A stretch of DNA of 64,000 bases, from assembly GCA_963768165.1 (NCBI GenBank), contig CAVYHJ010000003.1, positions 186,001-250,000 of the forward strand, in the 5' to 3' direction. The notes under the pieces were generated by a model, which was not told the DNA's origin, did not search any database, and saw only the letters and a program-made list of their open reading frames with translations. The position numbers and the translations under genes are program-made. The stretch comes from CAVYHJ01 sp963768165 [NCBI: uncultured bacterium]. GTDB taxonomy: Bacteria > UBP4 > UBA4092. Below, one piece after another: positions 1 through 64,000 of the stretch (positions are counted from its first letter, which is position 1; each line of letters begins with the position of its first letter).

Positions 1-105
1 ATTATCCCGTCCTCGGCGGAACGCTATTTATCCACCTGGCTCTTTGCGGATATTACCGGTGACAGTGACGAACCTACCATTCTCAAAGAATTGGTAAAAG
101 CCTAG
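1..105 (+). CDS. C-terminal end of an unidentified protein (partial)
   Basis: An open frame enters at base 1 and reads 34 codons to a TAG at 103-105. The composition (acidic, helical, ending ELVKA) looks like real coding sequence, but it is too short to assign a family. Its stop codon overlaps the stop of the convergent RND gene (102-104 on the other strand), so the two genes meet tail to tail with no spacer. It is not obviously related to the efflux pump. Confidence 0.4.
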   Translation: MIPSSAERYLSTWLFADITGDSDEPTILKELVKA

Positions 106-3100
106 TCTTTAGGTAAGGAGTGCGACGGGTTTATTCCCTTAATATCCAATTCCAGTTGTTGTTCTTGTGCTGGTTCCATACGATGTTCTTCTTTGTCTAA
201 GAACTTCCCTACTTTCTCCATATAGATATAAAACACAGGAGTTATGTAAAGGGTCACAAATTGAGAAAATATAAGACCACCAACTATTGCCAAACCCAAG
301 GGTCGGCGAGATTCTGCGCCAGCTCCAATACCTAAAGCAATCGGTAGAGTTCCCATTAAAGCCGCCATTGTCGTCATCATGATTGGACGGAATCGAACCA
401 GGCAGCCTTCGTAAACGGCGTCTGTCGGTAATAGCCCTTCAATCCGTTGAGCTTCCAGTGCAAAATCAATAATCATGATGGCGTTTTTCATGACCAAACC
501 AATGAGCATGATGATTCCAACAAAGGCATAAATATTTAAGTCAACGTGGAAAATTAATAAAGTTAACAGGGCTCCAATTGCTGCTGATGGTAAGCCGGCT
601 AGAATCGTGATGGGATGAATATAACTTTCATATAATATTCCTAACACTATATAGATCACCATTATAGCCATAATGAGTAATAATCCCAGCCCTTGAATGG
701 AGGACTGAAATGCTTGAGTTGCTCCAACAAAGGTTGTGTTGATGGTCGGAGGAATAATTGACTTGGTTAATGCTTGTATTTTGTCCACAGCGTCTCCCAA
801 TGCCACCCCGGGTTTTAAATTAAAAGAGATCGTTACTGAAGGCAATTGTCCTGTATGATTAACCAACAATGCACCGGTTGCAGGCGTTAACTTAGTGACT
901 GTGCTTAAGGGCACGAGACTTCCAGTATTGGAATGAACATAAAGAAGAGATAAGTTGGATGGATCATTAGCATACTTCGGGTCTAGTTCCAAAATCACTT
1001 GATATTGATTTTGCGGGGCATAAATCAAAGAAATTTGCCGGTACGCATAAGCACTATCTAGGGCATCTTCAATGGCTTGCGGAGAAATTCCCAGGGTCAA
1101 AGCTTTATCCCGGTCAATATCAATATTCATTACTGGATTTTGCATTTGCAAATCACTGTTAACTCCCTGCAATTCCGGCATACCCATCATTTTTTCCGTT
1201 AACTCCGCGCTTCTTTGATAGAGTTCATTGGTATTTGGTCCTTGCAAGGTTAACTGGTAGAGACCCTTGGTTACTTGACCGCCAATCTGGATACTGGGCG
1301 GATTTTGCAAATACACCCGTATTCCCGGCAAGCTATTCAGTTTTACACGCAATGTTTGAATCACATCAGAAACAGAAGGAAGGGTTTTTGTTCCAGGATA
1401 GGGAACCCTCTTGGTTTTCTGTTTTAGAGTAATAGATAACCTTCCAACATTCATGGCATTGGCTGCGCTTTTTCGCAGACCCATACTGGAATAAAATACA
1501 TCCACATTCGGGTCTTGTTGAATAATAGAACAAACTTCTCTCTGTTTTTGCACCATTCCATCAAAGGAAATTCCTTGGGCGGTTTCTGTATACGCAATAA
1601 TTTTATTGATATCTTCTTCCGGGATGAATCCTTTGGAGATAATCATAAAAAGATAGGCCGTTACCAATAACATCAGAAAAGAGAGTCCCAAAACAGTTTT
1701 ACGGTAATTGAGTGCCCATTGGAGGCTCCATTCATACCCGCGAAGTAAAGACTCAAATCCATGCTCGAAGATTAGGTATAATCTCCCGTGATGTTCCATC
1801 GCATGAGATTTTAAAAACCGGCTGCACAACATGGGTGTCAACGTCAACGATACAAATCCCGATACCAATATGGCAGATGCAATCGTTACTGCAAATTCAT
1901 GGAACAATCGGCCCAGCATCCCGCCCATAAACAAAATTGGAATAAAGACCGAGGTTAAGGAAATCGTCATGGATAATATCGTAAATCCAACTTCCTTGGA
2001 TCCTTTTAAAGAAGCTTCCAAAGCACTTTCACCCATTTCGATATGCCGGACAATGTTTTCCAACATAACAATTGTGTTATCCACTACGAATCCAACGGAT
2101 AGAGTCAATGCCATTAATGAAAGGTTATCCAGACTATAATTCATTAGATACATGACGGCAAAGGTTCCGATGATAGAAAAGGGTATGGCTAAACTCGGAA
2201 TAATCGTGGCGTACAAATTACGCAAGAATAAAAAGATTACAAGGACTACCAATGAGATAGTCAGAATCAAAGTAAATTGGACATCATTGATTGAATCTCG
2301 AATGGTTTGTGACCGGTCATATAGCACTTGAAGATCGGCAGAGGCAGGTAATCGTTCACGAAACGCCGGCAAAAGGCGTGTGATCGAATTCACCACAGCA
2401 ACTGTATTGCTACCCGGTTGACGCAGGACAGATAAAATAATCGCTCGTTGATGGGTCTTGCTGTTATAATAGGACGCTGCGACTTTATCATTCTCCACAC
2501 CGTCCACTGCAGTCCCGATATCTTGCAGTCGAACGGGGTGCCCATTGCGCTCAGCGATGATGATGGGTAAATATTGAGAGGCTTCCATGGCTTGTCCATT
2601 AGCCTGAAGCAGATACGCTTGATTCGGTCCATAAAGAGTTCCCGTTGGAAGATTCACATTGGCACTCGCAATGGCTTTTTGAACATCATCAATTCCAATT
2701 TTGTTAATCGCCATCCGGTTCGGACTAACTCGAATACGGACCGCGTATTTTTGTGAGCCGTGTACATCCACTTCGGATACACCCTCAAGCATGGAAATCT
2801 GCTCTCCAATCATAACCTCGGCATAATCGTCCAATTTATATAATGGCAAGGAGGGAGAGGTGACCGCGAGAGTAAGAATCGGTTGATCCGCTGGATTTAC
2901 TTTTTGAAACGTTGGCGGGGTTGGGAGTCCCGGCGGTAAAAATCCTGAAGCTTGTGTAATGGCCGCTTGCACATCCAATGCCGCTCCGTCAAGATTCCGG
3001 TCTAAATTAAAGGTAATGGTGATCTGGGTAATACCCAAAGCGCTAACAGAGACCATCTGATCAATTCCCGCGATAGTGGCAAATTGTTGTTCCAAGGGGG

Positions 3101-3290
3101 TGGCGACAGTCGAAGCCATCGTATTCGGACTACCCCCCGGTAACCGGGCAGTTACTTGAATGGTCGGATAATCAACATTAGGAAGGTCACTTACCGGAAG
3201 AAGGCGGTACCCCATCACCCCAAATAATAATATGGCAAACATGACCAAGGTGGTCATGATGGGGCGATGAATAAATAGTTCTATACTCAT
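102..3290 (-). CDS. RND-family efflux pump inner-membrane permease (HAE1/MdtB-C-like)
   Basis: About 1,062 residues, the usual length for a proton-driven hydrophobe/amphiphile efflux RND permease. It begins MSIELFIHRPIMTTLVMFAI, a typical cytoplasmic start followed by TM1, then a large periplasmic porter domain. A transmembrane segment near residue 400 carries the proton-relay signature (GFVVDNTIVMLENIVRH), with Asp-Asn where E. coli AcrB has Asp-Asp. A second periplasmic loop and a C-terminal helix bundle follow, consistent with 12 TM helices. An ATG 24 bases further upstream (3314) is possible, but the start at 3290 matches the family and has AAGGA about 13 nt upstream. No membrane-fusion protein or TolC-like gene lies beside it, so its partners must be encoded elsewhere. 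Substrate unknown. Confidence 0.93.
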   Translation of the reverse strand: MSIELFIHRPIMTTLVMFAILLFGVMGYRLLPVSDLPNVDYPTIQVTARLPGGSPNTMASTVATPLEQQFATIAGIDQMVSVSALGITQITITFNLDRNLDGAALDVQAAITQASGFLPPGLPTPPTFQKVNPADQPILTLAVTSPSLPLYKLDDYAEVMIGEQISMLEGVSEVDVHGSQKYAVRIRVSPNRMAINKIGIDDVQKAIASANVNLPTGTLYGPNQAYLLQANGQAMEASQYLPIIIAERNGHPVRLQDIGTAVDGVENDKVAASYYNSKTHQRAIILSVLRQPGSNTVAVVNSITRLLPAFRERLPASADLQVLYDRSQTIRDSINDVQFTLILTISLVVLVIFLFLRNLYATIIPSLAIPFSIIGTFAVMYLMNYSLDNLSLMALTLSVGFVVDNTIVMLENIVRHIEMGESALEASLKGSKEVGFTILSMTISLTSVFIPILFMGGMLGRLFHEFAVTIASAILVSGFVSLTLTPMLCSRFLKSHAMEHHGRLYLIFEHGFESLLRGYEWSLQWALNYRKTVLGLSFLMLLVTAYLFMIISKGFIPEEDINKIIAYTETAQGISFDGMVQKQREVCSIIQQDPNVDVFYSSMGLRKSAANAMNVGRLSITLKQKTKRVPYPGTKTLPSVSDVIQTLRVKLNSLPGIRVYLQNPPSIQIGGQVTKGLYQLTLQGPNTNELYQRSAELTEKMMGMPELQGVNSDLQMQNPVMNIDIDRDKALTLGISPQAIEDALDSAYAYRQISLIYAPQNQYQVILELDPKYANDPSNLSLLYVHSNTGSLVPLSTVTKLTPATGALLVNHTGQLPSVTISFNLKPGVALGDAVDKIQALTKSIIPPTINTTFVGATQAFQSSIQGLGLLLIMAIMVIYIVLGILYESYIHPITILAGLPSAAIGALLTLLIFHVDLNIYAFVGIIMLIGLVMKNAIMIIDFALEAQRIEGLLPTDAVYEGCLVRFRPIMMTTMAALMGTLPIALGIGAGAESRRPLGLAIVGGLIFSQFVTLYITPVFYIYMEKVGKFLDKEEHRMEPAQEQQLELDIKGINPSHSLPKD

Positions 3291-3314
3291 TTCTGCGTTG
3301 TATCCTTTTTGCAA

Positions 3315-3922
3315 TTTTATTTCAGCGCTGTATACAGCACTGAAATATCTTTACGGAAAAATGACAAAAAACTACCATAGCTCCTAAAAACTGCACTATC
3401 GTAGAAAATGACCGAACGCTCATCTAAACGTAAATTAAATTATATCTTAAAATCCGTAATCTTTTCAAATTACTCATATAATTGAAAAATAGTTGACATT
3501 TGGAGAGCTGGGAAAGTCGGCAGTTTGTGTGAAATGGAACCTTTCTGCACTTATAGAAGAGTTCTTATTTTATTGATTCTATTGTAGTTATCCGTTTTTA
3601 TTCCACATTGCCATTATCGGCCAATCGGATATACCCAATGTCTCCAAAAAGATCCATATAGTACTTTACAAGTAAACTGGTTTAGTAGACAAAAGTCAGG
3701 TTTTTAGTAATCATTTGTCCAAGGTAGCAGATACGGAGTACGGTGTTGGTAGGTAGGGGTCTTGAACCGATTTTGTTAGGTAGTTTTGCGCAATTCCCCT
3801 TTTTCGTATCAAAAAATCATGATTCTCTTGTTGGTTTAATAAGTCTAATGTCTTTATCAGTCTTTGACAAAAAATGGCATTTTTTCCCTCTAGTTTGGTG
3901 TTGTACCTGCGTTCATTTTTTC
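3315..3922. other. Intergenic region upstream of the PKD-protein promoter
   Basis: About 600 bases between the divergent RND gene and the promoter at 3923. Two short open frames overlap each other on opposite strands near 3711-3943, but neither has a ribosome-binding site or recognisable composition, so I do not call them genes. The stretch is AT-rich and holds no other feature I can support. Confidence 0.4.
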
Positions 3923-3951
3923 TTGACAATCCATTTTTGGTGATTTATACT
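3923..3951 (+). promoter_or_regulatory. Sigma-70-type promoter of the PKD-protein gene
   Basis: TTGACA at 3923-3928 and TATACT at 3946-3951 are separated by exactly 17 bases, close to the bacterial consensus. The coding start lies about 100 bases downstream at 4055. The first eight bases (TTGACAAT) recur in promoters of other secreted-protein genes at 50502, 52602 and 55076. Confidence 0.75.
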
Positions 3952-3963
3952 AATTCAATTTGG

Positions 3964-3976
3964 GTAGATCGGTCTA
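3964..3976 (+). promoter_or_regulatory. Possible operator GTAGATCGGTCTA just after the promoter
   Basis: An imperfect palindrome starting 12 bases after the -10 hexamer. A nearly identical but perfect palindrome (GTAGACCGGTCTAC) starts at exactly the same distance after the -10 box of the secreted CBM41-like gene at 36166. The shared position suggests a common regulator or a shared leader element; which one is not visible from the sequence. Confidence 0.4.
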
Positions 3977-4054
3977 ATAAGGACTATTTGTTCTGTGAGG
4001 GAACAGATTCCTATAAGAGGTTTAAAAAATACAAATTATAAAAGGAGAGGGAAC

Positions 4055-7000
4055 ATGAAAAAAATAACTGTAATAATCGTTATTAGTCTCATGATGCTGA
4101 TTTGTGGGTTAAGTATTATCTATGCCAGCCCGACGATAGATGGAAAATTGGATTCTGGATATACCTTGTTGTATTCCACTACTGCTAATGCAAGAACAGG
4201 ATTTGGTTCAGCTAATGATTGTTCTGGGATTTATTATACCTATGATACGAGTAGTGTGTATTTCTTTATTCAAGGCAATATTGATACAAGTAGTAATAAT
4301 GCTAATGGTAATGGAATAGCAGTATTCTTTGGTTCTTCTACTGCAACGAACTATTATCCTGCGGGTTATGGTTTAGGGAATTCGTCAGGTAGTAATGGTA
4401 TATTTACGCAAGGTGGCAATGGTAATTTTTATTGTGATTTTACAGTGGCATCAGGTGTAGCAATTGCTGTATATCCTTCCGGTGGTTCTTATAATGCCTA
4501 TGTCAATGATGCTACTTATACAGGTCCCTCATCTCCTGCTATAAATAGTGGCTATATTGGGGATATAACTTCTAGTGGCAGTAAAGTTTCAGGTGGTGCA
4601 ACAGGGTACACGTGTTCTTTTAATTTTAGTGCGAATACAACAGGTTTAGGAAATAGTACAGGATTTGAAATTGCTATTTCTCGTAATGGTGGTTCTTTAG
4701 GATTGGGTAACCTAAAAGCAGGCATTATCTTACAAGCTTTTGCCATCGTATTAAATAATACAGATTACTTTAGTAATGATGGTGTTCCTACTAATTTCCC
4801 AAATGGAAATCAAGGTGGCGGTAATTGGGGAAATAATGTTAATTTTGGTGCCTCAACAGTTGATACACCTGGTCCTGATCATGTAACTACATCACCATTA
4901 GAAGATTTTCCATCCGCAGGATTTTCTGCTTCTACGCAAAGTGGTTATGGTGCGTTAACAGTTGTTTTCTCTGATACCTCTTATGGGATTATCACCGGCT
5001 GGAACTGGAACTTTGGTGACGGTAGTAGTACAACAATCCAAAACCCGACTCATGTTTATGGTGTTGTGTCAGCTCCTACTACATATAAAGTAACTTTTGT
5101 TGTAACTAACTTATTGGGTACTAGTACGGCTACAACTAATATATCGGTTACTGAAGTTGGCGCAACGGCTGCTTATACAGTGGATAAGAATAACGGTAAT
5201 GGACCTTTAACAGTTACCTTTAGGGATAATTCAAGTTATCCGAATCCCAGTACCTTTACTACATGGTCTTGGGTATTTGGCGATGGGAATACGGGTAACG
5301 GTGCGACTACTTCACACATTTATTTAACAGTTACTGCACCTACAACGTATACGGCTTTTGAGATCGTATCTACTGCTTTTGGTGTAAGTAGCTCAAGTAA
5401 CCAAACCATTACCATAACTGAAGCACCTTCAACGGCTGCCTTTACGGTGAATAAGAGCAGTGGAAATGGACCACTTACAGTGACATTTATGGATAACTCA
5501 GTATATCCGACAAGTAGTTCCTTTACTACTTGGAAATGGGTTTTTGGTGATGGTTATACGGCAAGCAGTGCGACTACGCAACATATTTATGCAGCGGTTA
5601 CCACTACTACTAACTATACCTCTTATGAGATTGTGTCCACGCCGTTTGGTGTAAGTACTTCATCATCTCAGATTATTACTGTTGATGGTCAAGTCTCAGT
5701 TATAACTCCTACTTTGGATGGAAAGTTAGATTCTGGTTATACCTTGTTATGGTCTACGTCCGCTCCTGCCAGAAATGATTTAGGTACAGGGGATAATGTT
5801 TCAGCTGTTTATTATACCTATGATTCTAAAAGTATTTATTTCTTTTTCCAAGGTTCGCTTGATACAGTTGGTAATGGTATAGCTGCTTTATTTGGTTCTT
5901 CTGTGAGTAATGGTTATAATGCGGGTTGGCTTCTTGGTCAGGATAGTGGATCAAATAATGCTATATTTACCTTGGGCACAAATGGTTCTTCAAATAATAA
6001 TGGAAATGGTAATTGGGGAATGGATTTCCCTGTTTCTGATGGTTTGTATATCGCTGGTTATGTTGGTGATAAATACCTAAATGATGCGATTTATTCAGGT
6101 AATGGAGTAACAAGTAGTAGTGAGACTAGTGGTTATATAGGTGATATAACATCAAATGGCCTTATCGTATCAGGTAGTGTATCAGGTGCTGCCGCTACAT
6201 TTAATAATTCTGGAGATACTAGTGGACCGGGAAGCAGTAATGGATTCGAGATTGCATTTTCCAGAAACGGAACTTTAGGGAAATTAACAGCTGGCTCAAC
6301 CGTAAGTGCATTTGGTGTTGTAGTTAGTCATACCGGGTATTTCAGTAATGACGGTGTACCTATGAATTTCCCTGTTGGTACCGTTGGTTTTGATATAAAT
6401 TTTGATAGCACTGGTTCAACAGAAGGGCCTGGCCCAAATCATGTCATCACCCCCCCTCTTGAAGATGTTCCTTTTGCAGGATTTTCTGCTTCTACGCAAA
6501 GTGGATTTGGTGTGTTAACTGTTTTATTTTCCGATACGTCTTATGGAATTATTAGCAGCTGGAATTGGAATTTTGGTGACGGCAATAGTACAACCATACA
6601 AAATCCAACTCATATATATGGTACAGTATCGGCGCCAACAACTTTTGTAGTTACCTTAATCGTAAATAATTTATTAGGTGTTAGTACAGCTACAACTACA
6701 ATTACGGTTAAAGAACCCGCTCCAAGTGCTGGCTTTACGGCAAGTCCGAGTTCTGGGAATGGTCCATTACCCGTAACTTTCACGGATACTTCTTTAAATA
6801 ATCCTACCGGTTGGAGTTGGAAATTTGGTGACGGGAATTCAGGGAATACTCAAAATACGACCTATACGTATGCGGCAGTAGCTGCGCCGACGACTTATAC
6901 GGTTCTCTTGATTGTCACCAATAGTTTTGGTACTACAACGGCAACGGGATCGATTACTGTAACGGAAGCGGCACCGAGTGCCGGGTTTACTCAGAGCGTA

Positions 7001-8281
7001 CTTAATACCTATGGCCCATTGACTGTCAATTTTACAGATACCACGGTGAATGAAAATGGAGCTGTTAGTTGGTCATGGACTTTTGGGGATGGAAGTACCA
7101 GCAGTGCCCAGAATCCACAGCATGTCTATCTGAGTGTGCCAACGACTGCGCAATATGCTGTACAATTAGTGGTGACCACTCCCTTTGGTATGAGCAGTTC
7201 CGTTCCGCAAACCGTGACCGTGACGGAAGCCGGGCCGATTGCCGCTTTCAGTCCAAGCCCGACCAGTGGGTATGGGGCGTTAACGGTGAATTTTACCAAT
7301 CAATCGAATCAATTGAACGGGTCATCCACGACGTGGAATTGGATTTTTGGGGATGGACAGATAAGTAGTGCCGAGAATCCGACCAATGTATATGCGGTTG
7401 TGGCGGCTCCAACGACCTATACTGCGAAGTTGGTTGTTACCACGAATTTTGGGATGAGTACGGCAACCACCGTTATAACGGTAACGGAACCGCCTCCCTC
7501 TGTGTCGTTGTTACAAGCACCGGCGGATAACTTAACGACCTTGAATGTTCCATTGCTCTTCTCATGGTCTTCAGCGACGGACAGCGTAGGAAGCAGTATT
7601 AATTACACGTTACGATTAGGATTAGATACTGGATTTACTTCGATGATTACAACCATTACGGGTATCTCCAGTACCAGTTACACGATCCCAAGCTTACCCA
7701 CGGGTCCGGTTTACTGGGACATTCAAGCGAATAGTGTGTTTGGGTCTAGCACCTCGACCACGCAACAGGTGATTGTGTACGATACGACGGATCAGAGAGC
7801 CGTGGCCACTTCCGAGACAGTGACCTTCTATCTGGGTAACAGTCTGGAAGGAATCCTGCCTGTGACAATTGTCTTCAACACCACCAATGCCGATACCGTG
7901 ACCATCACAACCATGAATACCAAAGCGCCGGGTCTTCCTAGCAATTATTACATCTCCCGGTATTGGTCAATCAACCGCTTAGGTTCGGGTGCGCTGGATG
8001 CGGCGGTGACTTTCTCGTATACCACAGTAGATTTCAATGCCAGTGGATTATCCTCCGAGACACTTTTATTCCCCGCGGATTCTACTATCACTTCGACATG
8101 GAGTTCCCTCTCGACAAATGGCATGGGGATTACGCGAGACATCGTGAATCACACCCTTACGATATCCGGTTTGAACGAATTCTCGTTATGGACACTGGGC
8201 GGTGCCGGGGGAGTTGCTGTCGAATTGTCCAACTTCACAGCGGAAAATGATGACCAATTGCCTGTTGATATTAAACACTAG
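4055..8281 (+). CDS. Long secreted PKD-domain protein with duplicated N-terminal module
   Basis: The 1,408-residue protein starts at 4055, where GGAGAGG precedes ATG and a Sec signal peptide follows (MKKITVIIVISLMMLICGLS). Two copies of a ~250-residue module (beginning PTIDGKLDSGYTLL, then PTLDGKLDSGYTLL) lie at about 4127-4905 and 5707-6465. The first is followed by three PKD-like domains and the second by four, each with the W-x-FGDG core. Next come a fibronectin-like segment (about 7495-7775) and a C-terminal beta domain (about 7790-8200). The last part, reading VELSNFTAENDD, resembles the start of the VELxxFxA segment found near the C-terminus of many FCB-group secreted proteins, but is cut short. 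Base composition shifts towards GC in the last third, suggesting a mosaic origin. Likely extracellular adhesin or polymer-binding protein; no catalytic domain recognised. Confidence 0.85.
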   Translation: MKKITVIIVISLMMLICGLSIIYASPTIDGKLDSGYTLLYSTTANARTGFGSANDCSGIYYTYDTSSVYFFIQGNIDTSSNNANGNGIAVFFGSSTATNYYPAGYGLGNSSGSNGIFTQGGNGNFYCDFTVASGVAIAVYPSGGSYNAYVNDATYTGPSSPAINSGYIGDITSSGSKVSGGATGYTCSFNFSANTTGLGNSTGFEIAISRNGGSLGLGNLKAGIILQAFAIVLNNTDYFSNDGVPTNFPNGNQGGGNWGNNVNFGASTVDTPGPDHVTTSPLEDFPSAGFSASTQSGYGALTVVFSDTSYGIITGWNWNFGDGSSTTIQNPTHVYGVVSAPTTYKVTFVVTNLLGTSTATTNISVTEVGATAAYTVDKNNGNGPLTVTFRDNSSYPNPSTFTTWSWVFGDGNTGNGATTSHIYLTVTAPTTYTAFEIVSTAFGVSSSSNQTITITEAPSTAAFTVNKSSGNGPLTVTFMDNSVYPTSSSFTTWKWVFGDGYTASSATTQHIYAAVTTTTNYTSYEIVSTPFGVSTSSSQIITVDGQVSVITPTLDGKLDSGYTLLWSTSAPARNDLGTGDNVSAVYYTYDSKSIYFFFQGSLDTVGNGIAALFGSSVSNGYNAGWLLGQDSGSNNAIFTLGTNGSSNNNGNGNWGMDFPVSDGLYIAGYVGDKYLNDAIYSGNGVTSSSETSGYIGDITSNGLIVSGSVSGAAATFNNSGDTSGPGSSNGFEIAFSRNGTLGKLTAGSTVSAFGVVVSHTGYFSNDGVPMNFPVGTVGFDINFDSTGSTEGPGPNHVITPPLEDVPFAGFSASTQSGFGVLTVLFSDTSYGIISSWNWNFGDGNSTTIQNPTHIYGTVSAPTTFVVTLIVNNLLGVSTATTTITVKEPAPSAGFTASPSSGNGPLPVTFTDTSLNNPTGWSWKFGDGNSGNTQNTTYTYAAVAAPTTYTVLLIVTNSFGTTTATGSITVTEAAPSAGFTQSVLNTYGPLTVNFTDTTVNENGAVSWSWTFGDGSTSSAQNPQHVYLSVPTTAQYAVQLVVTTPFGMSSSVPQTVTVTEAGPIAAFSPSPTSGYGALTVNFTNQSNQLNGSSTTWNWIFGDGQISSAENPTNVYAVVAAPTTYTAKLVVTTNFGMSTATTVITVTEPPPSVSLLQAPADNLTTLNVPLLFSWSSATDSVGSSINYTLRLGLDTGFTSMITTITGISSTSYTIPSLPTGPVYWDIQANSVFGSSTSTTQQVIVYDTTDQRAVATSETVTFYLGNSLEGILPVTIVFNTTNADTVTITTMNTKAPGLPSNYYISRYWSINRLGSGALDAAVTFSYTTVDFNASGLSSETLLFPADSTITSTWSSLSTNGMGITRDIVNHTLTISGLNEFSLWTLGGAGGVAVELSNFTAENDDQLPVDIKH

Positions 8282-8301
8282 TTTTTGTTAACTCTTTCCA
8301 G

Positions 8302-8337
8302 GAGCGGAATGATTAATTTCATACCGCTCTTTTTTTG
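8302..8337 (+). terminator. Rho-independent terminator after the PKD gene
   Basis: An 11-bp stem (GAGCGGAATGA pairing with TCATACCGCTC, one mismatch) with a 6-base loop is followed by seven or more T residues, 20 bases after the stop codon. Confidence 0.85.
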
Positions 8338-8435
8338 GGGGGAGGGAATGAGTCTCTATTTCAATTCCATTGGGTAGGATTATTTAACGTTTTCCCGTCC
8401 AGGATTTTTTAGTAAAATTTATTTTCGTTAGACTA

Positions 8436-8765
8436 TTAGACGCCGAACGATTCACCGCAGGAACAGGTGGATTTGGCATTGGGATTAACCATCTTGAAAC
8501 CGGATTGCATGAGAGTGTCGTAGAAATCCAATTGAGTCCCCGCTAAATATATCGCACTCTTAGGGTCAATGATAACCTTGACATCGTGTTCTGTCACGAC
8601 ATAATCGTCCTTGGTAATCGCTGAATCGGCAATAAATTCAAACTTATATTGCAAACCGGAACAGCCTCCACTCAGGACACTAATACGCAAATTCTTTTTA
8701 TCGGGGTCACTCTTTGTAGAATAATCTTTAATTCGTTTGGCGGCATTTTCTGTAACAATAATCAT
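8436..8765 (-). CDS. A-type iron-sulfur carrier (IscA/ErpA/HesB family)
   Basis: The 109-residue protein has the three conserved cysteines of A-type Fe-S carriers: one in GGCSGLQY and two in the C-terminal CSCGESFGV. These proteins bind iron or a [2Fe-2S]/[4Fe-4S] cluster and deliver it to apo-targets in the cytoplasm. The start is supported by AGGAGG a few bases upstream. It stands alone; the nearby complex I and ferredoxin genes are plausible clients, but that is inference. IscA, ErpA and SufA cannot be separated from this sequence alone. Confidence 0.92.
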   Translation of the reverse strand: MIIVTENAAKRIKDYSTKSDPDKKNLRISVLSGGCSGLQYKFEFIADSAITKDDYVVTEHDVKVIIDPKSAIYLAGTQLDFYDTLMQSGFKMVNPNAKSTCSCGESFGV

Positions 8766-8888
8766 ATTTCATTTCCTCCTCGCTCTATCTAATTATAGGA
8801 CAAATGAGCATTTAACTCAATTATTTGACTCCTCCCTCAATCCCCTTTTTAAAAAGGGGAGACCCTTCATCTTTAACCAATCAGTCGG

Positions 8889-9326
8889 TTAGAAAAGAAA
8901 GGGGATGAAGCGTTTGGTTTTGGCGGCATATTCTCTATATTCGGGATAAATGGAAACGATAAGATGTTCTTCTGCTATGACCCGAATGACCAAAGCAATC
9001 GTGGCCAATACCCCTAATATACAACTTAAGAGTGATAGATGAGAAAAAATACCCGCCCAGAGAAAATAAATCGCCGAAGAATAAATGGGATGCCGAAGAA
9101 ACCGGTAAGGACCCCAAGTAACCAAGCCACCCTCGGTTGGATTGGCAGCCACATGAAAACTCCGTTTACCAAAAGTTACCCTGGCCCATATCATCAAAAA
9201 TACAGCTAAGACCTGGATAGTGACAGAGATATATCCTCTGCCGATAAATGAATCTGAATAAATCAATCCGAAAAGAGGAATGAGTAACAGTAGATAAGCT
9301 ATCACCGAGACCTGTTTTAAACCCAT
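8889..9326 (-). CDS. Isoprenylcysteine carboxyl methyltransferase-like membrane protein
   Basis: About 145 residues with four or five hydrophobic segments. The C-terminal half has the ICMT/PEMT family signature: GPYRFLRHPIYSS, then a conserved EEH and the block YPEYREYAAKTKRFIPFLF. In the family these residues bind S-adenosylmethionine at the membrane face. Bacterial members methylate unidentified small molecules or lipids. I chose the ATG at 9326 over a TTG two codons upstream because GGAG sits 6 bases before it. Confidence 0.85.
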   Translation of the reverse strand: MGLKQVSVIAYLLLLIPLFGLIYSDSFIGRGYISVTIQVLAVFLMIWARVTFGKRSFHVAANPTEGGLVTWGPYRFLRHPIYSSAIYFLWAGIFSHLSLLSCILGVLATIALVIRVIAEEHLIVSIYPEYREYAAKTKRFIPFLF

Positions 9327-9428
9327 TAGCAACTCCGTTTATATTGTAATCCACCAATATATGACAAAGCATTATATCTTATTTCACCCTTTAAAATTAC
9401 TATATGGAATTATAAATATAAACTTGGC

Positions 9429-10064
9429 TCACCGGGGGGGTACTGTAGGGGGTGTTTGAGCTGGTGGAATAATGGGAGTTGTTGGTGTTACTGCAACCGG
9501 GATAACCGATGTGCGTGTTGTTGCCGGGGCAGTAGGTTTTGGGGGTGCATTCTTTTTCTTTTCTTCCTCTTCTTTCGCGGCGATTTCGCGGGCGTGTTCG
9601 AAGGTAATCCAGCCTTCCGCTTTGGAATAAACACTAAATTTCTTCTCTCCAACCTGTTTTACAAAGTGTGCCATTAAATCTTTCTTATCAAAAACTGCGC
9701 CCTCGTATCCACCTTCCATGGTGAGACATTCCGTCGGGCAGGCTTCTGTACATAATCCACAGAATAAACATTTGATTAAATCAATATCGAACTTCTCCGC
9801 CACAAACTTTTTGTCCGCCCCGCGCTCTTTCTTGATATCAATACAATCTACCGGGCAGACTTTGGCGCATAAATCGCAAACAATACAACGCGGAACATCA
9901 TTAATCAATATCCCGCGGAATCGGCTGGGAATCGTTTTTCGCTCATCAGGATATTGTACCGTAGCGGTTTTTTTGAAGAGATATTTACCGGAAATTCTCA
10001 TCCCGATAAAAAGACTCGCGATTCCTTTAATGGTTTTTCTAATGGGATTTTGTTTTTCTGCCAT
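9429..10064 (-). CDS. nuoI: NADH-quinone oxidoreductase subunit I (two 4Fe-4S clusters)
   Basis: 211 residues. Two CxxCxxCxxxCP motifs (Cys 60/63/66/70 and 99/102/105/109) bind the N6a and N6b clusters that pass electrons towards quinone in complex I. The protein ends in an unusual ~45-residue Pro/Thr-rich tail (from about residue 165) that is not part of the normal subunit. It is the last gene of the nuoB-C-D-I run, 42 bases after nuoD. The usual nuoH between D and I is missing. Confidence 0.93.
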   Translation of the reverse strand: MAEKQNPIRKTIKGIASLFIGMRISGKYLFKKTATVQYPDERKTIPSRFRGILINDVPRCIVCDLCAKVCPVDCIDIKKERGADKKFVAEKFDIDLIKCLFCGLCTEACPTECLTMEGGYEGAVFDKKDLMAHFVKQVGEKKFSVYSKAEGWITFEHAREIAAKEEEEKKKNAPPKPTAPATTRTSVIPVAVTPTTPIIPPAQTPPTVPPR

Positions 10065-10073
10065 AATCTTCTA

Positions 10074-10104
10074 ACTCTAAACTCTAAACTCTAAACCCTA
10101 AACT
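10074..10104. repeat. Heptamer tandem repeat (CTCTAAA)n between nuoD and nuoI
   Basis: Three CTCTAAA units and one CCCTAAA unit fill most of the 42-base gap between nuoD and nuoI. A related heptamer run (TTAAACT/TTAAACC) lies at 13754-13781. These are short degenerate simple repeats without coding function. Confidence 0.6.
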
Positions 10105-10106
10105 AT

Positions 10107-11261
10107 TTATCTGTCCACGTCACAAAGAACTATATCTACGCTTCCCAGAATCGCTACCGCATCGGCAATCATGGCGCCTTTTGTAATCTCTGCTAGGACG
10201 CTTAGGTTACAAAACGACGGTGCTCGGCAACGCATTCGGTACGCCGATTCCCCGCCATCACTGATAATATAATATCCAACTTCCCCGCGAGGAGTTTCCG
10301 TACGGGTATACGCTTCACCTTTAGGTAATTTTAATACTCTGGGCAATTTTGCTTTAATTTCCCCTTGTGGAAATCGATCAAGCGCCTGCCGGATAATTCT
10401 TACAGATTCCTGCATTTCACGGATTCTCACAATATACCTGTCCCAACAATCACCCACAGTTCCCTTTTCACCGGAACCCACGGGAATATCAAATTCAAAC
10501 TTGTCATATATGGAATAGGGATCATCTCTCCGTAAATCCCATTTCACTCCCGATGCACGTAACATCGGTCCGCTGCATCCATAATCTATGGCCATTTCTC
10601 TGGTCAATGTCCCAATATTTGCCGTGCGGTTAATAAAAATAACATTTTCAGTCAGTAACTGATTATATTCCGGGACTTTCGGTTCAAAATAATCTAAAAA
10701 AGCAGATACTCGGTCAATCCATCCGTCCGGCGCGTCAAATGCAACGCCACCTACCCGAATATAGTTATACGTCAATCGCGCGCCACAGATTTCTTCAAAT
10801 AAATCCAACACCCGTTCCCGTTCTCGGAAACAATGCAGCATCGGGGTGAATGCGCCAATATCAATTCCATAAATCCCTGTCGCCAAAAGATGGCTGGCAA
10901 TTCGGTTTAATTCGGATACTATGACTCGCAGATAAGAAGCGCGTTCGGGAACTTCACATTTCAATATTTTTTCAACCGCCAGGCAATAACCAAAATTTTC
11001 ATTCATGGCGGCAACATAGTCTTTTCGGTCGGTATAGGGTATAAAACCACCATAGGTTACATTTTCACCCACTTTTTCCGCGCACCGGTGCATATACCCA
11101 ATTACCGGGTCAACAGCACGAATAATTTCCCCATCCACACGAAGTTTTAATCGGAGAACACCATGAGTACTCGGGTGTTGCGGGCCCATGTTAAGTTCCA
11201 TCTCTTCCGTTTCAATATCTTCGAGATGTGTTAATGCTTCCGATACATCCAATTCAGCCAT
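10107..11261 (-). CDS. nuoD: NADH-quinone oxidoreductase subunit D
   Basis: 384 residues, the expected length. It carries the 49-kDa subunit signature near the N-terminus (MELNMGPQHPSTHGVLRL) and the conserved ETPRGEVGYY and GSVDIVLCDVDR C-terminus. The subunit forms the quinone-binding site together with NuoB. It follows nuoC by 9 bases in a tight minus-strand operon. Confidence 0.96.
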   Translation of the reverse strand: MAELDVSEALTHLEDIETEEMELNMGPQHPSTHGVLRLKLRVDGEIIRAVDPVIGYMHRCAEKVGENVTYGGFIPYTDRKDYVAAMNENFGYCLAVEKILKCEVPERASYLRVIVSELNRIASHLLATGIYGIDIGAFTPMLHCFRERERVLDLFEEICGARLTYNYIRVGGVAFDAPDGWIDRVSAFLDYFEPKVPEYNQLLTENVIFINRTANIGTLTREMAIDYGCSGPMLRASGVKWDLRRDDPYSIYDKFEFDIPVGSGEKGTVGDCWDRYIVRIREMQESVRIIRQALDRFPQGEIKAKLPRVLKLPKGEAYTRTETPRGEVGYYIISDGGESAYRMRCRAPSFCNLSVLAEITKGAMIADAVAILGSVDIVLCDVDR

Positions 11262-11270
11262 GCTATTCCT

Positions 11271-11747
11271 TTATGCCCACTTAATTCCATGATAATCTTC
11301 CGGAAATTGATAATCTTTCCGCAAGGGGTGACCAATCCAGTCATCCGGCAATAAAATTCTCCGTAAATCAGGATGTCCTTCAAATCTAATTCCCATTAAG
11401 TCATAGGTTTCCCGCTCGTGCCAGTTGGCAGCGCCATAAAGAGGCACAATCGTAGGCGCTTTGGGTTCTGCCCTGTCAACAAATGCCCTGACCACCATTT
11501 TGTGATGATGCTCGACTGAGGAAAGGTGATACACCAATTCCATTTTATTATCTTTCAACCAGTCCACACCGGAAATTAAATTCAAATAATCCATCCTAAT
11601 GGAAGGCTCATTCTTGAGATAACCAATAACTTCTGGAATATCCAATGGATTGACTCGAATAAAGGGTTCGAGGATTTCCGAGTTCGACTCAATGATTTTT
11701 GCGGAAAATTTATTTGTTAGGTTCTGGACTATTTCGAGTGGGGTCAT
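11271..11747 (-). CDS. nuoC: NADH-quinone oxidoreductase subunit C
   Basis: 158 residues, the size of the unfused 30-kDa subunit. The signature [20 protein letters not shown] and the end [14 protein letters not shown] are typical. It overlaps nuoB by 38 bases, which indicates translational coupling. It is a separate gene, not the NuoCD fusion of enterobacteria. Confidence 0.95.
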
Positions 11748-12282
11748 ATTTCATGCTTTCACGATGAAGTAAGTTTTTTTGTTGAATTTTTTCCTGGAGT
11801 TTAATAACACCTTCCAATAATTGTTCCGGTCGGGGAGGGCATCCGGGGACAAAAACATCCACCGGGATATACCTGTCCACGCCTTTCACGACATGGTACC
11901 CGTGCAAGGCATAGGGTCCGCCGCCCGTCGCACAACCGCCCATGGCAATAACATATTTCGGTTCAGGCATTTGCTCATATAACCGTTTAATCCGGTCACC
12001 CATTTTGTAAGTCACAGTCCCGGCGACAATCATTAAATCTGATTGGCGAGGGGACGCGCGAAAAACTCCGGCGCCAAAACGGTCAAGGTCAAAACCGGTG
12101 GCCGCCGTGGCAATCATTTCAATCGCACAACATGCCAACCCGAATTGCATCGGCCATAGAGAAGACGCCTTCGCCCAATTAAAGAAATCGGCAAGGGTGG
12201 TTAATATAAGTTGGTTCCCGATTCGTTGACCGGGGATTTCTCTGTTGGCGGGAATCGGCACGCCATTTTGTTGTTCACTCAT
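11710..12282 (-). CDS. nuoB: NADH-quinone oxidoreductase subunit B
   Basis: 190 residues. Cys 51, 52, 117 and 148 (in [19 protein letters not shown] and PGCPPRPE) are the ligands of the terminal [4Fe-4S] cluster N2. It is the first recognisable gene of the nuo run. No nuoA lies upstream: the next gene in that direction is a ferredoxin on the opposite strand. The operon therefore encodes only the peripheral connecting subunits. Confidence 0.96.
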
Positions 12283-12443
12283 AATTTATATATCTTTATC
12301 AATATTAGAATTATAGCTCTACAAAAGGTTTCCGACTTCGGGAAAGCAGTTTGATAAACGTTGAATCCTTTCAATTCTAAATTAACAAAAAGCCTTGTGT
12401 AAGTCAATTCCATCCATCCGGGTGAAATCCTGGAAAAAATAAT

Positions 12444-12472
12444 TTGACCGAATCGGTGGAGATTTGTATAAT
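12444..12472 (+). promoter_or_regulatory. Promoter of the ferredoxin gene
   Basis: TTGACC (12444-12449) and TATAAT (12467-12472) with a 17-base spacer, 40 bases upstream of the ferredoxin start. Confidence 0.75.
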
Positions 12473-12512
12473 TTATAGAGTAGAACTGCAATCATTCTAA
12501 AGGAGCGAAGTT

Positions 12513-12755
12513 ATGGCGCATATTATTGCGGAACCCTGTGTGAATACAAAAGATACAGCCTGCGTGGAGGTTTGTCCGGTTAATTGTATTTATGACAAAC
12601 CTGAATGGGATCAGTTATATATTCACCCGGATGAATGTGTGGACTGCACCCTGTGTGTTGAACCCTGTCCGGTGGATGCGATTTTTGCACAAGATGATTT
12701 GCCGGAAAAATGGAACGCGTATATTGAAAAAAATCGTGTAGCTTTCCAAACCTAA
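12513..12755 (+). CDS. fdxA: FdxA-type ferredoxin with two iron-sulfur clusters
   Basis: 80 residues with two cysteine motifs: Cys 9/17/21/25 (C-x7-C-x3-CPVNC) and the regular CVDCTLCVEPCP (Cys 42/45/48/52). The long gap between the first two cysteines is typical of FdxA-type 7Fe/8Fe ferredoxins, which are small cytoplasmic electron carriers. The spacer AAAGGAGCGAAGTT precedes the ATG. It has its own promoter and faces away from nuoB. The 3' end is only 4 bases from the end of the convergent radical SAM gene. Confidence 0.9.
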   Translation: MAHIIAEPCVNTKDTACVEVCPVNCIYDKPEWDQLYIHPDECVDCTLCVEPCPVDAIFAQDDLPEKWNAYIEKNRVAFQT

Positions 12756-12759
12756 GAAC

Positions 12760-13755
12760 TTATATCCGACTCGGTGTGGAGATTTTTAGAAGAGAGTCGT
12801 CCAGCTCTTCCGAAGGTCTCCGCCTGTGAGAATACCTACTGCCCTGCCGGGTACCCCGATGTTTAAATTCTTTCTCAATACGTTCAATAATCTGGGATTT
12901 GTTTAATTCCCAATTCGGTGCAATGCAGTATTCTCCGAATAATTCTCCCATCACCCGCTGAATCACCATTTTCGGTGGAAGGTATTCCAGAAAATCACAC
13001 AGTAGGGGAAGATAATCATCCAATGTCATCACAGAAATTTCTCCCCGCTGATACTGTTGCGCCATCACGGTTTTGGGTGCGATGTACAAATGATGAATTT
13101 TACACCCCTGTAAATCCAGCCGTGCGAGAGTTTTTGCCGTTTCAATCATCATGGGATACGTATCCCCCGGCAACCCAAGAATTACATGAGCGCATACCGG
13201 TAGATTCCTTTGTTTGGTAATATCAACCGCATAGAGAAAATCTTCAAAAGTATCACCGCGATTCACCCGTGCCAGGGTTTCGTTATTCATGGATTCCAAC
13301 CCATATTCCACCCATACGGTCAACCCTTTATCTCGATATGACGATATCAAATCTATTTTTTCTTCATCTACACAATCTGGCCTTGTGCCAATGGATAATC
13401 CAATAACGTCCGGTATTGAAGTGGCTTCATCATATAACGATTTCAAAGTCTCCACCGGTGCGTAGGTATTGGAATACGCTTGAAAATAGACAATGAACTT
13501 TTTCGCCTTGCGTTTTTCCCGATAAAAGTCAATTCCCCGTAAGATTTGTTCCCGGATGGGCACCCGGTTCCCCCGGCTCCCCGGGCTGAAGGACTCGTTA
13601 CTGCAATAGGTACATCCACCATGCGCTTTAGTCCCGTCCCAATTGGGACAGGTAAATCCCGCGTCAATTGGAATCTTATATACCTTGAACGGAAATGTAT
13701 CCCGCAGGTACTGATTAAATGTATAAAAATAAGGATGTTGTATAGTATTTAACAT
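12760..13755 (-). CDS. TIGR01212-family radical SAM protein (YhcC-like)
   Basis: 331 residues. The [4Fe-4S]/SAM-binding cysteines are in the spaced motif CPNWDGTKAHGGCTYC (Cys 36/48/51), characteristic of the YhcC/TIGR01212 family rather than the ordinary CxxxCxxC. It is followed by GLSIGTRPDC and WVEYGLES, which belong to the radical SAM barrel. The substrate of the family is not established. The protein has a short basic C-terminal tail rich in Arg and Ser. Confidence 0.92.
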   Translation of the reverse strand: MLNTIQHPYFYTFNQYLRDTFPFKVYKIPIDAGFTCPNWDGTKAHGGCTYCSNESFSPGSRGNRVPIREQILRGIDFYREKRKAKKFIVYFQAYSNTYAPVETLKSLYDEATSIPDVIGLSIGTRPDCVDEEKIDLISSYRDKGLTVWVEYGLESMNNETLARVNRGDTFEDFLYAVDITKQRNLPVCAHVILGLPGDTYPMMIETAKTLARLDLQGCKIHHLYIAPKTVMAQQYQRGEISVMTLDDYLPLLCDFLEYLPPKMVIQRVMGELFGEYCIAPNWELNKSQIIERIEKEFKHRGTRQGSRYSHRRRPSEELDDSLLKISTPSRI

Positions 13756-13761
13756 TAAACT

Positions 13762-14289
13762 TTAAACCTTAAACTTCAAACATTTTATTGTCTCTCTCAT
13801 AAACGCCGGTAAATCATCCGGTTTGCGGGACGTAATCAAATTTCCATCCACGCAAACTTCCTGATCCACGTAAATGGCACCCGCATTAATTACATCATCT
13901 TTAATGGCAAAGAAGCAAGTTGCCATTCTTCCTTTTAAAATATTTGCTGAACATAAAATCCAGGCACCGTGACAAATGGAAGCAATCACTTTCCCCTTTT
14001 TTTCTGCATCCGCGACCAGTTTAATGACCGCCGGGTGCCGCCGCATCATATCCGGTGCGAACCCGCCGGGAATAATAATTCCATCAATATCCGCAACCTT
14101 TACTTTACTCGCTTCCGTATCCGCGTCCACTGGATACCCGTATTTCCCGGTATAACTTTTCTTAGTGCCGGTTCCCACCGTAATGACTTTCGCGCCCGCT
14201 TCTCTCAATCGGTAAATGGGATACCAGACTTCTAAATCCTGATAAAAATCTTCTACTAATACTGCGACAGTCTTCCCTGCTAATTCCAT
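13762..14289 (-). CDS. DJ-1/PfpI family protein
   Basis: 175 residues from the ATG at 14289, preceded by GGAGG at 8-base spacing; a start five codons upstream would place that Shine-Dalgarno inside the gene. The nucleophile elbow SICHGAW contains Cys106 and His107, and PGGFAPD is the usual oxyanion loop. PfpI/YhbO/YraA relatives are reported as stress proteins with deglycase or glyoxalase-type activity; the actual substrate is unknown. The last codons (KFKV-stop) lie inside a heptamer simple repeat that continues into the intergenic region. Confidence 0.9.
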   Translation of the reverse strand: MELAGKTVAVLVEDFYQDLEVWYPIYRLREAGAKVITVGTGTKKSYTGKYGYPVDADTEASKVKVADIDGIIIPGGFAPDMMRRHPAVIKLVADAEKKGKVIASICHGAWILCSANILKGRMATCFFAIKDDVINAGAIYVDQEVCVDGNLITSRKPDDLPAFMRETIKCLKFKV

Positions 14290-14304
14290 CGGCTCGACCT
14301 CCAT

Positions 14305-14893
14305 ACACGTTTATTTATTCTATTTTACCCTAAACCCGCCCTCAGGAGAACCGTATCACAAGCGGAATTGAAATTTTCAATTCCGCTCAGCCTCCAGTTC
14401 ATGACAGCTAAATCCTTGAAAAATATCCCCTCCCTTTTCCAAAATTACCGCATCGATTCTTAAAATCATCAGAAATCATTCAAAATTGACATAGAAACAA
14501 CAAACTCACCTAAAAGAATATAAAATATAGTCCCGAACCGATTCCCCACTTTTCTTCAATGGGAGATGATACGGACTTGGTACGGTGATGGTACGGAGAT
14601 AACCTGGACCCAATTTTGAGATAAATTAAGCCTCTTAAATCGCAAATTTAACTATGCCAAATTGGCACATCCCGCCTTTTCGTCATTGCGATCCGAAGGC
14701 GTGGCAATCTCGTTCTTAATTTGAAACCTGAGACGAGAGACCAAAGACTTGAGACATTCTTTACCGATTTACTTAATAAGCGTTTGTCCAGCAAAACTGA
14801 AGCATAGTTAACCCATAGACATCCCATCCCCGTTTCAATTGAGTCAGTCCATTCGATGGTAGAATTAAAGGACATAAGCAATATTTTAATTGC
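14305..14893. repeat. Intergenic region with a palindrome and a REP-like fragment
   Basis: At 14359-14386 there is an inverted repeat (AGCGGAATTGAAA ... TTTCAATTCCGCT) also found, slightly altered, at 49118-49146. At 14683-14715 the sequence CGTCATTGCGATCCGAAGGC followed by GTGGCAATCTC resembles a dispersed 'cgtcattgcgag' repeat seen in many environmental bacteria. A 77-codon open frame across it has no ribosome-binding site and is not called. No gene is supported here. Confidence 0.5.
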
Positions 14894-15332
14894 TTAAACT
14901 AAAGATAATAAACCTTGTCTAAATACTTGAAAACTTTTGGACTTATTTCGTTCAGGTATCATATAGGTGGAAATTTCCCTTGCTGCAGTGATTTTTGCTA
15001 ATCCTCCTGGATAATAACCTAATTTCTGAAGTTCTCTTTCAAGAGCTTCCCACGTTCCACCTAAAATAGAATCGGGGTTCCGATATTTAGCTTTACTTCC
15101 TAAATTAGCATCTATTCGTGGATAAACTGATTTTACTGCGGTAATATCGCCGAAAAACCATGCTTCTAATTCTTCAATAGCAATTCTATTTAATACTTGA
15201 AAGCTATTATCCTTTGAACTCCTAGACTTAGTAGTGAATCCGATACTGTGAGCAATTTCTTCTAAAGATTTTTTTAGTCTTTTACAATCGTCATTATCTA
15301 AATCGATCAAAACAACAATATAATAATCAGAA
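14894..15332 (-). pseudogene. DUF4276 gene, 3' part (split by an IS element)
   Basis: The larger, C-terminal piece of a DUF4276 protein. It reads DYYIVVLIDLDNDDCKRLKK, then RIAIEELEAWFFGD and YPGGLAKITAAREISTYM, all hallmarks of DUF4276. The missing N-terminus is at 16583-16756. Removing the element between 15333 and 16582, plus one copy of the 4-base target duplication AGAA, restores one continuous frame (...KKWISSDYYIVVL...). The intact protein would be about 200 residues. DUF4276 has a Toprim-like acidic pattern and often sits next to an AAA ATPase, as here. Confidence 0.88.
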
Positions 15333-15335
15333 TGA

Positions 15336-16253
15336 CTAGCCCCCGATTACTGTACCACTCGTAATGTTAGTATACTCCAAGTTATGATGATTGTGGCAAC
15401 TCGTAGGGAGCGTAGCGACCGAAGAGTTGCCACAGATTTCTTTAAATTCCTTGGGTGTCAAATAAGCCAAGGAACTATGGGGTCGGGTTTGATTGTACTC
15501 CTTTCTCCAATCTTCAATGATGATTTGAGCTTCCAACAGACTGGTAAATAATTCTCGATTTAAACATTCATCTCGGAACTTTCCGTGAAAACTTTCGATA
15601 TACGGATTTTCCCAAGGTTCTCCAGGAGAAATATACAGAGTGGTAATCTGTTTTTTTTGTAACCAGACTTGAATGGCATTAGCGATAAACTCCGGTCCGT
15701 TGTCACTACGAATATGTTCAGGGACTCCATATTCCTTGATGACCTCTTGCAGTTCCCTCAACACCTCCCCGGAAGTGAGATACCGACCCACTCGAATCCG
15801 TAAGCTTTCCCGAGTATATTCATCCAAGAGGGTTAAACACTTCAACATACGTCCATCTGCGGTCTGGTCTTGAATCATATCCCAACTCCAGACATGATTC
15901 GGATATTCCGCTTTTCGGCGAACCCCCGTGGATAAGCCTACTCTCCGCCGTTTTCTAGCTTTCTGCTTGACTTGTAAACCCATGATTCGCATTAATCGTT
16001 GAACTCTTTTTTTATTGATCTTCCATCCTGCCTTCTGCAGTACTGCCGTGATCCGCCGATATCCATACCGAGGATACCGACGGGACAAGGTTTCTATCCG
16101 TTTCTTAAGCCGTCCCTCTATTTTATTCTCCAGGACTTTATACCGATAACTACTTCTCCCAAACTGCATCACCTGACAGGCCCGACGTACCGAACACCCT
16201 TTCTCTTCCACCAACACTTGGATCATCTTCCTCTTCGGGGACGGGCCTACCAC
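15336..16253 (-). CDS. IS3-family transposase OrfB (DDE integrase core)
   Basis: 305 residues counted from the GTG at 16253. It has the HTH_21 region, then a DDE core: Asp in WSWDMIQD, Asp in IRSDNGPEF, and Glu in NPYIESFHGKFRDE. The end HSSLAYLTPKEF is typical. It is probably made as an OrfAB fusion through a -1 frameshift, because it overlaps orfA by 7 bases at an A6G slippery site. The stop codon (GGC TAG) lies inside the terminal inverted repeat. Confidence 0.95.
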   Translation of the reverse strand: MVGPSPKRKMIQVLVEEKGCSVRRACQVMQFGRSSYRYKVLENKIEGRLKKRIETLSRRYPRYGYRRITAVLQKAGWKINKKRVQRLMRIMGLQVKQKARKRRRVGLSTGVRRKAEYPNHVWSWDMIQDQTADGRMLKCLTLLDEYTRESLRIRVGRYLTSGEVLRELQEVIKEYGVPEHIRSDNGPEFIANAIQVWLQKKQITTLYISPGEPWENPYIESFHGKFRDECLNRELFTSLLEAQIIIEDWRKEYNQTRPHSSLAYLTPKEFKEICGNSSVATLPTSCHNHHNLEYTNITSGTVIGG

Positions 16254-16513
16254 TTTTTTGAGTTAATCTCCTTGATTAAATCATTCTCCAACAATAAGTC
16301 TGCGACTTTCTTCTTTAACCGGTTGTTCTCCTCTTCCAAGGCTTTTAACTGTTGCGCTTCCGACAAAGTCATCCCTCCATACTTCTGCTTCCACCGGTAG
16401 TAGGTCTGTTCCGTAATATTATGAACCTGACAAACTTGGGCAATGGTCTGCCCTCCTTCCACTTCTCTTAGTATCCGAAAAATCTCTTCCACTTTATGCC
16501 GTTTCTTTTGCAT
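16247..16513 (-). CDS. IS3-family transposase OrfA (helix-turn-helix)
   Basis: 88 residues. An N-terminal helix-turn-helix (FRILREVEGGQTIAQVC ... TEQTYYRWKQKYGGM) is followed by a leucine-zipper-like coiled coil (LEEENNRLKKKVADLLLEN), as in IS407-type OrfA. It binds the terminal repeats. The 3' end carries the heptamer A AAA AAG (16259-16253) in the zero frame, so -1 slippage would produce the OrfAB transposase. Confidence 0.94.
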   Translation of the reverse strand: MQKKRHKVEEIFRILREVEGGQTIAQVCQVHNITEQTYYRWKQKYGGMTLSEAQQLKALEEENNRLKKKVADLLLENDLIKEINSKKW

Positions 16514-16582
16514 GGGTATATCTCCTTCTTTTGTGAAGATATACTAACATTTCAGGTGGGCTAGTTTTCGGGGGTCAGGTCA

Positions 16583-16756
16583 AGAAGATATCCATTTTTT
16601 GTAGCCTCTAAGGCGTTTTGGCAATTTGTCAAGAAGATCATCCTTCCCTTGATAAGGATGAATTAAAAATGAGATATCTTCCCCAAGTATTTTAGGGATT
16701 ATATTGTTCAAAGCGGCTTCTGCAGAGGCTTCCTCAACTAAAAACTCTAAATGCAT
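16583..16756 (-). pseudogene. DUF4276 gene, 5' part (split by an IS element)
   Basis: The N-terminal 58 codons of DUF4276 (MHLEFLVEEASAEAAL ... FLIHPYQGKDDLLDKLPKRL). Translation now stops at the TGA that forms the tip of the inserted element. The start lies only 5 bases after the stop of the AAA-ATPase gene, so the two formed one operon. The rest of the gene is at 14894-15332. Confidence 0.88.
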
Positions 16757-16761
16757 TTTGT

Positions 16762-18024
16762 TTATGTCTCTTTTTCAAGATCTAAATCTAGTTGCTCAGG
16801 CATTTTGGGTCCACCTGACTTTGTCAAAGGATCTCCAACTTCAAAATGACCTTCCATCCAAAGCTGACCAAGAAGGGCGCCATTATTAATAAAGTCCTTT
16901 ATGCCTTCCATATTTGATGCCTTTCTTGCCTGAGTGTAACCCTTCTTGTCTCTGTAAAATACCCATAACTCTTCGGGACGCAACCCATTGACAAAAAATG
17001 GAGAATGAGTTGTTACCATCAATTGAGTCCTCGCTATAGCATTTCTACATTCTTCGGCTAATTCTGGCAAAAGACGCGGATGCAAATGATTTTCAGGTTC
17101 TTCAATTCCAATTAACTGAGGTGGCTCTAAGTCATAAAGTACTATTAGATAGGCTAATAACTTTAAAGTTCCATCTGAAGCAAATTTCGCAAGAATAGGC
17201 TTATCAAAAGGTGCATCCTTGATTTGTAATAATAACCGTCCATCAGCCATCAATTCCGCTTCAACTTTTTCAAGACGTGGAACTCGACGAGACAGAACTG
17301 AGAGTATTTTATCTAACCTACTGGGATGTTGTTCTTTTAAATACTGTATAACGTTTGCTAAATTATCTCCGGTAGATGATAATCTCTCTTGAGGACCCGC
17401 TTCAGGTATTGTACGAGTGTTGTCAGCTGTCAAATATGATAGGTACCAACTTGTAATAAAACGCCTTAATGCCCCTACTCTTGCATGTTTTGTAAACTGG
17501 CCTAATGTATTTACTGCAAGCATTTCACGTGAATCAAGTTTTTCTTCAATACGCTTATCTTTCTCATCAGGTTTGTCACCAGAAATTACAACACCTTCCC
17601 CTTCTTTAAAATCAAGAAATCGAAATGGTTTCCCTCTTGTTGCTCTTCTCCATTGTAACCATTCTTCTGCTACGTACGGCCCTTTTGTGCTTTCTTCAAT
17701 TGCTAAATGATATGTAATTAGAGGTGATTGTGGTTTTTCTCTATATTTTAATTCTATTACTATAGGACCTTCTGACCCCCTAGTACGTAATTCTTTAAAC
17801 CTATTTCGTTTGTCCCATGCCTTACGAAGCCCAACAGAAAAACATTCTGATAAAAAAGCAAAGACATCAAATATTGTTGATTTTCCACTCCCATTTGGTC
17901 CCAAAAAAACTGTCAACGGAGTAATATCTTTAAGTTCAAGATTCTGTAAAGCTCTATAATTTCTTACTCTAAGATATTCTATTCTTGGAACCATTTTAAT
18001 ATAATCATCTTTTTCAAACATCAT
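16762..18024 (-). CDS. AAA_15/AAA_21-type ATPase, partner of DUF4276
   Basis: About 420 residues. Walker A is GPNGSGKS at residues 42-49; the Walker B/signature region [17 protein letters not shown] and the H-loop [15 protein letters not shown] are typical of OLD/RecF-like ABC-class ATPases. The ATG at 18024, with AGGG upstream, is preferred over a TTG five codons earlier. It sits 5 bases before a DUF4276 gene. ATPase plus Toprim-like nuclease pairs of this kind act in phage defence (OLD, AbiL, PARIS-like logic), so a defence role is a reasonable inference. The partner gene is broken, so the module is probably inactive. Confidence 0.88.
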
Positions 18025-18319
18025 CTTTTCCCTAAACAACCACTTTATATATTTTTACTGTGAATATAGTCTATTTTAACAATAACTTCAAGAAGGTTAC
18101 TATGCATCTCAGATTTTTTCCCAAAAATCCGCATGTTTTATTCCACCCGTAGACCGGATTCGTTTCTCGGCTTGGGAGAGTAATTTCCTAAAATGTAAAC
18201 TATTATTTAACTTCTTTAACTTTTTTGTTGCGCATCTCTTCATATAATATCCTTTTCACTGCATCAGAATTGAAATATTTTAACAGATTCAACGACGTTC
18301 ATGTTAACAAAACCCAATT

Positions 18320-19681
18320 CTACCGAATCCGTGAGAGAAACGAAACAGATGTTTTAGCGCCTTTGATAAAGCGGTCGATGGCAAATTTCTCATTGGGTGA
18401 ATGAGCCCCATCGGAATCCAATCCAAATCCCAGCATGACAATGGGTATTTTTAATTCTTCCCAAAAGGTTTTCACGACGGGAATGGAACCTCCTTCTCGG
18501 ATATAGACCGGCTCTTTGCCAAAACCTGTTTTTAAGGCTTGCCGTCCTGCTTGCATCATGGGATGATGCACATCAAACAATACCGCATTGGAACCGTGGG
18601 GTTCTTGGAATTCAACTCTCACAGAATCAGGAATGAGAGAGTAAAGATGGCGGGAGACGAGTTTGCCAATTTTCTTTGCGTCCTGATTGGGGACAAGGCG
18701 AATGGTAATCTTGGCTCCGGCATACGAGGGGATAATGGTTTTCCCGCCTTCCCCGGAATACCCGCCATAAATTCCATTGATTTCAAAAGTCGGTCTTGCC
18801 CAAATCCGTTCCAGAGTAGAGAACCCTTTTTCGCCAAAAGGTTTCTTGAGATTTAATTTTTTGCACAGTTCCTTATCGCTAAACTTTAATTTTTTAATAT
18901 TTTCCATTTCCCATTTTTCCAAAGGACGGACATCGTTACAAAATCCCGGTATCAGGACTTTCCCATCCCGTCCGACACATTGAGATAAAATATGGCTCAA
19001 GACCATAACCGGGTTGGCAACCGCTCCTCCGAAACTACCGGAATGTAAATCCCGGTTGGGTCCTTTGACAATAATTTCCGTATCGGCAAGTCCTCGCAAT
19101 CCATAGGTTAATGCCGGAGTCTTTTCGTTATACATTCCCGTATCCGACAAGGCGATGGCGTCCGCTTTGGATAATTCTTTCTTTTCTTTGCGGATATAAT
19201 TCTCCAACCCTTTCCCAGAACATTCCTCTTCCCCTTCAATCAAAAAGAGAATTTCACAAGGCAATTCGCCATGAGTTTTGAGTAAACTTTCCACCGCTTT
19301 GATATGCGCGAAAATCGGGCCTTTATCATCCGTTGTTCCCCGGCCATAAATATGACCATGGCGGATTTGCGGGTCAAAAGGCGGAGAGTCCCATTTATCG
19401 AGAGGGTCTTCCGGTTGGACATCGTAATGTCCGTAGATAATAATGCGCTTTTTCGATTTTCCTTTCTTGTGCGCCCAAACAATGGGATGACCCGAAGTCG
19501 GGATTAGCTTGGATTCAAACCCAATTTTTGTCAAATGGTCTTTGACCCAACGCGCGCAATCCTGTGTGGCTTTTTTGCGATAGCTGTGTTTACTGACGGA
19601 AGGGTGCCGCAGAAATTCTTTTAACTCTTCCAGGAACCGGTTCTTATTTTGGTCGATATAATGAAATGCTTTATCTACCAT
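18320..19681 (-). CDS. M20-family dipeptidase (carnosinase-like)
   Basis: 453 residues. The zinc-binding signatures are visible: GHYDVQP (His85, Asp87), GRGTTDDKGP (Asp118) and the catalytic EGEEECSGKG (Glu151/152). The lid domain (GGYSGEGGKTIIP) lies in the middle. The family removes C-terminal residues from dipeptides or cleaves beta-Ala-His-type substrates in the cytoplasm, using two metal ions. It stands alone. Confidence 0.94.
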   Translation of the reverse strand: MVDKAFHYIDQNKNRFLEELKEFLRHPSVSKHSYRKKATQDCARWVKDHLTKIGFESKLIPTSGHPIVWAHKKGKSKKRIIIYGHYDVQPEDPLDKWDSPPFDPQIRHGHIYGRGTTDDKGPIFAHIKAVESLLKTHGELPCEILFLIEGEEECSGKGLENYIRKEKKELSKADAIALSDTGMYNEKTPALTYGLRGLADTEIIVKGPNRDLHSGSFGGAVANPVMVLSHILSQCVGRDGKVLIPGFCNDVRPLEKWEMENIKKLKFSDKELCKKLNLKKPFGEKGFSTLERIWARPTFEINGIYGGYSGEGGKTIIPSYAGAKITIRLVPNQDAKKIGKLVSRHLYSLIPDSVRVEFQEPHGSNAVLFDVHHPMMQAGRQALKTGFGKEPVYIREGGSIPVVKTFWEELKIPIVMLGFGLDSDGAHSPNEKFAIDRFIKGAKTSVSFLSRIR

Positions 19682-19739
19682 GTCGAGACTCTCCCTTACA
19701 TTAAATATGCATAGTAGATTTTAACATTTTCCGACAAAA

Positions 19740-20495
19740 CTATTCTTTTAATGCCACCGCAATCAAACGTTTTGCCTGATGGTCATATTCATGTCCATTG
19801 AAATCTCCGTAAATATCCACTTTTGAAAATCCGCTCTCTTTTAACAACTGGGATAACTCCATCGCTGAATAAAGCCGGTGCGCAAGATAAAAATCTTTCC
19901 GCTTATTCCCTTTGATATATATCCAATGATTTTCAATCCATGACCAATTTTGGGTTAGTTTCCGTTCCTGTAAATGAATAGTCCCATCGTCCAGAGCATC
20001 CCAATTGCGGGGCATGAATTTGGATGCCAACACTTCCTTGCCCATCAGGTCTATCATAAAAAGACCCCCGGGTTTTAAGGAACGATACACGTTAGCCAAC
20101 ACCCGTTTATCATCTTTTGGATTTTTGAAATAACCAAAAGCCGTATATAAATTGATGGCACCGTCAAAGAATGTCGTCCGATGGAATTTCCGCATATCAG
20201 CATGGATAAATTCAATATCCAGATTTTCCTTTCGAGCCAGGGATTTCGCCTTTTTTAAGTAAACCATTGTTTTATCCACGCCGGTCACTTTAAATCTCCG
20301 CCGTGCCAGTTCCAAAGAATGTCTACCTGGACCGCAACATAAGTCCAAAATCCGGTTACCCGGAGAGAGTTTTAAGAATTTTAGTATATGGTCGACTTCT
20401 TGAGGGACTACCTTCCACCGCTCTTTATTAAACATCGCAGGGGAAAAGGTTTCCCAGAATTTTGAATCATCATACCAATTTTCTATAGTTTTCAT
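19740..20495 (-). CDS. Class I SAM-dependent methyltransferase
   Basis: 251 residues from the ATG at 20495 (MKTIENWYDDSKFW). Motif I is ILDLCCGPGRHSLELA, motif II GVDKT, and a later GGLFMIDLMG fits motif VI of Rossmann-fold methyltransferases. The open frame continues 105 codons upstream without homology and overlaps the DUF1854 gene, so I trimmed it. Substrate unknown; it may be a passenger of the ABC/DUF1854 operon, whose last gene ends 73 bases upstream. Confidence 0.88.
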   Translation of the reverse strand: MKTIENWYDDSKFWETFSPAMFNKERWKVVPQEVDHILKFLKLSPGNRILDLCCGPGRHSLELARRRFKVTGVDKTMVYLKKAKSLARKENLDIEFIHADMRKFHRTTFFDGAINLYTAFGYFKNPKDDKRVLANVYRSLKPGGLFMIDLMGKEVLASKFMPRNWDALDDGTIHLQERKLTQNWSWIENHWIYIKGNKRKDFYLAHRLYSAMELSQLLKESGFSKVDIYGDFNGHEYDHQAKRLIAVALKE

Positions 20496-20568
20496 AGTCT
20501 TGTCTCTTTTATATTCATAATAATTGGGTTTATAAAAGCGAACATAAATGTGAAATTCACTTCCGCAA

Positions 20569-21183
20569 TTACCCTTCATCCAGAAACGCCCAGAGAATTT
20601 TCCGGCTTTTTTCATCAAGTGTCTTTGGATTGGGAATATAAAACAAGTCACCTGCCACATCTCGAATGAGTAATCCTCCGCCGGGAACGGGTCTCGGCCA
20701 GTCATCCAGTTTGGTTTGGAATGTCCGTGACCCATGTTTGGTGACGACTTTCCAATTCCTAATTTCAAAATCTTCTTCCATAAGATCGATTTTGACGATT
20801 TCCAATACAAACCCCACTTCCGCCAATGCCTCTTCTATTACCCGGCGGGAGTCAGTATCCAATTCTGCCAGGGTATCAATCAGGGCTACTTCCACATCGT
20901 CTTTGTCCCTCAATGAGATATATTTCCCCGGTTCGGTCCAGGGAAAACAACAAGACACTTTCACGGCTGTCGGTTGGTCGTTTTTATACACCCAAATCTG
21001 TCCATCTTTGGCGCGCTCAATTTTCAAGAGAGTGGCAGGACTTTCCTGAATCGACTTTTCTATATTTTGTTTTTTCTCCAACACATTGGTTTCCAACATA
21101 TCCTTCTCCTTATTTAATTCCGGATGCAGCGACTCTTCCGGCGCTAATTGTTTTTCTTCGCTTTTCTTTTCAAAATCCGGCAT
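20569..21183 (-). CDS. DUF1854-domain protein (ABC-exporter partner)
   Basis: 204 residues. The charged N-terminal 55 residues look disordered; then a DUF1854 domain follows, including VKVSCCFPWTEPGKYISLRD and GGLLIRDVAGDLFYI. DUF1854 proteins are known next to an ABC exporter in cyanophycin-metabolism loci. Here it is the last gene of the same pair, 53 bases after the exporter, but no cyanophycin synthetase or cyanophycinase is present in the window. Biochemical role unknown. Confidence 0.85.
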   Translation of the reverse strand: MPDFEKKSEEKQLAPEESLHPELNKEKDMLETNVLEKKQNIEKSIQESPATLLKIERAKDGQIWVYKNDQPTAVKVSCCFPWTEPGKYISLRDKDDVEVALIDTLAELDTDSRRVIEEALAEVGFVLEIVKIDLMEEDFEIRNWKVVTKHGSRTFQTKLDDWPRPVPGGGLLIRDVAGDLFYIPNPKTLDEKSRKILWAFLDEG

Positions 21184-21236
21184 TGACTCTTACTCCTGTC
21201 TGCCCTCTCCTTACCAAGGAGAGGGGTCGGGTGAGG

Positions 21237-23534
21237 TTAAACAGCATAAATTTCATGCAGTTCTTGCTGCATCCGATGGAGTTTTCTATAGACTCCTTCG
21301 GGTTTGTTTAACAATTCTGCATGAGTACCTTGTTCGGTTATTTTACCATCTTCAATGACAAATAACCGATTGGCTCGGGTTAATGTCGATAACCGGTGAG
21401 CTATCGCAAACACCGTTCTCCCTTTCACCAATCGGTCCAAGGCTTCTTGGATTTTCCGTTCGGTTTCCGTATCCACACTGCTGGTAGCTTCATCTAATAT
21501 CAGGATTCGAGGGTTGCATAATATTGCCCGGGCTATGGATACCCGTTGTCTCTCTCCTCCGGACAATGTATGTCCCCGTTCGCCAACCACGGTGTCATAT
21601 CCATGAGCTAGTTTGCAGATAAAGTCATGGGCATTGGCGGCTTTCGCTGCCCGGATGGCTTGGTCAATCCCGGCTTCCGGTACTCCATACCGGATATTCT
21701 CCAATACAGTTCCATGAAACAGATACGGGTCTTGTAATACCATTCCCACCTGACGACGGTAATGGCCGGTATCCAGGTCTCGCAGGTCAACTCCATCAAT
21801 CAATATCCTGCCCCCACTGACTTCATAAAACCGGGCAATAAGATTGATGACTGTCGTTTTTCCACCCCCGGAGGGACCTACCAAACCAACCATTTCTCCG
21901 GGAATGACTTCAAAAGAAACCCCTTTAATTACCTGCCGGACTCCATCATAAGCAAACGAGACATTTTCAAATTTCACCCTTCCCTTCACCGGGGTCAGTT
22001 GAATAGGTTCCGGTTTGTCTATAATCTGGGGTTCCGTATCCAACACCTCAAAAATTCTGTGGGCAGAACTGGTTGCCCGGTTCAACATCCTAGCCATCTG
22101 ACCAATCACATCTATCGGTTGGATAAACATCGTCATGTATAATAAAAATGAGATGAATGTCCCGGCAGTTAAACTCGGTGCCACTCCTAATTTACTTGGA
22201 ATAATTCTTGGGAGGGCTACCACCCAGACCGTTAACATCACGGCATGAATGGCGATCAATAAAAATGGCCAAAAGGCTGTCCAGTTGGCATGGATACTAT
22301 TGAAAACATTGATGGCATCGACATTCCGTTTCCTGAATCTGGTTTTTTCATATTCCTCTTGGTTGAATGCTTTGACGACTCGAATCCCGGGAATGGTATC
22401 CGATAATACATCGGTTAAATTCGACCATTTTCGCCAGGCTTTCAAAAACAATTTCTGCATTTGTTGTCCATGCCGAAATATCGCATAAAGAAAGAGAGGC
22501 ACTGGTAATGTCATGATTAATCCTAATGGCCAGTCCATATATATCAATACAATACTTAATCCAATTAACATAATCAAGGAAAGAGATACTTCCACTATAC
22601 CAAAGGCTACAAAGTCCCAGATGCGGTCGGTATCGGAACTAACCCTGGTGATAATACTCCCGGTCTGTTTGCTGGAATAATAACTTACACTCAGTTTCTG
22701 CAAGTGGTTATATAAATCATCCCTTAAATCCTTGGCAACATATTCTCCCAAAACTGCCATCGTCCTAAGTCGGACCCATAAAAAGAAATGACGCAATAGG
22801 AAAATGACTCCTATCACTACAATCATCTTCCAAGCCATGTGTACAGCCTGCTGCATCGGAAGTGTTCCAGCTTGAAAGGGACGGATGACTTTATCTATCA
22901 ATCGCCCGGTAATCAACGGAGGCAATAAGTTAACCATGGTCATTAGAGACGCGGCTATCATTCCCCATATCATTTGTTTCCGATAGGGTTTCAAGTATGC
23001 CAGTAACCGCCAGATGACATCTACTTTATTCCCGGTGACACTGGCTTGTGCTTCCTTGATTCCAAAAGAGATCGCATGAGTATAAACCTCATCCGGGTCA
23101 TCCGAGATAACGATTCTCCCTTGTATCTGTTGTTCTAGGATATATTTGATATTTTCCATAGCACGTCGCTGCCGATGGGTATAACGCAAGACTGCCAATG
23201 CCGGCTGGTCGGGTGTCCCCAATAAAGTTAATATGGTACAACTCAATCCCGGAGTTTCCCGCAGGGCTTGGATTTGTGACCGTTGGATGCTCTCGATTTT
23301 CTTATGTCCGTTTCCATTAGCGGGATAAACAATGGCCACTTCCTCTGGTCCCAAAGCGACCCAGGTCTGGGTCAGATTTAAGGAAACATCCAAATCTGCC
23401 AGGGCATATAATTGAACCGGTTGACCCTGCCATTGGGTCTGAATCTCATTCCGAATTTCCTGCGGCAATCGGGAGGGCTGGTCCGTATACCGGTTGATGA
23501 TTTCTATATTGGTATTTAAAGTCTTTTCTTGCAT
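21237..23534 (-). CDS. ABC exporter with extra N-terminal domain (cyanophycin-type pair with DUF1854)
   Basis: 765 residues, about 170 longer than a normal half-transporter. Residues 1-165 form a soluble beta-rich domain (VQLYALADLDVSLN ... GPEEVAIVYP); then come six TM helices (about 185-500) and a nucleotide-binding domain with Walker A GPSGGGKTT, signature LSGGERQRVSIARA and Walker B ILILDEATSSVD. GGGGAGGA precedes the start. It lies downstream of two small proteins and a GNAT acetyltransferase, so the operon may export a small modified product. Substrate not shown by the sequence. Confidence 0.93.
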   Translation of the reverse strand: MQEKTLNTNIEIINRYTDQPSRLPQEIRNEIQTQWQGQPVQLYALADLDVSLNLTQTWVALGPEEVAIVYPANGNGHKKIESIQRSQIQALRETPGLSCTILTLLGTPDQPALAVLRYTHRQRRAMENIKYILEQQIQGRIVISDDPDEVYTHAISFGIKEAQASVTGNKVDVIWRLLAYLKPYRKQMIWGMIAASLMTMVNLLPPLITGRLIDKVIRPFQAGTLPMQQAVHMAWKMIVVIGVIFLLRHFFLWVRLRTMAVLGEYVAKDLRDDLYNHLQKLSVSYYSSKQTGSIITRVSSDTDRIWDFVAFGIVEVSLSLIMLIGLSIVLIYMDWPLGLIMTLPVPLFLYAIFRHGQQMQKLFLKAWRKWSNLTDVLSDTIPGIRVVKAFNQEEYEKTRFRKRNVDAINVFNSIHANWTAFWPFLLIAIHAVMLTVWVVALPRIIPSKLGVAPSLTAGTFISFLLYMTMFIQPIDVIGQMARMLNRATSSAHRIFEVLDTEPQIIDKPEPIQLTPVKGRVKFENVSFAYDGVRQVIKGVSFEVIPGEMVGLVGPSGGGKTTVINLIARFYEVSGGRILIDGVDLRDLDTGHYRRQVGMVLQDPYLFHGTVLENIRYGVPEAGIDQAIRAAKAANAHDFICKLAHGYDTVVGERGHTLSGGERQRVSIARAILCNPRILILDEATSSVDTETERKIQEALDRLVKGRTVFAIAHRLSTLTRANRLFVIEDGKITEQGTHAELLNKPEGVYRKLHRMQQELHEIYAV

Positions 23535-23569
23535 AAATTCCTCCCCTCCTTTGGGGGGAAATAATCCGG

Positions 23570-24115
23570 TTAACGTTTAGGTTTTAATTTCTGGAAATCT
23601 TCGCGCAAGATACTCATAATATAAACATCGTAATATTGGCCGTCTCGGAACAGTTCTTTGCGCAAGACTCCTTCTCGGACAAACCCGCATTTCTTATAGC
23701 ATTGAATGGCGCGTTCATTAAAGCCAAAGACAAACAATTTCACCTTATGGATATTCATTTGTTCAAAAATAAATCTGGTCAAGACTCGCATGGCATCGGT
23801 TCCATACCCTTTATTCAAATAGTTTTTATCTCCTATCACAATACCCACTACTGCCCAACTGTTTTTCCAATCCACCTCATTGATACCACAACCGCCAATA
23901 TAGCGTTTCTCTTTCAGAGTTTCAATGGCAAAGGGATAGGTATCTTTCTTGGTCGATATCTCCATAAACCATTTCTCCTGTTCAGGAAAAGTTATTGGAA
24001 ATGGAATTCTAGTCACCAGATTCTTTTTAATCTCCGGGTCATTGATAAATTGATGTGCCAGTACCATGTCTTCTTTTCGATAATCACGTAACCTGATCTT
24101 TTGACCGGTATACAT
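23570..24115 (-). CDS. GNAT acetyltransferase (RimJ/RimL/SpeG type)
   Basis: 181 residues starting MYTGQKIRLRDYRKED at 24115, with a strong AGGAGGA 5 bases upstream; the open frame further upstream lies inside the preceding gene. The acetyl-CoA-binding region is KNYLNKGYGTDAMRVLTRF, followed by the C-terminal NERAIQCYKKCGFVREG. RimJ/RimL relatives acetylate N-terminal or polyamine amino groups. It overlaps the upstream 98-aa gene by 32 bases and is followed after 35 bases by the ABC exporter, suggesting it modifies the exported product. Confidence 0.9.
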   Translation of the reverse strand: MYTGQKIRLRDYRKEDMVLAHQFINDPEIKKNLVTRIPFPITFPEQEKWFMEISTKKDTYPFAIETLKEKRYIGGCGINEVDWKNSWAVVGIVIGDKNYLNKGYGTDAMRVLTRFIFEQMNIHKVKLFVFGFNERAIQCYKKCGFVREGVLRKELFRDGQYYDVYIMSILREDFQKLKPKR

Positions 24116-24380
24116 AATATTCCTCCTGGGTACTTTTTTCTGAAACAGGTTGTTCCAATATCTTCCGGATGGATGGTTCCCTTTCCTTGGTGGAAGACGA
24201 GGTGCCATCCCATTGATTCATTAAATAAAAGATACTGTTGATCTCCGGGTTTAGCATCCAGACTCCATACCGGGTAAACCATTCAAACCAGGATTTCAGT
24301 AGTGACTTCGGCTTTTTCTCCTGAGGCTTTGGTATCTGTTGGTTAAGTTCTTGTTGAGTATTGTTGGTTAAGTTCTTCAT
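24084..24380 (-). CDS. Small hypothetical protein, 98 aa, Trp-rich centre
   Basis: No family recognised. The N-terminus is polar (Gln, Asn, Lys), the middle reads SLLKSWFEWFTRYGVWMLNP, and the tail is charged. GGAGGAC precedes the ATG. It overlaps the acetyltransferase by 32 bases. The pattern W-x2-W-x2-RY followed by LNP resembles the 56-aa protein encoded just upstream (WNRWMRY ... LNP), so the two may be distant paralogues. Confidence 0.65.
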   Translation of the reverse strand: MKNLTNNTQQELNQQIPKPQEKKPKSLLKSWFEWFTRYGVWMLNPEINSIFYLMNQWDGTSSSTKEREPSIRKILEQPVSEKSTQEEYYVYRSKDQVT

Positions 24381-24420
24381 AATGTCCTCCCTCCTTTGGG
24401 AGGATGATATTCAATTTTGT

Positions 24421-24591
24421 TTAGTTGGGTTCTTTTTTTCTCACTAGTGACGGATTCAATGAATATTCCGGGTTATCCTCTGGATAACGCATCCAGCGGT
24501 TCCAGAATCCCCGGAACCTCCGGTTTCTCAGAATGGTAGAACAGGCGGTCCATTGATTTTTATCTACTGTAACGTTTTGATGTGTTTTCAT
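24421..24591 (-). CDS. Small hypothetical protein, 56 aa, basic and Trp/Arg-rich
   Basis: Starts MKTHQNVTVDKNQWTACS at 24591, with AAAGGAG at 9-base spacing. It contains one cysteine and the segment RGFWNRWMRYPEDNPEYS. It follows a terminator hairpin (24625-24665) and precedes the 98-aa gene. Its NVTVDKNQW segment resembles NVTVETNFW in the 49-aa peptide upstream. No family recognised; it may be a peptide precursor or a small accessory protein of the operon. Confidence 0.6.
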   Translation of the reverse strand: MKTHQNVTVDKNQWTACSTILRNRRFRGFWNRWMRYPEDNPEYSLNPSLVRKKEPN

Positions 24592-24624
24592 GGTATTACT
24601 CCTTTTTATTAGATTTTTATTGCC

Positions 24625-24665
24625 AAACAAAAAAGCCTTGCGAGGTTTGTTCCCCTCGGAAGGCT
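24625..24665 (-). terminator. Intra-operon terminator/attenuator after the 49-aa peptide gene
   Basis: On the minus strand a stem of AGCCTTCCGAGG with CCTCGCAAGGCT (one C-C mismatch) and an 8-base loop is followed by six T residues. It lies 35 bases after the peptide gene and 34 bases before the next gene. This would give a short abundant peptide transcript with partial read-through into the rest of the unit. Confidence 0.75.
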
Positions 24666-24699
24666 GATATATTTGTGTCTCTTGAATATCCAGTTCTTC

Positions 24700-24849
24700 C
24701 TAGGGGCCGTCCTTCCAAAAATTAGTTTCTACAGTTACGTTGGTTGATTGGACCGAATGGGAAAGGACGCGAAGCCGCATTTGGCCAATAGATGACATAC
24801 CAATGCCACAAAAGGCCGGTGCCATCATATCTGTTTTGTTATTTTTCAT
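24700..24849 (-). CDS. Short peptide gene, 49 aa (possible peptide precursor)
   Basis: ATG at 24849 and TAG at 24700-24702. The product begins MKNNKTDMMAPAFCGIGM, has a single cysteine near residue 14 in a Gly/Met/Ser-rich segment, and ends NVTVETNFWKDGP. AAAGGAG lies 13 bases upstream, and a promoter (24904-24931) sits directly before it. A strong hairpin terminator follows. This layout, a small gene with its own terminator leading an operon with a modifying enzyme and an ABC exporter, is the one used by ribosomal peptide precursors. Function is inferred from context only; it could instead be a regulatory leader peptide. Confidence 0.55.
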   Translation of the reverse strand: MKNNKTDMMAPAFCGIGMSSIGQMRLRVLSHSVQSTNVTVETNFWKDGP

Positions 24850-24903
24850 TGGAATACAGCTTCTCCTTTCCTGGATTTGTATATATTTTTTCTTGCATAT
24901 ATT

Positions 24904-24931
24904 AGTATCATTAGTTTATTGGACTTGTCAA
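24904..24931 (-). promoter_or_regulatory. Promoter of the peptide/ABC exporter unit
   Basis: On the minus strand TTGACA (24931-24926) is followed after 16 bases by GATACT (24909-24904), about 55 bases before the 49-aa peptide start. Confidence 0.6.
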
Positions 24932-24966
24932 GTTTTTTGTTTATAGGTTTTTAAGTACCTTGTCTC

Positions 24967-25542
24967 TCAGGAATTCTTTTCTAAAAGACCTTTAATAAAA
25001 TCAATACATTTGGGATCATCCCATTTTGCGCTACCCACATGTTTCAAACTCACTTTTCCGTTGCGGGAAATTATAAAGGTAGCGGGGATGCCTTGGGTCT
25101 CATAAATCGAAGGTAAACTCCCCTGTAGGGTATAAATAGGAAAGGTATATTTTTTATCCAAAATGAATTTAGCCACAGTTTTATCATCTTCCTGGGATAC
25201 GCAAACAAACACCACATCTTCTTTTTTAATTTTGTCATAAAGACTCTGGATACCGGGCATTTCCGCACGGCACGGAGGACACCAAGTTGCCCAGAAATTA
25301 AGAAATACAACTTTCCCTTTTAATTGATTCATATCGAGCATTTTCCCATCCAGTGATTTCACCGACCAGTGATAATCCGCGTCGGTGGCGGCAGGGAATT
25401 CTGGCGCATCCAGCATTGATTCCATGTGCTGACCCTTGGAGACCGTGTAAATGAGAATACCAAAAAGCCCAACTTCCAAGAGAATAGTAATTAAAAAGCC
25501 CAACCCAATACCGATGAATAAATATTTGTTAAAGAATTTCAT
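24967..25542 (-). CDS. TlpA-like membrane-anchored thioredoxin
   Basis: 191 residues from the ATG at 25542, preceded by AGGGGGT. An N-terminal membrane anchor (about residues 7-33) is followed by a periplasmic thioredoxin-fold domain with the active site WCPPC (Cys 88 and 91) in a TlpA/ResA context (FLNFWATWCPPCRAEMPG) and the cis-proline loop GIPATFI. Such proteins reduce disulfides in secreted or cytochrome-c apoproteins. It is a single gene between two ABC exporters. Confidence 0.92.
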   Translation of the reverse strand: MKFFNKYLFIGIGLGFLITILLEVGLFGILIYTVSKGQHMESMLDAPEFPAATDADYHWSVKSLDGKMLDMNQLKGKVVFLNFWATWCPPCRAEMPGIQSLYDKIKKEDVVFVCVSQEDDKTVAKFILDKKYTFPIYTLQGSLPSIYETQGIPATFIISRNGKVSLKHVGSAKWDDPKCIDFIKGLLEKNS

Positions 25543-25681
25543 AAAGTACCCCCTTTCCAAATTCGACTTTATTGTAATACAAAGTCTTATAAAAAACTAT
25601 CTTCTTCTTTACTAAAGTCCGTTTTGTCGAGATGTTATTCTTTCGTCCGAAAATCAGGGTGTGTTAGGATTTATTCTTCCC

Positions 25682-27445
25682 ATGAAACTGCTGTATTCAT
25701 ATCTCAAACAATATTGGAAATTGATAATTCTGGCCTTGGTACTGGCGGCTATCAATCAAATCTTTTCTTTATTAGACCCATTGATATTCCAGCATATCAT
25801 TGATAATTATGTTGCTAAATTTAAAGAATATTCCCGGTCTCAATTTTGGCATGGAGTCGGGTTCTTGTTATCCCTGGCTGTGGGAGCAGCCATGGTCTCC
25901 CGGATAGCCAAGAATTTCCAGGATTACTATATCAATACTATCACCCAACGATTGGGGGCACAGATTTATTGCGACGGGATTGGTCATTCCCTGGGTCTTC
26001 CATATCAGGTCTTTGAAGACCAGCGCAGCGGGGAAACTCTCGGAAAATTGCAAAAGGTTAGATCCGATGTGGAAAAATTAATCTCTAATTTTATCAATAT
26101 CCTGTTTACCACACTGGTCGGTGTACTGTTTGTTATGACCTATGCTTTTTGGGTGAACTGGCTGGTGGCGGTGGTTTATTTTTCCACGATTCCAATCCTC
26201 GGCACTCTCAGTTCTGTGCTCAGTAAAAAAATTAAAATAATCCAAAAGGTGATTGTCTCGGAAACTACCGCTTTAGCCGGTTCTACCACGGAATCTCTCC
26301 GGAATATTGAACTGGTGAAATCACTGGGTTTGGCGCAACAGGAAGTCCAACGGTTAAATTCAACCACGGATAAAATACTCCATCTGGAACTTAAAAAAGT
26401 CCGGTATCTGCGGACACTCAGTTTTATCCAGGGGACTTCCGTGAATTTTCTCAGGAATTGTATTCTCGGGTTGATGTTGTATTTGATTTTTGAACAGAGG
26501 ATAACCTTCGGCCAGTTTTTCTCTCTCTGGATATATTCATTTTTTATTTTTGGTCCTTTACAAAGCATGGGGGATATGATTAATATCTACCGGGAGGCGG
26601 AAGTCTCTCTCGATAATTTCAAAACGATTCTGGATACCCCCAAAGATCCTAAACCGGAAGCACCGGTTACTCTGGAGAATATCAATACTTTGAAATTTGT
26701 GAATGTCTCTTTTAAGCATCAATCGGCTACGCTCAATGCTTTGACTAATATCTCCTTTGAAGTAAACCGGGGTGAAACAGTAGCTTTTGTGGGTCCTTCC
26801 GGTTCCGGGAAAACTACCCTGGTCAAATTATTGGTTGGATTATATTCACCTCAAACCGGCAATATCCTTTATAACAATTATCCCAATAAAGAAATAGATC
26901 TGGATAAAATGCGAGAAAAAATAGGGTTTGTGACTCAGGATACCCAACTCTTTTCCGGCACTATTCGGGAAAACTTATTGTTTGTAAATCCGAAAGCCGC
27001 TGATAAGGACTGTATGGATGTTCTCCAGATGGCTGCCTGCCAGAGTTTATTAGCTAGGGCGGATAAAGGTCTGGATACTTTAATTGGGGAAGGAGGGGTG
27101 AAAGTATCGGGGGGAGAAAAACAACGTCTTTCGATTGCCCGCGCCTTGCTCCGAAAACCCAATTTGCTGGTTTTTGATGAAGCAACTTCTTCTCTGGATT
27201 CACTGACCGAGGAAGAAATCACTGAAACTATTCGTGAAATTTCTACCAATCGGGATTTAATGACGATCCTCATCGCACATCGTTTATCCACCATCCTGCA
27301 CGCGGATACCATTTATGTTTTGGAAAAGGGACAAATTGTGGAGTCTGGAAAACATGACGAACTCCTCGACCTGAAAGGCTTGTATTATGCCATGTGGCGA
27401 CAGCAGATTGGAGAGCAGAGAATCGAGTCTCTGTTATTGAATTAA
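25682..27445 (+). CDS. ABC exporter (fused membrane and ATPase domains)
   Basis: 587 residues, normal half-transporter length. Six TM helices (residues 10-300) are followed by a nucleotide-binding domain: Walker A GPSGSGKTT, Q-loop FVTQDTQLFSG, signature VSGGEKQRLSIARA, Walker B LLVFDEATSSLD. A GTG seven codons upstream is also possible, but the ATG at 25682 is the usual start of the first helix. It resembles lipid, drug or peptide exporters; nothing in the sequence fixes the substrate. It is divergent from the TlpA gene. Confidence 0.93.
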   Translation: MKLLYSYLKQYWKLIILALVLAAINQIFSLLDPLIFQHIIDNYVAKFKEYSRSQFWHGVGFLLSLAVGAAMVSRIAKNFQDYYINTITQRLGAQIYCDGIGHSLGLPYQVFEDQRSGETLGKLQKVRSDVEKLISNFINILFTTLVGVLFVMTYAFWVNWLVAVVYFSTIPILGTLSSVLSKKIKIIQKVIVSETTALAGSTTESLRNIELVKSLGLAQQEVQRLNSTTDKILHLELKKVRYLRTLSFIQGTSVNFLRNCILGLMLYLIFEQRITFGQFFSLWIYSFFIFGPLQSMGDMINIYREAEVSLDNFKTILDTPKDPKPEAPVTLENINTLKFVNVSFKHQSATLNALTNISFEVNRGETVAFVGPSGSGKTTLVKLLVGLYSPQTGNILYNNYPNKEIDLDKMREKIGFVTQDTQLFSGTIRENLLFVNPKAADKDCMDVLQMAACQSLLARADKGLDTLIGEGGVKVSGGEKQRLSIARALLRKPNLLVFDEATSSLDSLTEEEITETIREISTNRDLMTILIAHRLSTILHADTIYVLEKGQIVESGKHDELLDLKGLYYAMWRQQIGEQRIESLLLN

Positions 27446-27452
27446 AAGTACT

Positions 27453-28661
27453 TTATTTCAGACGTACTGAATGACAATTATCCGATTCTGTTGCATATAA
27501 CATCCAATCCTCTACAGGGACATTATTCGCATCACTCAACACCCAGAGATCGTTTAAAACAGAAACATCTGGAAAACTCAAATCAGGAGAACCTCCAAAA
27601 ATAACCATCCGATTATTGGTAGAATCGTAGATGGCTGTATGATTCGCACGTGTTGTCGGTGCACTGCCGGTCGGAAACACTCGTGACCAAGCGGGAGTTC
27701 CTCCCAACCCATTTGCCGTACTGAGTACCCAGACATCATCGGAATATTGAGTTTCTGAAGAATACCCGCCAAAAATAATCATCCGATTATTGGTAGTATC
27801 ATAAACGGCGGTATGATCTTCTAGTATCGGCCCAACATTTCCGGTTGTTGAAAGTTGATTCCAAGTTGGAGTACCTCCCACTCCGTTGGCATAACTAAGC
27901 GCCCACACTTCATTGGTGCGTCCGCCATCTGTGCCATAACCACCAAAAATAATCATCCTATCGTGATCCTTATCAAAGACGGCACTATGACCTTGACGCG
28001 GGGTCGGAATACTTCCGGATGTTGTTAATTGCGTCCACGCGGGAGGCGTACTATCCACTCCATTGGCATTACTCAGTACCCACGTATCATTTAAAAAAGT
28101 GTTCCCTAAATCGGGACTTCCACCAAAGATAATCATCCGATTATGCATCTCATCATAGACGGCGGTATGAGAATCCCGCGTGGTAGGAGCGCTCCCTGTC
28201 GGGAAGAGTTGCGTCCACGTAGGGGTACTCCCTTGCCAATTCGCACCCGTGAGTACCCACACATCATTTATACAAACTGTAGTTGTGGTACTAATAATTC
28301 CGCCAAAGACAATCATCTTATTATTGTTCGAATCATAAACAGCCGTATGAAAGAAACGGGGTGCCGGAGGGGTCCCGGAGGGAGCGATTTGTGTCCAAGC
28401 CGGTGTTCCTCCTACTCCATTTGCCGTGCTGAGTATCCAGACATCATTGAGAAGATCAAAACCACTGTTGAGCCCCCCAAAAATCGTGATTCGATTAATG
28501 GTAGGATCATAAAAGGAAGTATGTCCACAACGTGTTGTAGGAATACTAGTGTTTGGGGAGAGCTGAGTCCACGCAGGAGTTTGTGCTTGCGTTATCGCAT
28601 AAGGCATAGTTAATAGAATAGTAATGGTAATTAAACCGGTTATAGATTTATTTAACTTCAT
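27453..28661 (-). CDS. Secreted Kelch-repeat protein with C-terminal VPVEDW tag
   Basis: 402 residues from the ATG at 28661, preceded by GGGAGGAT. A Sec signal peptide (MKLNKSITGLITITILLTMP) is followed by six Kelch-type repeats of about 57 residues with the pattern HTAVYD-x-NNRMIIFGG and NDVWVLS. They probably form a beta-propeller. The C-terminus reads NVPVEDWMLYATESDN, a tag shared with the three repeat proteins at 50.5-56.6 kb. No catalytic residues recognised; likely extracellular or surface binding. Confidence 0.88.
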   Translation of the reverse strand: MKLNKSITGLITITILLTMPYAITQAQTPAWTQLSPNTSIPTTRCGHTSFYDPTINRITIFGGLNSGFDLLNDVWILSTANGVGGTPAWTQIAPSGTPPAPRFFHTAVYDSNNNKMIVFGGIISTTTTVCINDVWVLTGANWQGSTPTWTQLFPTGSAPTTRDSHTAVYDEMHNRMIIFGGSPDLGNTFLNDTWVLSNANGVDSTPPAWTQLTTSGSIPTPRQGHSAVFDKDHDRMIIFGGYGTDGGRTNEVWALSYANGVGGTPTWNQLSTTGNVGPILEDHTAVYDTTNNRMIIFGGYSSETQYSDDVWVLSTANGLGGTPAWSRVFPTGSAPTTRANHTAIYDSTNNRMVIFGGSPDLSFPDVSVLNDLWVLSDANNVPVEDWMLYATESDNCHSVRLK

Positions 28662-28760
28662 ATATCCTCCCTGTAGAAATTTATTGAAATAGAGTATATG
28701 AAAAGAATTAATGTTGTGGGCGATTGAAGGTTCAGAAGAATTCGGTTCAAACGACCGGAA

Positions 28761-28777
28761 TGAACCAAACTGGTTCA
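28761..28777. promoter_or_regulatory. Inverted repeat TGAACCA-AAC-TGGTTCA upstream of the Kelch gene
   Basis: A perfect 7-bp inverted repeat with a 3-base centre lies about 100 bases upstream of the Kelch start; GGTTCA half-sites recur next to it at 28744. It could be a regulator-binding site, but no -35 box could be placed with confidence. Confidence 0.35.
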
Positions 28778-28953
28778 TCTTCCTTAAAAGATCCTTGTAC
28801 TGTTACGTCACTAAAATATCAGAACATTCTAAAAATGTCAAAAATTTAGTCTTATTATGAAAGGATATATTTAAATTGGTTTTTAGAACGAGATTGTTTT
28901 GTCGTCTTAAAAAACAGGGCTCCTCGCAATGCCAAAAACTAGAGAAATATTAT

Positions 28954-30036
28954 TTAGGAGAGAGGGAGTTGGAACCAGAAGGTAGTGCCTTTGTCGGGGT
29001 TATTGCGAGCGCCGATTTTCCCGTTATGCAGGTCAATGATTTTCTTACAGATGGCCAGACCGAGACCCGAACTTTTTTCACCACCGGTGGGTTTATTGCT
29101 CAAGCGGGCGTATTTAATGAATAGTTTTTGCGTATCTCCTTCTATGAGTCCCGGCCCGGTATCGCTCACTTCCAGAATAAGGGAGTTATTTTCGACCCGA
29201 GTCCGGAGAACGGCGGCACTGTTTTTGGTATTGAATTTAATGGCATTGCTGACGAAATTTTCAATCACCTGTTGAATTCTCGTGGAATCGGCGTTGATGG
29301 AAGGCAAATCGGTTTGCAGCTCCAATTTCAACTCAATTTCTTTGCGTTTGGCATATTCGAGATTATTTTCGTAAACCAATTTGGCAATATCGTTCAAATT
29401 CGTTTTATCGAAATCCAGTTTTAACTGGCCGTCATCCATGGCTTGGAAATCCAAGAAATCAATGATAATCTGGTGCATAGTTTCGGAGAGATATTCGATC
29501 CTCTCCACGGAAGCCCGCAGCATCTCATCCATCGATTCGGAGAGGAAAAGTTTTCTTTTTAGGATTTCCGCGTATCCCATAATTCCAGAGAGGGGATTTT
29601 TCAGGTCATGACTGGCGATACCGAGAAATTCGTCTTTTAATTGAGATAGTTTGTATAACGACAATTGGGTTTGGATACGAGCATTGGCTACGGGGAAATC
29701 TATGGGTTTGGTGACATAATCGTTAGCTCCCAATTTCAAGGCTTCGACAATATCCTCGCTCTGGTCTTTGGCGGTTACCATAATAATCGGCAGGTCAGCC
29801 ATGGAATATTTTTTCCGAAGAGTGGAAAGGACTTCCAACCCACTAATAACCGGCATCATCACATCCAGCAGAACCAAGTCGTAATTTTTCTTTTCCAGCA
29901 TATTGAGAGCGTTCTGGCCATCCGCGGCAGTATCCACATTATGTCCAATCCGGAGCAAACGGCGGGATAACATGTCCCGATTCATTTCGTTATCATCCAC
30001 GACCAAAATCTGGCCCAATTCGATTTTGGAGTTCAT
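28954..30036 (-). CDS. Response regulator-histidine kinase hybrid (REC-HisKA-HATPase)
   Basis: 360 residues. An N-terminal receiver (VVDDNEMNRDML; phospho-Asp in LVLLDVMMP) is followed by a HisKA domain with the catalytic His in FLGIASHDLKNPLSG and a HATPase_c domain (NFVSNAIKFN ... DTGPG ... SSGLGLAICKKI). It has no membrane segment, so it is a cytoplasmic kinase controlled by phosphorylation of its receiver. It overlaps the upstream receiver gene by 4 bases (ATGA). Confidence 0.93.
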   Translation of the reverse strand: MNSKIELGQILVVDDNEMNRDMLSRRLLRIGHNVDTAADGQNALNMLEKKNYDLVLLDVMMPVISGLEVLSTLRKKYSMADLPIIMVTAKDQSEDIVEALKLGANDYVTKPIDFPVANARIQTQLSLYKLSQLKDEFLGIASHDLKNPLSGIMGYAEILKRKLFLSESMDEMLRASVERIEYLSETMHQIIIDFLDFQAMDDGQLKLDFDKTNLNDIAKLVYENNLEYAKRKEIELKLELQTDLPSINADSTRIQQVIENFVSNAIKFNTKNSAAVLRTRVENNSLILEVSDTGPGLIEGDTQKLFIKYARLSNKPTGGEKSSGLGLAICKKIIDLHNGKIGARNNPDKGTTFWFQLPLS

Positions 30037-30407
30037 ACGGCTACGTTCACGAATTTGTTAATTATTTCCATCAGCCTGTCGAATTCAACCGGTTTGGTGT
30101 CGTAATCGTCACAACCCGCTTCCATGGCTTTAAGCCTGTCTGATTCCATGGCATGGGCGGAAAGACCGATGAGAGGGATTGCTTTTGTATCGGGATGAGA
30201 TTTTATCCGGTGAGTAGCTTCCCACCCATCCAAGATGGGCAAACTCATGTCCATCAGAATCAGTTGAGGCGATTCGGTTTTTGCCTTCTCCACGCCTTGC
30301 TGACCGTCTACCGCAATCACAATCTCAAATCCTCTTCGCTGCAAGCGCCGCGAGAGAATATCCCGGTTCATTTCATTATCTTCGACCAATAAAATTTTAA
30401 TAGCCAT
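30033..30407 (-). CDS. Single-domain response regulator (CheY-like)
   Basis: 124 residues: a receiver domain only, with the acidic pocket in LLVEDNEMNRD, the phospho-acceptor Asp in LILMDMSLP, Ser/Ala in GLSAHAM and Lys in DTKPVEF. No output domain. It lies between two hybrid kinases and is translationally coupled to the downstream one (4-base overlap), so it probably shuttles phosphate between them. Confidence 0.93.
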   Translation of the reverse strand: MAIKILLVEDNEMNRDILSRRLQRRGFEIVIAVDGQQGVEKAKTESPQLILMDMSLPILDGWEATHRIKSHPDTKAIPLIGLSAHAMESDRLKAMEAGCDDYDTKPVEFDRLMEIINKFVNVAV

Positions 30408-30441
30408 AAAATTATAAGTATAGTCTCATCGGGAAGGTTTT

Positions 30442-33036
30442 TCATTTCTTTTTTCTGGAAACGATCCCTTGGACCTGATCGCGGATTTCGCGGAGCAGTT
30501 CATCGCCTTTATATCCGCCCTTTTGGAATATCTTTTGGACATTTCCTTTGAGGTAGTCTTGTTCTTCGCGGGTGAGATCTTTGGAAGTGATGACGACCAC
30601 CGGAATGAATCGCCAGGCGGGGACTTTGCGCAGTTCGGTGATAAATTCAAATCCATCCATTTCGGGCATCATCAAATCCAGCAAAACCAAACAGGGCATT
30701 TTTTCTTTCACTTTATTAAGTGCGACCCTGCCATTTTCCGCTAATTGGACCTCGCATCCTTCTTTTTCCAACATGCGTGCCACTAATTCCCTGGTTGCCG
30801 GATCATCTTCCACTACCAACAAAGGAGCGGAAGGCTGTTCTTTTTTATATTTTTTCAATACAGCCAGCAATTGGTCTTTGTCCACTGGTTTGGTTATATA
30901 GTCGGTCACCCCGAGGGCATATCCCATATTTTTGTCATCAATAACGGACAGCATAATGACCGGTATATTAGTGAGTTCGGGGTCGGATTTTAATGCTGTC
31001 AATACCGACCACCCGTCCGATTTAGGCATCATGACATCCAGAGTGATGGCCGTTGGTCGAATCGTTTTTGCTTTTTGCAATCCTTCTTCTCCACTGGAAG
31101 CCGTGGCGATATTAAACCCTTCCTTTTGCAAAAACCGGCTTAGGATGTCCAATTGTTCCAGATCATCGTCAATAATGAGAACGGTCCCTTCTTTTGCCAT
31201 TGAAATCTCTGGTAAGATCTGAGTCATAACCGGCATGGTAGCCGGGATGAAAACTGCAGGTTTGGATTCCAAATCTTTATCTATGACTTCCGAAGGAAGT
31301 CGGACAGTAAACTGGGTTCCCCTGCCAAAATCGCTGGTTACGGTAATGTCTCCGCCCATCATTTCCGCAAACCGTTTACTAATAGCCAGCCCCAGTCCGG
31401 TCCCGCCATATTTGCGGGTGGTGGAAGAATCAGCCTGAGTGAATTCTTTAAACAGATTCTGCATTTGGTCGGGAGTCATTCCAATGCCCGTATCGGTAAC
31501 GCGAAATAGAATCCAGCGGTTCCCTTCCTTGAAAATCTGGGAGACTTCCAGAACCACGACACCGTTTTCTGTAAATTTACACGCGTTGCTGATGAGATTA
31601 AACAATATCTGGCGAACTTTGGTCATGTCCGCGCGCATAATTCCGATATCGAAATTATAATGTGCTTCCAAACGATTGGTGTTTTTTTTCGCCAAAGGTT
31701 TCACGGTGGTAATGACATCCTGAATCATAGCGGCAATCTCAAAATTTTCCAGATATAGCGTCATTTTTCCAGCTTCGATTTTCGACAGGTCGAGAATATC
31801 ATTGATTAAAGCCAGTAAATGTTTTCCGGCTGACCGGATCTTTTCCAAGTCGGGGGTGAAGGTTTGCTGACCCAAATCTTCGGCCTCCTCCTGGAGCATT
31901 TCGCTGTACCCGATAATGGCATTGAGAGGAGTCCGCAGTTCATGACTCATTTTGGCGAGAAATTGGCTTTTGGTACGATTGGCCTCTTCCGCGATTTCTT
32001 TGGCTTCACGGAGTTCTTCTTCTTTTTGTTTACGGAGGGTCGTGTCTTCCTGAATAGCGATATAATGAGTGGGCTGACCTTCCGCGTTTTTAATCGGCGA
32101 CGTGGAAGAGGATACCCAAAATTTTTCGCCATTTTTTTTCACATTGTGAAACTCGCCATGCCATTCATTTCCGGAAGAAAGAGTATTCCAAAATTCTCTA
32201 TATACTTCAGGACTGGCTTCTCCGGATTTCAAGAACCGCGGATTTTTTCCCAGAACTTCTTCCAGGGTATATCCGGTGACCGCCAGTAGTTTGGGATTGA
32301 CATATTCAATTTTTCCCTGTAGATTCGTGATAATAATCATACTGGGATTTTGTTCAAAGGCATATGAGAAAATCCGAACCCGGTCTTCAATTATTTTGCG
32401 GTCGGTAATATCTTCAAGAATCCCGTCAAAATATTGTACCTTCCCGTTTTTATCAGCGATGGCATTGGTAGTCAGGGAACAATAGATTGGGGTACCGTCT
32501 TTCTTTTTCATTTTCAATATTTCTTTGGCTACATTGCCTTGAGAGAATATTTTTTCACGGAACTTTTTTCGGTCAACGGCGTTTTGATATAAATCCGCAG
32601 GATTAATTTTGAAAAATTCTTCTTTACTGGCATAACCGAATATTTTCCACATGGCCGGATTCACTTCGATTAATTTTCCCATATCTTCGGGAGAGCTGCG
32701 AAAGATTCCAAAATCCAGATTGTCCAATAAAGAACGATATTTTTCTTCCGAAGTTCGCAATTCTTCTTCCACTTGTTTCCGGTTGCTCAATTCTCTTTCC
32801 AGAGAGGTTTGCGCGGCTCTTGCTTTGTGGCTAATACGAAGGGCAATCAGGGTGGTAATGACCAGTATCAGAACAAAAAATAGAATCACGGAAAACTGGG
32901 TAACATTTTGTTCAAAGTGCATCCAAGCACCCCATTGATCCAATAGGCCGGTGGCTATTCGCATCTTACCAATATGATATGTAAACAGATTTAAGGAAAG
33001 ATTTTTGAAAAAGAAAAAACGGTTATATATATCCAT
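30442..33036 (-). CDS. Membrane hybrid histidine kinase (PAS-PAS-HisKA-HATPase-REC-REC)
   Basis: 864 residues. One TM helix near residues 48-67 ([20 protein letters not shown]) is followed by a short coiled coil, two PAS domains with PAC motifs (about 105-345), HisKA with His in [19 protein letters not shown], HATPase_c, and two receiver domains (phospho-Asp in [13 protein letters not shown] and [14 protein letters not shown]). It is the top of a three-gene phosphorelay cluster. None of the three proteins has a DNA-binding output, so the output must be elsewhere. Confidence 0.94.
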
Positions 33037-33095
33037 AGAATACGTTCCATTCTTGTTAAAGACAGGTGTAAGGATATTCTACCAGAATCCTTCAG

Positions 33096-33275
33096 TTAGG
33101 GAAAATTAGTGAAGGGCACTTTATTTTTATTGAAGGCTGTAGAATCCGTGAGAACCGCCATCAGGTCAGTATAAAGGTTTTCGGTCACCAGTTCGCCGAA
33201 GACGTGCACTCCCGGTAATTTCCAGTCTTCTTTTCGAATAAATAATTTAAAGAAACCGTCTAAGCCACGGATAAT
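33096..33275 (-). pseudogene. C-terminal remnant of a pyridine nucleotide-disulphide oxidoreductase
   Basis: About 60 codons are open before a TAA and read GFFKLFIRKEDWKLPGVHVF followed by GELVTENLYTDLMAVL. This looks like the dimerisation domain of a SthA/lipoamide dehydrogenase-type flavoprotein (family pattern: LLGVHxxGExxTExIH). No N-terminal part exists upstream and the conserved C-terminal residues are degraded. I read it as a gene relic. Confidence 0.4.
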
Positions 33276-33335
33276 CCTGGTGTTGGCATTATTTTAGTAG
33301 GGTGCTCGCCCGACTTTCCTAATGAAAAGGTATGT

Positions 33336-34436
33336 TTATATTTTCACCGCGGAGGAGCGGGATTTTCGACTTACCTCATCAGCCGTTACTTCGCGGCCCA
33401 GCGTATCCGAGAGATAAATCCCTTCGGAAATGAGCATGGTATTGAGTGCGAGTTCGGCGGTCGGTAATAATGCCACCCGGCCTTGCAGGGCGGCGATCCA
33501 ATGTTGCTGCGGACTTTCATACGCATCCGCGTTCTTGCGCAGACTTTTCCAGCGATTGGTTGCGCTATTTATATTAACAGTGCTATCCAATTCAAAATCA
33601 CCCACGTTCCTGTAGAATCCAAATGGATTCAGCCGGATTCCGCCTTCGCTTCCAACAATACTCGACCCTTCCAGTGTATTGAGATGGATTGCCCAGGATT
33701 CGATAATGTCCAGCGTAAGGTTATCCGCGAACCGGACAAATCCCAATCCTAATTCTTCCACGTTGTATCCGCTTAATTTTTTGCGTTCCGAATCCATTTC
33801 TATTTCCTGATACGTTTTCCCGGTAATGCGGAGAACTTTGGGATTTCCCAATAAATACAGCATAATCGCAATGTGATAGACACCTACATCGTATAACGCA
33901 CCACCCGCGGAAATATGTTTTTGCACGAAATTGGGAGTCGCGTAGCCATCCACATAAGGTCTTCCCCGCCGGCGGAACCCGGTGGAGCGGGCGTGATACA
34001 CCTTTCCCAAATATTTTCCATCAATGAAAGATTTGGCAATTTTGGTTTCATTGGAAAAAAGAGTGGATAACTGGATACTGAGTTTGCGTTTTTTCTGTTT
34101 TGCCGTTTTCCACATGGTGTGCGCATCACGGTAGGAACCGGCCATGGGTTTTTCACAGTAGACGTGTTTGCCCGCCGTTACAGCCGCTACAGTTACAGGT
34201 ATGTGCAGATTGTTGTGCAAACAAACATCCACGGCGTCAATATCTTCCCGTTTTAACAGTTCCCGGAAATCCGTATACGCATGGGGTATTTGATAGGTTT
34301 CAGCAACCCGTTTACATTCTTTTTCATTAATATCCGCGACGGCAACTATATCCGCGCCGGTAATTTTCTTATAAGCTTCAATATGATGTTTGCCAATAAT
34401 TCCGATTCCGATAATTCCAATTCTAATTTTTTTCAT
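33336..34436 (-). CDS. Gfo/Idh/MocA-family NAD(P)-dependent oxidoreductase
   Basis: 366 residues. The Rossmann fingerprint [16 protein letters not shown] is at the N-terminus and the catalytic [11 protein letters not shown] motif near residue 95, followed by the GFO/IDH C-terminal domain ([16 protein letters not shown]). Members oxidise or reduce sugars and inositols. It is 10 bases downstream of a sugar-phosphate isomerase-like gene, so the pair probably works on a common sugar substrate in the cytoplasm. Confidence 0.93.
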
Positions 34437-34446
34437 AGATTTCCTT

Positions 34447-35202
34447 TCAGTCGATTAGTTTTTTCAGATTTTCCAGACAACGTTGGGCACATTCAATAGG
34501 TGGATAGAGATAACTTTCCTGCTCGATAATGAACCAGTCTGTCCCCCCTTTGGTTTCGCAAAAAGACACGACCTCTTTCCATCTGATGTCTCCTTCCCCA
34601 ATCAGGGCGTTCTTGTTGGTGGAAGAATACTCTTTCAAATGCACGGTTTTGGAACGTCCGGGATATTTTTTCAGGATATCCAATACTCCGTCTGCCGTGA
34701 CCCCGCCATGCATGGCGTTTCCCGTATCGAATTGCATCAGAACTTCGGGATTGGTATTTCCATAAAATAGGTTCCAGGGATATTCCCCATCCATCATTTT
34801 AAATTCCACCGCATGATTATGATATCCAACGTGCAAGTTCTCCAGCTTTACTTTCTTCGCGAGTTCGTTAAATAATTTTGCAGTTTCCAGCCAGGCGGAT
34901 TTAGAATTTGTCTTTTCTTGTGGTAAACTCGGTACAATGAGATACCGGTTCCCCAGAGTATGATTGAACTCCACGGTTTTTTTTAATTCATCACCCAGCA
35001 AGGTGTTCAGTTTGATGTGGGTTCCCGCGACTTTTAATCCCAAATCATCCAGCATTTTCTTCAATTCTTTTGCGCTATTATTATAATAGCCCGCGAATTC
35101 CACTCCTTGATACCCCATCTTGGCGACTGCTTTGAGTGTCTCCGAAAAATTGCGAGCACAATCATCACGAACAGAATATAACTGTAATGCGATTTTTATC
35201 AT
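34447..35202 (-). CDS. Sugar phosphate isomerase/epimerase-like TIM-barrel protein
   Basis: 251 residues. Family features: [20 protein letters not shown] at the start, [19 protein letters not shown] (metal-binding His), and [14 protein letters not shown], with the late [11 protein letters not shown]. These belong to the AP-endonuclease-2-like TIM barrel shared by xylose isomerases and IolE/IolI. It is the first gene of a two-gene unit with the Gfo/Idh/MocA oxidoreductase. Confidence 0.92.
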
Positions 35203-35331
35203 AATTCCTTCCTTTGTGGTTATAGTTTGATGTCGTTATAGAGGGCATGAACGATATATGGAAAGCTTATCAAATCTTTCATATTCCGTAAAGCGGCTGA
35301 CAAGGATTTATAATTCATGGGATAATGTCGT

Positions 35332-35475
35332 GTGCAACGAATAACCAGCTTTTATGGCGAAGAGTTAAGACCACCGCGAGGGTATCCTTTGCCAAAATTG
35401 ACCACCTTCGACTATGGTATATATTTAATAGTCATTGTTTTGCTTGCCATCTGGATTTTCAAAAAGTTTAAATGA
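35332..35475 (+). CDS. Small single-TM membrane protein, 47 aa (tentative)
   Basis: From a GTG at 35332 to TGA at 35473-35475. The product has a basic/polar first half (SFYGEELRPPRGYPLP) and a hydrophobic C-terminal helix ending in KKFK, typical of small inner-membrane proteins. The ribosome-binding site is weak, so the start is uncertain. No family recognised. Confidence 0.35.
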   Translation: MQRITSFYGEELRPPRGYPLPKLTTFDYGIYLIVIVLLAIWIFKKFK

Positions 35476-35513
35476 ATTACTTCTTGAATTTTAAAGCTGG
35501 GCAAGAAGAGCGA

Positions 35514-35999
35514 TTATTCCATCCACAAATCGCGGGTGCCGATGTCCGGGTTTCCACTGGCTTTGATATACAAGAACAATTGCATTTTGTAACCCACCAG
35601 ACTTTTTAAAACCAATTCCAAAATCCAGGCGGCGCGGGTGAGTTTAAATCCCATATTGAACAAGTCTAATTCTTCATTTAATTCGTTATCGGTTAAGAGT
35701 TGCAGAGTGGATTCCATGACTTTTGCCTGATCATCCATTCGGGCGGGGAAATCTTCCGGTTTCATTTGCAGGGTATGTTTCATGGCTTCCTGATATTTTT
35801 CACCATCCATTTTGCCAATTTTAATCCCTTCGAGGGTAACGGTAGAGGCATGGGACATATATTGCAATAGTTCCAAGGTAGAACGCTGTTTTGGCGTGGG
35901 GCGATAATCCAATGTACCGGGTTTGATTTTGGTATATAAGGATTTAATGATTCTAACTTCTCGGAGCATGGATTGTAAAAAGTATTGTTTGGTTATCAT
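35514..35999 (-). CDS. DinB/DUF1569-like four-helix protein
   Basis: 161 residues, all-helical in appearance, beginning ITKQYFLQSMLREVRIIKSL. The segment RPTPKQRSTLELLQYMSHAS and the late ELVLKSLVGYKMQLFLYIK match the DinB-like fold, in which three histidines often bind metal. Here only one of the usual His positions is evident, so the metal site may be absent. Role unknown. Confidence 0.7.
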   Translation of the reverse strand: MITKQYFLQSMLREVRIIKSLYTKIKPGTLDYRPTPKQRSTLELLQYMSHASTVTLEGIKIGKMDGEKYQEAMKHTLQMKPEDFPARMDDQAKVMESTLQLLTDNELNEELDLFNMGFKLTRAAWILELVLKSLVGYKMQLFLYIKASGNPDIGTRDLWME

Positions 36000-36124
36000 A
36001 AATCTATTATAGCAGAGTTAAGGATAGAGGAGATGGGAGAGAGCGGTAAAACAGAAAATAAGATATGCGGAAATCGACGAGGAAGAGCTTTTATTCCCAA
36101 CATTGAAAAGTTCTTCTAAAGCTA

Positions 36125-36153
36125 TTGACATAATCCAACGAATTATGTAACAT
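36125..36153 (+). promoter_or_regulatory. Promoter of the CBM41-like gene
   Basis: TTGACA (36125-36130) and TAACAT (36148-36153) with a 17-base spacer, 44 bases before the start codon. Confidence 0.65.
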
Positions 36154-36165
36154 TTATGTAACACT

Positions 36166-36179
36166 GTAGACCGGTCTAC
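36166..36179. promoter_or_regulatory. Perfect palindrome GTAGACCGGTCTAC (candidate operator)
   Basis: A 14-bp perfect palindrome begins 12 bases after the -10 hexamer, between promoter and ribosome-binding site. A one-mismatch relative occupies the same position at the promoter of the PKD gene (3964). This fits an operator or a leader hairpin for a shared regulator. Confidence 0.5.
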
Positions 36180-36196
36180 GAAAGGAGACTCGCGAT

Positions 36197-36943
36197 ATGA
36201 ATAAGAATCTGTTTGAATACAGGAACCTACTTTTAAGTTTCGTTTTACTGAATATCCTGACGACGCTCTCATTTTCTCAGGGTGTAGCGGCAAACAGCAA
36301 CGTGGTTGTCGTACGGTATTACCGTCTCGATAATGATTATAAAGGTTGGACGTTATGGACTTGGGGTATACCAGCTCAGAACGTTAACGTTACCAAAGAA
36401 ATACAGTCATCCGGTGTTGATAAATATGGGTTGGTATTTGTAATCAATAAGAAAGATTATCACACAAATCAAATCGGTTTTTTGCCAAAATTTGGAGATT
36501 GGAAGATCAATCCCATCAAGGATGCTCCTGATAGGATTTATAATCCCAAAATGGGGCCTCAAGTGTGGATGGTCCAGGGAGACCCAACCCTTTATTCAAC
36601 AGAACCGGATTTCCAAGCACTCCTTCTGCTGCATTATTATCGTTTCGATGGAAAGTATACGGATTGGAGTTTATGGACCTGGGGGGATGGAAAGGGAGAT
36701 TCAAAAGAATTAATGCCCTGCGGTATGGATAAATATGGGGCGATGTTCATGGTTTATAAAACCATGTACCATCAAAAGGTGGTGGGTGTTTTGCCAAAAT
36801 ATCAAGATTGGAAAAAGCAAGACAACCCCGACCGGTTTTATGATCCCGGAATGGGGAATGAAGTATGGATTATCCAGGATGATTCGGTACTCTATTGTTG
36901 CGGCGGATTTCCTCTTGGCATTTTGACAACCGGTCAAAAATAA
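36197..36943 (+). CDS. Secreted protein with two CBM41/PUD-like starch-binding domains
   Basis: 248 residues with a signal peptide (LLLSFVLLNILTTLSFSQG). Two repeats of about 100 residues begin VVVRYYRLDNDYKGWTLWTW and LLLHYYRFDGKYTDWSLWTW, each ending DRxYxPxMGxxVWxxQxDxxLY. This is the pullulanase-associated (PUD, CBM41-type) pattern that binds alpha-glucans. There is no catalytic domain attached and no amylase gene near it, so it is a free binding protein. AAAGGAG precedes the ATG. Confidence 0.85.
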   Translation: MNKNLFEYRNLLLSFVLLNILTTLSFSQGVAANSNVVVVRYYRLDNDYKGWTLWTWGIPAQNVNVTKEIQSSGVDKYGLVFVINKKDYHTNQIGFLPKFGDWKINPIKDAPDRIYNPKMGPQVWMVQGDPTLYSTEPDFQALLLLHYYRFDGKYTDWSLWTWGDGKGDSKELMPCGMDKYGAMFMVYKTMYHQKVVGVLPKYQDWKKQDNPDRFYDPGMGNEVWIIQDDSVLYCCGGFPLGILTTGQK

Positions 36944-37118
36944 TAAAGCCCTAGTCTTTCTTCCAGCACCAAAAAGAATAAAATTTATTAGTTCTTCGGG
37001 AATAAAGCTACAAGCCCTTATTGATTTATCCATCCCTATATTGATCTAACGAAAGCTTGCCACAGATTGCCAGAGTCTTGGTGAAAGAGTAGACGTTTTT
37101 CTGTCAATTCCAACCTTC

Positions 37119-38009
37119 TTATACGACAGTGGTTTGTCTGGATATAGAAGTTTTCAGAGTTTTGGCATGGGGACTCAAAAGAAAAGTAAATACCGTCAGA
37201 TAAAGCAGGGAATCAGTCAGTATCTCCAGGTTATGTACGATAATTAAAGTTTTTGGGAACCAGTAAACCTGCATCATGGGAAAGAATCCGACCAAAACAT
37301 ATTGCGCCAGAGCAAGAGATATCAAGAATTGTAATTTTGTTCCTGTCCAGTTGTAATACAAAGGAAAAATTGCCAGGAAAAAGAAACTGGAACGCAGGAT
37401 TTGCAGAGACAATAAAGTCCCCTGGCTCGGGATAACCAGACCCATTACTTCCCGTTTGTAAAAATCCATAATCCAAGGGGAGATACTGATTCCCATGATG
37501 TAATAGATCAAGGGGAAGGAAAGAATAATCAATCCTATTCGCCAAAGTAATTCCTTTTTGGAGAAATATTGCAGGATGGCACTGCCCTGAAACCGTTGGT
37601 CGGATTCAGGAGTTTGGCGTACCAGTACAGCGGCCAAAAAAGCGAGAAAGAGACACGGAATCGAAAAGAAAAGAAACATAGGATACGGATTGCTGTTTTT
37701 TAAGAAAAGGGCGGTTTCAATGGGAACATTCACTCCCAGACACAGGTAAATCAGTAAAAATAAAAGGAGTCCTCGTTGTAACTTGTTTCCCCGGATTTTC
37801 CGCGCCACGGCTACTGAGATACCTGCCAAAAAAAGACTTCCTATCAAGAGAATTTGTCCGATGATTTTAGGGTCTACTTGACTGGGTATGGAAGGGAGGG
37901 AGAGATGTAAGGTATTCAGCAGAGGTGCACTTATCATGTTTCCCAGGACATAGGCAATTCCAAGTAAGGGTATTTTCCAAAGCAATTCCACAATGGTTTT
38001 GAGTTTCAT
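37119..38009 (-). CDS. Polytopic inner-membrane protein of unknown function
   Basis: 296 residues with about eight hydrophobic segments (for example ILLIGSLFLAGISVAVA and FLFFSIPCLFLAFLAAVLV). It has no recognisable transporter or enzyme motif. The upstream AGGAG before the start at 38009 supports it. It stands alone between the CBM41-like gene and the beta-helix cluster. Confidence 0.75.
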   Translation of the reverse strand: MKLKTIVELLWKIPLLGIAYVLGNMISAPLLNTLHLSLPSIPSQVDPKIIGQILLIGSLFLAGISVAVARKIRGNKLQRGLLLFLLIYLCLGVNVPIETALFLKNSNPYPMFLFFSIPCLFLAFLAAVLVRQTPESDQRFQGSAILQYFSKKELLWRIGLIILSFPLIYYIMGISISPWIMDFYKREVMGLVIPSQGTLLSLQILRSSFFFLAIFPLYYNWTGTKLQFLISLALAQYVLVGFFPMMQVYWFPKTLIIVHNLEILTDSLLYLTVFTFLLSPHAKTLKTSISRQTTVV

Positions 38010-38198
38010 AAAGTCTCCTTTTTTGGCATTTCCCTAAACAGGGTTACTTGAGAAGATTAATAACCATACAAGAATATATGACTATTATTTTACTCTTACT
38101 TGATATAAAAAACAAATTTCTTATACGGGATTATAATTCTTTCAGAGGCGGAGGAATTATGTTGATTTTTGTTGTTGGGTGTTAGTCTGATAAAAGGC

Positions 38199-38272
38199 GA
38201 TGGAGTTGGAATTTAATGAGAATTAGCACGGGGGTATAAAAGCCCGTCCCAGATAGCCAGGGTGTTGACGGA
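38199..38272 (+). pseudogene. DpnI-like 5' end remnant (copy 1)
   Basis: The segment reads ATGGAGTTGGAATTTAATGA and, after a one-base loss, encodes ARGYKSPSQIARVLTEEC. This matches the first ~27 codons of the DpnI-like gene at 43696 (MDLQFDIALAEGYKSKSQIA). Homology stops at GTGTTGACGGAGGAGTG. It is a relic of the gene start only. Confidence 0.65.
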
Positions 38273-38304
38273 GGAGTGCAAGTCTGTAATGGAGCGCAGA
38301 GAAT

Positions 38305-39879
38305 TTAGGGAAGCACAGTGTTGATAAATCCCGTGGTTCCGTTTCCCGCTACATTGTTCGCGCCAATGGTTGTCGAGACACTATTGTTACCTAGTATATT
38401 TCCAGAAAAGAAGTTATTTGCATTGGGAATCCATAATCCCGTATTATTGGACCAGAGAGAATTGTTTTGGATGGTATTGTTACCTCCGCTGATATAGATG
38501 CCTACTTTATTCGAGTCAAAGTTATTAGCTTCCACGCGGACTCCCCCATTCGCATTAATTCCAATCCCTCCATTTGCCCGAAGGGTATTACCACGAACCA
38601 AGGAGCCAAAGACCACGTCAATTCCATCATTGCTATTGGAGTAGACATTATTCTCTGTCAGGGTGCATCCCGAACCGGCAGAAATTCCGGTACTCAAATT
38701 ACCATAGACTTCATTTTGAGTTACCAGGCATCCCGCTCCAATCGCATAAATTCCGATACTGGTATTATTGGCAACGGTATTCCCGATGAGATTGCATCCA
38801 TTACTTGTATCCATATTGATGCCAATTCCGGTATTGCCATTAACATTGTTATCTTTCAGGGTACTTCCCTGACCGGCAGAAATTCCGGAACCATTATTAT
38901 CGGAAACCGTATTTCCAATGAGATTACATTCATTACCAGTAATGATTCCAAGTCCATTATTACCATAAACATTATTTCCAGTTACGTTACATCCTTGCTG
39001 GGTACCAATTCCCGGGTTGGATGAGTATCCGGTGTTGATATTATTATAGACTTCATTATCGGATATCTTGCATCCGCTACCCGCTTCAATCCCATAAAAG
39101 ACGTTTCTGGAAACCGAATTCCCTATGATATTACAACCATTCGAAGCATTGATTCCATAACCATTTCCAGAAATATTATTCCCCGTAATAGTACAATTAT
39201 TCCCCGCTGTGTAAATCGCATTATAATAATTGCCATTTACAGTATTCCCTGTAATTCTACAATTACCATTCGTTACTTCAATACCTGTAGTTCCGTTATT
39301 GGATACATTATTTCCTGTAATATCACAATTAGTCGTCACATAAATTGCAGGGGTATCTGAAACAATTGCACTCCCATTATTCATCACTACATTATTCTTT
39401 ATAATGGCACCATAGGTAACATTCGTGCACCAGATTCCGTTAGAACCGTTTTGACCGTTTTTATAAAGCAGATTGTTTTCAATCAAGCCCCCGTCTACCT
39501 TTATACCCACCACAGCACATTCCACGATTTTCACTTTGCTAATCTGCGCATACGCCGATGGCAGGTAAATCCCATTGCCATTAAAATTATAGATGGCGCC
39601 ATTGGTGATAGTGATATTATCTCCTGTCGCGCTATAAATTCCATCCCCGTCGCCTTCGGACGGACAGTTGATCGTATGTCCATTCAGGTCAATGGTGACA
39701 TTGCTGGTCTGGATGGTAATACCATTAAGGTTTGAAGCCGTTATCAAATCTTTGACGACAATATACGACCCTGGATTGGTGATGGTGTAAGGTGAATAGG
39801 CGATATCTATTTGACCTGATGCAAATGCAGAACCGATTAGTGAAATGGTTGCAAAAACGAATATGACTATCTTTTTGAT
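38305..39879 (-). CDS. Secreted parallel beta-helix protein (NosD-like), start codon ATC
   Basis: 524 residues if translation starts at 39879. The upstream reading IKKIVIFVFATISLIGSAFA, then GQIDIAYSPYTITNPGSYIV, is a clear signal peptide plus conserved N-terminus shared with the paralogue at 40955. In the paralogue the same position is ATG with the same GAGGTGCTTT leader; here it is ATC, and an in-frame stop lies just upstream. The body consists of ~22-residue GNxI/GNxxxxN repeats typical of right-handed beta-helices. Either ATC initiates poorly or the gene has lost its start; the first downstream ATG (39747) would delete the signal peptide. Confidence 0.8.
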   Translation of the reverse strand: MKKIVIFVFATISLIGSAFASGQIDIAYSPYTITNPGSYIVVKDLITASNLNGITIQTSNVTIDLNGHTINCPSEGDGDGIYSATGDNITITNGAIYNFNGNGIYLPSAYAQISKVKIVECAVVGIKVDGGLIENNLLYKNGQNGSNGIWCTNVTYGAIIKNNVVMNNGSAIVSDTPAIYVTTNCDITGNNVSNNGTTGIEVTNGNCRITGNTVNGNYYNAIYTAGNNCTITGNNISGNGYGINASNGCNIIGNSVSRNVFYGIEAGSGCKISDNEVYNNINTGYSSNPGIGTQQGCNVTGNNVYGNNGLGIITGNECNLIGNTVSDNNGSGISAGQGSTLKDNNVNGNTGIGINMDTSNGCNLIGNTVANNTSIGIYAIGAGCLVTQNEVYGNLSTGISAGSGCTLTENNVYSNSNDGIDVVFGSLVRGNTLRANGGIGINANGGVRVEANNFDSNKVGIYISGGNNTIQNNSLWSNNTGLWIPNANNFFSGNILGNNSVSTTIGANNVAGNGTTGFINTVLP

Positions 39880-39962
39880 AAAGCACCTCTCTCCAAAGTT
39901 TTAGATAAGAATAGGACTGTGAGAAAGGTTTGTCAAGAGAGGCGTCGGGAAAGGAAAGAATC

Positions 39963-40922
39963 CTAGTAAGTGATATTGAAAAATCCAGTAGAACCATTTC
40001 CGAGGGTATTTCCCGCGGCGGTAGATATACTCACGGTATTGTCCGTTAAACGGTTTCCAGCAATAAAGTTATGCGTTCCGGTTACGAAAATACCAGTAAG
40101 ATTACTGTAAAGGGTATTATTTTCAATCGTATTATTTCCAGACACCAAGATTCCAGTCCCTTGATTAGAGCCAGTAGCTATTTGACAGAAATTACCACTA
40201 ATCCTGCTATTGGAAGCAGAAATTTGAATAACATTGTTCTCCACATTATTATTCTCCACTACACTGTAGTTTGCTGTTATTCCATTTCCAGAATTATAAA
40301 ATGAGTTGTTATTGCTTACCGTTGCGTCTCGACAATAAATTCCATCGGATTCATTGAATAAGAGATGATTTCCGCTTATCACAATACCATTCACACCATA
40401 AATCCCGTAACTCCCGTTATACTGAACTTTGTTATTCCGAATAATACCAGCGTTGCAATAAATCCCATAGAATCCATTTTCAGATACATTGCAATCAGAA
40501 ATTGTACCACCCACTTCGCAGAAAATTCCCGAGCTTCCATTGTCAAATACATTAACCCGACTTACTTGTGCATTTAAGCTGTATAAATAAATCCCAAAGG
40601 ACTTAAAATTCCGAATGGTACCATTGAAAATCGCTATATTCGCACTATTGTCATTGTCAAAATTCCCCAGGTCATTTATTCCGGTACCGGAGGAACCCAC
40701 TGTGCCTGCGCCATAGAGAGTATGACCGTTGAGATCTATACTGACATTACTCGTATTGATATCTATACAATCCAAATTTTGTTTGGTAGTTAAATCTTTT
40801 ACGACAAGATAGGACCCCGGTTTGCTGATGGTATAGGGTGAATAGGCGATGTCTATTTGACCTGATGCAAAGACTGTACTTGTTAAAATGAGGGTACTAA
40901 AAAGAAATGCTAAAGTTTTCAT
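39963..40922 (-). CDS. Secreted parallel beta-helix protein (NosD-like), middle copy
   Basis: 319 residues, the shortest of three tandem paralogues. Signal peptide MKTLAFLFSTLILTSTVFAS, then GQIDIAYSPYTISKPGSYLV and SNVSIDLNGHTLYG, followed by about nine beta-helix turns (for example GISGNH, GNGITANYS). The end reads GNGSTGFFNITY, as in its neighbours. The fold usually binds or cleaves polysaccharide, but no catalytic residues are recognised. It lies 32 bases downstream of the third copy. Confidence 0.85.
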   Translation of the reverse strand: MKTLAFLFSTLILTSTVFASGQIDIAYSPYTISKPGSYLVVKDLTTKQNLDCIDINTSNVSIDLNGHTLYGAGTVGSSGTGINDLGNFDNDNSANIAIFNGTIRNFKSFGIYLYSLNAQVSRVNVFDNGSSGIFCEVGGTISDCNVSENGFYGIYCNAGIIRNNKVQYNGSYGIYGVNGIVISGNHLLFNESDGIYCRDATVSNNNSFYNSGNGITANYSVVENNNVENNVIQISASNSRISGNFCQIATGSNQGTGILVSGNNTIENNTLYSNLTGIFVTGTHNFIAGNRLTDNTVSISTAAGNTLGNGSTGFFNITY

Positions 40923-40954
40923 GTATTTTCTCCTTTGTAAGTTTTTATTTGTGT

Positions 40955-42301
40955 TTAAGGGACTACAATATTGATAAAACCCGTCGTTCCGTTACCGGCG
41001 GTATTATTGGCGGAAATGGCTGTATCTACGCTCGTGTTTCCCCGCAAGGAATTTCCCGCAAAGAAATTATGTCCACCGGAAAGCCATAATCCTGTTGAAT
41101 TGGACCATAGGGAATTATTCTGAATGGTATTGTTACTCCCGCTGACATACAGCCCGACATTGTTAGAGCTAAAGTTATTGGTTTCAATGTGGTTTCCCCC
41201 ATTGGCGGAAAGTCCAATATTCCCATTACTCCGAAATGTATTTCCTTGAACCAGGGAACCTGAACCCACATCTATTCCATCACTGCCATTTCCATTAATA
41301 TTATTTCCCGACAAGGTGCTTCCATTACTGGCTGCAATTCCGGTAATTCCATTACTGTAGACATTATTCCCCGTCAGGGTACATCCCGATCCAGCAATTA
41401 TTCCTGTACTCCCATTTCCATTAATATTATTTTCTGACAGGGTGCTTCCAGAACCAGCAACAATTCCTGTACTCCCATTACTGTAGACATTATTCCCTGT
41501 CAGGGTGCATCCCGAAACGTCAGAAATTCCGATACCTCCATTGGAGTAGACTACATTATCGGATACCTTGCTTCCGTTACTCACATAAATTCCAATAGTG
41601 CTATTATTGGCAACTGTATTCCCGATGATATTGCATCCAATATAAGCATTGATTCCGTATACATTATTAGTTACATTATTCCCCGTGATGGTGCAATTAC
41701 CAAAATCTATATAAATCCCCCCATTAATACTGCCATTATTACTTACACTATTCCCTGTTATTGTGCTGTTATTTCCTACATAAATTCCTGAGTCATTGTT
41801 ATTGTTCGCCACATTGTTAGCGATATCAGCAGAATAGATATTATTTGCACAGTAGATTCCGTAATTAAGGTTTTTACTAACCAGATTGTTTTCAATCAAG
41901 CCTCCATCTACGGAAATACCGTTCCCATTGCATCCCAGGACTTTCACTTTGCTAATCTGCGCTTGTGCCACAGCTAAATAAATCCCACTGCCATTAAAAT
42001 TATGAATGGCACCATTGGTGATCGTGATATTATCTCCTGCATCACTATGAATCCCATCCCCAAAAGACCCTGCGGTCGTTCCCGGACCGTAGAGCGTATG
42101 TCCATTTAAATCAATAGTGACATCGCTGGTTTGAATGGTAATACAATTGACACTGGCAGGGGTGGTTAAATCTTTGACCACAATATACGACCCCGGTTTA
42201 CTAATGGTATAGGGGGAATAGGCGATGTCTATTTGACCTGATGCAAAAGCAGAGCCGATTAAAGAAATAGTTACAAGAATACCGACGATTAGTTTTTTCA
42301 T
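40955..42301 (-). CDS. Secreted parallel beta-helix protein (NosD-like), upstream copy
   Basis: 448 residues. Signal peptide MKKLIVGILVTISLIGSAFA, then the same GQIDIAYSPYTISKPGSYIV start, then SNGSTGIVAGSGSTLSENNI-type repeats, which are nearly exact repeats at protein and DNA level (41300-41520). The C-terminus GNGTTGFINIVVP matches copy 1. The GAGGTGCTTT leader before the ATG at 42301 is the one also seen in copy 1. The three genes arose by tandem duplication. Confidence 0.88.
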   Translation of the reverse strand: MKKLIVGILVTISLIGSAFASGQIDIAYSPYTISKPGSYIVVKDLTTPASVNCITIQTSDVTIDLNGHTLYGPGTTAGSFGDGIHSDAGDNITITNGAIHNFNGSGIYLAVAQAQISKVKVLGCNGNGISVDGGLIENNLVSKNLNYGIYCANNIYSADIANNVANNNNDSGIYVGNNSTITGNSVSNNGSINGGIYIDFGNCTITGNNVTNNVYGINAYIGCNIIGNTVANNSTIGIYVSNGSKVSDNVVYSNGGIGISDVSGCTLTGNNVYSNGSTGIVAGSGSTLSENNINGNGSTGIIAGSGCTLTGNNVYSNGITGIAASNGSTLSGNNINGNGSDGIDVGSGSLVQGNTFRSNGNIGLSANGGNHIETNNFSSNNVGLYVSGSNNTIQNNSLWSNSTGLWLSGGHNFFAGNSLRGNTSVDTAISANNTAGNGTTGFINIVVP

Positions 42302-42488
42302 AAAGCACCTCGCTCAAAAGAATATATAAGAATAAGCCTGTAGGATTAGATTGTCAAGATAAAATGGGGAATGGGTGAATGGGGGAAATAACTTAATTAT
42401 GAATGTTGAATTTTGAATTAAAAGAAAGGAGGGGGAAACGAAAGAGGATATAGGATTTATGATTTTGGAGCTGGGGGTAGAGATAACT
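42302..42488. other. Short intergenic region upstream of the beta-helix cluster
   Basis: AT-rich sequence between the third beta-helix gene and a DpnI-like remnant. It contains the polypurine stretch AAAGAAAGGAGGGGGAAACG at 42420-42439, but no gene or terminator I can support. Confidence 0.35.
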
Positions 42489-42565
42489 ATGAATTTTTAG
42501 TTTGATATAGGTCTTAGGAAGGGGTATCGGAGTAAGTCACAGATTGCTCAGGGTGTTGAATTTAT
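42489..42565 (+). pseudogene. DpnI-like 5' end remnant (copy 2)
   Basis: The reading MNF-stop-FDIGLRKGYRSKSQIA parallels MDLQFDIALAEGYKSKSQIA at 43696, with CAG (Gln) changed to TAG and the homology lost after about codon 25. It lies directly upstream of the promoter of the next gene, so it is a truncated relic of a DpnI-like start. Confidence 0.7.
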
Positions 42566-42579
42566 TTCCCATGCAGATA

Positions 42580-42608
42580 TTGACTTTCGATATTGAAAGT
42601 GTCATACT
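42580..42608 (+). promoter_or_regulatory. Promoter of the unknown three-gene cassette
   Basis: TTGACT (42580-42585) and CATACT (42603-42608) with a 17-base spacer. The predicted transcription start, about 7 bases after the -10 box, coincides with the second ATG (42615), so the mRNA may be leaderless. Confidence 0.5.
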
Positions 42609-43022
42609 ATGAATATGAAAAAGGTATCTATTGAATCCGTTCTGGGCGCCACCTATCCTAAAGGAAGCGAACAAATAACCATCTTTATTCCGGAAAAAGA
42701 TAGAAACGGAAAAGCGATTAACCAAAAGAAATGGACGGATAACACTCTGGGTATGCTGGGAACATTATTTCGAGGTGCCACGGCTTTCCCTCCTGGAAAA
42801 GGAGTCTGGAGAGATGACTCCAAGGGTGGTAAGTTATTGTTTGAAAAGACAGTGATGGACATCAGTTATACTACTCATTCGGAACTTATGAATAAATTGA
42901 AAGGACTCCGGGAATTTCTTCATCGTTTTGGACGGGAAACTCATCAAGGAGAAGTTGGATTAATTATTAATGACACATATTATGGTATTTCTACCTACGA
43001 TACCCAGGAGGAGAATCTATGA
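42609..43022 (+). CDS. Conserved hypothetical protein, 137 aa
   Basis: No named family recognised. The sequence is compact and enzyme-like: GATAFPPGKGVWRDD is conserved-looking, followed by EKTVMDISYTTHSELMNKL and RFGRETHQGEVGLIINDTYY. It lacks a ribosome-binding site but sits right at a promoter, and a start at 42615 (MKKVSIESVLGATY) is equally likely. It overlaps the next gene by 4 bases (ATGA), so the two are translationally coupled. Confidence 0.75.
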   Translation: MNMKKVSIESVLGATYPKGSEQITIFIPEKDRNGKAINQKKWTDNTLGMLGTLFRGATAFPPGKGVWRDDSKGGKLLFEKTVMDISYTTHSELMNKLKGLREFLHRFGRETHQGEVGLIINDTYYGISTYDTQEENL

Positions 43023-43393
43023 AAACAAACAGAAAGAATAAGCAGAATAAAATAGCTCGAATATTAGGCGCAGACAGGGTTGTCCATCTTAAAAGTCATG
43101 GGAAGAAGGGTCCTTTGGGCTGGTTACAACTGGCTCAAGAAGTTCAAGACAGTCTTCAATCCACCGGTGGCAGACCCAGTGTTCCAGAACGAGATATAAA
43201 ACGATTGGTTCCCTTTAATGAGCATATATGGAGTCAGCTATCCAGAAAAGCAAATACTTTCAGTCGCAAGGGGAATAAGATTTCCCCGGCTCAACTGGCT
43301 GCGTTTTTGGTTGAGAAAGGATTTGCAGAGCTAAACGCCATCTCATTAAAGAAGGGCACTAAAATTTCTATTTTAGCTACGACTTCCAAGTAA
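43019..43393 (+). CDS. Hypothetical basic protein, 124 aa
   Basis: No family recognised. A Lys/Asn-rich N-terminus is followed by GGRPSVPERDIKRLVPFNEH and SRKGNKISPAQLAAFLVEKG, which resemble a DNA-binding or antitoxin-like helical protein, but this is only an impression. The coupled start (ATGA) follows a perfect AGGAGGAG. It is the second gene of a small cassette. Confidence 0.75.
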   Translation: MKTNRKNKQNKIARILGADRVVHLKSHGKKGPLGWLQLAQEVQDSLQSTGGRPSVPERDIKRLVPFNEHIWSQLSRKANTFSRKGNKISPAQLAAFLVEKGFAELNAISLKKGTKISILATTSK

Positions 43394-43423
43394 TATAGAT
43401 TCGCAGTCCTTTAGAGGTGTTGT

Positions 43424-43576
43424 ATGGAAAAGAAAATTAAAGCGGTAAAATTGATGCGGGATATCCGTTTGAAGTTGGGAAAGAAGTATTCCCACTCTTC
43501 CAAAACAGAATTACAAGAATTAAAAGAGAAATTTGGTCATTTACGGAAGAAAACGTCCCCCTCTCATTCCCAATAA
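43424..43576 (+). CDS. Small basic protein, 50 aa
   Basis: ATG at 43424, TAA at 43574-43576, with AGAGGT 7 bases upstream. The product (MEKKIKAVKLMRDIRLKLG ...) is Lys-rich and looks helical, similar in size to type II antitoxins. It is the third member of the cassette beginning at 42609, 30 bases after the second. Confidence 0.6.
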   Translation: MEKKIKAVKLMRDIRLKLGKKYSHSSKTELQELKEKFGHLRKKTSPSHSQ

Positions 43577-43695
43577 CAGGTTTTACCTGTAAATAGCCTA
43601 ACCAATACGGGTATAAAACCCTACACTACCTGTAGTGTAACCCTTTATGGGTGTATACATTGACTTCCCCACCCTCTCTTGATCTAATGAAAGCG

Positions 43696-43965
43696 ATGGA
43701 TTTACAGTTTGATATTGCTCTGGCTGAGGGGTATAAAAGTAAGTCACAGATAGCCCGTGTGTTGACGGAGGAGTGGGGGTCGAAGAATCTTTATTGCCCT
43801 TCCTGTCACACCAACCAACTCCAACGCTATCGGGATAATATGAAAGTCGTGGACTTTGTCTGTACCCACTGCCGGGAAACTTATCAAATGAAAAGTACCA
43901 GTCTCCCCATCGGCAATAAAATCATGGATTCGGCGTATCTCCCCATGATTTGCTTTTCCCCCTAA
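43696..43965 (+). pseudogene. DpnI-like methyl-directed restriction endonuclease, N-terminal part
   Basis: Starts MDLQFDIALAEGYKSKSQIA, parallel to DpnI (MELHFNLELVETYKSNSQKA). The treble-clef zinc ligands are present (YCPSCHTNQ and VCTHCRETY), followed by QMKSTSLPIGNKIMDSAY, equal to the DpnI ELKSKKG ... INDGAY region. The frame then ends in TAACTCCTAACTCCTGTATC-type repeat sequence. Homology resumes at about 43999 and again at 44550. DpnI cleaves Gm6ATC. The gene is dead. Confidence 0.85.
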
Positions 43966-43998
43966 CTCCTAACTCCTGTATCCTATCTCCTGTTTCAA

Positions 43999-44082
43999 GA
44001 CAACCCCCTCACTCTCCGCGCTCAAAACCTGCTGGTCATCCCCAAATTCTTTTTAACCCTCTCCTGTATCGAGAAAAGAAAA
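43999..44082 (+). pseudogene. DpnI-like gene, middle fragment
   Basis: Reads QDNPLTLRAQNLLVIPKFFL then TLSCIEKRK, which matches the DpnI segment FEVNNFLVLPKQF ... IIQRK. The DNA is continuous with the first fragment except for a repeat-like patch at 43966-43996 and a few lost codons. It ends exactly at AAAAGAAAA, where a 473-bp segment is inserted; the next DpnI residues (PLSPTARRAGW) continue after it. Confidence 0.8.
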
Positions 44083-44114
44083 TAAAAAAGGGCAGACGCT
44101 ACTATCTGCCCTTT
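44083..44114 (-). terminator. Terminator of the small gene at 44224-44424
   Basis: AAAGGGCAGA and TCTGCCCTTT form a perfect 10-bp stem with an 8-base loop, followed on the minus strand by a T run. Confidence 0.85.
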
Positions 44115-44223
44115 GTAGCCTTACATCGTACACTTTTTATCACGTGATAAACCCGTCTACCTAGGTAAGACGGTAAAACATAAATCTTTAGAGACTTTTT
44201 AGTTCAATTATCTGTTCAACTTG

Positions 44224-44424
44224 TTATTCCTTAAATTCGCCTGTTGACGGATCATATTTTGAATCTGTTTTTGAATTGAACCACGGACTACCGTTATCTT
44301 CTTTGTATACTGTCTGATTTGTTTCAGGATCTGAATCTCCGTCGCCAGTTGAGTAAAATAGACGTTCACCATCGCTTGTCCGCCTATCATTACCTTTCTC
44401 ATCTTTAATGTATTCCCTAGACAT
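44224..44424 (-). CDS. Small acidic protein, 66 aa, inside the DpnI insertion
   Basis: Begins MSREYIKDEKGNDRRTSDGE and is rich in Asp, Ser, Asn and Gly. It has a near-perfect AAAGGAGGTG at 7-base spacing and its own terminator, so it is a real expressed unit despite its size. No family recognised. It is the only gene in the 473-bp segment that splits the DpnI-like gene. Confidence 0.7.
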   Translation of the reverse strand: MSREYIKDEKGNDRRTSDGERLFYSTGDGDSDPETNQTVYKEDNGSPWFNSKTDSKYDPSTGEFKE

Positions 44425-44546
44425 TTGATACACCTCCTTTTATTTGGTGTTTAACCTCCTTTCTGTTTATAGTCTATTACTTTAAAATACAAATGTCAAC
44501 AGAAAAATTTATTGTATTAAATATACATATATTTAATAATAATCTG

Positions 44547-44678
44547 GAAAGAAAACCATTGTCTCCTACAGCCCGTCGTGCCGGTTGGGTCGGGTGTAAT
44601 ATTGTCCTGCAACAATTGCCGGAGGATGGAAGATTGGACGTCAGGAAAGAAAAGAACTCATTCCTGACGCAGTTCTAA
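44547..44678 (+). pseudogene. DpnI-like gene, C-terminal fragment
   Basis: Encodes ERKPLSPTARRAGWVGCNIV then LQQLPEDGRLDV, unmistakably the DpnI segment RKPLAPTARRAGWTGCNIDL. The frame ends in a TAA at 44676-44678; the DpnI winged-helix C-terminus is missing. Together with 43696-43965 and 43999-44082 this is one dismembered gene. Confidence 0.88.
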
Positions 44679-44705
44679 AATTACTATATTGATGCTAATT
44701 ATTTT

Positions 44706-44876
44706 CTATTCTGGCTTTCTCGGTCCTTGAGGTGGTGTTGTAGGATTTGGTATTGGGGGTCTTTTTTTAATTGGTCCTTGTTGATCGGGTAATGATCTCG
44801 AAGGTTGAGGGATTATTGTTGGTCTAGGTTTTTTAGGTCCTTGTTTAAAACGCTCATCTGTTAATACTTTTCTCAC
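44706..44876 (-). CDS. Small proline-rich cationic peptide, 56 aa
   Basis: From a GTG at 44876 to TAG at 44706-44708, with AAGGAGG upstream. About a quarter of the residues are proline, and there are three copies of a QGP-x-K motif (QGPKKP, QGPIKK, QGPRKP) spaced by PRPTIIPQPS- and PPIPNPTTP-type linkers. It is basic, with no signal peptide or cysteine. It resembles proline-rich antimicrobial peptides in composition only; it could also be a small ribosome- or SH3-like-binding protein. Confidence 0.6.
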   Translation of the reverse strand: MRKVLTDERFKQGPKKPRPTIIPQPSRSLPDQQGPIKKRPPIPNPTTPPQGPRKPE

Positions 44877-44921
44877 ATTTTCCTCCTTGAAACAAGATTG
44901 TAATATATTTAATGAATTTTG

Positions 44922-45488
44922 TCATGTAATATCATAAATTGTTGTTATATTCCATCCAATCTTCTTAGGAGTCCGGAATAATTTTAGATATTTCAACCAA
45001 TTGTATCCTGCTTTTACATTCTCAAAATGACTATATATTTCTACAATTTTAATTGAATCATCAAGTATAAAATCGTAATGAAACTGATACTTTTCACATG
45101 GTTAATTGGTAATTTTTACAATCTGATTTTTTAAATTCAACTTCAGGCCATTGAATTTCGGTTTCATCATCTTTAACCAGATTTTGTCCTTGGTTTATAG
45201 CATCAGAAAACGTAGTTGATAAAGGCAGTATTCGTACAATACGGGTTTCTGAATAACCTAAAGTAATTAGAACATCCCCAACGTTTGAAATCGTTATGGC
45301 TACATGCAATAAAATTTTTTTGTTTCCAATCTGTCTATGGGTAATATGATGGGTGATATTAGCACGGGGTTTCTTCTGCCTTTTTTTATAAAAAGAATAT
45401 AGCCCCATATACCGCCGAACACAATACCTAGAATTGTAACTATTGATTGGATAATATCAATATTATGTTTATTAAGATATAGGTACAT
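44922..45488 (-). pseudogene. Membrane-anchored protein downstream of the restriction genes, two frameshifts
   Basis: Three overlapping frames make one gene. The first frame (from ATG at 45488) gives a TM helix (IIQSIVTILGIVFGGIWGYI). A shift near 45385 continues with KKPRANITHHITHRQIGNKK and ISNVGDVLITLGYSETRIVR to 45094. A second shift continues as EKYQFHYDFILDDSIKIVEI ... IGWNITTIYDI to a TGA at 44922. Intact relatives would be about 185 residues. The start overlaps the stop of the nuclease gene (TGATG), so it was the third gene of the restriction-modification operon. Function unknown. Confidence 0.7.
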
Positions 45489-46108
45489 CAATCCACCGAT
45501 TCGTAAATTCTTTTGACCAGTTCTTTTCTTGCGTAGAAGGCTCGGCTGATGGAGCCGTGTCCTGCGCCTTTGGTTCTGGCTTGTATTAGAACGCCGTCTT
45601 TTCCTGTTAAACTTTTAAATCCCTGTGTTATTAATTTATTTCTAATGAAATCGTAGTCATCTTTGATTTGTAAGGTGATTTTATCTGTCTTTGAAAAATC
45701 AAAAGGCATTACTTTTATAAGTTCTGCTTTGTGTGCATGTTTTCCATGCCACATCACTGCACAGAAGATTAAAGCTTTTAGTTTAATCCAGCAATGGCTA
45801 TTGAAAAATTCATCCTTGTTTAAATCCTCTGGGGTTAACATTGTAATTGCCATTGTCTCTTTTGGTACGAGAACACCCCTTGCATAATAAAAGCTTACAG
45901 ATTTTACATCAAAAGTTAAACCATTTGGATTTCTTTTGTTGTTATTATTTAACCCAGACAATCTTTCACAAAGTTGACCTTTCCAACCTTTATTTTGTTT
46001 TCCATCTTTAAATGTTGTGATATCCCTCTCATGAGCTAATTCAATTAAATCTTTCCCAATGTACTTATTCAAGTTGGCTATTGCTTGGGGTCTTGTAATT
46101 ATATTCAT
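45488..46108 (-). CDS. MutH/Sau3AI-like restriction endonuclease (probable GATC)
   Basis: 206 residues, the size of MutH. The signature NKGWKGQLCERLSG corresponds to MutH KGWIGVLLELWLG, and TFDVKSVSFYYARGVLVPKE corresponds to VELKTIPVDSLGRPLE; the late ISRAFYARKEL matches the MutH GFYLKKNF region. In MutH, Asp70, Glu77 and Lys79 cut the DNA; here the equivalent acidic positions appear as Asn and Asp, with the Lys conserved, so activity is not certain. It overlaps the methylase by 4 bases (ATGA). Sau3AI and MutH recognise GATC. Confidence 0.82.
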   Translation of the reverse strand: MNIITRPQAIANLNKYIGKDLIELAHERDITTFKDGKQNKGWKGQLCERLSGLNNNNKRNPNGLTFDVKSVSFYYARGVLVPKETMAITMLTPEDLNKDEFFNSHCWIKLKALIFCAVMWHGKHAHKAELIKVMPFDFSKTDKITLQIKDDYDFIRNKLITQGFKSLTGKDGVLIQARTKGAGHGSISRAFYARKELVKRIYESVD

Positions 46109-46975
46109 ATAAATCTAAAGCATTTTAAACGAGTCTTCAAATCGTTTACCGACAAATCCAAATACTTCTTTTCATTATCAATACCAATGAATTTACGTTT
46201 GAGGGAGAGGGCAGAGATGCCTGTAGTGCTGGAACCGCAGAAGGGGTCAAGGATGAGGTCATTGGGATTAGAGGAGGATTGGATAATTCTGTTCAGGAGT
46301 TCCAGAGGTTTTTGGGTGGGGTGTTTGCCGAATTTCTTTTCTTCGGATTTAGGCGCGCCCATCTGCCAGACATTGCGCATTTGTTTATCCCCGTTAATCT
46401 TTTTCATCAACTTGTAATCAAAGGTATGTTTGGTGTATTTGTTTTTGCCCGCCCAGAGGATGGTTTCAGTGGAATGGGTGAAATAACGGCAGGAGAGATT
46501 GGGCGGGGCGTTGTTTTTGTACCAGATAATGTCATTAAGAATTTTATAACCCAATTGTTGGAGGGCAAAGCCGATGGAATAAATGATATGGCTCGTTCCG
46601 CTCACCCAGATTGTGCCATCGGGCTTGAGAAGGCGCTGGCATTGTAATAACCAGCGGAGATTAAAATTATGATTTTCTTCGGCTCCTTTGGATTGGTCCC
46701 ATTTCCCTTTATTGACGGAGACCATCTTTCCGGCATGACAGGTGATACCGTTATTGGATAAGAAATAAGGCGGGTCGGCAAAGATAAGGTCTACACTTTC
46801 CGAAGGCATCTTTTGCATTATCTCAATGCAATCCCCATGGTAAAGAATAATGTCATAGTTTTCATTCGCGTAATATGGGGAAGGTAGATCCGTAGAGAGA
46901 ATATTTTGGGGTGTAATCTTGTCAAATAAACTCTCGATGATCCGATCTTTGATCGAAATAGGAAAATGATCAAGC
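46105..46975 (-). CDS. DpnA-like N6-adenine DNA methyltransferase, 5' truncated
   Basis: Beta-class methylase: motif IV DLIFADPPYFLSNNGITCHA comes before motif I ILDPFCGSSTTGISAL. The block PNLSCRYFTHSTETILWAGK and the GKHPTQKP motif match M.DpnA (M2.DpnII). The coding frame extends upstream of the first ATG (46818) through LPSPYYANENYDIILYHGDC to about 46975, where it meets an AT-rich dispersed repeat; that extension contains no ATG, GTG or TTG in frame. The gene has therefore lost its original start, and the ATG at 46818 would remove only part of the N-terminus, leaving motif IV intact. Predicted to methylate GATC. Confidence 0.85.
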
Positions 46976-47103
46976 CATTTCAGATATCAGATTTTAGATT
47001 TCAGATTTGAGATTGAAAAGACAAGTAGTCCTATATTGGACTGAAGTCCGGAAACCCTCGGCTAAAGCCGGGTAGAATAATTTTTTCTACGGGACTTTAG
47101 TCC
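46976..47103. repeat. Dispersed repeat patch next to the methylase gene
   Basis: 46981-47016 is made of CAGATTTTAGATTT-like units; related units occur at 52020-52060 and 54627-54655. From 47038 there follow the 12-bp palindromes GGACTGAAGTCC, CGGCTAAAGCCG and GGACTTTAGTCC. The IS4-family element is inserted just after the last one. It has no gene. Confidence 0.6.
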
Positions 47104-48785
47104 AATGTCATTAAGTTAAGAGAAGAGAATTTATTTTAACGGACAATGCTCGTAAGGAAGGTAATCCAAAAACCTTTGGAATACGTCTTTGTGTGATTTT
47201 CTAGAAAGAGGCTACACCAAAATTCTCAGAATCTTCTCCGAAGACCTGTTTTTTCGGATACCCTTCTTGTGGGATTTTCTTCCTCTGTGTTTCTGTCACG
47301 ATTCTAGAGAATAGAGCAGATTATACCGCCCGGCGATAATTGGTTTGAGTTTGATATTTTCCAGTTAAACGTCGATGTTTCTCCTTGGAGCGGGGAAAGC
47401 TTCGCCCAGGACGGACCGGTTCCAAATGTTGGCTAAATTCCTGTTGAAGCTGTTGAAGAATCTCCTCTGGTTGAGCGCTTAAAAAAAGTTCTACCAGACG
47501 ATCTTTCATCAAACCTAAACTCACATTCCGATTGATTTGATAAGTATACTTTCTACGCGGATTGACCTTTTTTAATTCTTCCTCCCCCGCGCTACATAAC
47601 AGGCTCTGGAGATTGGCCACAAACATCATCGCATAAAAGTCTTGCGGGATGGTTTCCGGTCGATGTCCGCTGAATATTTCTACCTGCAATTTATTCTTCA
47701 AACGATCTGCAAAGGTCTCGGTCCCCCACCGCAAGGCATACAAATTTCCAAAGGTTTGAGTCGGATAACGTCGCTCATCGTATAACGATGTAGCGAGAAT
47801 CTCTAGGGCTCCGGTGGGTAACCTCACCTTCACGAGGCGTACTCGAATTCGGGTTTCAGGCGCGAGGTTCTTCCCTTGCCCGGACAGGTATCGTCGCGCC
47901 TTCCAATTCGCGTTCCATTCCACCAAGGCACTTTCTTGATCGGAGTCCACAAAGGCTTCTACGGCCTTATTCCACTTCAAGGGACAACGCACCACAAAAT
48001 GCTTTCCCAGACGTACACTCTCATACAATAAGGCAAACCAGGGGAATCCTCGATCATAGAGACTCACAATATCTTCTGCCGTATCTTTTAGATGCTGGAT
48101 CGCCACCGGGGTTTCCGACGTCGCATAAGCATTTAACTCGCTCCATAACACCAGCTCATTTAAGGGATCATACCCCCATACGATCCGTCCCATGGGAACT
48201 TCCGTCTTCTGGTTATTATGTACCCCATAAAACTCCCGTACGGCCGGGGTATCCACTAAATACAAGGTGGATCCATCCACCACTTGCAGGCGAAATCCTT
48301 CCCATCGTTTCACCCGCTCGTCATTCCCGGTATAATACTCCTGTATCAAGACCCCATTCCAATCTTGAAAAAACTTCCCTTCCAATTTCTGACGCGATTG
48401 GCTGAAGGCACTTTTACTACATCCACTCCCTACTTTCTTCCCCAAAAGTTGAAAATAGTGACTTAATTCCACCCCTAAACTCTTCTTCGACAAATTGATT
48501 AAAAACAAGACCAACCCCTGAAAACTCAATTTCCTCTCCCGCGTGAAGTCTTCCGGTCGTCGTCGGTACAAGGGGGGCTGCCGGGAGACTTCTTCTAAAA
48601 ATTTCTTCAATTCCTCCACAATCGTTACATTGCTCTTACGCATCGGGACACCTCTGCTTTCTCCCGCCATCACCGGGTGTCCCGGCTTCTTTTCACGACC
48701 CCCTATTATACTCCTCCATCCTCGTACATAACCAACTTTTGGGTCTATACGAAGTACGCATCCTTTTCCTTAACTTAATGACATT
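47104..48785 (-). mobile_element. IS4-family insertion sequence, 1,682 bp
   Basis: Bounded by a perfect 17-bp terminal inverted repeat (AATGTCATTAAGTTAAG and its complement ending at 48785). Both sides are followed by GGACTTTAGTCC (47092-47103 and 48786-48797), a 12-bp target duplication within the size range of the IS4 group. The target is itself a palindrome. One transposase gene fills the element. Confidence 0.9.
47321..48643 (-). CDS. IS4-family transposase
   Basis: 440 residues from the ATG at 48643, which has AGAGGTG upstream; an ATG ten codons earlier is less likely. The DDE residues are in VVDGSTLYLVD, VSLYDRGFPWFAL and LRWGTETFADRLKNKLQVE (the Y-(2)-R-(3)-E-(6)-K motif). The C-terminal 30 residues are very basic (RSFPRSKEKHRRLTGKYQ), probably DNA-binding. 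Confidence 0.94.
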   Translation of the reverse strand: MRKSNVTIVEELKKFLEEVSRQPPLYRRRPEDFTRERKLSFQGLVLFLINLSKKSLGVELSHYFQLLGKKVGSGCSKSAFSQSRQKLEGKFFQDWNGVLIQEYYTGNDERVKRWEGFRLQVVDGSTLYLVDTPAVREFYGVHNNQKTEVPMGRIVWGYDPLNELVLWSELNAYATSETPVAIQHLKDTAEDIVSLYDRGFPWFALLYESVRLGKHFVVRCPLKWNKAVEAFVDSDQESALVEWNANWKARRYLSGQGKNLAPETRIRVRLVKVRLPTGALEILATSLYDERRYPTQTFGNLYALRWGTETFADRLKNKLQVEIFSGHRPETIPQDFYAMMFVANLQSLLCSAGEEELKKVNPRRKYTYQINRNVSLGLMKDRLVELFLSAQPEEILQQLQQEFSQHLEPVRPGRSFPRSKEKHRRLTGKYQTQTNYRRAV

Positions 48786-49394
48786 GGACTTTAGTCCACG
48801 GTTAATAGGGCTTTAGCCCATGATTCCTTGCACTTGTTGGACTAAAGCCAGGAAAATGTGAGAATACCCTTAAAACAACTTTCTGCGAAAGTGGAAAAAT
48901 TTAAGTATAATAAAATCAATGCTTTTTCAGAGTCGTCCGGTGCGACTTTGAAAAATCGCCCATTTTACGAAAACAATAATTATACAAATGTATAATTATT
49001 CCCAAGGATTGGTTTTATGGGAGATAAATTTTTCGACACGTGTCGAAAAATTCTCATCATCTCATTGAAATCATAGGCGTGCCAAAACGACACAGCAAAC
49101 TTCCACATAGCGCTTTCAAGCGGAATTGAAATTCTTAATTCCGCTCCAACGACAGTTCAAAGTTTCAAATTACTAGTTCCTATTATGGGTTAAAAAAGCG
49201 TAACATTGGCTACACACTGTCTCCGCTTTAACTCCACTCTATCTCCACTTATAGATTTTCGGTCTTTCAGCTATGATTTTCGATTATTCAAGGACAGGAG
49301 CCGGGTAGAAAGGGGGATGGAAAGCGAGCGACCACTAAACCTTTTTCAAGTGGGATACGTTAATATTATGGAAGACATTTGATGATAGCAAATC
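48786..49394. repeat. Intergenic block of dispersed repeats
   Basis: It contains GGACTTTAGTCC and GGGCTTTAGCCC palindromes (48786-48819), a perfect hairpin AATAATTATAC-AAAT-GTATAATTATT (48975-49000), and a ~130-base unit (48990-49125) that recurs at 54895-55030. The unit has a conserved position of hairpin TTTTTCGACACGTGTCGAAAAA, which is TTTGACACTTGTCAAA in the other copy. An inverted repeat AGCGGAATTGAAA/TTAATTCCGCT (49118-49146) resembles 14359-14386. No protein-coding gene seen. Confidence 0.6.
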
Positions 49395-50432
49395 ATGATT
49401 TCGTTTATTGTTCCAGCACATAATGAACAAGCAGTGATTGGCAAGACATTGCAGGCCATTCATGACGCGGCGCACGTTGTAGGTCAGGCGTATGAAATCA
49501 TTGTCGTGGATGATGCTTCCACCGATGCCACAGCGGAAGTCGCCCGCCTGAATAACGCCACCGTATTGTCCGTCAACCATCGGCAAATCGCTGCCACGCG
49601 CAATTCCGGTGGACGGGCGGCGCAGGGGGAGCGATTGTTTTTTGTGGATGCAGACACGACCATCAATCCGTGTGTCGTAATTTCCGCGATGCGATACATG
49701 GATAAAGGCGCGGTGGGTGGCGGGGCAGCGGTGTGGTTTGAAGGAAGAGTGCCGCTTTACGGACAGATTTTATCTTTTGTGCTGGGAGTGGGTGCGAAAC
49801 TCGTAGGATTTACCGGCGGGGCATTTATGTTTTGCACACGCGAGGCGTTTCAGGCGACGGGTGGTTTCGACGAGCGTCTTTATTGGAGCGAAGAGGGCGT
49901 ATTCGCCCTGGCGTTGAAACGGGAAGGGCGATTCGTGGTGCTCTGGGAACGGGTGCTCACGTCAGGACGGCGGTTCCACACATTGTCATTATTCAAAATG
50001 CTAGCCTTTATCGCCCGCGTGGTTATTTCCCCTTTGAAAATGGTTACTCAACGCTCGTCCGTGGAAAAGATTTGGTATGATTCCGATCGTGAAAATGACG
50101 ACAAAATGCCTGATTCTCTGGGCGTTCAGATATCCAACGCCATCCTATTGGTGATTTTACTAATCCAGCTCACCGGTCCAATCTGGTATTTTATTCCCTG
50201 GTCACTAACACCCCTAACAAACCCGCTCGGCAAAATCAGATTGGTTATCGGAATTTTTCTGTGTCATGTGGGACTGGTATTTTGGTTGATTGCCATTATA
50301 CTTTTCGTGTGTCTTTTTCGAAAAAGGTATTGGATAGAGTGGATTAAATTGGCGGCGGTCACGGCTTTTTGTTTATGGCTGGCGTGGGATTCTACGCTAG
50401 GCGTCTTTCGGATTTGGACATGGGTTTTCTAA
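49395..50432 (+). CDS. Glycosyltransferase family 2, membrane-bound
   Basis: 345 residues. GT-A features: FIVPAHNEQAVIGKTLQAI, EIIVVDDASTDAT, the metal-binding FVDADTTI and the acceptor-side GGFDERLYWSEEG. The last 110 residues hold two or three TM helices (LLVILLIQLTGPIWYFIPW ... LVFWLIAIILFVCLF), so it works at the inner membrane face, probably on a lipid- or polymer-linked sugar. The GC content is above that of its neighbours, hinting at transfer. The ribosome-binding site is weak. Confidence 0.9.
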   Translation: MISFIVPAHNEQAVIGKTLQAIHDAAHVVGQAYEIIVVDDASTDATAEVARLNNATVLSVNHRQIAATRNSGGRAAQGERLFFVDADTTINPCVVISAMRYMDKGAVGGGAAVWFEGRVPLYGQILSFVLGVGAKLVGFTGGAFMFCTREAFQATGGFDERLYWSEEGVFALALKREGRFVVLWERVLTSGRRFHTLSLFKMLAFIARVVISPLKMVTQRSSVEKIWYDSDRENDDKMPDSLGVQISNAILLVILLIQLTGPIWYFIPWSLTPLTNPLGKIRLVIGIFLCHVGLVFWLIAIILFVCLFRKRYWIEWIKLAAVTAFCLWLAWDSTLGVFRIWTWVF

Positions 50433-50501
50433 TAGTTTCAGGTTTCAATTCCCGATTACTCGAAGACAAGGTTTCTTTAAACCCCCTTTTCGAGGTCTTT
50501 C

Positions 50502-50530
50502 TTGACAATCGGTTTTATCGGAAATATACT
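50502..50530 (+). promoter_or_regulatory. Promoter of secreted repeat-protein gene 1
   Basis: TTGACA (50502-50507) and TATACT (50525-50530) with a 17-base spacer. The whole promoter and leader are related to those at 52602 and 55076 (TTGACAATCGGTTTTATCGG versus TTGACAATCGGTTTTACCGG), so promoter and gene were duplicated together. Confidence 0.75.
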
Positions 50531-50571
50531 GGTTGGAGTACATCTATTCCTTCGCGCGGAAGGAAATGCGT

Positions 50572-52053
50572 ATGCTGATGAATGTATCACGATTTGTTAA
50601 ATTATTAATTCCCGTATTCCTTTTCAGTTTATTATTAACCACTCCTTTATACCCCTGGCAGACCAATGGAGTCGCTATCTGTACTGTTGCCGGTTACCAA
50701 GAATATCCCATGATTGTGAGTGACGGGTCGGGCGGTGCCATTATCACCTGGCAAGATATGCGTGGTAACTATGATGATGTTTATGCCCAGCGAATTAATT
50801 CCGCCGGGAGTACACTCTGGACGTTAAATGGAGTTGCTATCTGTACCGCCATTTATTACCAAGATAGTCCCACGTTAGTGAGTGATGGGTCAGGCGGGGC
50901 GATTATCATCTGGACGGACGCCCGAACCTTGCAAGATGATATTTATGCCCAGCGAGTAGATTCGACGGGAAGCACACTCTGGACTCTGAATGGGGTAGCG
51001 ATTACCACCGCCTACAGCACCCAAGATTTTCCCACACTGATAAGTGACGGGTCGGGCGGGGCGATTATCACATGGCAGGATGAACGCAGCGGGCATTACA
51101 ATATCTATGCCCAGCGGGTGAATTCAGCAGGAAGCACTCTCTGGACGTTCAACGGCGAAGCCATTAGTACCATCGCACATGACCAATATGGTCCCACAAT
51201 AACGAGTGACAGTTCGGGTGGGGCGATTATCACCTGGAACGATACCCGCAGCGGGTATTACAATATCTATGCCCAACGGGTGAATTCTGCAGGAAGCACT
51301 CTCTGGACGTTCAACGGCGTAGCCATCTGTACTGCCACAAATAGCCAATTCAATCCTGTGATTGAGAGTGATGGGTCGAATGGATCGATTATCACCTGGT
51401 TTGATTTACGCAATGGGTCAACGTATGCGATTTATGCCCAACGGGTGAATTCTACGGGAAGCACGCTTTGGACCACGAATGGAGTCGCTATCTGTACTGC
51501 CGCCATTGGACAAGACTATCCCATGATAGGGAGTGACGGGTTGGGCGGAGCCATTATCACCTGGGAAGATCAACGTGATGAGGGGAATTACCATATTTAT
51601 GCCCAGCGGGTAAATTCCACAGGAAGCACCTTGTGGATCACCAATGGTGTCGCCATCAGTACGGCTACAAACGAACAAGAATTTCCTACAATTGATAGTG
51701 ACGGATCGGGCGGTGCTGTGATTACCTGGAATGATTATCGAAATGATACCAGCGGTCTGAACGCAACGGGAGATATCTATGCCCAGCGGGTAAATTCTAG
51801 CGGCTCCACTCTTTGGACACTCAATGGCACAGCCGTCTGTACCGCAGTGAATGATCAAAGGGCTCCCACAATAATCAGTGATGGGGCGGGCGGGGCATTT
51901 ATCACCTGGGGGGATGAACGCAATGGAGCGGATTATGATATCTATGCCCAGCAGGTGAATGGGAATGGATTAGTACCTGTCGAGGATTGGTTCAAGTATG
52001 GTGGAAATAAAAAAGAGGAAATTGCAGATTTTAGATTTAAGATTGCAGATTGA
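50572..52053 (+). CDS. Secreted 'YAQRVN' repeat protein, copy 1, with VPVEDW tag
   Basis: 493 residues; the ATG at 50572 has AAGGA at 7-base spacing (two further ATGs lie 6 bases either side). Signal peptide (FVKLLIPVFLFSLLLTTPLY), then eight repeats of about 56 residues: NGVAICT, SDGSGGAIITWxD-R, IYAQRVNS-GSTLW. They probably form a beta-propeller or solenoid. The end is GLVPVEDWFKYGGNKKEEIA, after which the last codons lie inside a dispersed CAGATTTTAGATTT repeat. No enzyme motif. Likely surface or extracellular. Confidence 0.88.
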   Translation: MLMNVSRFVKLLIPVFLFSLLLTTPLYPWQTNGVAICTVAGYQEYPMIVSDGSGGAIITWQDMRGNYDDVYAQRINSAGSTLWTLNGVAICTAIYYQDSPTLVSDGSGGAIIIWTDARTLQDDIYAQRVDSTGSTLWTLNGVAITTAYSTQDFPTLISDGSGGAIITWQDERSGHYNIYAQRVNSAGSTLWTFNGEAISTIAHDQYGPTITSDSSGGAIITWNDTRSGYYNIYAQRVNSAGSTLWTFNGVAICTATNSQFNPVIESDGSNGSIITWFDLRNGSTYAIYAQRVNSTGSTLWTTNGVAICTAAIGQDYPMIGSDGLGGAIITWEDQRDEGNYHIYAQRVNSTGSTLWITNGVAISTATNEQEFPTIDSDGSGGAVITWNDYRNDTSGLNATGDIYAQRVNSSGSTLWTLNGTAVCTAVNDQRAPTIISDGAGGAFITWGDERNGADYDIYAQQVNGNGLVPVEDWFKYGGNKKEEIADFRFKIAD

Positions 52054-52371
52054 TTAAGAGAAGGTCTCTAGTCTCAGGTTTCAAGTTTCTAGTACAAATC
52101 AAATTAATAATGATTTCTATTATGGGGTTAATTGGGGGTGAATTAACTCCCTATTGTCTCCCTTTCAACACCGTACTTACTCTCATTGAAAGATGTCAGT
52201 GTCTTGGTAATCATAAAAAGGCAAAAAGTGTCATTCCCGACGCAATAACAATATTTTGCAACATTAATATAGATTGTTACTCTAATAATTGTTTGACAAA
52301 GGGAATGGATTTATATAGTATTTTTTGTAGCGGTTCAAATTTCCAAAACTCACAAGAGCGAGGATTGTAGC
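52054..52371. other. Intergenic region after repeat protein 1
   Basis: The first bases continue the CAGATTTTAGATTTAAGATTG repeat family. The rest is AT-rich; the stretch TTTCTATTATGGGGTTAAT (52117-52135) resembles CCTATTATGGGTTAAAA near 49175. No gene is supported before 52372. Confidence 0.4.
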
Positions 52372-52593
52372 ATGTCAGACGATAACAAATCACCAGAAAC
52401 ACAGGATAAAGAAGTATTGTTAGCCAGAGAACGTCGAAAAATTGCCGAAATGATTGGCGTGATTGCGATAATAGCAGCAGTTGGTGGGTTTATGGTTTTA
52501 TTTACTGAACCGACTTGGCCAGTGACAGTTGGGGTAATTGGCGTTTTCATTATGATTGCGTTTATTGGTTCCGTGATGCTGAAACGGGGATAA
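52372..52593 (+). CDS. Small membrane protein, 73 aa, two TM helices
   Basis: A charged N-terminus (MSDDNKSPETQDKEVLLARE) is followed by two hydrophobic helices (IGVIAIIAAVGGFMVLF and VTVGVIGVFIMIAFIGSVML). AGGA lies 9 bases before the ATG. No family recognised; it separates two large paralogous secreted-protein genes and may be a chance survivor rather than a functional partner. Confidence 0.65.
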   Translation: MSDDNKSPETQDKEVLLARERRKIAEMIGVIAIIAAVGGFMVLFTEPTWPVTVGVIGVFIMIAFIGSVMLKRG

Positions 52594-52601
52594 AGAACCT
52601 G

Positions 52602-52630
52602 TTGACAATAAGTTCTCTCAGAAATATACT
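52602..52630 (+). promoter_or_regulatory. Promoter of secreted repeat-protein gene 2
   Basis: TTGACA (52602-52607) and TATACT (52625-52630) with a 17-base spacer, followed by the same GGTTG-AG and GAGGAAGGAAATGCGTATG leader as gene 1. Confidence 0.75.
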
Positions 52631-52671
52631 GGTTGAAGCCCATCTAACTCTTTGCGAGGAAGGAAATGCGT

Positions 52672-54633
52672 ATGTCAATGAATATATCACGTTGCTTTAG
52701 ATTTCTTGTTTCAGGATTCTTTTTCAGTTTATTGTTAGGGGTTCAATTATATGCCTGGCAACCCAATGGAGTCCCTATTTGTGTATCGATTCAAACGATC
52801 GGTATTAGTGCCGAGGCTCCTGCGGTCGTGAGTGACGGGGTGGGAGGTGCCATAATTGCCTGGGAGGATAACCGCGACCACGAGTACACAGATATCTATA
52901 CCGAGCGTGTTGATTCCACGGGAAATACCCTTTGGACTCTCAATGGAGTGGCGATCTGCACCGACCGTTACGATTACTATCCCTCAATTGTGAGTGACGG
53001 GTCAGGGGGCGCCATTATCAATTGGATAGATACCCGGTATGGATTAGGTCATCTCTATTTCCAGCGGGTGAATTCCAGCGGTACCCCTCTCTGGGCTCTC
53101 GGTGGAGTGGCAATTTTTACCACTTATGAGGCCTATTTACCCACGATGGTGAGTGACGGGTCAGGCGGCGCCATTATCACCTGGTACGATGACCGCAATG
53201 GGTTTGGGATAGGTAATATTTTTGCTCAGCATGTAAATTCCTCGGGAAATGCTGTGTGGGCTGCCAACGGCATATCCATCGCAACCGTTGGAAATGACCA
53301 ATCTCCCACAATCACAAGCGACGGGTTGGGCGGAGCGATTATCACCTGGGAAGATGGGCGCACCGGGACTACCGGTAACATTTATGCCCAGCATGTAGAT
53401 TCCTCGGGAAACGCGCTTTGGACTACCAATGGCGTAGTGGTTTGTACCGCCGCCAGAAATCAATATGACCCTACAATCGTGAGTGACGGGTCAGGCGGAG
53501 CTATTATCGCCTGGCAGGATACCCGCAACGAGATATACTATAATATTTATGCCCAGCATGTAGATTCCACAGGAAACTCTCTTTGGACAACCAATGGTGT
53601 GGAAATCTGTAATGCCGACATTGGCCAATACAATACCATAATCCCTATCGTGAGTGACAGTGCCGATGGGGCGATTATGACATGGATGGATAACCGCGAA
53701 GGGGAAGCTATTTACAATATTTATTCCCAACGAGTGAATTCCACAGGAAGTACTCTCTGGAGACTCAATGGCGTGGCGGTCTGTACCGCCACAAACTACC
53801 AATATAATCCCACGATTTCGAGTGACGGGTATAACGGGGCTATCGTTACGTGGGAGGATTTTCGCAATGGATCAACCTTAAATATTTATGCCCAGCATGT
53901 GAATTCCGAAGGAAGCACACTCTGGATAAACAACGGCAGAAACATTTGTAATGTCACAAATAGCCAATACCTTCCCACAATTGTGAGTGACGGGTTGGAT
54001 GGAGCTATTATCGCTTGGGATGACTACCGTTATGGACAAGAAGATTCTAATATCTTTGCCCAACGGATCAATGGTACTGGATATGTACCATATCCCTCGA
54101 CTGAACTGAATGTCGTTAATTCCTCTGAGACCGTGACTTTCCATGTTGGGGATACCACGGGAGATTACCTGCCAGTCCAATTGTACTTTGTGAGCACGAG
54201 TCCGGATACGGTTACGGTAACCATGGTTGATACCACAGCGCCAAATCTGCCGACGAACCATTACATTCCTCGTTATTGGATTATTACCCCGGTGGTCACT
54301 GAAAGTAACCTGACCACTACGATAACTTTCTCGTATACAAGTTCTGATTTTCTGGCTAGCGGTGTCCCATTAGAATCGGAATTGGTTCCGTCATGGGATA
54401 CAACAGGGTTGGGGAATTGGGTGTCCATCACAACAGGCGTCACCGTGGACACAGTCAATCATCAACTAACGGTCTCCGGCATCACGCATTTCTCAAATTG
54501 GACGTTGGGGGCATACAATGGTTTGGTTCCTGTGGAGGATTGGGAGCTTTATGCCGGGGATAGAGCATTAATCAAGTCTGAAGTCTCAGGTCTCCAGGTT
54601 GAAAAGATAGAATCGGGGAATAGCAGATTTTAG
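52672..54633 (+). CDS. Secreted 'YAQRVN' repeat protein, copy 2, with beta domain and VPVEDW tag
   Basis: 653 residues; start at 52672 by analogy with copy 1. Signal peptide, then about nine 56-residue repeats (SDGSGGAIITW, NIYAQHVDSSGNALWT). The extra C-terminal domain (about 54110-54510) reads SSETVTFHVGDTTGDYLPVQ and HYIPRYWIITPV, and is homologous to the end of the PKD protein at 7800-8200. It then ends FSNWTLG, GLVPVEDWELYAGD and a non-conserved tail. Probably surface-exposed. It differs from copies 1 and 3 by this inserted domain. Confidence 0.88.
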   Translation: MSMNISRCFRFLVSGFFFSLLLGVQLYAWQPNGVPICVSIQTIGISAEAPAVVSDGVGGAIIAWEDNRDHEYTDIYTERVDSTGNTLWTLNGVAICTDRYDYYPSIVSDGSGGAIINWIDTRYGLGHLYFQRVNSSGTPLWALGGVAIFTTYEAYLPTMVSDGSGGAIITWYDDRNGFGIGNIFAQHVNSSGNAVWAANGISIATVGNDQSPTITSDGLGGAIITWEDGRTGTTGNIYAQHVDSSGNALWTTNGVVVCTAARNQYDPTIVSDGSGGAIIAWQDTRNEIYYNIYAQHVDSTGNSLWTTNGVEICNADIGQYNTIIPIVSDSADGAIMTWMDNREGEAIYNIYSQRVNSTGSTLWRLNGVAVCTATNYQYNPTISSDGYNGAIVTWEDFRNGSTLNIYAQHVNSEGSTLWINNGRNICNVTNSQYLPTIVSDGLDGAIIAWDDYRYGQEDSNIFAQRINGTGYVPYPSTELNVVNSSETVTFHVGDTTGDYLPVQLYFVSTSPDTVTVTMVDTTAPNLPTNHYIPRYWIITPVVTESNLTTTITFSYTSSDFLASGVPLESELVPSWDTTGLGNWVSITTGVTVDTVNHQLTVSGITHFSNWTLGAYNGLVPVEDWELYAGDRALIKSEVSGLQVEKIESGNSRF

Positions 54634-54688
54634 ATTGTAGATTTAAGATTTAAGAAAAAATAACTTTCTGCGTTTGCAGAAGATTTTA
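54634..54688. repeat. AGATTTTAGATTGTAGATTT-type repeat and leader
   Basis: Several imperfect copies of the AGATTTTAGATTT motif at 54627-54655, then AACTTTCTGCGTTTGCAGAA (54662-54681), which resembles AACTTTCTGCGAAAGTGGAA at 48880. Non-coding. Confidence 0.5.
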
Positions 54689-54855
54689 AGTATAATCAAA
54701 CCCGACCTCATAGTTCCTTGGCTTATTTGACCCCCAAGGAATTTAAAGAAATCTGTGGCAACTCTCCGGTCGCTACGCTCCCTACGAGTTGCCACAATCA
54801 CCCAAACCTGGAGTATACTAACATTACGAGTGGTACAGAAATTGGGGGCTAGTCA
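54689..54855 (+). mobile_element. Remnant of the IS3-family element (3' end of orfB plus terminal repeat)
   Basis: About 167 bases nearly identical to the orfB end of the element at 15333-16582, in the opposite orientation: it encodes LAYLTPKEFKEICGNSPVAT and ends GGGGGCTAGTCA, the exact terminal repeat tip. Small differences (CACCC for CATCA; CCGGTC for TCGGTC) show it is an old, diverged copy. Nothing else of the element is left. Confidence 0.88.
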
Positions 54856-54894
54856 CCCCTAAAATAGACACTTCTTTGACTTTTCACACAGTCT

Positions 54895-55035
54895 GAAATG
54901 TATAATTATTCCCAACAATTGATTTTATTGAAAATAAATTATTTGACACTTGTCAAAGTATTCTCATCATCTCATTGAAAGCATAGGCGTATTGAAACAA
55001 TACAGCGAACGCCCACATTCCGCTCCAAGCCCGGT
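54895..55035. repeat. Second copy of the dispersed structured repeat
   Basis: Shares TGTATAATTATTCCCAA, TTCTCATCATCTCATTGAAA and CAGCGAACNNCCACAT-type blocks with 48990-49125. A hairpin (TTTGACACTTGTCAAA) replaces TTTTTCGACACGTGTCGAAA, and GTATTG-AAA-CAATAC forms a further stem where the other copy has GTGCC-AAAACG-ACAC. Paired changes keep the hairpins, so the structure rather than the sequence is conserved. Confidence 0.6.
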
Positions 55036-55075
55036 AAGAGTGTAGTGTTAAAAACCACTTTTTAAAGGGTTTTTT

Positions 55076-55105
55076 TTGACAATCGGTTTTACCGGAAAGT
55101 ATAAT
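55076..55105 (+). promoter_or_regulatory. Promoter of secreted repeat-protein gene 3
   Basis: TTGACA (55076-55081) and TATAAT (55100-55105) with an 18-base spacer; the spacer ATCGGTTTTACCGGAAAG is related to that of gene 1. Confidence 0.75.
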
Positions 55106-55139
55106 TAAACACGATAATTCATTCTACGCGAGGTAGGTA

Positions 55140-56624
55140 ATGATTATGCCAATTCATGTTTCACGTTTTATCAAGGGATTCTTTTTCAGTATATTTTTGG
55201 TTACCCAAATATATGCCTGGCCGGTTATTAATGGGGTTGCCATTTGTACTGCCGCCAATCACCAAGAAGTTCCCACGATAGCGAGTGACGGGTCGGGTGG
55301 AGCGATCATCACCTGGGAGGATTTTCGGAATACAACCGCAAATCTGACGCAAGGGATTGATGTTTACGCCCAGCGAGTCAATTCGCAAGGGTCCACTTTA
55401 TGGACAACCAATGGAGTTGCCATCTGCACGGCTAAAGGTGACCAGGAGAATCCCACCGTAGCCAGCGACGGGTCCGGCGGAGCGATTATTACATGGACGG
55501 ATTTCCGTAATGATACTACGGATCAAATCGGACATATCTATGCCCAACGGGTTAATTCTTCAGGAAGCACCCTATGGACGCTCGATGGGGTTGCCATCTC
55601 TACCGCTTTTGAAAATCAATTCACTCCTCTAATTATGAGTGACGGGTCGGGCGGAGCGATTATTAGTTATAACCATTACGACAACGGAATTACCGGAGAC
55701 GATGTTTTTGCCCAACGGGTGAATTCCACAGGAAGTACTCTTTGGGGTCTCAATGGCGTGGCTGTCTGTACTGCCGCTTATGGTCAATTCAATCTTACGA
55801 TGGCGAGCGACGGAGCGGGCGGAGCGATTATCTCCTGGTCAGATGGTCGTAACGGAATAGATTCCGATGTCTATGCCCAGCGTGTTAATTCCACGGGGAG
55901 TACGCTATGGACCAACAATGGGATTGCTGTATCTACTGCCACTGGCAGCCAATCGTTTCCCTCAATTGTGAGTGACGGGTCGAGTGGAGCGATTATCACT
56001 TGGGAAGATTCCCGTAGTAATGGGTCAACTTATGCAATTTATGCCCAACGGGTTAATTCCACCGGTAGTACACTCTGGACACTCAATGGAGTTATCATTT
56101 GTACAGCCTTCAATGACCAATTCATTCCTGTGATAGCGAGTACCGGATCGGGCGGTGCCCTTATCACATGGTATGGTGAACGCGATGGGGTAAGCTATGA
56201 CATCTATGCCCAAAGCATTGATTCCGCCGGGAACACACTCTGGACTCCCAATGGCGTGGCAGTCTGTACGGCTGCATATAACCAAGGCGGTCCCAAGATA
56301 CTGAGTGACGGGTCAAACGGGGCAATTATCACTTGGCAGGATTATCGTAACGGGTCAACTTATAATATTTATGCCCAGCGGGTCAATTCCTCGGGAAGTA
56401 CACTTTGGACACTCAATGGTGTGGCCGTCTGTACCGCCGCCAATAACCGATTCTTTCCCATGATGGTGAGTGACGGGTCGGGTGGCGCCATCATCACTTG
56501 GGAAGATGAACGCAATGGGACAAATTATGATATCTATGCCCAACAGGTAAACGATAATGGATTGGTTCCTGTCGAAGATTGGTTCGACTACGCCGGAGAT
56601 ATTTCTCTTTTAAAACGGGAATAA
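55140..56624 (+). CDS. Secreted 'YAQRVN' repeat protein, copy 3, with VPVEDW tag
   Basis: 494 residues. GAGGTAGGTA precedes the ATG; the signal peptide is short (FIKGFFFSIFLVTQIYAWP). Eight repeats of about 57 residues follow (NGVAICTAA, SDGSGGAIITWED, IYAQRVNSTGSTLWTLNG). The end is GLVPVEDWFDYAGDISLLKR. It is most similar to copy 1 in architecture; the three genes form a duplicated family with their promoters. Function unknown; no catalytic residues recognised. Confidence 0.88.
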   Translation: MIMPIHVSRFIKGFFFSIFLVTQIYAWPVINGVAICTAANHQEVPTIASDGSGGAIITWEDFRNTTANLTQGIDVYAQRVNSQGSTLWTTNGVAICTAKGDQENPTVASDGSGGAIITWTDFRNDTTDQIGHIYAQRVNSSGSTLWTLDGVAISTAFENQFTPLIMSDGSGGAIISYNHYDNGITGDDVFAQRVNSTGSTLWGLNGVAVCTAAYGQFNLTMASDGAGGAIISWSDGRNGIDSDVYAQRVNSTGSTLWTNNGIAVSTATGSQSFPSIVSDGSSGAIITWEDSRSNGSTYAIYAQRVNSTGSTLWTLNGVIICTAFNDQFIPVIASTGSGGALITWYGERDGVSYDIYAQSIDSAGNTLWTPNGVAVCTAAYNQGGPKILSDGSNGAIITWQDYRNGSTYNIYAQRVNSSGSTLWTLNGVAVCTAANNRFFPMMVSDGSGGAIITWEDERNGTNYDIYAQQVNDNGLVPVEDWFDYAGDISLLKRE

Positions 56625-56717
56625 CATTTTCTCAAAAGATTATTCCAAGGCAGTATCGGGAATAGATAGATTCTCAATCAAGTTGAAGGTAACAAGTTCC
56701 TGATATATCTCACTTTT

Positions 56718-57305
56718 TTACTTGGAAATGACGAAGATGGCCGTCAGTGCCAGGAGATTGGGTAAAAAGGTTACGACTTTCTCATTCTTTAAGAAGACTC
56801 TTTTCTCAACAAGAATATTCCGTTTACTGCAATATTCTTCAAAATCCAAGATACTTAAAAAATGCAAGTTGGGGGTATCATGCCATTCATAGGGGAGGGA
56901 AGGGGTCATGGGCGTTTTCCCTTTGAAAAACAATTGAAACCGCGCTTTATAATAGGTAAAGTTGGGGAATCCGACAATGACTTTTTTCCCGGACCGTAAA
57001 GCATCCCGTAAGACCCAGTCCGGTTTAACCAACTGCTGCAAGGTCTCGTTGAGAATGACATAATCGAAAGATTTATCCGTGTAATCAATCAACCCGGTGT
57101 CCAAATTGCCGTGAAAGACACTCAACCCACGGGCGACACATTCATAGATGGCCTTTTCATCAATTTCGATTCCCTGTCCTTTGACTTTTTTCTTTTGTAC
57201 TAAAAGTTCCAAGAGCTCCCCGTTCCCGCAACCGAGGTCAAGGACAGTGGAGTTTTCTTCCACGGTATCCAGAATTACTTGATAATCCGGTTTGATAATG
57301 TCCAT
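56718..57305 (-). CDS. metW: MetW methionine-biosynthesis protein
   Basis: 195 residues. SAM-binding motif VLDLGCGNGELLELL and the MetW-specific GFPNFTYYKARFQLFFKGKT, SLPYEWHDTPNLHFLSILDF. MetW binds and supports the homoserine acyltransferase encoded next to it in many bacteria; its own enzymatic activity is unclear. It lies 4 bases after metX on the minus strand, forming an operon. Confidence 0.95.
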   Translation of the reverse strand: MDIIKPDYQVILDTVEENSTVLDLGCGNGELLELLVQKKKVKGQGIEIDEKAIYECVARGLSVFHGNLDTGLIDYTDKSFDYVILNETLQQLVKPDWVLRDALRSGKKVIVGFPNFTYYKARFQLFFKGKTPMTPSLPYEWHDTPNLHFLSILDFEEYCSKRNILVEKRVFLKNEKVVTFLPNLLALTAIFVISK

Positions 57306-57309
57306 GCGG

Positions 57310-58446
57310 TTACCTTTCCCCTTGGTACACTTTTTTCAAGAAATGTTTAATCAAATGGGTTTCCTCATCCACTTCCAACAGGAACGCATCATGCCCATAG
57401 GTGGAATCAATTTCACAATAGGTGGCATCGGTCCCGGCAATTTTACAGGCTTTGACGATTTCATGGGATTGATATAAAGGATAAAGCCAATCGGACTTAA
57501 ACGCCATGACCAGTACCTTTGCCTTGATACCTTGGAATGCTTCCGACAACGGTTTTCCCCGGGCGGCATCATACAAATCCATCGCCTTGGTGATATAGAG
57601 ATAGGAATTAGCATCAAACCGTTTGACAAAATTATCCCCGCGATATTGAAGATAACCTTCCACTTCAAAATCCGCCGTGAACTTAAACGGCTTTTTCTCC
57701 AATTTTAACTGCCTGCCGAATTTTTCCGCCATGGACTTATCGCTCATATAGGTGATATGTCCGACCATACGCGCCACTGCCAGCCCTTTTGCCGGCACGG
57801 CTCCCTCATAATAATTCCCATCTTTCCAATGGGGGTCAGCCATGATGGCCTGCCTGCCTACTTCATTAAAGGCAATCTGCTGGGGAGAATGTTTGGGCGT
57901 TGTGGCAATCGGAATCGCGCTCTGCAGCCGGTCGGGATGCGAGACCAACCATTCCAAGACTTGCATTCCACCCATGGAACCGCCCGCGACAGTCAAGAGT
58001 TTTTTAATTCCCAGATAGTCAATCAAATATTTTTGGGCATTGACCATATCCTGAATGGTAATCAAAGGTAAATCCAACCCATACGGTTTTCCAGTTTTTG
58101 GATTCAGTGATGCCGGTCCGGTACTCCCTTTACAACCGCCGAGGACATTGGAACAAATGACAAAATACTTATCCGTGTCAAAGGCTTTCCCCGGTCCGAT
58201 CATTTCATCCCACCAACCGGGTTTGCGTTCTCCGGTATGGTATCCCGCGGCATGAGCATCCCCCGTCAAGGCGTGAACGACAAGAATAGCGTTTGATTTT
58301 TGTTCGTCCAACGTTCCATAGGTCTCATAAGCCAGGATAATCGGACCCAATTTCTCGCCACATTCCAATTTCATTTCATGGGGCGGCTGGGCAAACGTGT
58401 AATACTGAGTTTCGACAATTCCCAGGCTTTCTGCTTGTTTTACCAT
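57310..58446 (-). CDS. metX: Homoserine O-acyltransferase
   Basis: 378 residues from the ATG at 58446, which has GGAG 9 bases upstream; a TTG five codons earlier is possible. Alpha/beta-hydrolase: nucleophile elbow [13 protein letters not shown] (Ser), late Asp in [10 protein letters not shown] and His in [20 protein letters not shown]. It transfers an acetyl or succinyl group to homoserine, the first step of methionine synthesis. It is followed by metW and preceded by metY, 48 bases away. Confidence 0.95.
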
Positions 58447-58494
58447 TTCAGTAATCTCCAACCGGGGTTGGGAAATCCGACCCCTGCATAATAA

Positions 58495-59793
58495 TTATTT
58501 AACGGCTGCTTTTAATGCTTGATCAATGTCCTCTTTAATATCGTCCACATCTTCCAGTCCAATGGACAGGCGGATATAATCCGGGGTCACTCCGGTTGCT
58601 TCCTGTTCTTCTTTGGTCAATTGTTGATGTGTCGTGGAAGCGGGATGAATGACCAGACTTTTGGCATCCACAATATTCGCCAAATGGGAGAGGAGTTTAA
58701 CATTATTAATAAATTTCTTGCCAGCATCCAATCCGCCTTTGATACCAAATCCAATCAGTGCTCCATATTGTCCCTGGAGATATTTTTTGGAAAGCGCGTG
58801 GCTTGGGTGCTCTTCCAAACCGGGATAATTGACCCACGCGACCTGTGGATGAGTTTTTAAGTATTTAGCAATGGCTAACGCATTTTCGCTATGTTTGCGA
58901 TGCCGCAAGGGCAAGGTTTCCAACCCTTGCAAGAAAAGAAACGCGTTGAACGGACTCAAGCAGGCACCAATATCTCGAAGGAGTTGAACGCGTACTTTAA
59001 TTATAAACGCCACATTCCCCATTCCCGGAAAATTTCCGAACACATCCCAGAATTTCAGTCCGTGATAACTGGGGTCAGGTTCCGTGAATTCGGGAAATTT
59101 GCCATTGTTCCATTTGAAACTGCCAGCATCAATAATGATACCGCCAATTGAAGTCCCATGACCGCCTACGACTTTAGTGGTCGAGCCGACAATGATATCC
59201 ACGCCATATTTGAAAATTTGGGTCAATCCAAAACCAAGGGTGTTGTCCACGACGAACGGGACGCCCGCTTCATGCGCGATTTTGGCAATCGCTTCAAAAT
59301 CAGGGGTATCCAATTTAGGATTCCCAATGGTCTCCGCGTAAATTGCGCGGGTCTTGGGAGTAATTGCTTTTTTAAATTCTTGCGGTTTGGTGGAGTCTAC
59401 AAATTTGACTGTCCTGCCTAATTTCGGAAACGTGTAATGAAACAATTGATAGGTTCCGCCATAGAGATTATTGGCAGCAACAATTTCGTCCCCGACTTGC
59501 GTGATGGCGAGTAGAGCCAATGTTTCCGCGGCTTGTCCGGAAGAGACCGCCAATGCCCCGGTTCCCCCTTCAATGGCCGCCATGCGGCGTTCAAAGACAT
59601 CCGTCGTAGGATTCATAATGCGGGTATAAATATTACCGAATTCTTTTAACGCGAAGAGATTGGCGGCATGGTCAGTACTTTTGAAAACATAGGACGTAGT
59701 TTGGTAAATTGGAACGGCGCGCGCGCCGGTGGTTGGGTCGGGTGTTTCCTGCCCGGCATGTAATGCAATTGTATCTAATTTATGTTTTGACAT
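58495..59793 (-). CDS. metY: O-acetylhomoserine sulfhydrylase
   Basis: 432 residues. PLP-dependent Cys/Met metabolism family: PLP lysine in [16 protein letters not shown], start [20 protein letters not shown], and [17 protein letters not shown] at the end. It uses O-acetylhomoserine and sulfide to make homocysteine. The long form (>425 residues) separates it from cystathionine synthases. It leads the metY-metX-metW unit; no SAM riboswitch is visible in the leader. Confidence 0.95.
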
Positions 59794-60144
59794 AGACTTT
59801 CTCCTTTTTAAGTTTTATATGGATTCTTTTGATTTTCACCGTAACGGTTTAAGCCAATAACAATAACATGGTTTTTCAATAAATTTCCAATATCTCCTTT
59901 CTTCCTTAAATAAATTACTTACATTACTACAATAAAAAAACCCGCTTCCGTTTTTTCGATTCGGCAGCGGGGTTTAATTACGAGACTTTGTTGGAATGAT
60001 AATGGTTACAACGGCGCCTCTTCCCTGCCGAAACGGCAACACATAGCCATGGTACACATCATCCTATTGCTTTGAATTACTTTTTTTATAATCACTCTCA
60101 TACCATTCATTATACTGAAAAGCAACTCATTTTTTCAAATCCGC
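59794..60144 (-). other. Region between metY and the response regulator
   Basis: It contains a strong terminator (59934-59973) and, further upstream, a possible relic of a histidine-kinase end: on the minus strand DDVYHGYVLPFRQGRGAVVT then IIIPT to a stop near 59980. The preceding codons are interrupted by a stop. No met riboswitch consensus was found. Confidence 0.35.
59934..59973 (-). terminator. Terminator upstream of metY
   Basis: On the minus strand ACCCCGCTGCCG pairs with CGGAAGCGGGT around an A-rich loop, followed by seven T residues. It is about 140 bases before metY, so it ends the response-regulator transcript or attenuates metY. Confidence 0.75.
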
Positions 60145-60543
60145 CTACGCCCAAGGCGTTTCCCGCTTAATTTCAGCTTCCCGTAACAGTTTTTCGGCGG
60201 CAGCTAATAGATCGCTGATTTCAAAAGGTTTTATGAAAAATTCCCTGGCACCTTTAGCCAGCCCTTCCCGCTGGTCTTTGGAATCAATCCGGTTCGCGCT
60301 CAATAAAATAATGGGGATTTGGGAAGTGCCGGGATGACTGGAAAGTAAGTTAGCCATTTCCATCCCGTCTAATTTAGGCATGGTCACATCGGAAATAATT
60401 AATTCGGGTGTATAGGAAATTGCCAATTGAACCCCTTCTTCCCCATCAGTCGCTTCAATAATTTCGTGTCCTATGGAACGGAAAACAGAAACCACAACTT
60501 TTCGGATATCTTCTTCATCGTCCACAACCAATATCTTCGCCAA
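60145..60543 (-). CDS. Single-domain response regulator
   Basis: 132 residues from a TTG at 60543 (AKILVVDDEEDIRK is the family start; GGAG lies 9 bases upstream). A GTG at 60558 or a TTG at 60564 would add 5-7 residues. Phospho-Asp in LIISDVTMPKLDG, Ser in LLSANR, Lys in FFIKPFE. It has no output domain. No intact sensor kinase lies beside it. Confidence 0.9.
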   Translation of the reverse strand: MAKILVVDDEEDIRKVVVSVFRSIGHEIIEATDGEEGVQLAISYTPELIISDVTMPKLDGMEMANLLSSHPGTSQIPIILLSANRIDSKDQREGLAKGAREFFIKPFEISDLLAAAEKLLREAEIKRETPWA

Positions 60544-60756
60544 CCCTCGAATCTCCACTCTCAAATAAGCTTTTGATTAGTCTAGCAAAAGAGTCTGTTA
60601 TATACAAGACTGGATTTTAATCAAGTTAAGGATAACAGGGAGAGCGGCATTTTGTCATAATATGTACCAAAATGTACATGCCGGGAATAGTGTTTGGGTC
60701 GTCTTTGTACTTCCTATGCTTTATCTTTACTGGACAATGTCTACTAAACCGGCCTG

Positions 60757-60785
60757 TTGACAGTATTATGGTACTATGTTAATTT
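60757..60785 (+). promoter_or_regulatory. Promoter of the large secreted protein
   Basis: TTGACA (60757-60762) and TAATTT (60780-60785) with a 17-base spacer, 23 bases before the start codon. Confidence 0.55.
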
Positions 60786-60807
60786 TTTATAGAGCTGAGG
60801 TAGTCTT

Positions 60808-63800
60808 ATGAAAAAACAGATTCGGTACTTATCTTTTTATCTTTTTTTAATTTCATTTCTATTACTATTAATTTCCCCAGGATTCACTCAACCCATGGGT
60901 AACGGGCAAGGGCCACATCCCGGAGGGCCTATGGGTACGTATGTAGACCCGGATACGATAGCCCGGGTGAGGGCAGATGCCAGAAAAAATCCAACGACCC
61001 CAGACAATATTCAAGAACGGTTTAAAGTTTTAAAGGTCCTGCCATTAACGTTACTTCGCAAAGGTGCGCCCGTCGGCCAGTATTTTCCAATGTCCAAATT
61101 TCAGGAAATTGATTCTCTGATGAGAAATCAGGATTATACAAAAGCCGCACCTCTAATAGATGCCGCGTTCAAGAATTTAGACATGGCTGAAAATAATGCC
61201 CAGCCAGGAATGGTACCCACCCCTCCGGCATTCGGCCAAAGACCTTTACAGGGACAATCACCATTCGGGCAAGGGTCAACCGGCCAACCACCCTTTGGCC
61301 AATCTCCCTCGCAGGGACAATTTGGGTCGGGACAAGGCTTTAATGGGCAACCGCCTTTTGGTCAATCACCTTCGCAAGGACAATTTGTATCAGGACAAGG
61401 GCCAAACGGCCAACCACCCTTTGGCCAAAGACCTTCACAGGGCGGTCCGATGGGACCCATGGGGCAAGCTATGGGTTTTCAAAATATTCCCGGATTTGCC
61501 TTAACCAGCTCGGTGCCTGTCTTTTGTAATATTTCTTTCACCGTCCGGCAGGGATCGGATATCGAAGACATGAAACAACGTTTGAATATTATTAAACGCC
61601 ATGTTTCGCTTCTCCAAAAACACGGACTTCATGGAGATTATTATTTCACCTGGCTGGCTGTGAAACAAATCATGACAATTGATCCGCAATTCTTTAATTC
61701 TCTCCAACAAGCTGGCATGGGAATTAATCATCATGGAGCAAAAGAAGGTCCTCCACCCACACCGCTCGACAGAACTCACGGAACGAGTTGGCAGGATGAT
61801 ATTCAGGTGCTACGAAATTATGAATCGCATGATATTAACCCGCAAACCGGTGAATTACTTATGAATCAACCGGGCGGGCTGAAAGGCATGAGTGAGGTTT
61901 ACAATTTACAGCCCTTTGCCACCGGCCAATTTTTCAAAGCGTCCATTCTTGCTGTGGATAAGGAATTGGAAATTAAGATGGGTGCCGGAATCAAAGAAGA
62001 TATCGGCGTACCTGACGGGCGGGCATGGTACATGGGAGTGCTCAATCGTCCCGATACGATTGATTTGCAACCGCAAGCGGTCATTGCCTGGTCTTTAAAA
62101 AATGGGCCCAATCTCCGCACTCAACTTTCCCAGGAGATTCAGCAATTGAACCGCAAGGAATTCAACCTGGTCGAAATTCTTCTCCATGACGGGGATTTCC
62201 TACAACGCGGAAATAATGCGGATGAAGAAAAAATGTTTCAGTCTTTTGACCAATTTTTGGATTGGATAGAAAAAAATCATGATTTGAAAACGGTAACGGC
62301 ACGGGATATTTACAATATGGCGGTGGATGATCGCGACCGGGTGGTTCAAACTTCTCAACTCAAGGAAATGATTCAAGAACAACTTTCCAAAGCACCCCGT
62401 TCCACTCCTCCATTATATTTTTCTTTGCGGAATGAAGATTATTTGTCATTGACGGATGTATTTCAAGCTCTTTGCGATAGCCTTAGTGCTTATTTAAAAA
62501 ATGGCATGTTACCGCAGGAAGTTCGCGTACATGATATTCTTGGACCGACCGCAAATATACTGGCAGCGACATCCTCCAATATCACACTTTCTGCAAAAGA
62601 AGTCATAGACAAAGCCAATCAGATTAAACCATACCTTCAAGTCAGCGGGGTTCCATCGGGAATCGTGTTATCGAATACCCGTCTGAATGCCGCCGAATTT
62701 CTCTCCGCAATGGAACAGGTATATCAAAAAATCGGTTCGGCTCAGACGCCTCCAAACGCACTGGGACAAATACAAATTTCATCACAAAATTTGATTCCAC
62801 AAGAAGTAGATAATCCTATGCGGAGAGATGTTTTTACCAAACTTCAAGTCTGGACTTACAAACCCGCGCGATGGAATATTTCGGGACTCAGCAGTGCAGG
62901 CGCGAAAAAACCTGTCTTATTCTGGATTTATGGACATCATTACGGTGCGCGCTATGCCGATCCGAGCGTAATACGCAAGTTTGCTGATTTATTGGTGAAG
63001 TATAATCTCAAAGGAACTTTTTATTCCGATGGGATTTTAGCGGATAAAATCAAACGCCATGACCCCTCGTTATTCGCGTATATCAATTCACTGCAAATGC
63101 CTATTGGGTATCATGGTGAAGATACTCATGGGCCACAGCCAAACGCACCCAGAACAACCAACAACAAAAATTGGGAACAGGCGGTCGAAGCGGTTAAAGA
63201 ACGATATAGTCATGCTCAGAAAGTTGTTTGGAGGAATTCTTCCGAAGACTGGATTAATATGGAAGCCAGTGGAGAGTCGGATCTTTCCAAAACTGGCGGT
63301 ATCGTCGCGGTGCAAGAAGCCTATGGGCGAGATGTGGATATTTTAACCGATCATAGTTTAAATGCCGCGCCTGCCGGATACGCGTTTATGGAATTGACCA
63401 AAGCAAAGATGGCACAGGGCACGTTATTAAGCTATCACGGAATGGGACCGGAACTGCAACATAACCAGGAGTTGCTTGAACAAGTGTTTGGAATCGGCGG
63501 GTTGGAAAATCCCCTGTTCTGGTATATGAATCAATTGAATACCAAAGAAATTATTGAAACTCTTTTAATTCCATCCAACCAACTTAAAGAAGAATTCGGT
63601 AAATTGGATAGGAGCCATGTAAATTTTGTGACTGTACTCATGGAACCCGATGAACACACGGGGTCGTTGGCGGATTTTGAAGAGAGACTCCGGTATATCA
63701 AGGATGAATTTATTCCGCAAAATCCGGGAAGCCGTTTTGTAATACCCCAGGATTTACTGAATTTAGTAGACTTACAAACACCTCCTGCCATATCGAAAAG

Positions 63801-64000
63801 ACAATTGGAAAATATTTGTGACTATCTGCTAAACCATTGGTCGGCACGCCCACCAAACTCCATTATGATTCCCGGTGACCGGAATTATTCACTCTCGCAA
63901 GCGTTTGAGGCATTGGTCAATAGTTTGTCGGCTTTCCAATCCACGCACCAACTGCCGGAATCGGTAACGGTTTCAGATTATCTGGGTCCTATTGGTGAAA
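60808..64000 (+). CDS. Very long secreted protein with deacetylase-like and pseudomurein-binding-like regions (partial)
   Basis: Starts at 60808 with a signal peptide (YLSFYLFLISFLLLLISPGF) and stays open for 1,064 codons to the end of the window. Residues about 130-225 are Gly/Gln/Pro-rich, with units of the form GQPPFGQSPSQGQF-SGQG. Next come two polysaccharide-deacetylase-like (NodB-type beta/alpha-barrel) regions: one with LQKHGLHGDYYFTWLAVKQI and GINHHG, a second with VLFWIYGHHYGARYADP, LKGTFYSDG and IGYHGEDTHGP. Between and after them are segments that look like pseudomurein-binding repeats (VIDKANQIKPYLQVSGVPSG ... LNAAEFLSAMEQVY; YSLSQAFEALVNSL). It is probably cell-wall or exopolysaccharide directed; this is inferred. 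Catalytic metal ligands are not all visible. Confidence 0.8.
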   Translation, partial: MKKQIRYLSFYLFLISFLLLLISPGFTQPMGNGQGPHPGGPMGTYVDPDTIARVRADARKNPTTPDNIQERFKVLKVLPLTLLRKGAPVGQYFPMSKFQEIDSLMRNQDYTKAAPLIDAAFKNLDMAENNAQPGMVPTPPAFGQRPLQGQSPFGQGSTGQPPFGQSPSQGQFGSGQGFNGQPPFGQSPSQGQFVSGQGPNGQPPFGQRPSQGGPMGPMGQAMGFQNIPGFALTSSVPVFCNISFTVRQGSDIEDMKQRLNIIKRHVSLLQKHGLHGDYYFTWLAVKQIMTIDPQFFNSLQQAGMGINHHGAKEGPPPTPLDRTHGTSWQDDIQVLRNYESHDINPQTGELLMNQPGGLKGMSEVYNLQPFATGQFFKASILAVDKELEIKMGAGIKEDIGVPDGRAWYMGVLNRPDTIDLQPQAVIAWSLKNGPNLRTQLSQEIQQLNRKEFNLVEILLHDGDFLQRGNNADEEKMFQSFDQFLDWIEKNHDLKTVTARDIYNMAVDDRDRVVQTSQLKEMIQEQLSKAPRSTPPLYFSLRNEDYLSLTDVFQALCDSLSAYLKNGMLPQEVRVHDILGPTANILAATSSNITLSAKEVIDKANQIKPYLQVSGVPSGIVLSNTRLNAAEFLSAMEQVYQKIGSAQTPPNALGQIQISSQNLIPQEVDNPMRRDVFTKLQVWTYKPARWNISGLSSAGAKKPVLFWIYGHHYGARYADPSVIRKFADLLVKYNLKGTFYSDGILADKIKRHDPSLFAYINSLQMPIGYHGEDTHGPQPNAPRTTNNKNWEQAVEAVKERYSHAQKVVWRNSSEDWINMEASGESDLSKTGGIVAVQEAYGRDVDILTDHSLNAAPAGYAFMELTKAKMAQGTLLSYHGMGPELQHNQELLEQVFGIGGLENPLFWYMNQLNTKEIIETLLIPSNQLKEEFGKLDRSHVNFVTVLMEPDEHTGSLADFEERLRYIKDEFIPQNPGSRFVIPQDLLNLVDLQTPPAISKRQLENICDYLLNHWSARPPNSIMIPGDRNYSLSQAFEALVNSLSAFQSTHQLPESVTVSDYLGPIGE

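Follow-up and report, generated by a model that had tools for sequence, protein, structure and literature searches.

A wrecked DpnI gene beside a DpnA-like methylase and a MutH-fold nuclease: candidate remains of two incompatible GATC defences

DpnI-type nucleases cut GATC only when its adenine is methylated. In a cell with an active GATC methylase an active DpnI would cut its own chromosome, and only cells losing one of the two would survive. The window analyzed here (the whole 64,000-nucleotide stretch of DNA), which likely lies outside the Firmicutes, holds pieces of a DpnI gene and, on the opposite strand, a methylase frame and a nuclease frame, and the question that it raises is whether two incompatible defences have succeeded one another at this locus or have decayed side by side by chance. 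The NADH dehydrogenase subunit D of the window reaches at most 58% in 58 and 99 genomes from the phylum and class of Omnitrophota bins, and 52-58% in bins labelled Ignavibacteria, Kapaibacterium, and Deltaproteobacteria, which singles out none of these groups. The features concerned are the following.

43696-44654, + strand: DpnI relic, in pieces
43696..43950, + strand: DpnI relic piece 1, N-terminal catalytic region and Cys4 zinc ribbon (DpnI profile positions 1-85 of 256)
43981..44082, + strand: DpnI relic piece 2, RAQNLLVIPKFF..., weak (profile positions 95-128 of 256, E 1.6e-4)
44463..44654, + strand: DpnI relic piece 3, ...PLSPTARRAGWVGCNI... (profile positions 96-161 of 256, E 2.5e-15; translation)
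42489..42559, + strand: second DpnI 5' end, a scrap with an in-frame stop (repeat family D13; translation)
38223..38278, + strand: third DpnI 5' end, a scrap, LARGYKSPSQIARVLTE (nucleotide match; profile E 0.0044)
45488..46108, - strand: MutH/Sau3AI-fold endonuclease, single-domain, 206 aa, full-length frame
46105..46983, - strand: DpnA-like (beta class) adenine methylase frame
46981..47014, no strand: A/T-rich short repeat-like stretch abutting the methylase frame at its 5' end
46887..46971, no strand: GATC cluster at the 5' end of the methylase, with five sites within 85 bp

The DpnI relic and its scraps

A Pfam search matches PF06044 to window positions 43651-43962 (E 7.6e-30, profile positions 1-86 of 183), and a PDB search matches the relic to the DpnI structure 4esj (E 5.3e-20), with the N-terminal catalytic domain and its zinc ribbon marking it as a member of the DpnI family. 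Against a DpnI profile of 27 full-length rows, in which one gene is present twice (L060 and L089), the relic covers only positions 1-161 of 256, in three pieces, and neither a match to positions 162-256 nor the C-terminal winged-helix part was found in the window. The frame of piece 1 stops at 43965, beside repeat-like letters at 43962-43992. The window DpnI is a relic, not an enzyme, in agreement with the wrecked gene of the original prediction. The ExK part of the D...ExK motif reads QMK in the relic, and this glutamine was considered as a further lesion and dropped, since the motif reads QLK in two genes that are full length (L110 and L111) and the glutamine is possibly a subgroup trait.

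The scrap at 42489-42559 proves to be real, matching 43690-43960 at 76% identity across 71 nt (E 5e-8), and a third 5' end that had escaped the earlier description matches at 38231-38278 (87.5% over 48 nt, E 8e-12), the codons upstream of the 38223..38278 scrap being in a different frame. Three DpnI 5' ends are contained in 5.5 kb of the window, and a DpnI-type nuclease would once have been present with at least two extra copies of its 5' end, and would now be dead. In the vicinity are NosD-like genes rich in repeats and a transposase of the IS4 type.

The adjoining methylase and nuclease and their probable target

A distance of 0.83 kb separates the stop of the nuclease from the nearest DpnI piece, the last one, in line with the 0.8 kb first reported, and the relic and the methylase/nuclease pair are convergent with unrelated ORFs between them. 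The nuclease frame matches MutH in Pfam (1.3e-5) and in PDB (3.2e-8), a profile of 24 nuclease relatives also finds Sau3AI, and the predicted model, which has a MutH fold, superposes on MutH with Z 19.7 over 197 residues and on the N-terminal part of Sau3AI with Z 17.7 over 180 residues, all of which is in keeping with the nuclease class originally assigned. While fold and sequence are shared, the window enzyme differs from Sau3AI in consisting of one MutH domain of 206 aa, to which both Sau3AI parts match, and from both Sau3AI and MutH in having an adenine-type methylase as its partner. Asn62, invariant in the 24 aligned rows, takes the place of an Asp in MutH, Lys69 is likewise invariant, and position 67, the catalytic Glu site, is Asp in the window nuclease and Glu in the other 23 rows. 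A single scan found 229 relatives of the nuclease/methylase system, and 44 titles among the best 80 of these 229, which were retained, name Patescibacteria groups.

The methylase frame overlaps the nuclease frame by 4 bp and matches PF01555 (E 8.6e-61), and its DPPY and DPF motifs (beta class) bear out the proposed kinship with DpnA and M2.DpnII-type enzymes. It shares 56% identity by tblastn, and 53% in the alignment, with a methylase encoded on pSRQ700, which carries the DpnII-type GATC system LlaDCHI. On that plasmid, genes for a DNA adenine methylase, another methylase, and a nuclease follow one another, whereas no Dam-type (D12) gene, and so no dpnM counterpart, was found in the window by blastp with one phage Dam query at 1e-4; the arrangement also differs from DpnII in pairing a single DpnA-like methylase with a MutH-fold nuclease in place of DpnM, DpnA, and DpnB. 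Viral scans with the methylase, a 137-aa ORF, and the L060 DpnI returned no relatives.

That the pair acts on GATC, as predicted, is well supported by the MutH/Sau3AI fold together with the neighbors of the nuclease: across 84 loci the neighbor is a DpnA-like methylase in 77, a Dam-type gene in 3, a contig edge in 3, and an intervening DpnI in 1. For L004, chains carrying the name DNA adenine methylase match the Dam-type gene at ~3e-74, and we take these chains to be E. coli Dam. The methylase probably methylates GATC and the MutH-fold nuclease probably cuts it when unmethylated. If the pair instead recognized another site the DpnI relic would be unrelated to it, and here it is a consideration that the methylase has its best PDB match in CcrM, which methylates GANTC. 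The window methylase is nonetheless nearer, at 53%, to the methylase of the LlaDCHI plasmid than to a CcrM-like row, at 40%, which falls outside on a long branch in a tree of modest supports, and the exchange of nuclease partners with Dam-type genes and the predicted fold also argue for GATC. A second consideration comes from Neisseria, where excerpts of PMC516771 and PMC4269198 place a DpnIIB-like gene after drg (dam replacing gene) in three gonococci, and where GATC is nevertheless unmethylated in the gonococcus (PMC4269198, in part); the DpnIIB-like gene, though, has an in-frame stop in the one gonococcal record examined. We consider a non-GATC target very improbable.

Counts of GATC itself were dropped as proof of a GATC nuclease and are evidence neither way. 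The window has 104 sites against 260 expected (0.40, z -12.3), with GGCC nearly as low (0.45), and the median ratio is 0.69 in 69 system loci and 0.72 in 18 DpnI loci without the system (p 0.30), a comparison omitting loci below 6 kb from both groups as well as L156 (whose genome carries the system), the wrecked L060, and two doubled genomes. A wider comparison of 70 with 21 loci, including L156, L060, and the two genomes twice, does not separate the groups either (p 0.26). The cluster at 46887..46971 is the densest in the window and was considered as a conserved switch, an idea dropped on finding 16 sites against 29.5 expected in the comparable 200 bp of 70 relatives.

The open stretch of the methylase frame begins at 46983, yet the earliest ATG, GTG, or TTG in it is codon 56 at 46818, which confirms the reported loss of the start. 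An alternative is that only DpnI is dead and that the pair still methylates and cuts GATC, starting at a non-standard codon or, with a shortened protein, at codon 56. Each of the two frames is full length and retains the alignment-invariant columns, with the nuclease deviating at the nearly invariant position 67, and long and short starts are described for pneumococcal DpnA (PMC3573125). Against this stand the 55 codons without ATG, GTG, or TTG, the predicted structure, in which codon 56 follows the strand at 45-49 and falls within the helix at 52-57, in a well-predicted part of the fold, and the purine-rich 4-mers, four of which were sought in 46800-47040 with a single match at 47032, about 50 bases upstream of the frame. 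A living pair appears rather doubtful on this evidence.

Reciprocal wrecks in other genomes

The same partners as in the window occur as mutual wrecks in relatives. Three other genomes have an intact DpnI between or beside truncated pieces of the DpnA/MutH system: the order in L143 is methylase N-piece, intact DpnI, and nuclease C-piece, the methylase of L060 is cut ahead of its DPF motif while its DpnI is intact and its nuclease lacks the first 10 to 12 residues, and L144 has an intact DpnI and a nuclease matching only from model position 36. DpnI sits in the GATC-system slot in L143 and L060, unlike the window, where the convergent genes 0.83 kb apart do not sustain the idea of one shared slot. 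Conversely, the two other genomes found with DpnI and an intact system have a broken DpnI, in two frames with model positions 31-63 missing in G040, and with an in-frame stop near codon 203 in G069. The 28 DpnI genomes counted, from which the window is kept apart, comprise these 2 and 26 without an intact system, and DpnI is broken in 2/2 versus 1/26 (Fisher p 0.008, on small numbers), where most genomes are metagenome bins whose contigs, when two come from one bin, may belong to different organisms (G040 and G069), and where sequencing errors may account for single stops or frame shifts. Two distant matches (G012 and G018, 29 and 43 bits) and one of 61 bits with one TGA (G557) were left out of these counts. 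Nuclease matches in the 28 genomes number five, and three of them are within ~0.5 kb of DpnI, all truncated.

These counts bear on the alternative of neutral decay in a defence island, whereby DpnI broke by drift or redundancy, the pair came later or independently, and their adjacency reflects gene clustering in a stretch that collects scraps, transposases, and repeats. The convergent genes without a common slot and the three DpnI 5' ends, with the NosD-like genes and the transposase close by, would be expected from such a history, as would the broken DpnI genes of two genomes without the DpnA/MutH system, a second copy next to an intact one in G203 and a frame-shifted gene in G800, in whose genome no MutH-type nuclease was found. 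It would not readily explain why DpnI is intact in 25 of the 26 genomes without an intact system and broken in both with one, nor why all three nucleases close to DpnI are truncated, and we regard it as unlikely. Incompatibility as a driver of loss is supported, from sequence comparison, by the related loci, and the proposed succession stands to the extent of the mutual wrecks in L143, L060, L144, G040, and G069, while for the window itself we infer its order and cause.

A strict exclusion rule would be breached by three loci if all of their enzymes act on GATC: G484, where a D12 frame, a full-length DpnA-like frame, and an intact DpnI adjoin one another, as well as L141 and L145, in which a full-length DpnA-like methylase lies 4 to 5 kb from an intact DpnI. 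A D12-class methylase (PF02086) occurs in 9 of the 28 DpnI genomes, 8 of them with DpnI intact, and the D12 genes near DpnI in G104 and G301 gave no match with the Dam query. A leader of ~33 bp just upstream of DpnI is shared by L060 and L139 (88%, E 1e-8) and more weakly by L148, and its core pattern, with one mismatch allowed, was found in no further locus among those scanned.

Known alternations and the probable order of loss

Methyl-directed and methyl-blocked GATC nucleases alternate at one place in S. pneumoniae, according to excerpts of PMC3573125 and PMC12707154. Candidates for both kinds of GATC nuclease are likewise found here, and one DpnI locus (L139) also carries a DpnD-like gene (PF14207), but the window has convergent, damaged-looking neighbors rather than one cassette slot. 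An exchange outside Firmicutes, as originally suggested for this locus, is not in itself new, given the precedent of Neisseria drg, a DpnI relative inserted in the GATC methylase gene dam that truncates it in several strains, the two being called mutually exclusive (PMC516771 and PMC4269198, in part). In Neisseria it is this relative that is intact, and dam lacks a restriction partner, whereas in the window DpnI is wrecked and its counterpart is a restriction system. The two-gene DpnA/MutH system as the partner of DpnI seems to be new.

We find it somewhat probable that the window preserves the dead remains of two incompatible GATC defences, with DpnI lost first and the methylase start afterward. 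Of the two orders, arrival of the methylating system followed by decay of DpnI is the better fit, given several lesions in DpnI against a single one in the methylase frame; DpnI would have been lost first in this lineage, with conflict rather than drift as the probable cause, and the methylase frame would later have lost every standard start codon. As the start of the nuclease overlaps with the stop codon of the methylase, this loss may also have silenced the nuclease through translational coupling, and the pair would then be silent today.

More tentatively, DpnI cassettes and GATC-methylating systems could be overwriting each other repeatedly in uncultured phyla, with lineages flipping between methylated and unmethylated GATC and each flip leaving a dead gene. 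DpnI would land in or beside genes of the DpnA/MutH-fold system, itself little described, or Dam-type genes, returning methylating systems would wreck DpnI, and the window would record a return to methylation, after which the methylase lost its start. If this is true, conflict between methylation-dependent and methylation-blocked nucleases would shape the content of defence genes beyond Streptococcus and Neisseria, and dead genes beside their live rivals could serve to read how GATC was methylated in the past of uncultured lineages. The loci would also point to a widespread two-gene system of a DpnA-like methylase and a single MutH-domain nuclease.

Gene pair and DpnI remains in the window

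The original prediction described a wrecked DpnI gene near a MutH/Sau3AI-like nuclease and a DpnA-like methylase, and this observation is confirmed, with all three genes identified as follows.

38223-38278: DpnI 5'-end scrap
42489-42559: DpnI 5'-end scrap
43696-43950, forward strand: DpnI relic piece 1, positions 1-85 of the 256-position DpnI model
43981-44082, forward strand: DpnI relic piece 2, weak
44463-44654, forward strand: DpnI relic piece 3, the TARRAGWVGCNI block
45488-46108, reverse strand: nuclease
46105-46983, reverse strand: methylase frame, overlapping the nuclease by four bases

The nuclease has one domain and is assigned to MutH/Sau3AI by Pfam, NCBIfam (with a match below the curated cut-offs of NCBIfam), PDB sequence search and predicted model alike, and the model (mean pLDDT 86.8) superimposes on MutH with a Z of 19.7 over 197 residues (rmsd 2.6) and on the N-terminal part of Sau3AI with a Z of 17.7. 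The 24 aligned nuclease rows carry Asn at the position aligned to an Asp of MutH, and position 67 is Asp in the window and Glu in 23 rows.

The methylase is beta-class and adenine-type and is 53% identical in alignment to a methylase of pSRQ700, which according to excerpts of PMC6458302 carries LlaDCHI, listed among GATC systems in the part of PMC4190342 consulted. In a 13-row methylase tree with modest supports, the window adjoins an Omnitrophica row, and the long branch of a CcrM-like row falls outside. The structure prediction has low confidence over codons 1-30 and is confident from about codon 31 onward; because the first ATG/GTG/TTG, codon 56, falls inside the confident part, we conclude that the start has been lost in the ordinary sense, and translation from a non-standard start codon is possible. 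Five GATC sites lie within 85 bp at the 5' end (46887-46971), a cluster not seen in relatives; GATC is scarce in the window (0.40 of expectation over 1-64000), and random placement brought five sites together within 100 bp in 0.3% of trials. Over the same 1-64000, GGCC stands at 0.45 of expectation and the other 14 palindromic 4-mers at 0.67 or above.

In the case of DpnI, a profile search of the window found no C-terminal part. A repeat-like short stretch follows piece 1, and pieces 2 and 3 are separated by about 400 bp holding small ORFs. Three DpnI 5' ends thus fall within 5.5 kb, those of piece 1 and the two scraps, which retain only the first ~20 to 26 codons; a further candidate at ~37044 was not counted, its likeness being only 60%. 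Between DpnI pieces, at 42609-43393, two ORFs (137 and 124 aa) overlap, the first matching phrog_3543, a phage family of unknown function (4e-7).

The pair in other genomes

A scan covering a single genome from each species gave 229 nuclease relatives, and the best 80 of these plus 4 phage loci make up the 84 loci compared. The neighbor of the nuclease is a DpnA-like methylase in 77 and a contig edge in 3; in one more, L060, DpnI separates the nuclease from the methylase. In two Endomicrobium loci (L043 and L076) the DpnA-like methylase is split and the nuclease frame is full length. A Dam-type methylase is the neighbor in 3 loci (L001, L004 and L024), that of L004 matching chains named DNA adenine methylase at ~3e-74. 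A constant MutH-fold nuclease with two exchanged kinds of GATC-type methylase is the best evidence short of an assay for GATC as the probable target of the pair.

DpnI in company with the system

The DpnI family PF06044 is matched in 5 of 79 nuclease-bearing genomes, two of the matches being distant relatives. Among the remaining three genomes, G040 has DpnI divided between two frames with model positions 31-63 missing, an in-frame stop interrupts DpnI of G069 close to codon 203, and G056, the genome of L060, combines an intact DpnI with a methylase cut before the DPF motif and a nuclease without its first 10 to 12 residues. Directly upstream of DpnI, L060 (3331) shares ~33 bp with another locus, L139 (5592), the genes farther upstream differing; the shared stretch may mark the boundary of a DpnI cassette.

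The draw from the phylum of G040 comprised 384 genomes. Of these, 19 carry DpnI, its frame being full length in 18, and 10 carry the nuclease, two with weak matches (E 5e-11 and 9e-10); three, G040, G168 and G359, carry both genes. In G168 (L143) a methylase N-piece comes first, followed by an intact DpnI and then a nuclease C-piece; G359 (L144) has an intact DpnI followed by a nuclease matching only from model position 36, with no methylase piece on its 3.1-kb contig. In the phylum of G056, 9 of 395 drawn genomes match, 8 with true DpnI and 7 of these full length.

These draws, together with G040, G056 and G069 from the nuclease scan, give 28 true-DpnI genomes; the window, selected on account of its broken DpnI, is excluded. 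Where the nuclease system is intact, the best copy of DpnI is broken in 2/2 genomes, compared with 1/26 of the others (Fisher p 0.008). The original interpretation is supported in part: the proposed conflict between systems has comparative support, in small numbers, and the shared slot does not hold in the window. On balance we consider it somewhat more likely than not that these are two incompatible GATC defenses with conflict behind the loss; the order and cause of loss in this window we infer.

Neutral drift in a decaying defense island is a real rival, though a less likely one. The D12-class methylase family PF02086 occurs in 9 of the 28 genomes, with DpnI intact in 8 of the 9, a tally that may include non-GATC enzymes; it slightly weakens the conflict reading and strengthens drift. 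In some genomes DpnI is a near neighbor of such genes: in G040 a D12 N-piece precedes the broken DpnI and a methylase C-piece follows, in G803 D12 comes before DpnI, and in G800 DpnI is frame-shifted and the methylase frame lacks DPPY. In loci L141 and L145 a full-length methylase of DpnA-like profile lies 4 to 5 kb from an intact DpnI. G484 fits strict exclusion worst, because three possibly live genes stand together: a D12 frame whose final residues do not match DpnM, an intact DpnI and, after DpnD-like and RhuM-like genes, a full-length DpnA-like frame.

Known and possible exchange of DpnI and GATC-methylating systems

In pneumococci, DpnI or DpnII occupies a common chromosomal location (PMC3573125, in part). 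In Neisseria, the sections consulted of PMC516771 and PMC4269198 describe drg (dam replacing gene), a DpnI relative, as inserted in dam, with dam+ and drg+ genotypes mutually exclusive; therefore an exchange outside Firmicutes is already published. In one Neisseria gonorrhoeae record (L183) an in-frame stop interrupts the DpnIIB-like methylase (2501-3232) that follows drg, a result that agrees with the conflict idea in that single record. Among the open-access papers searched we found none that describes DpnI inside an operon of DpnA/MutH type, or a DpnA/MutH-type pair in Patescibacteria. It is conceivable, if somewhat doubtful, that DpnI cassettes and GATC-methylating systems repeatedly overwrite each other across uncultured phyla.
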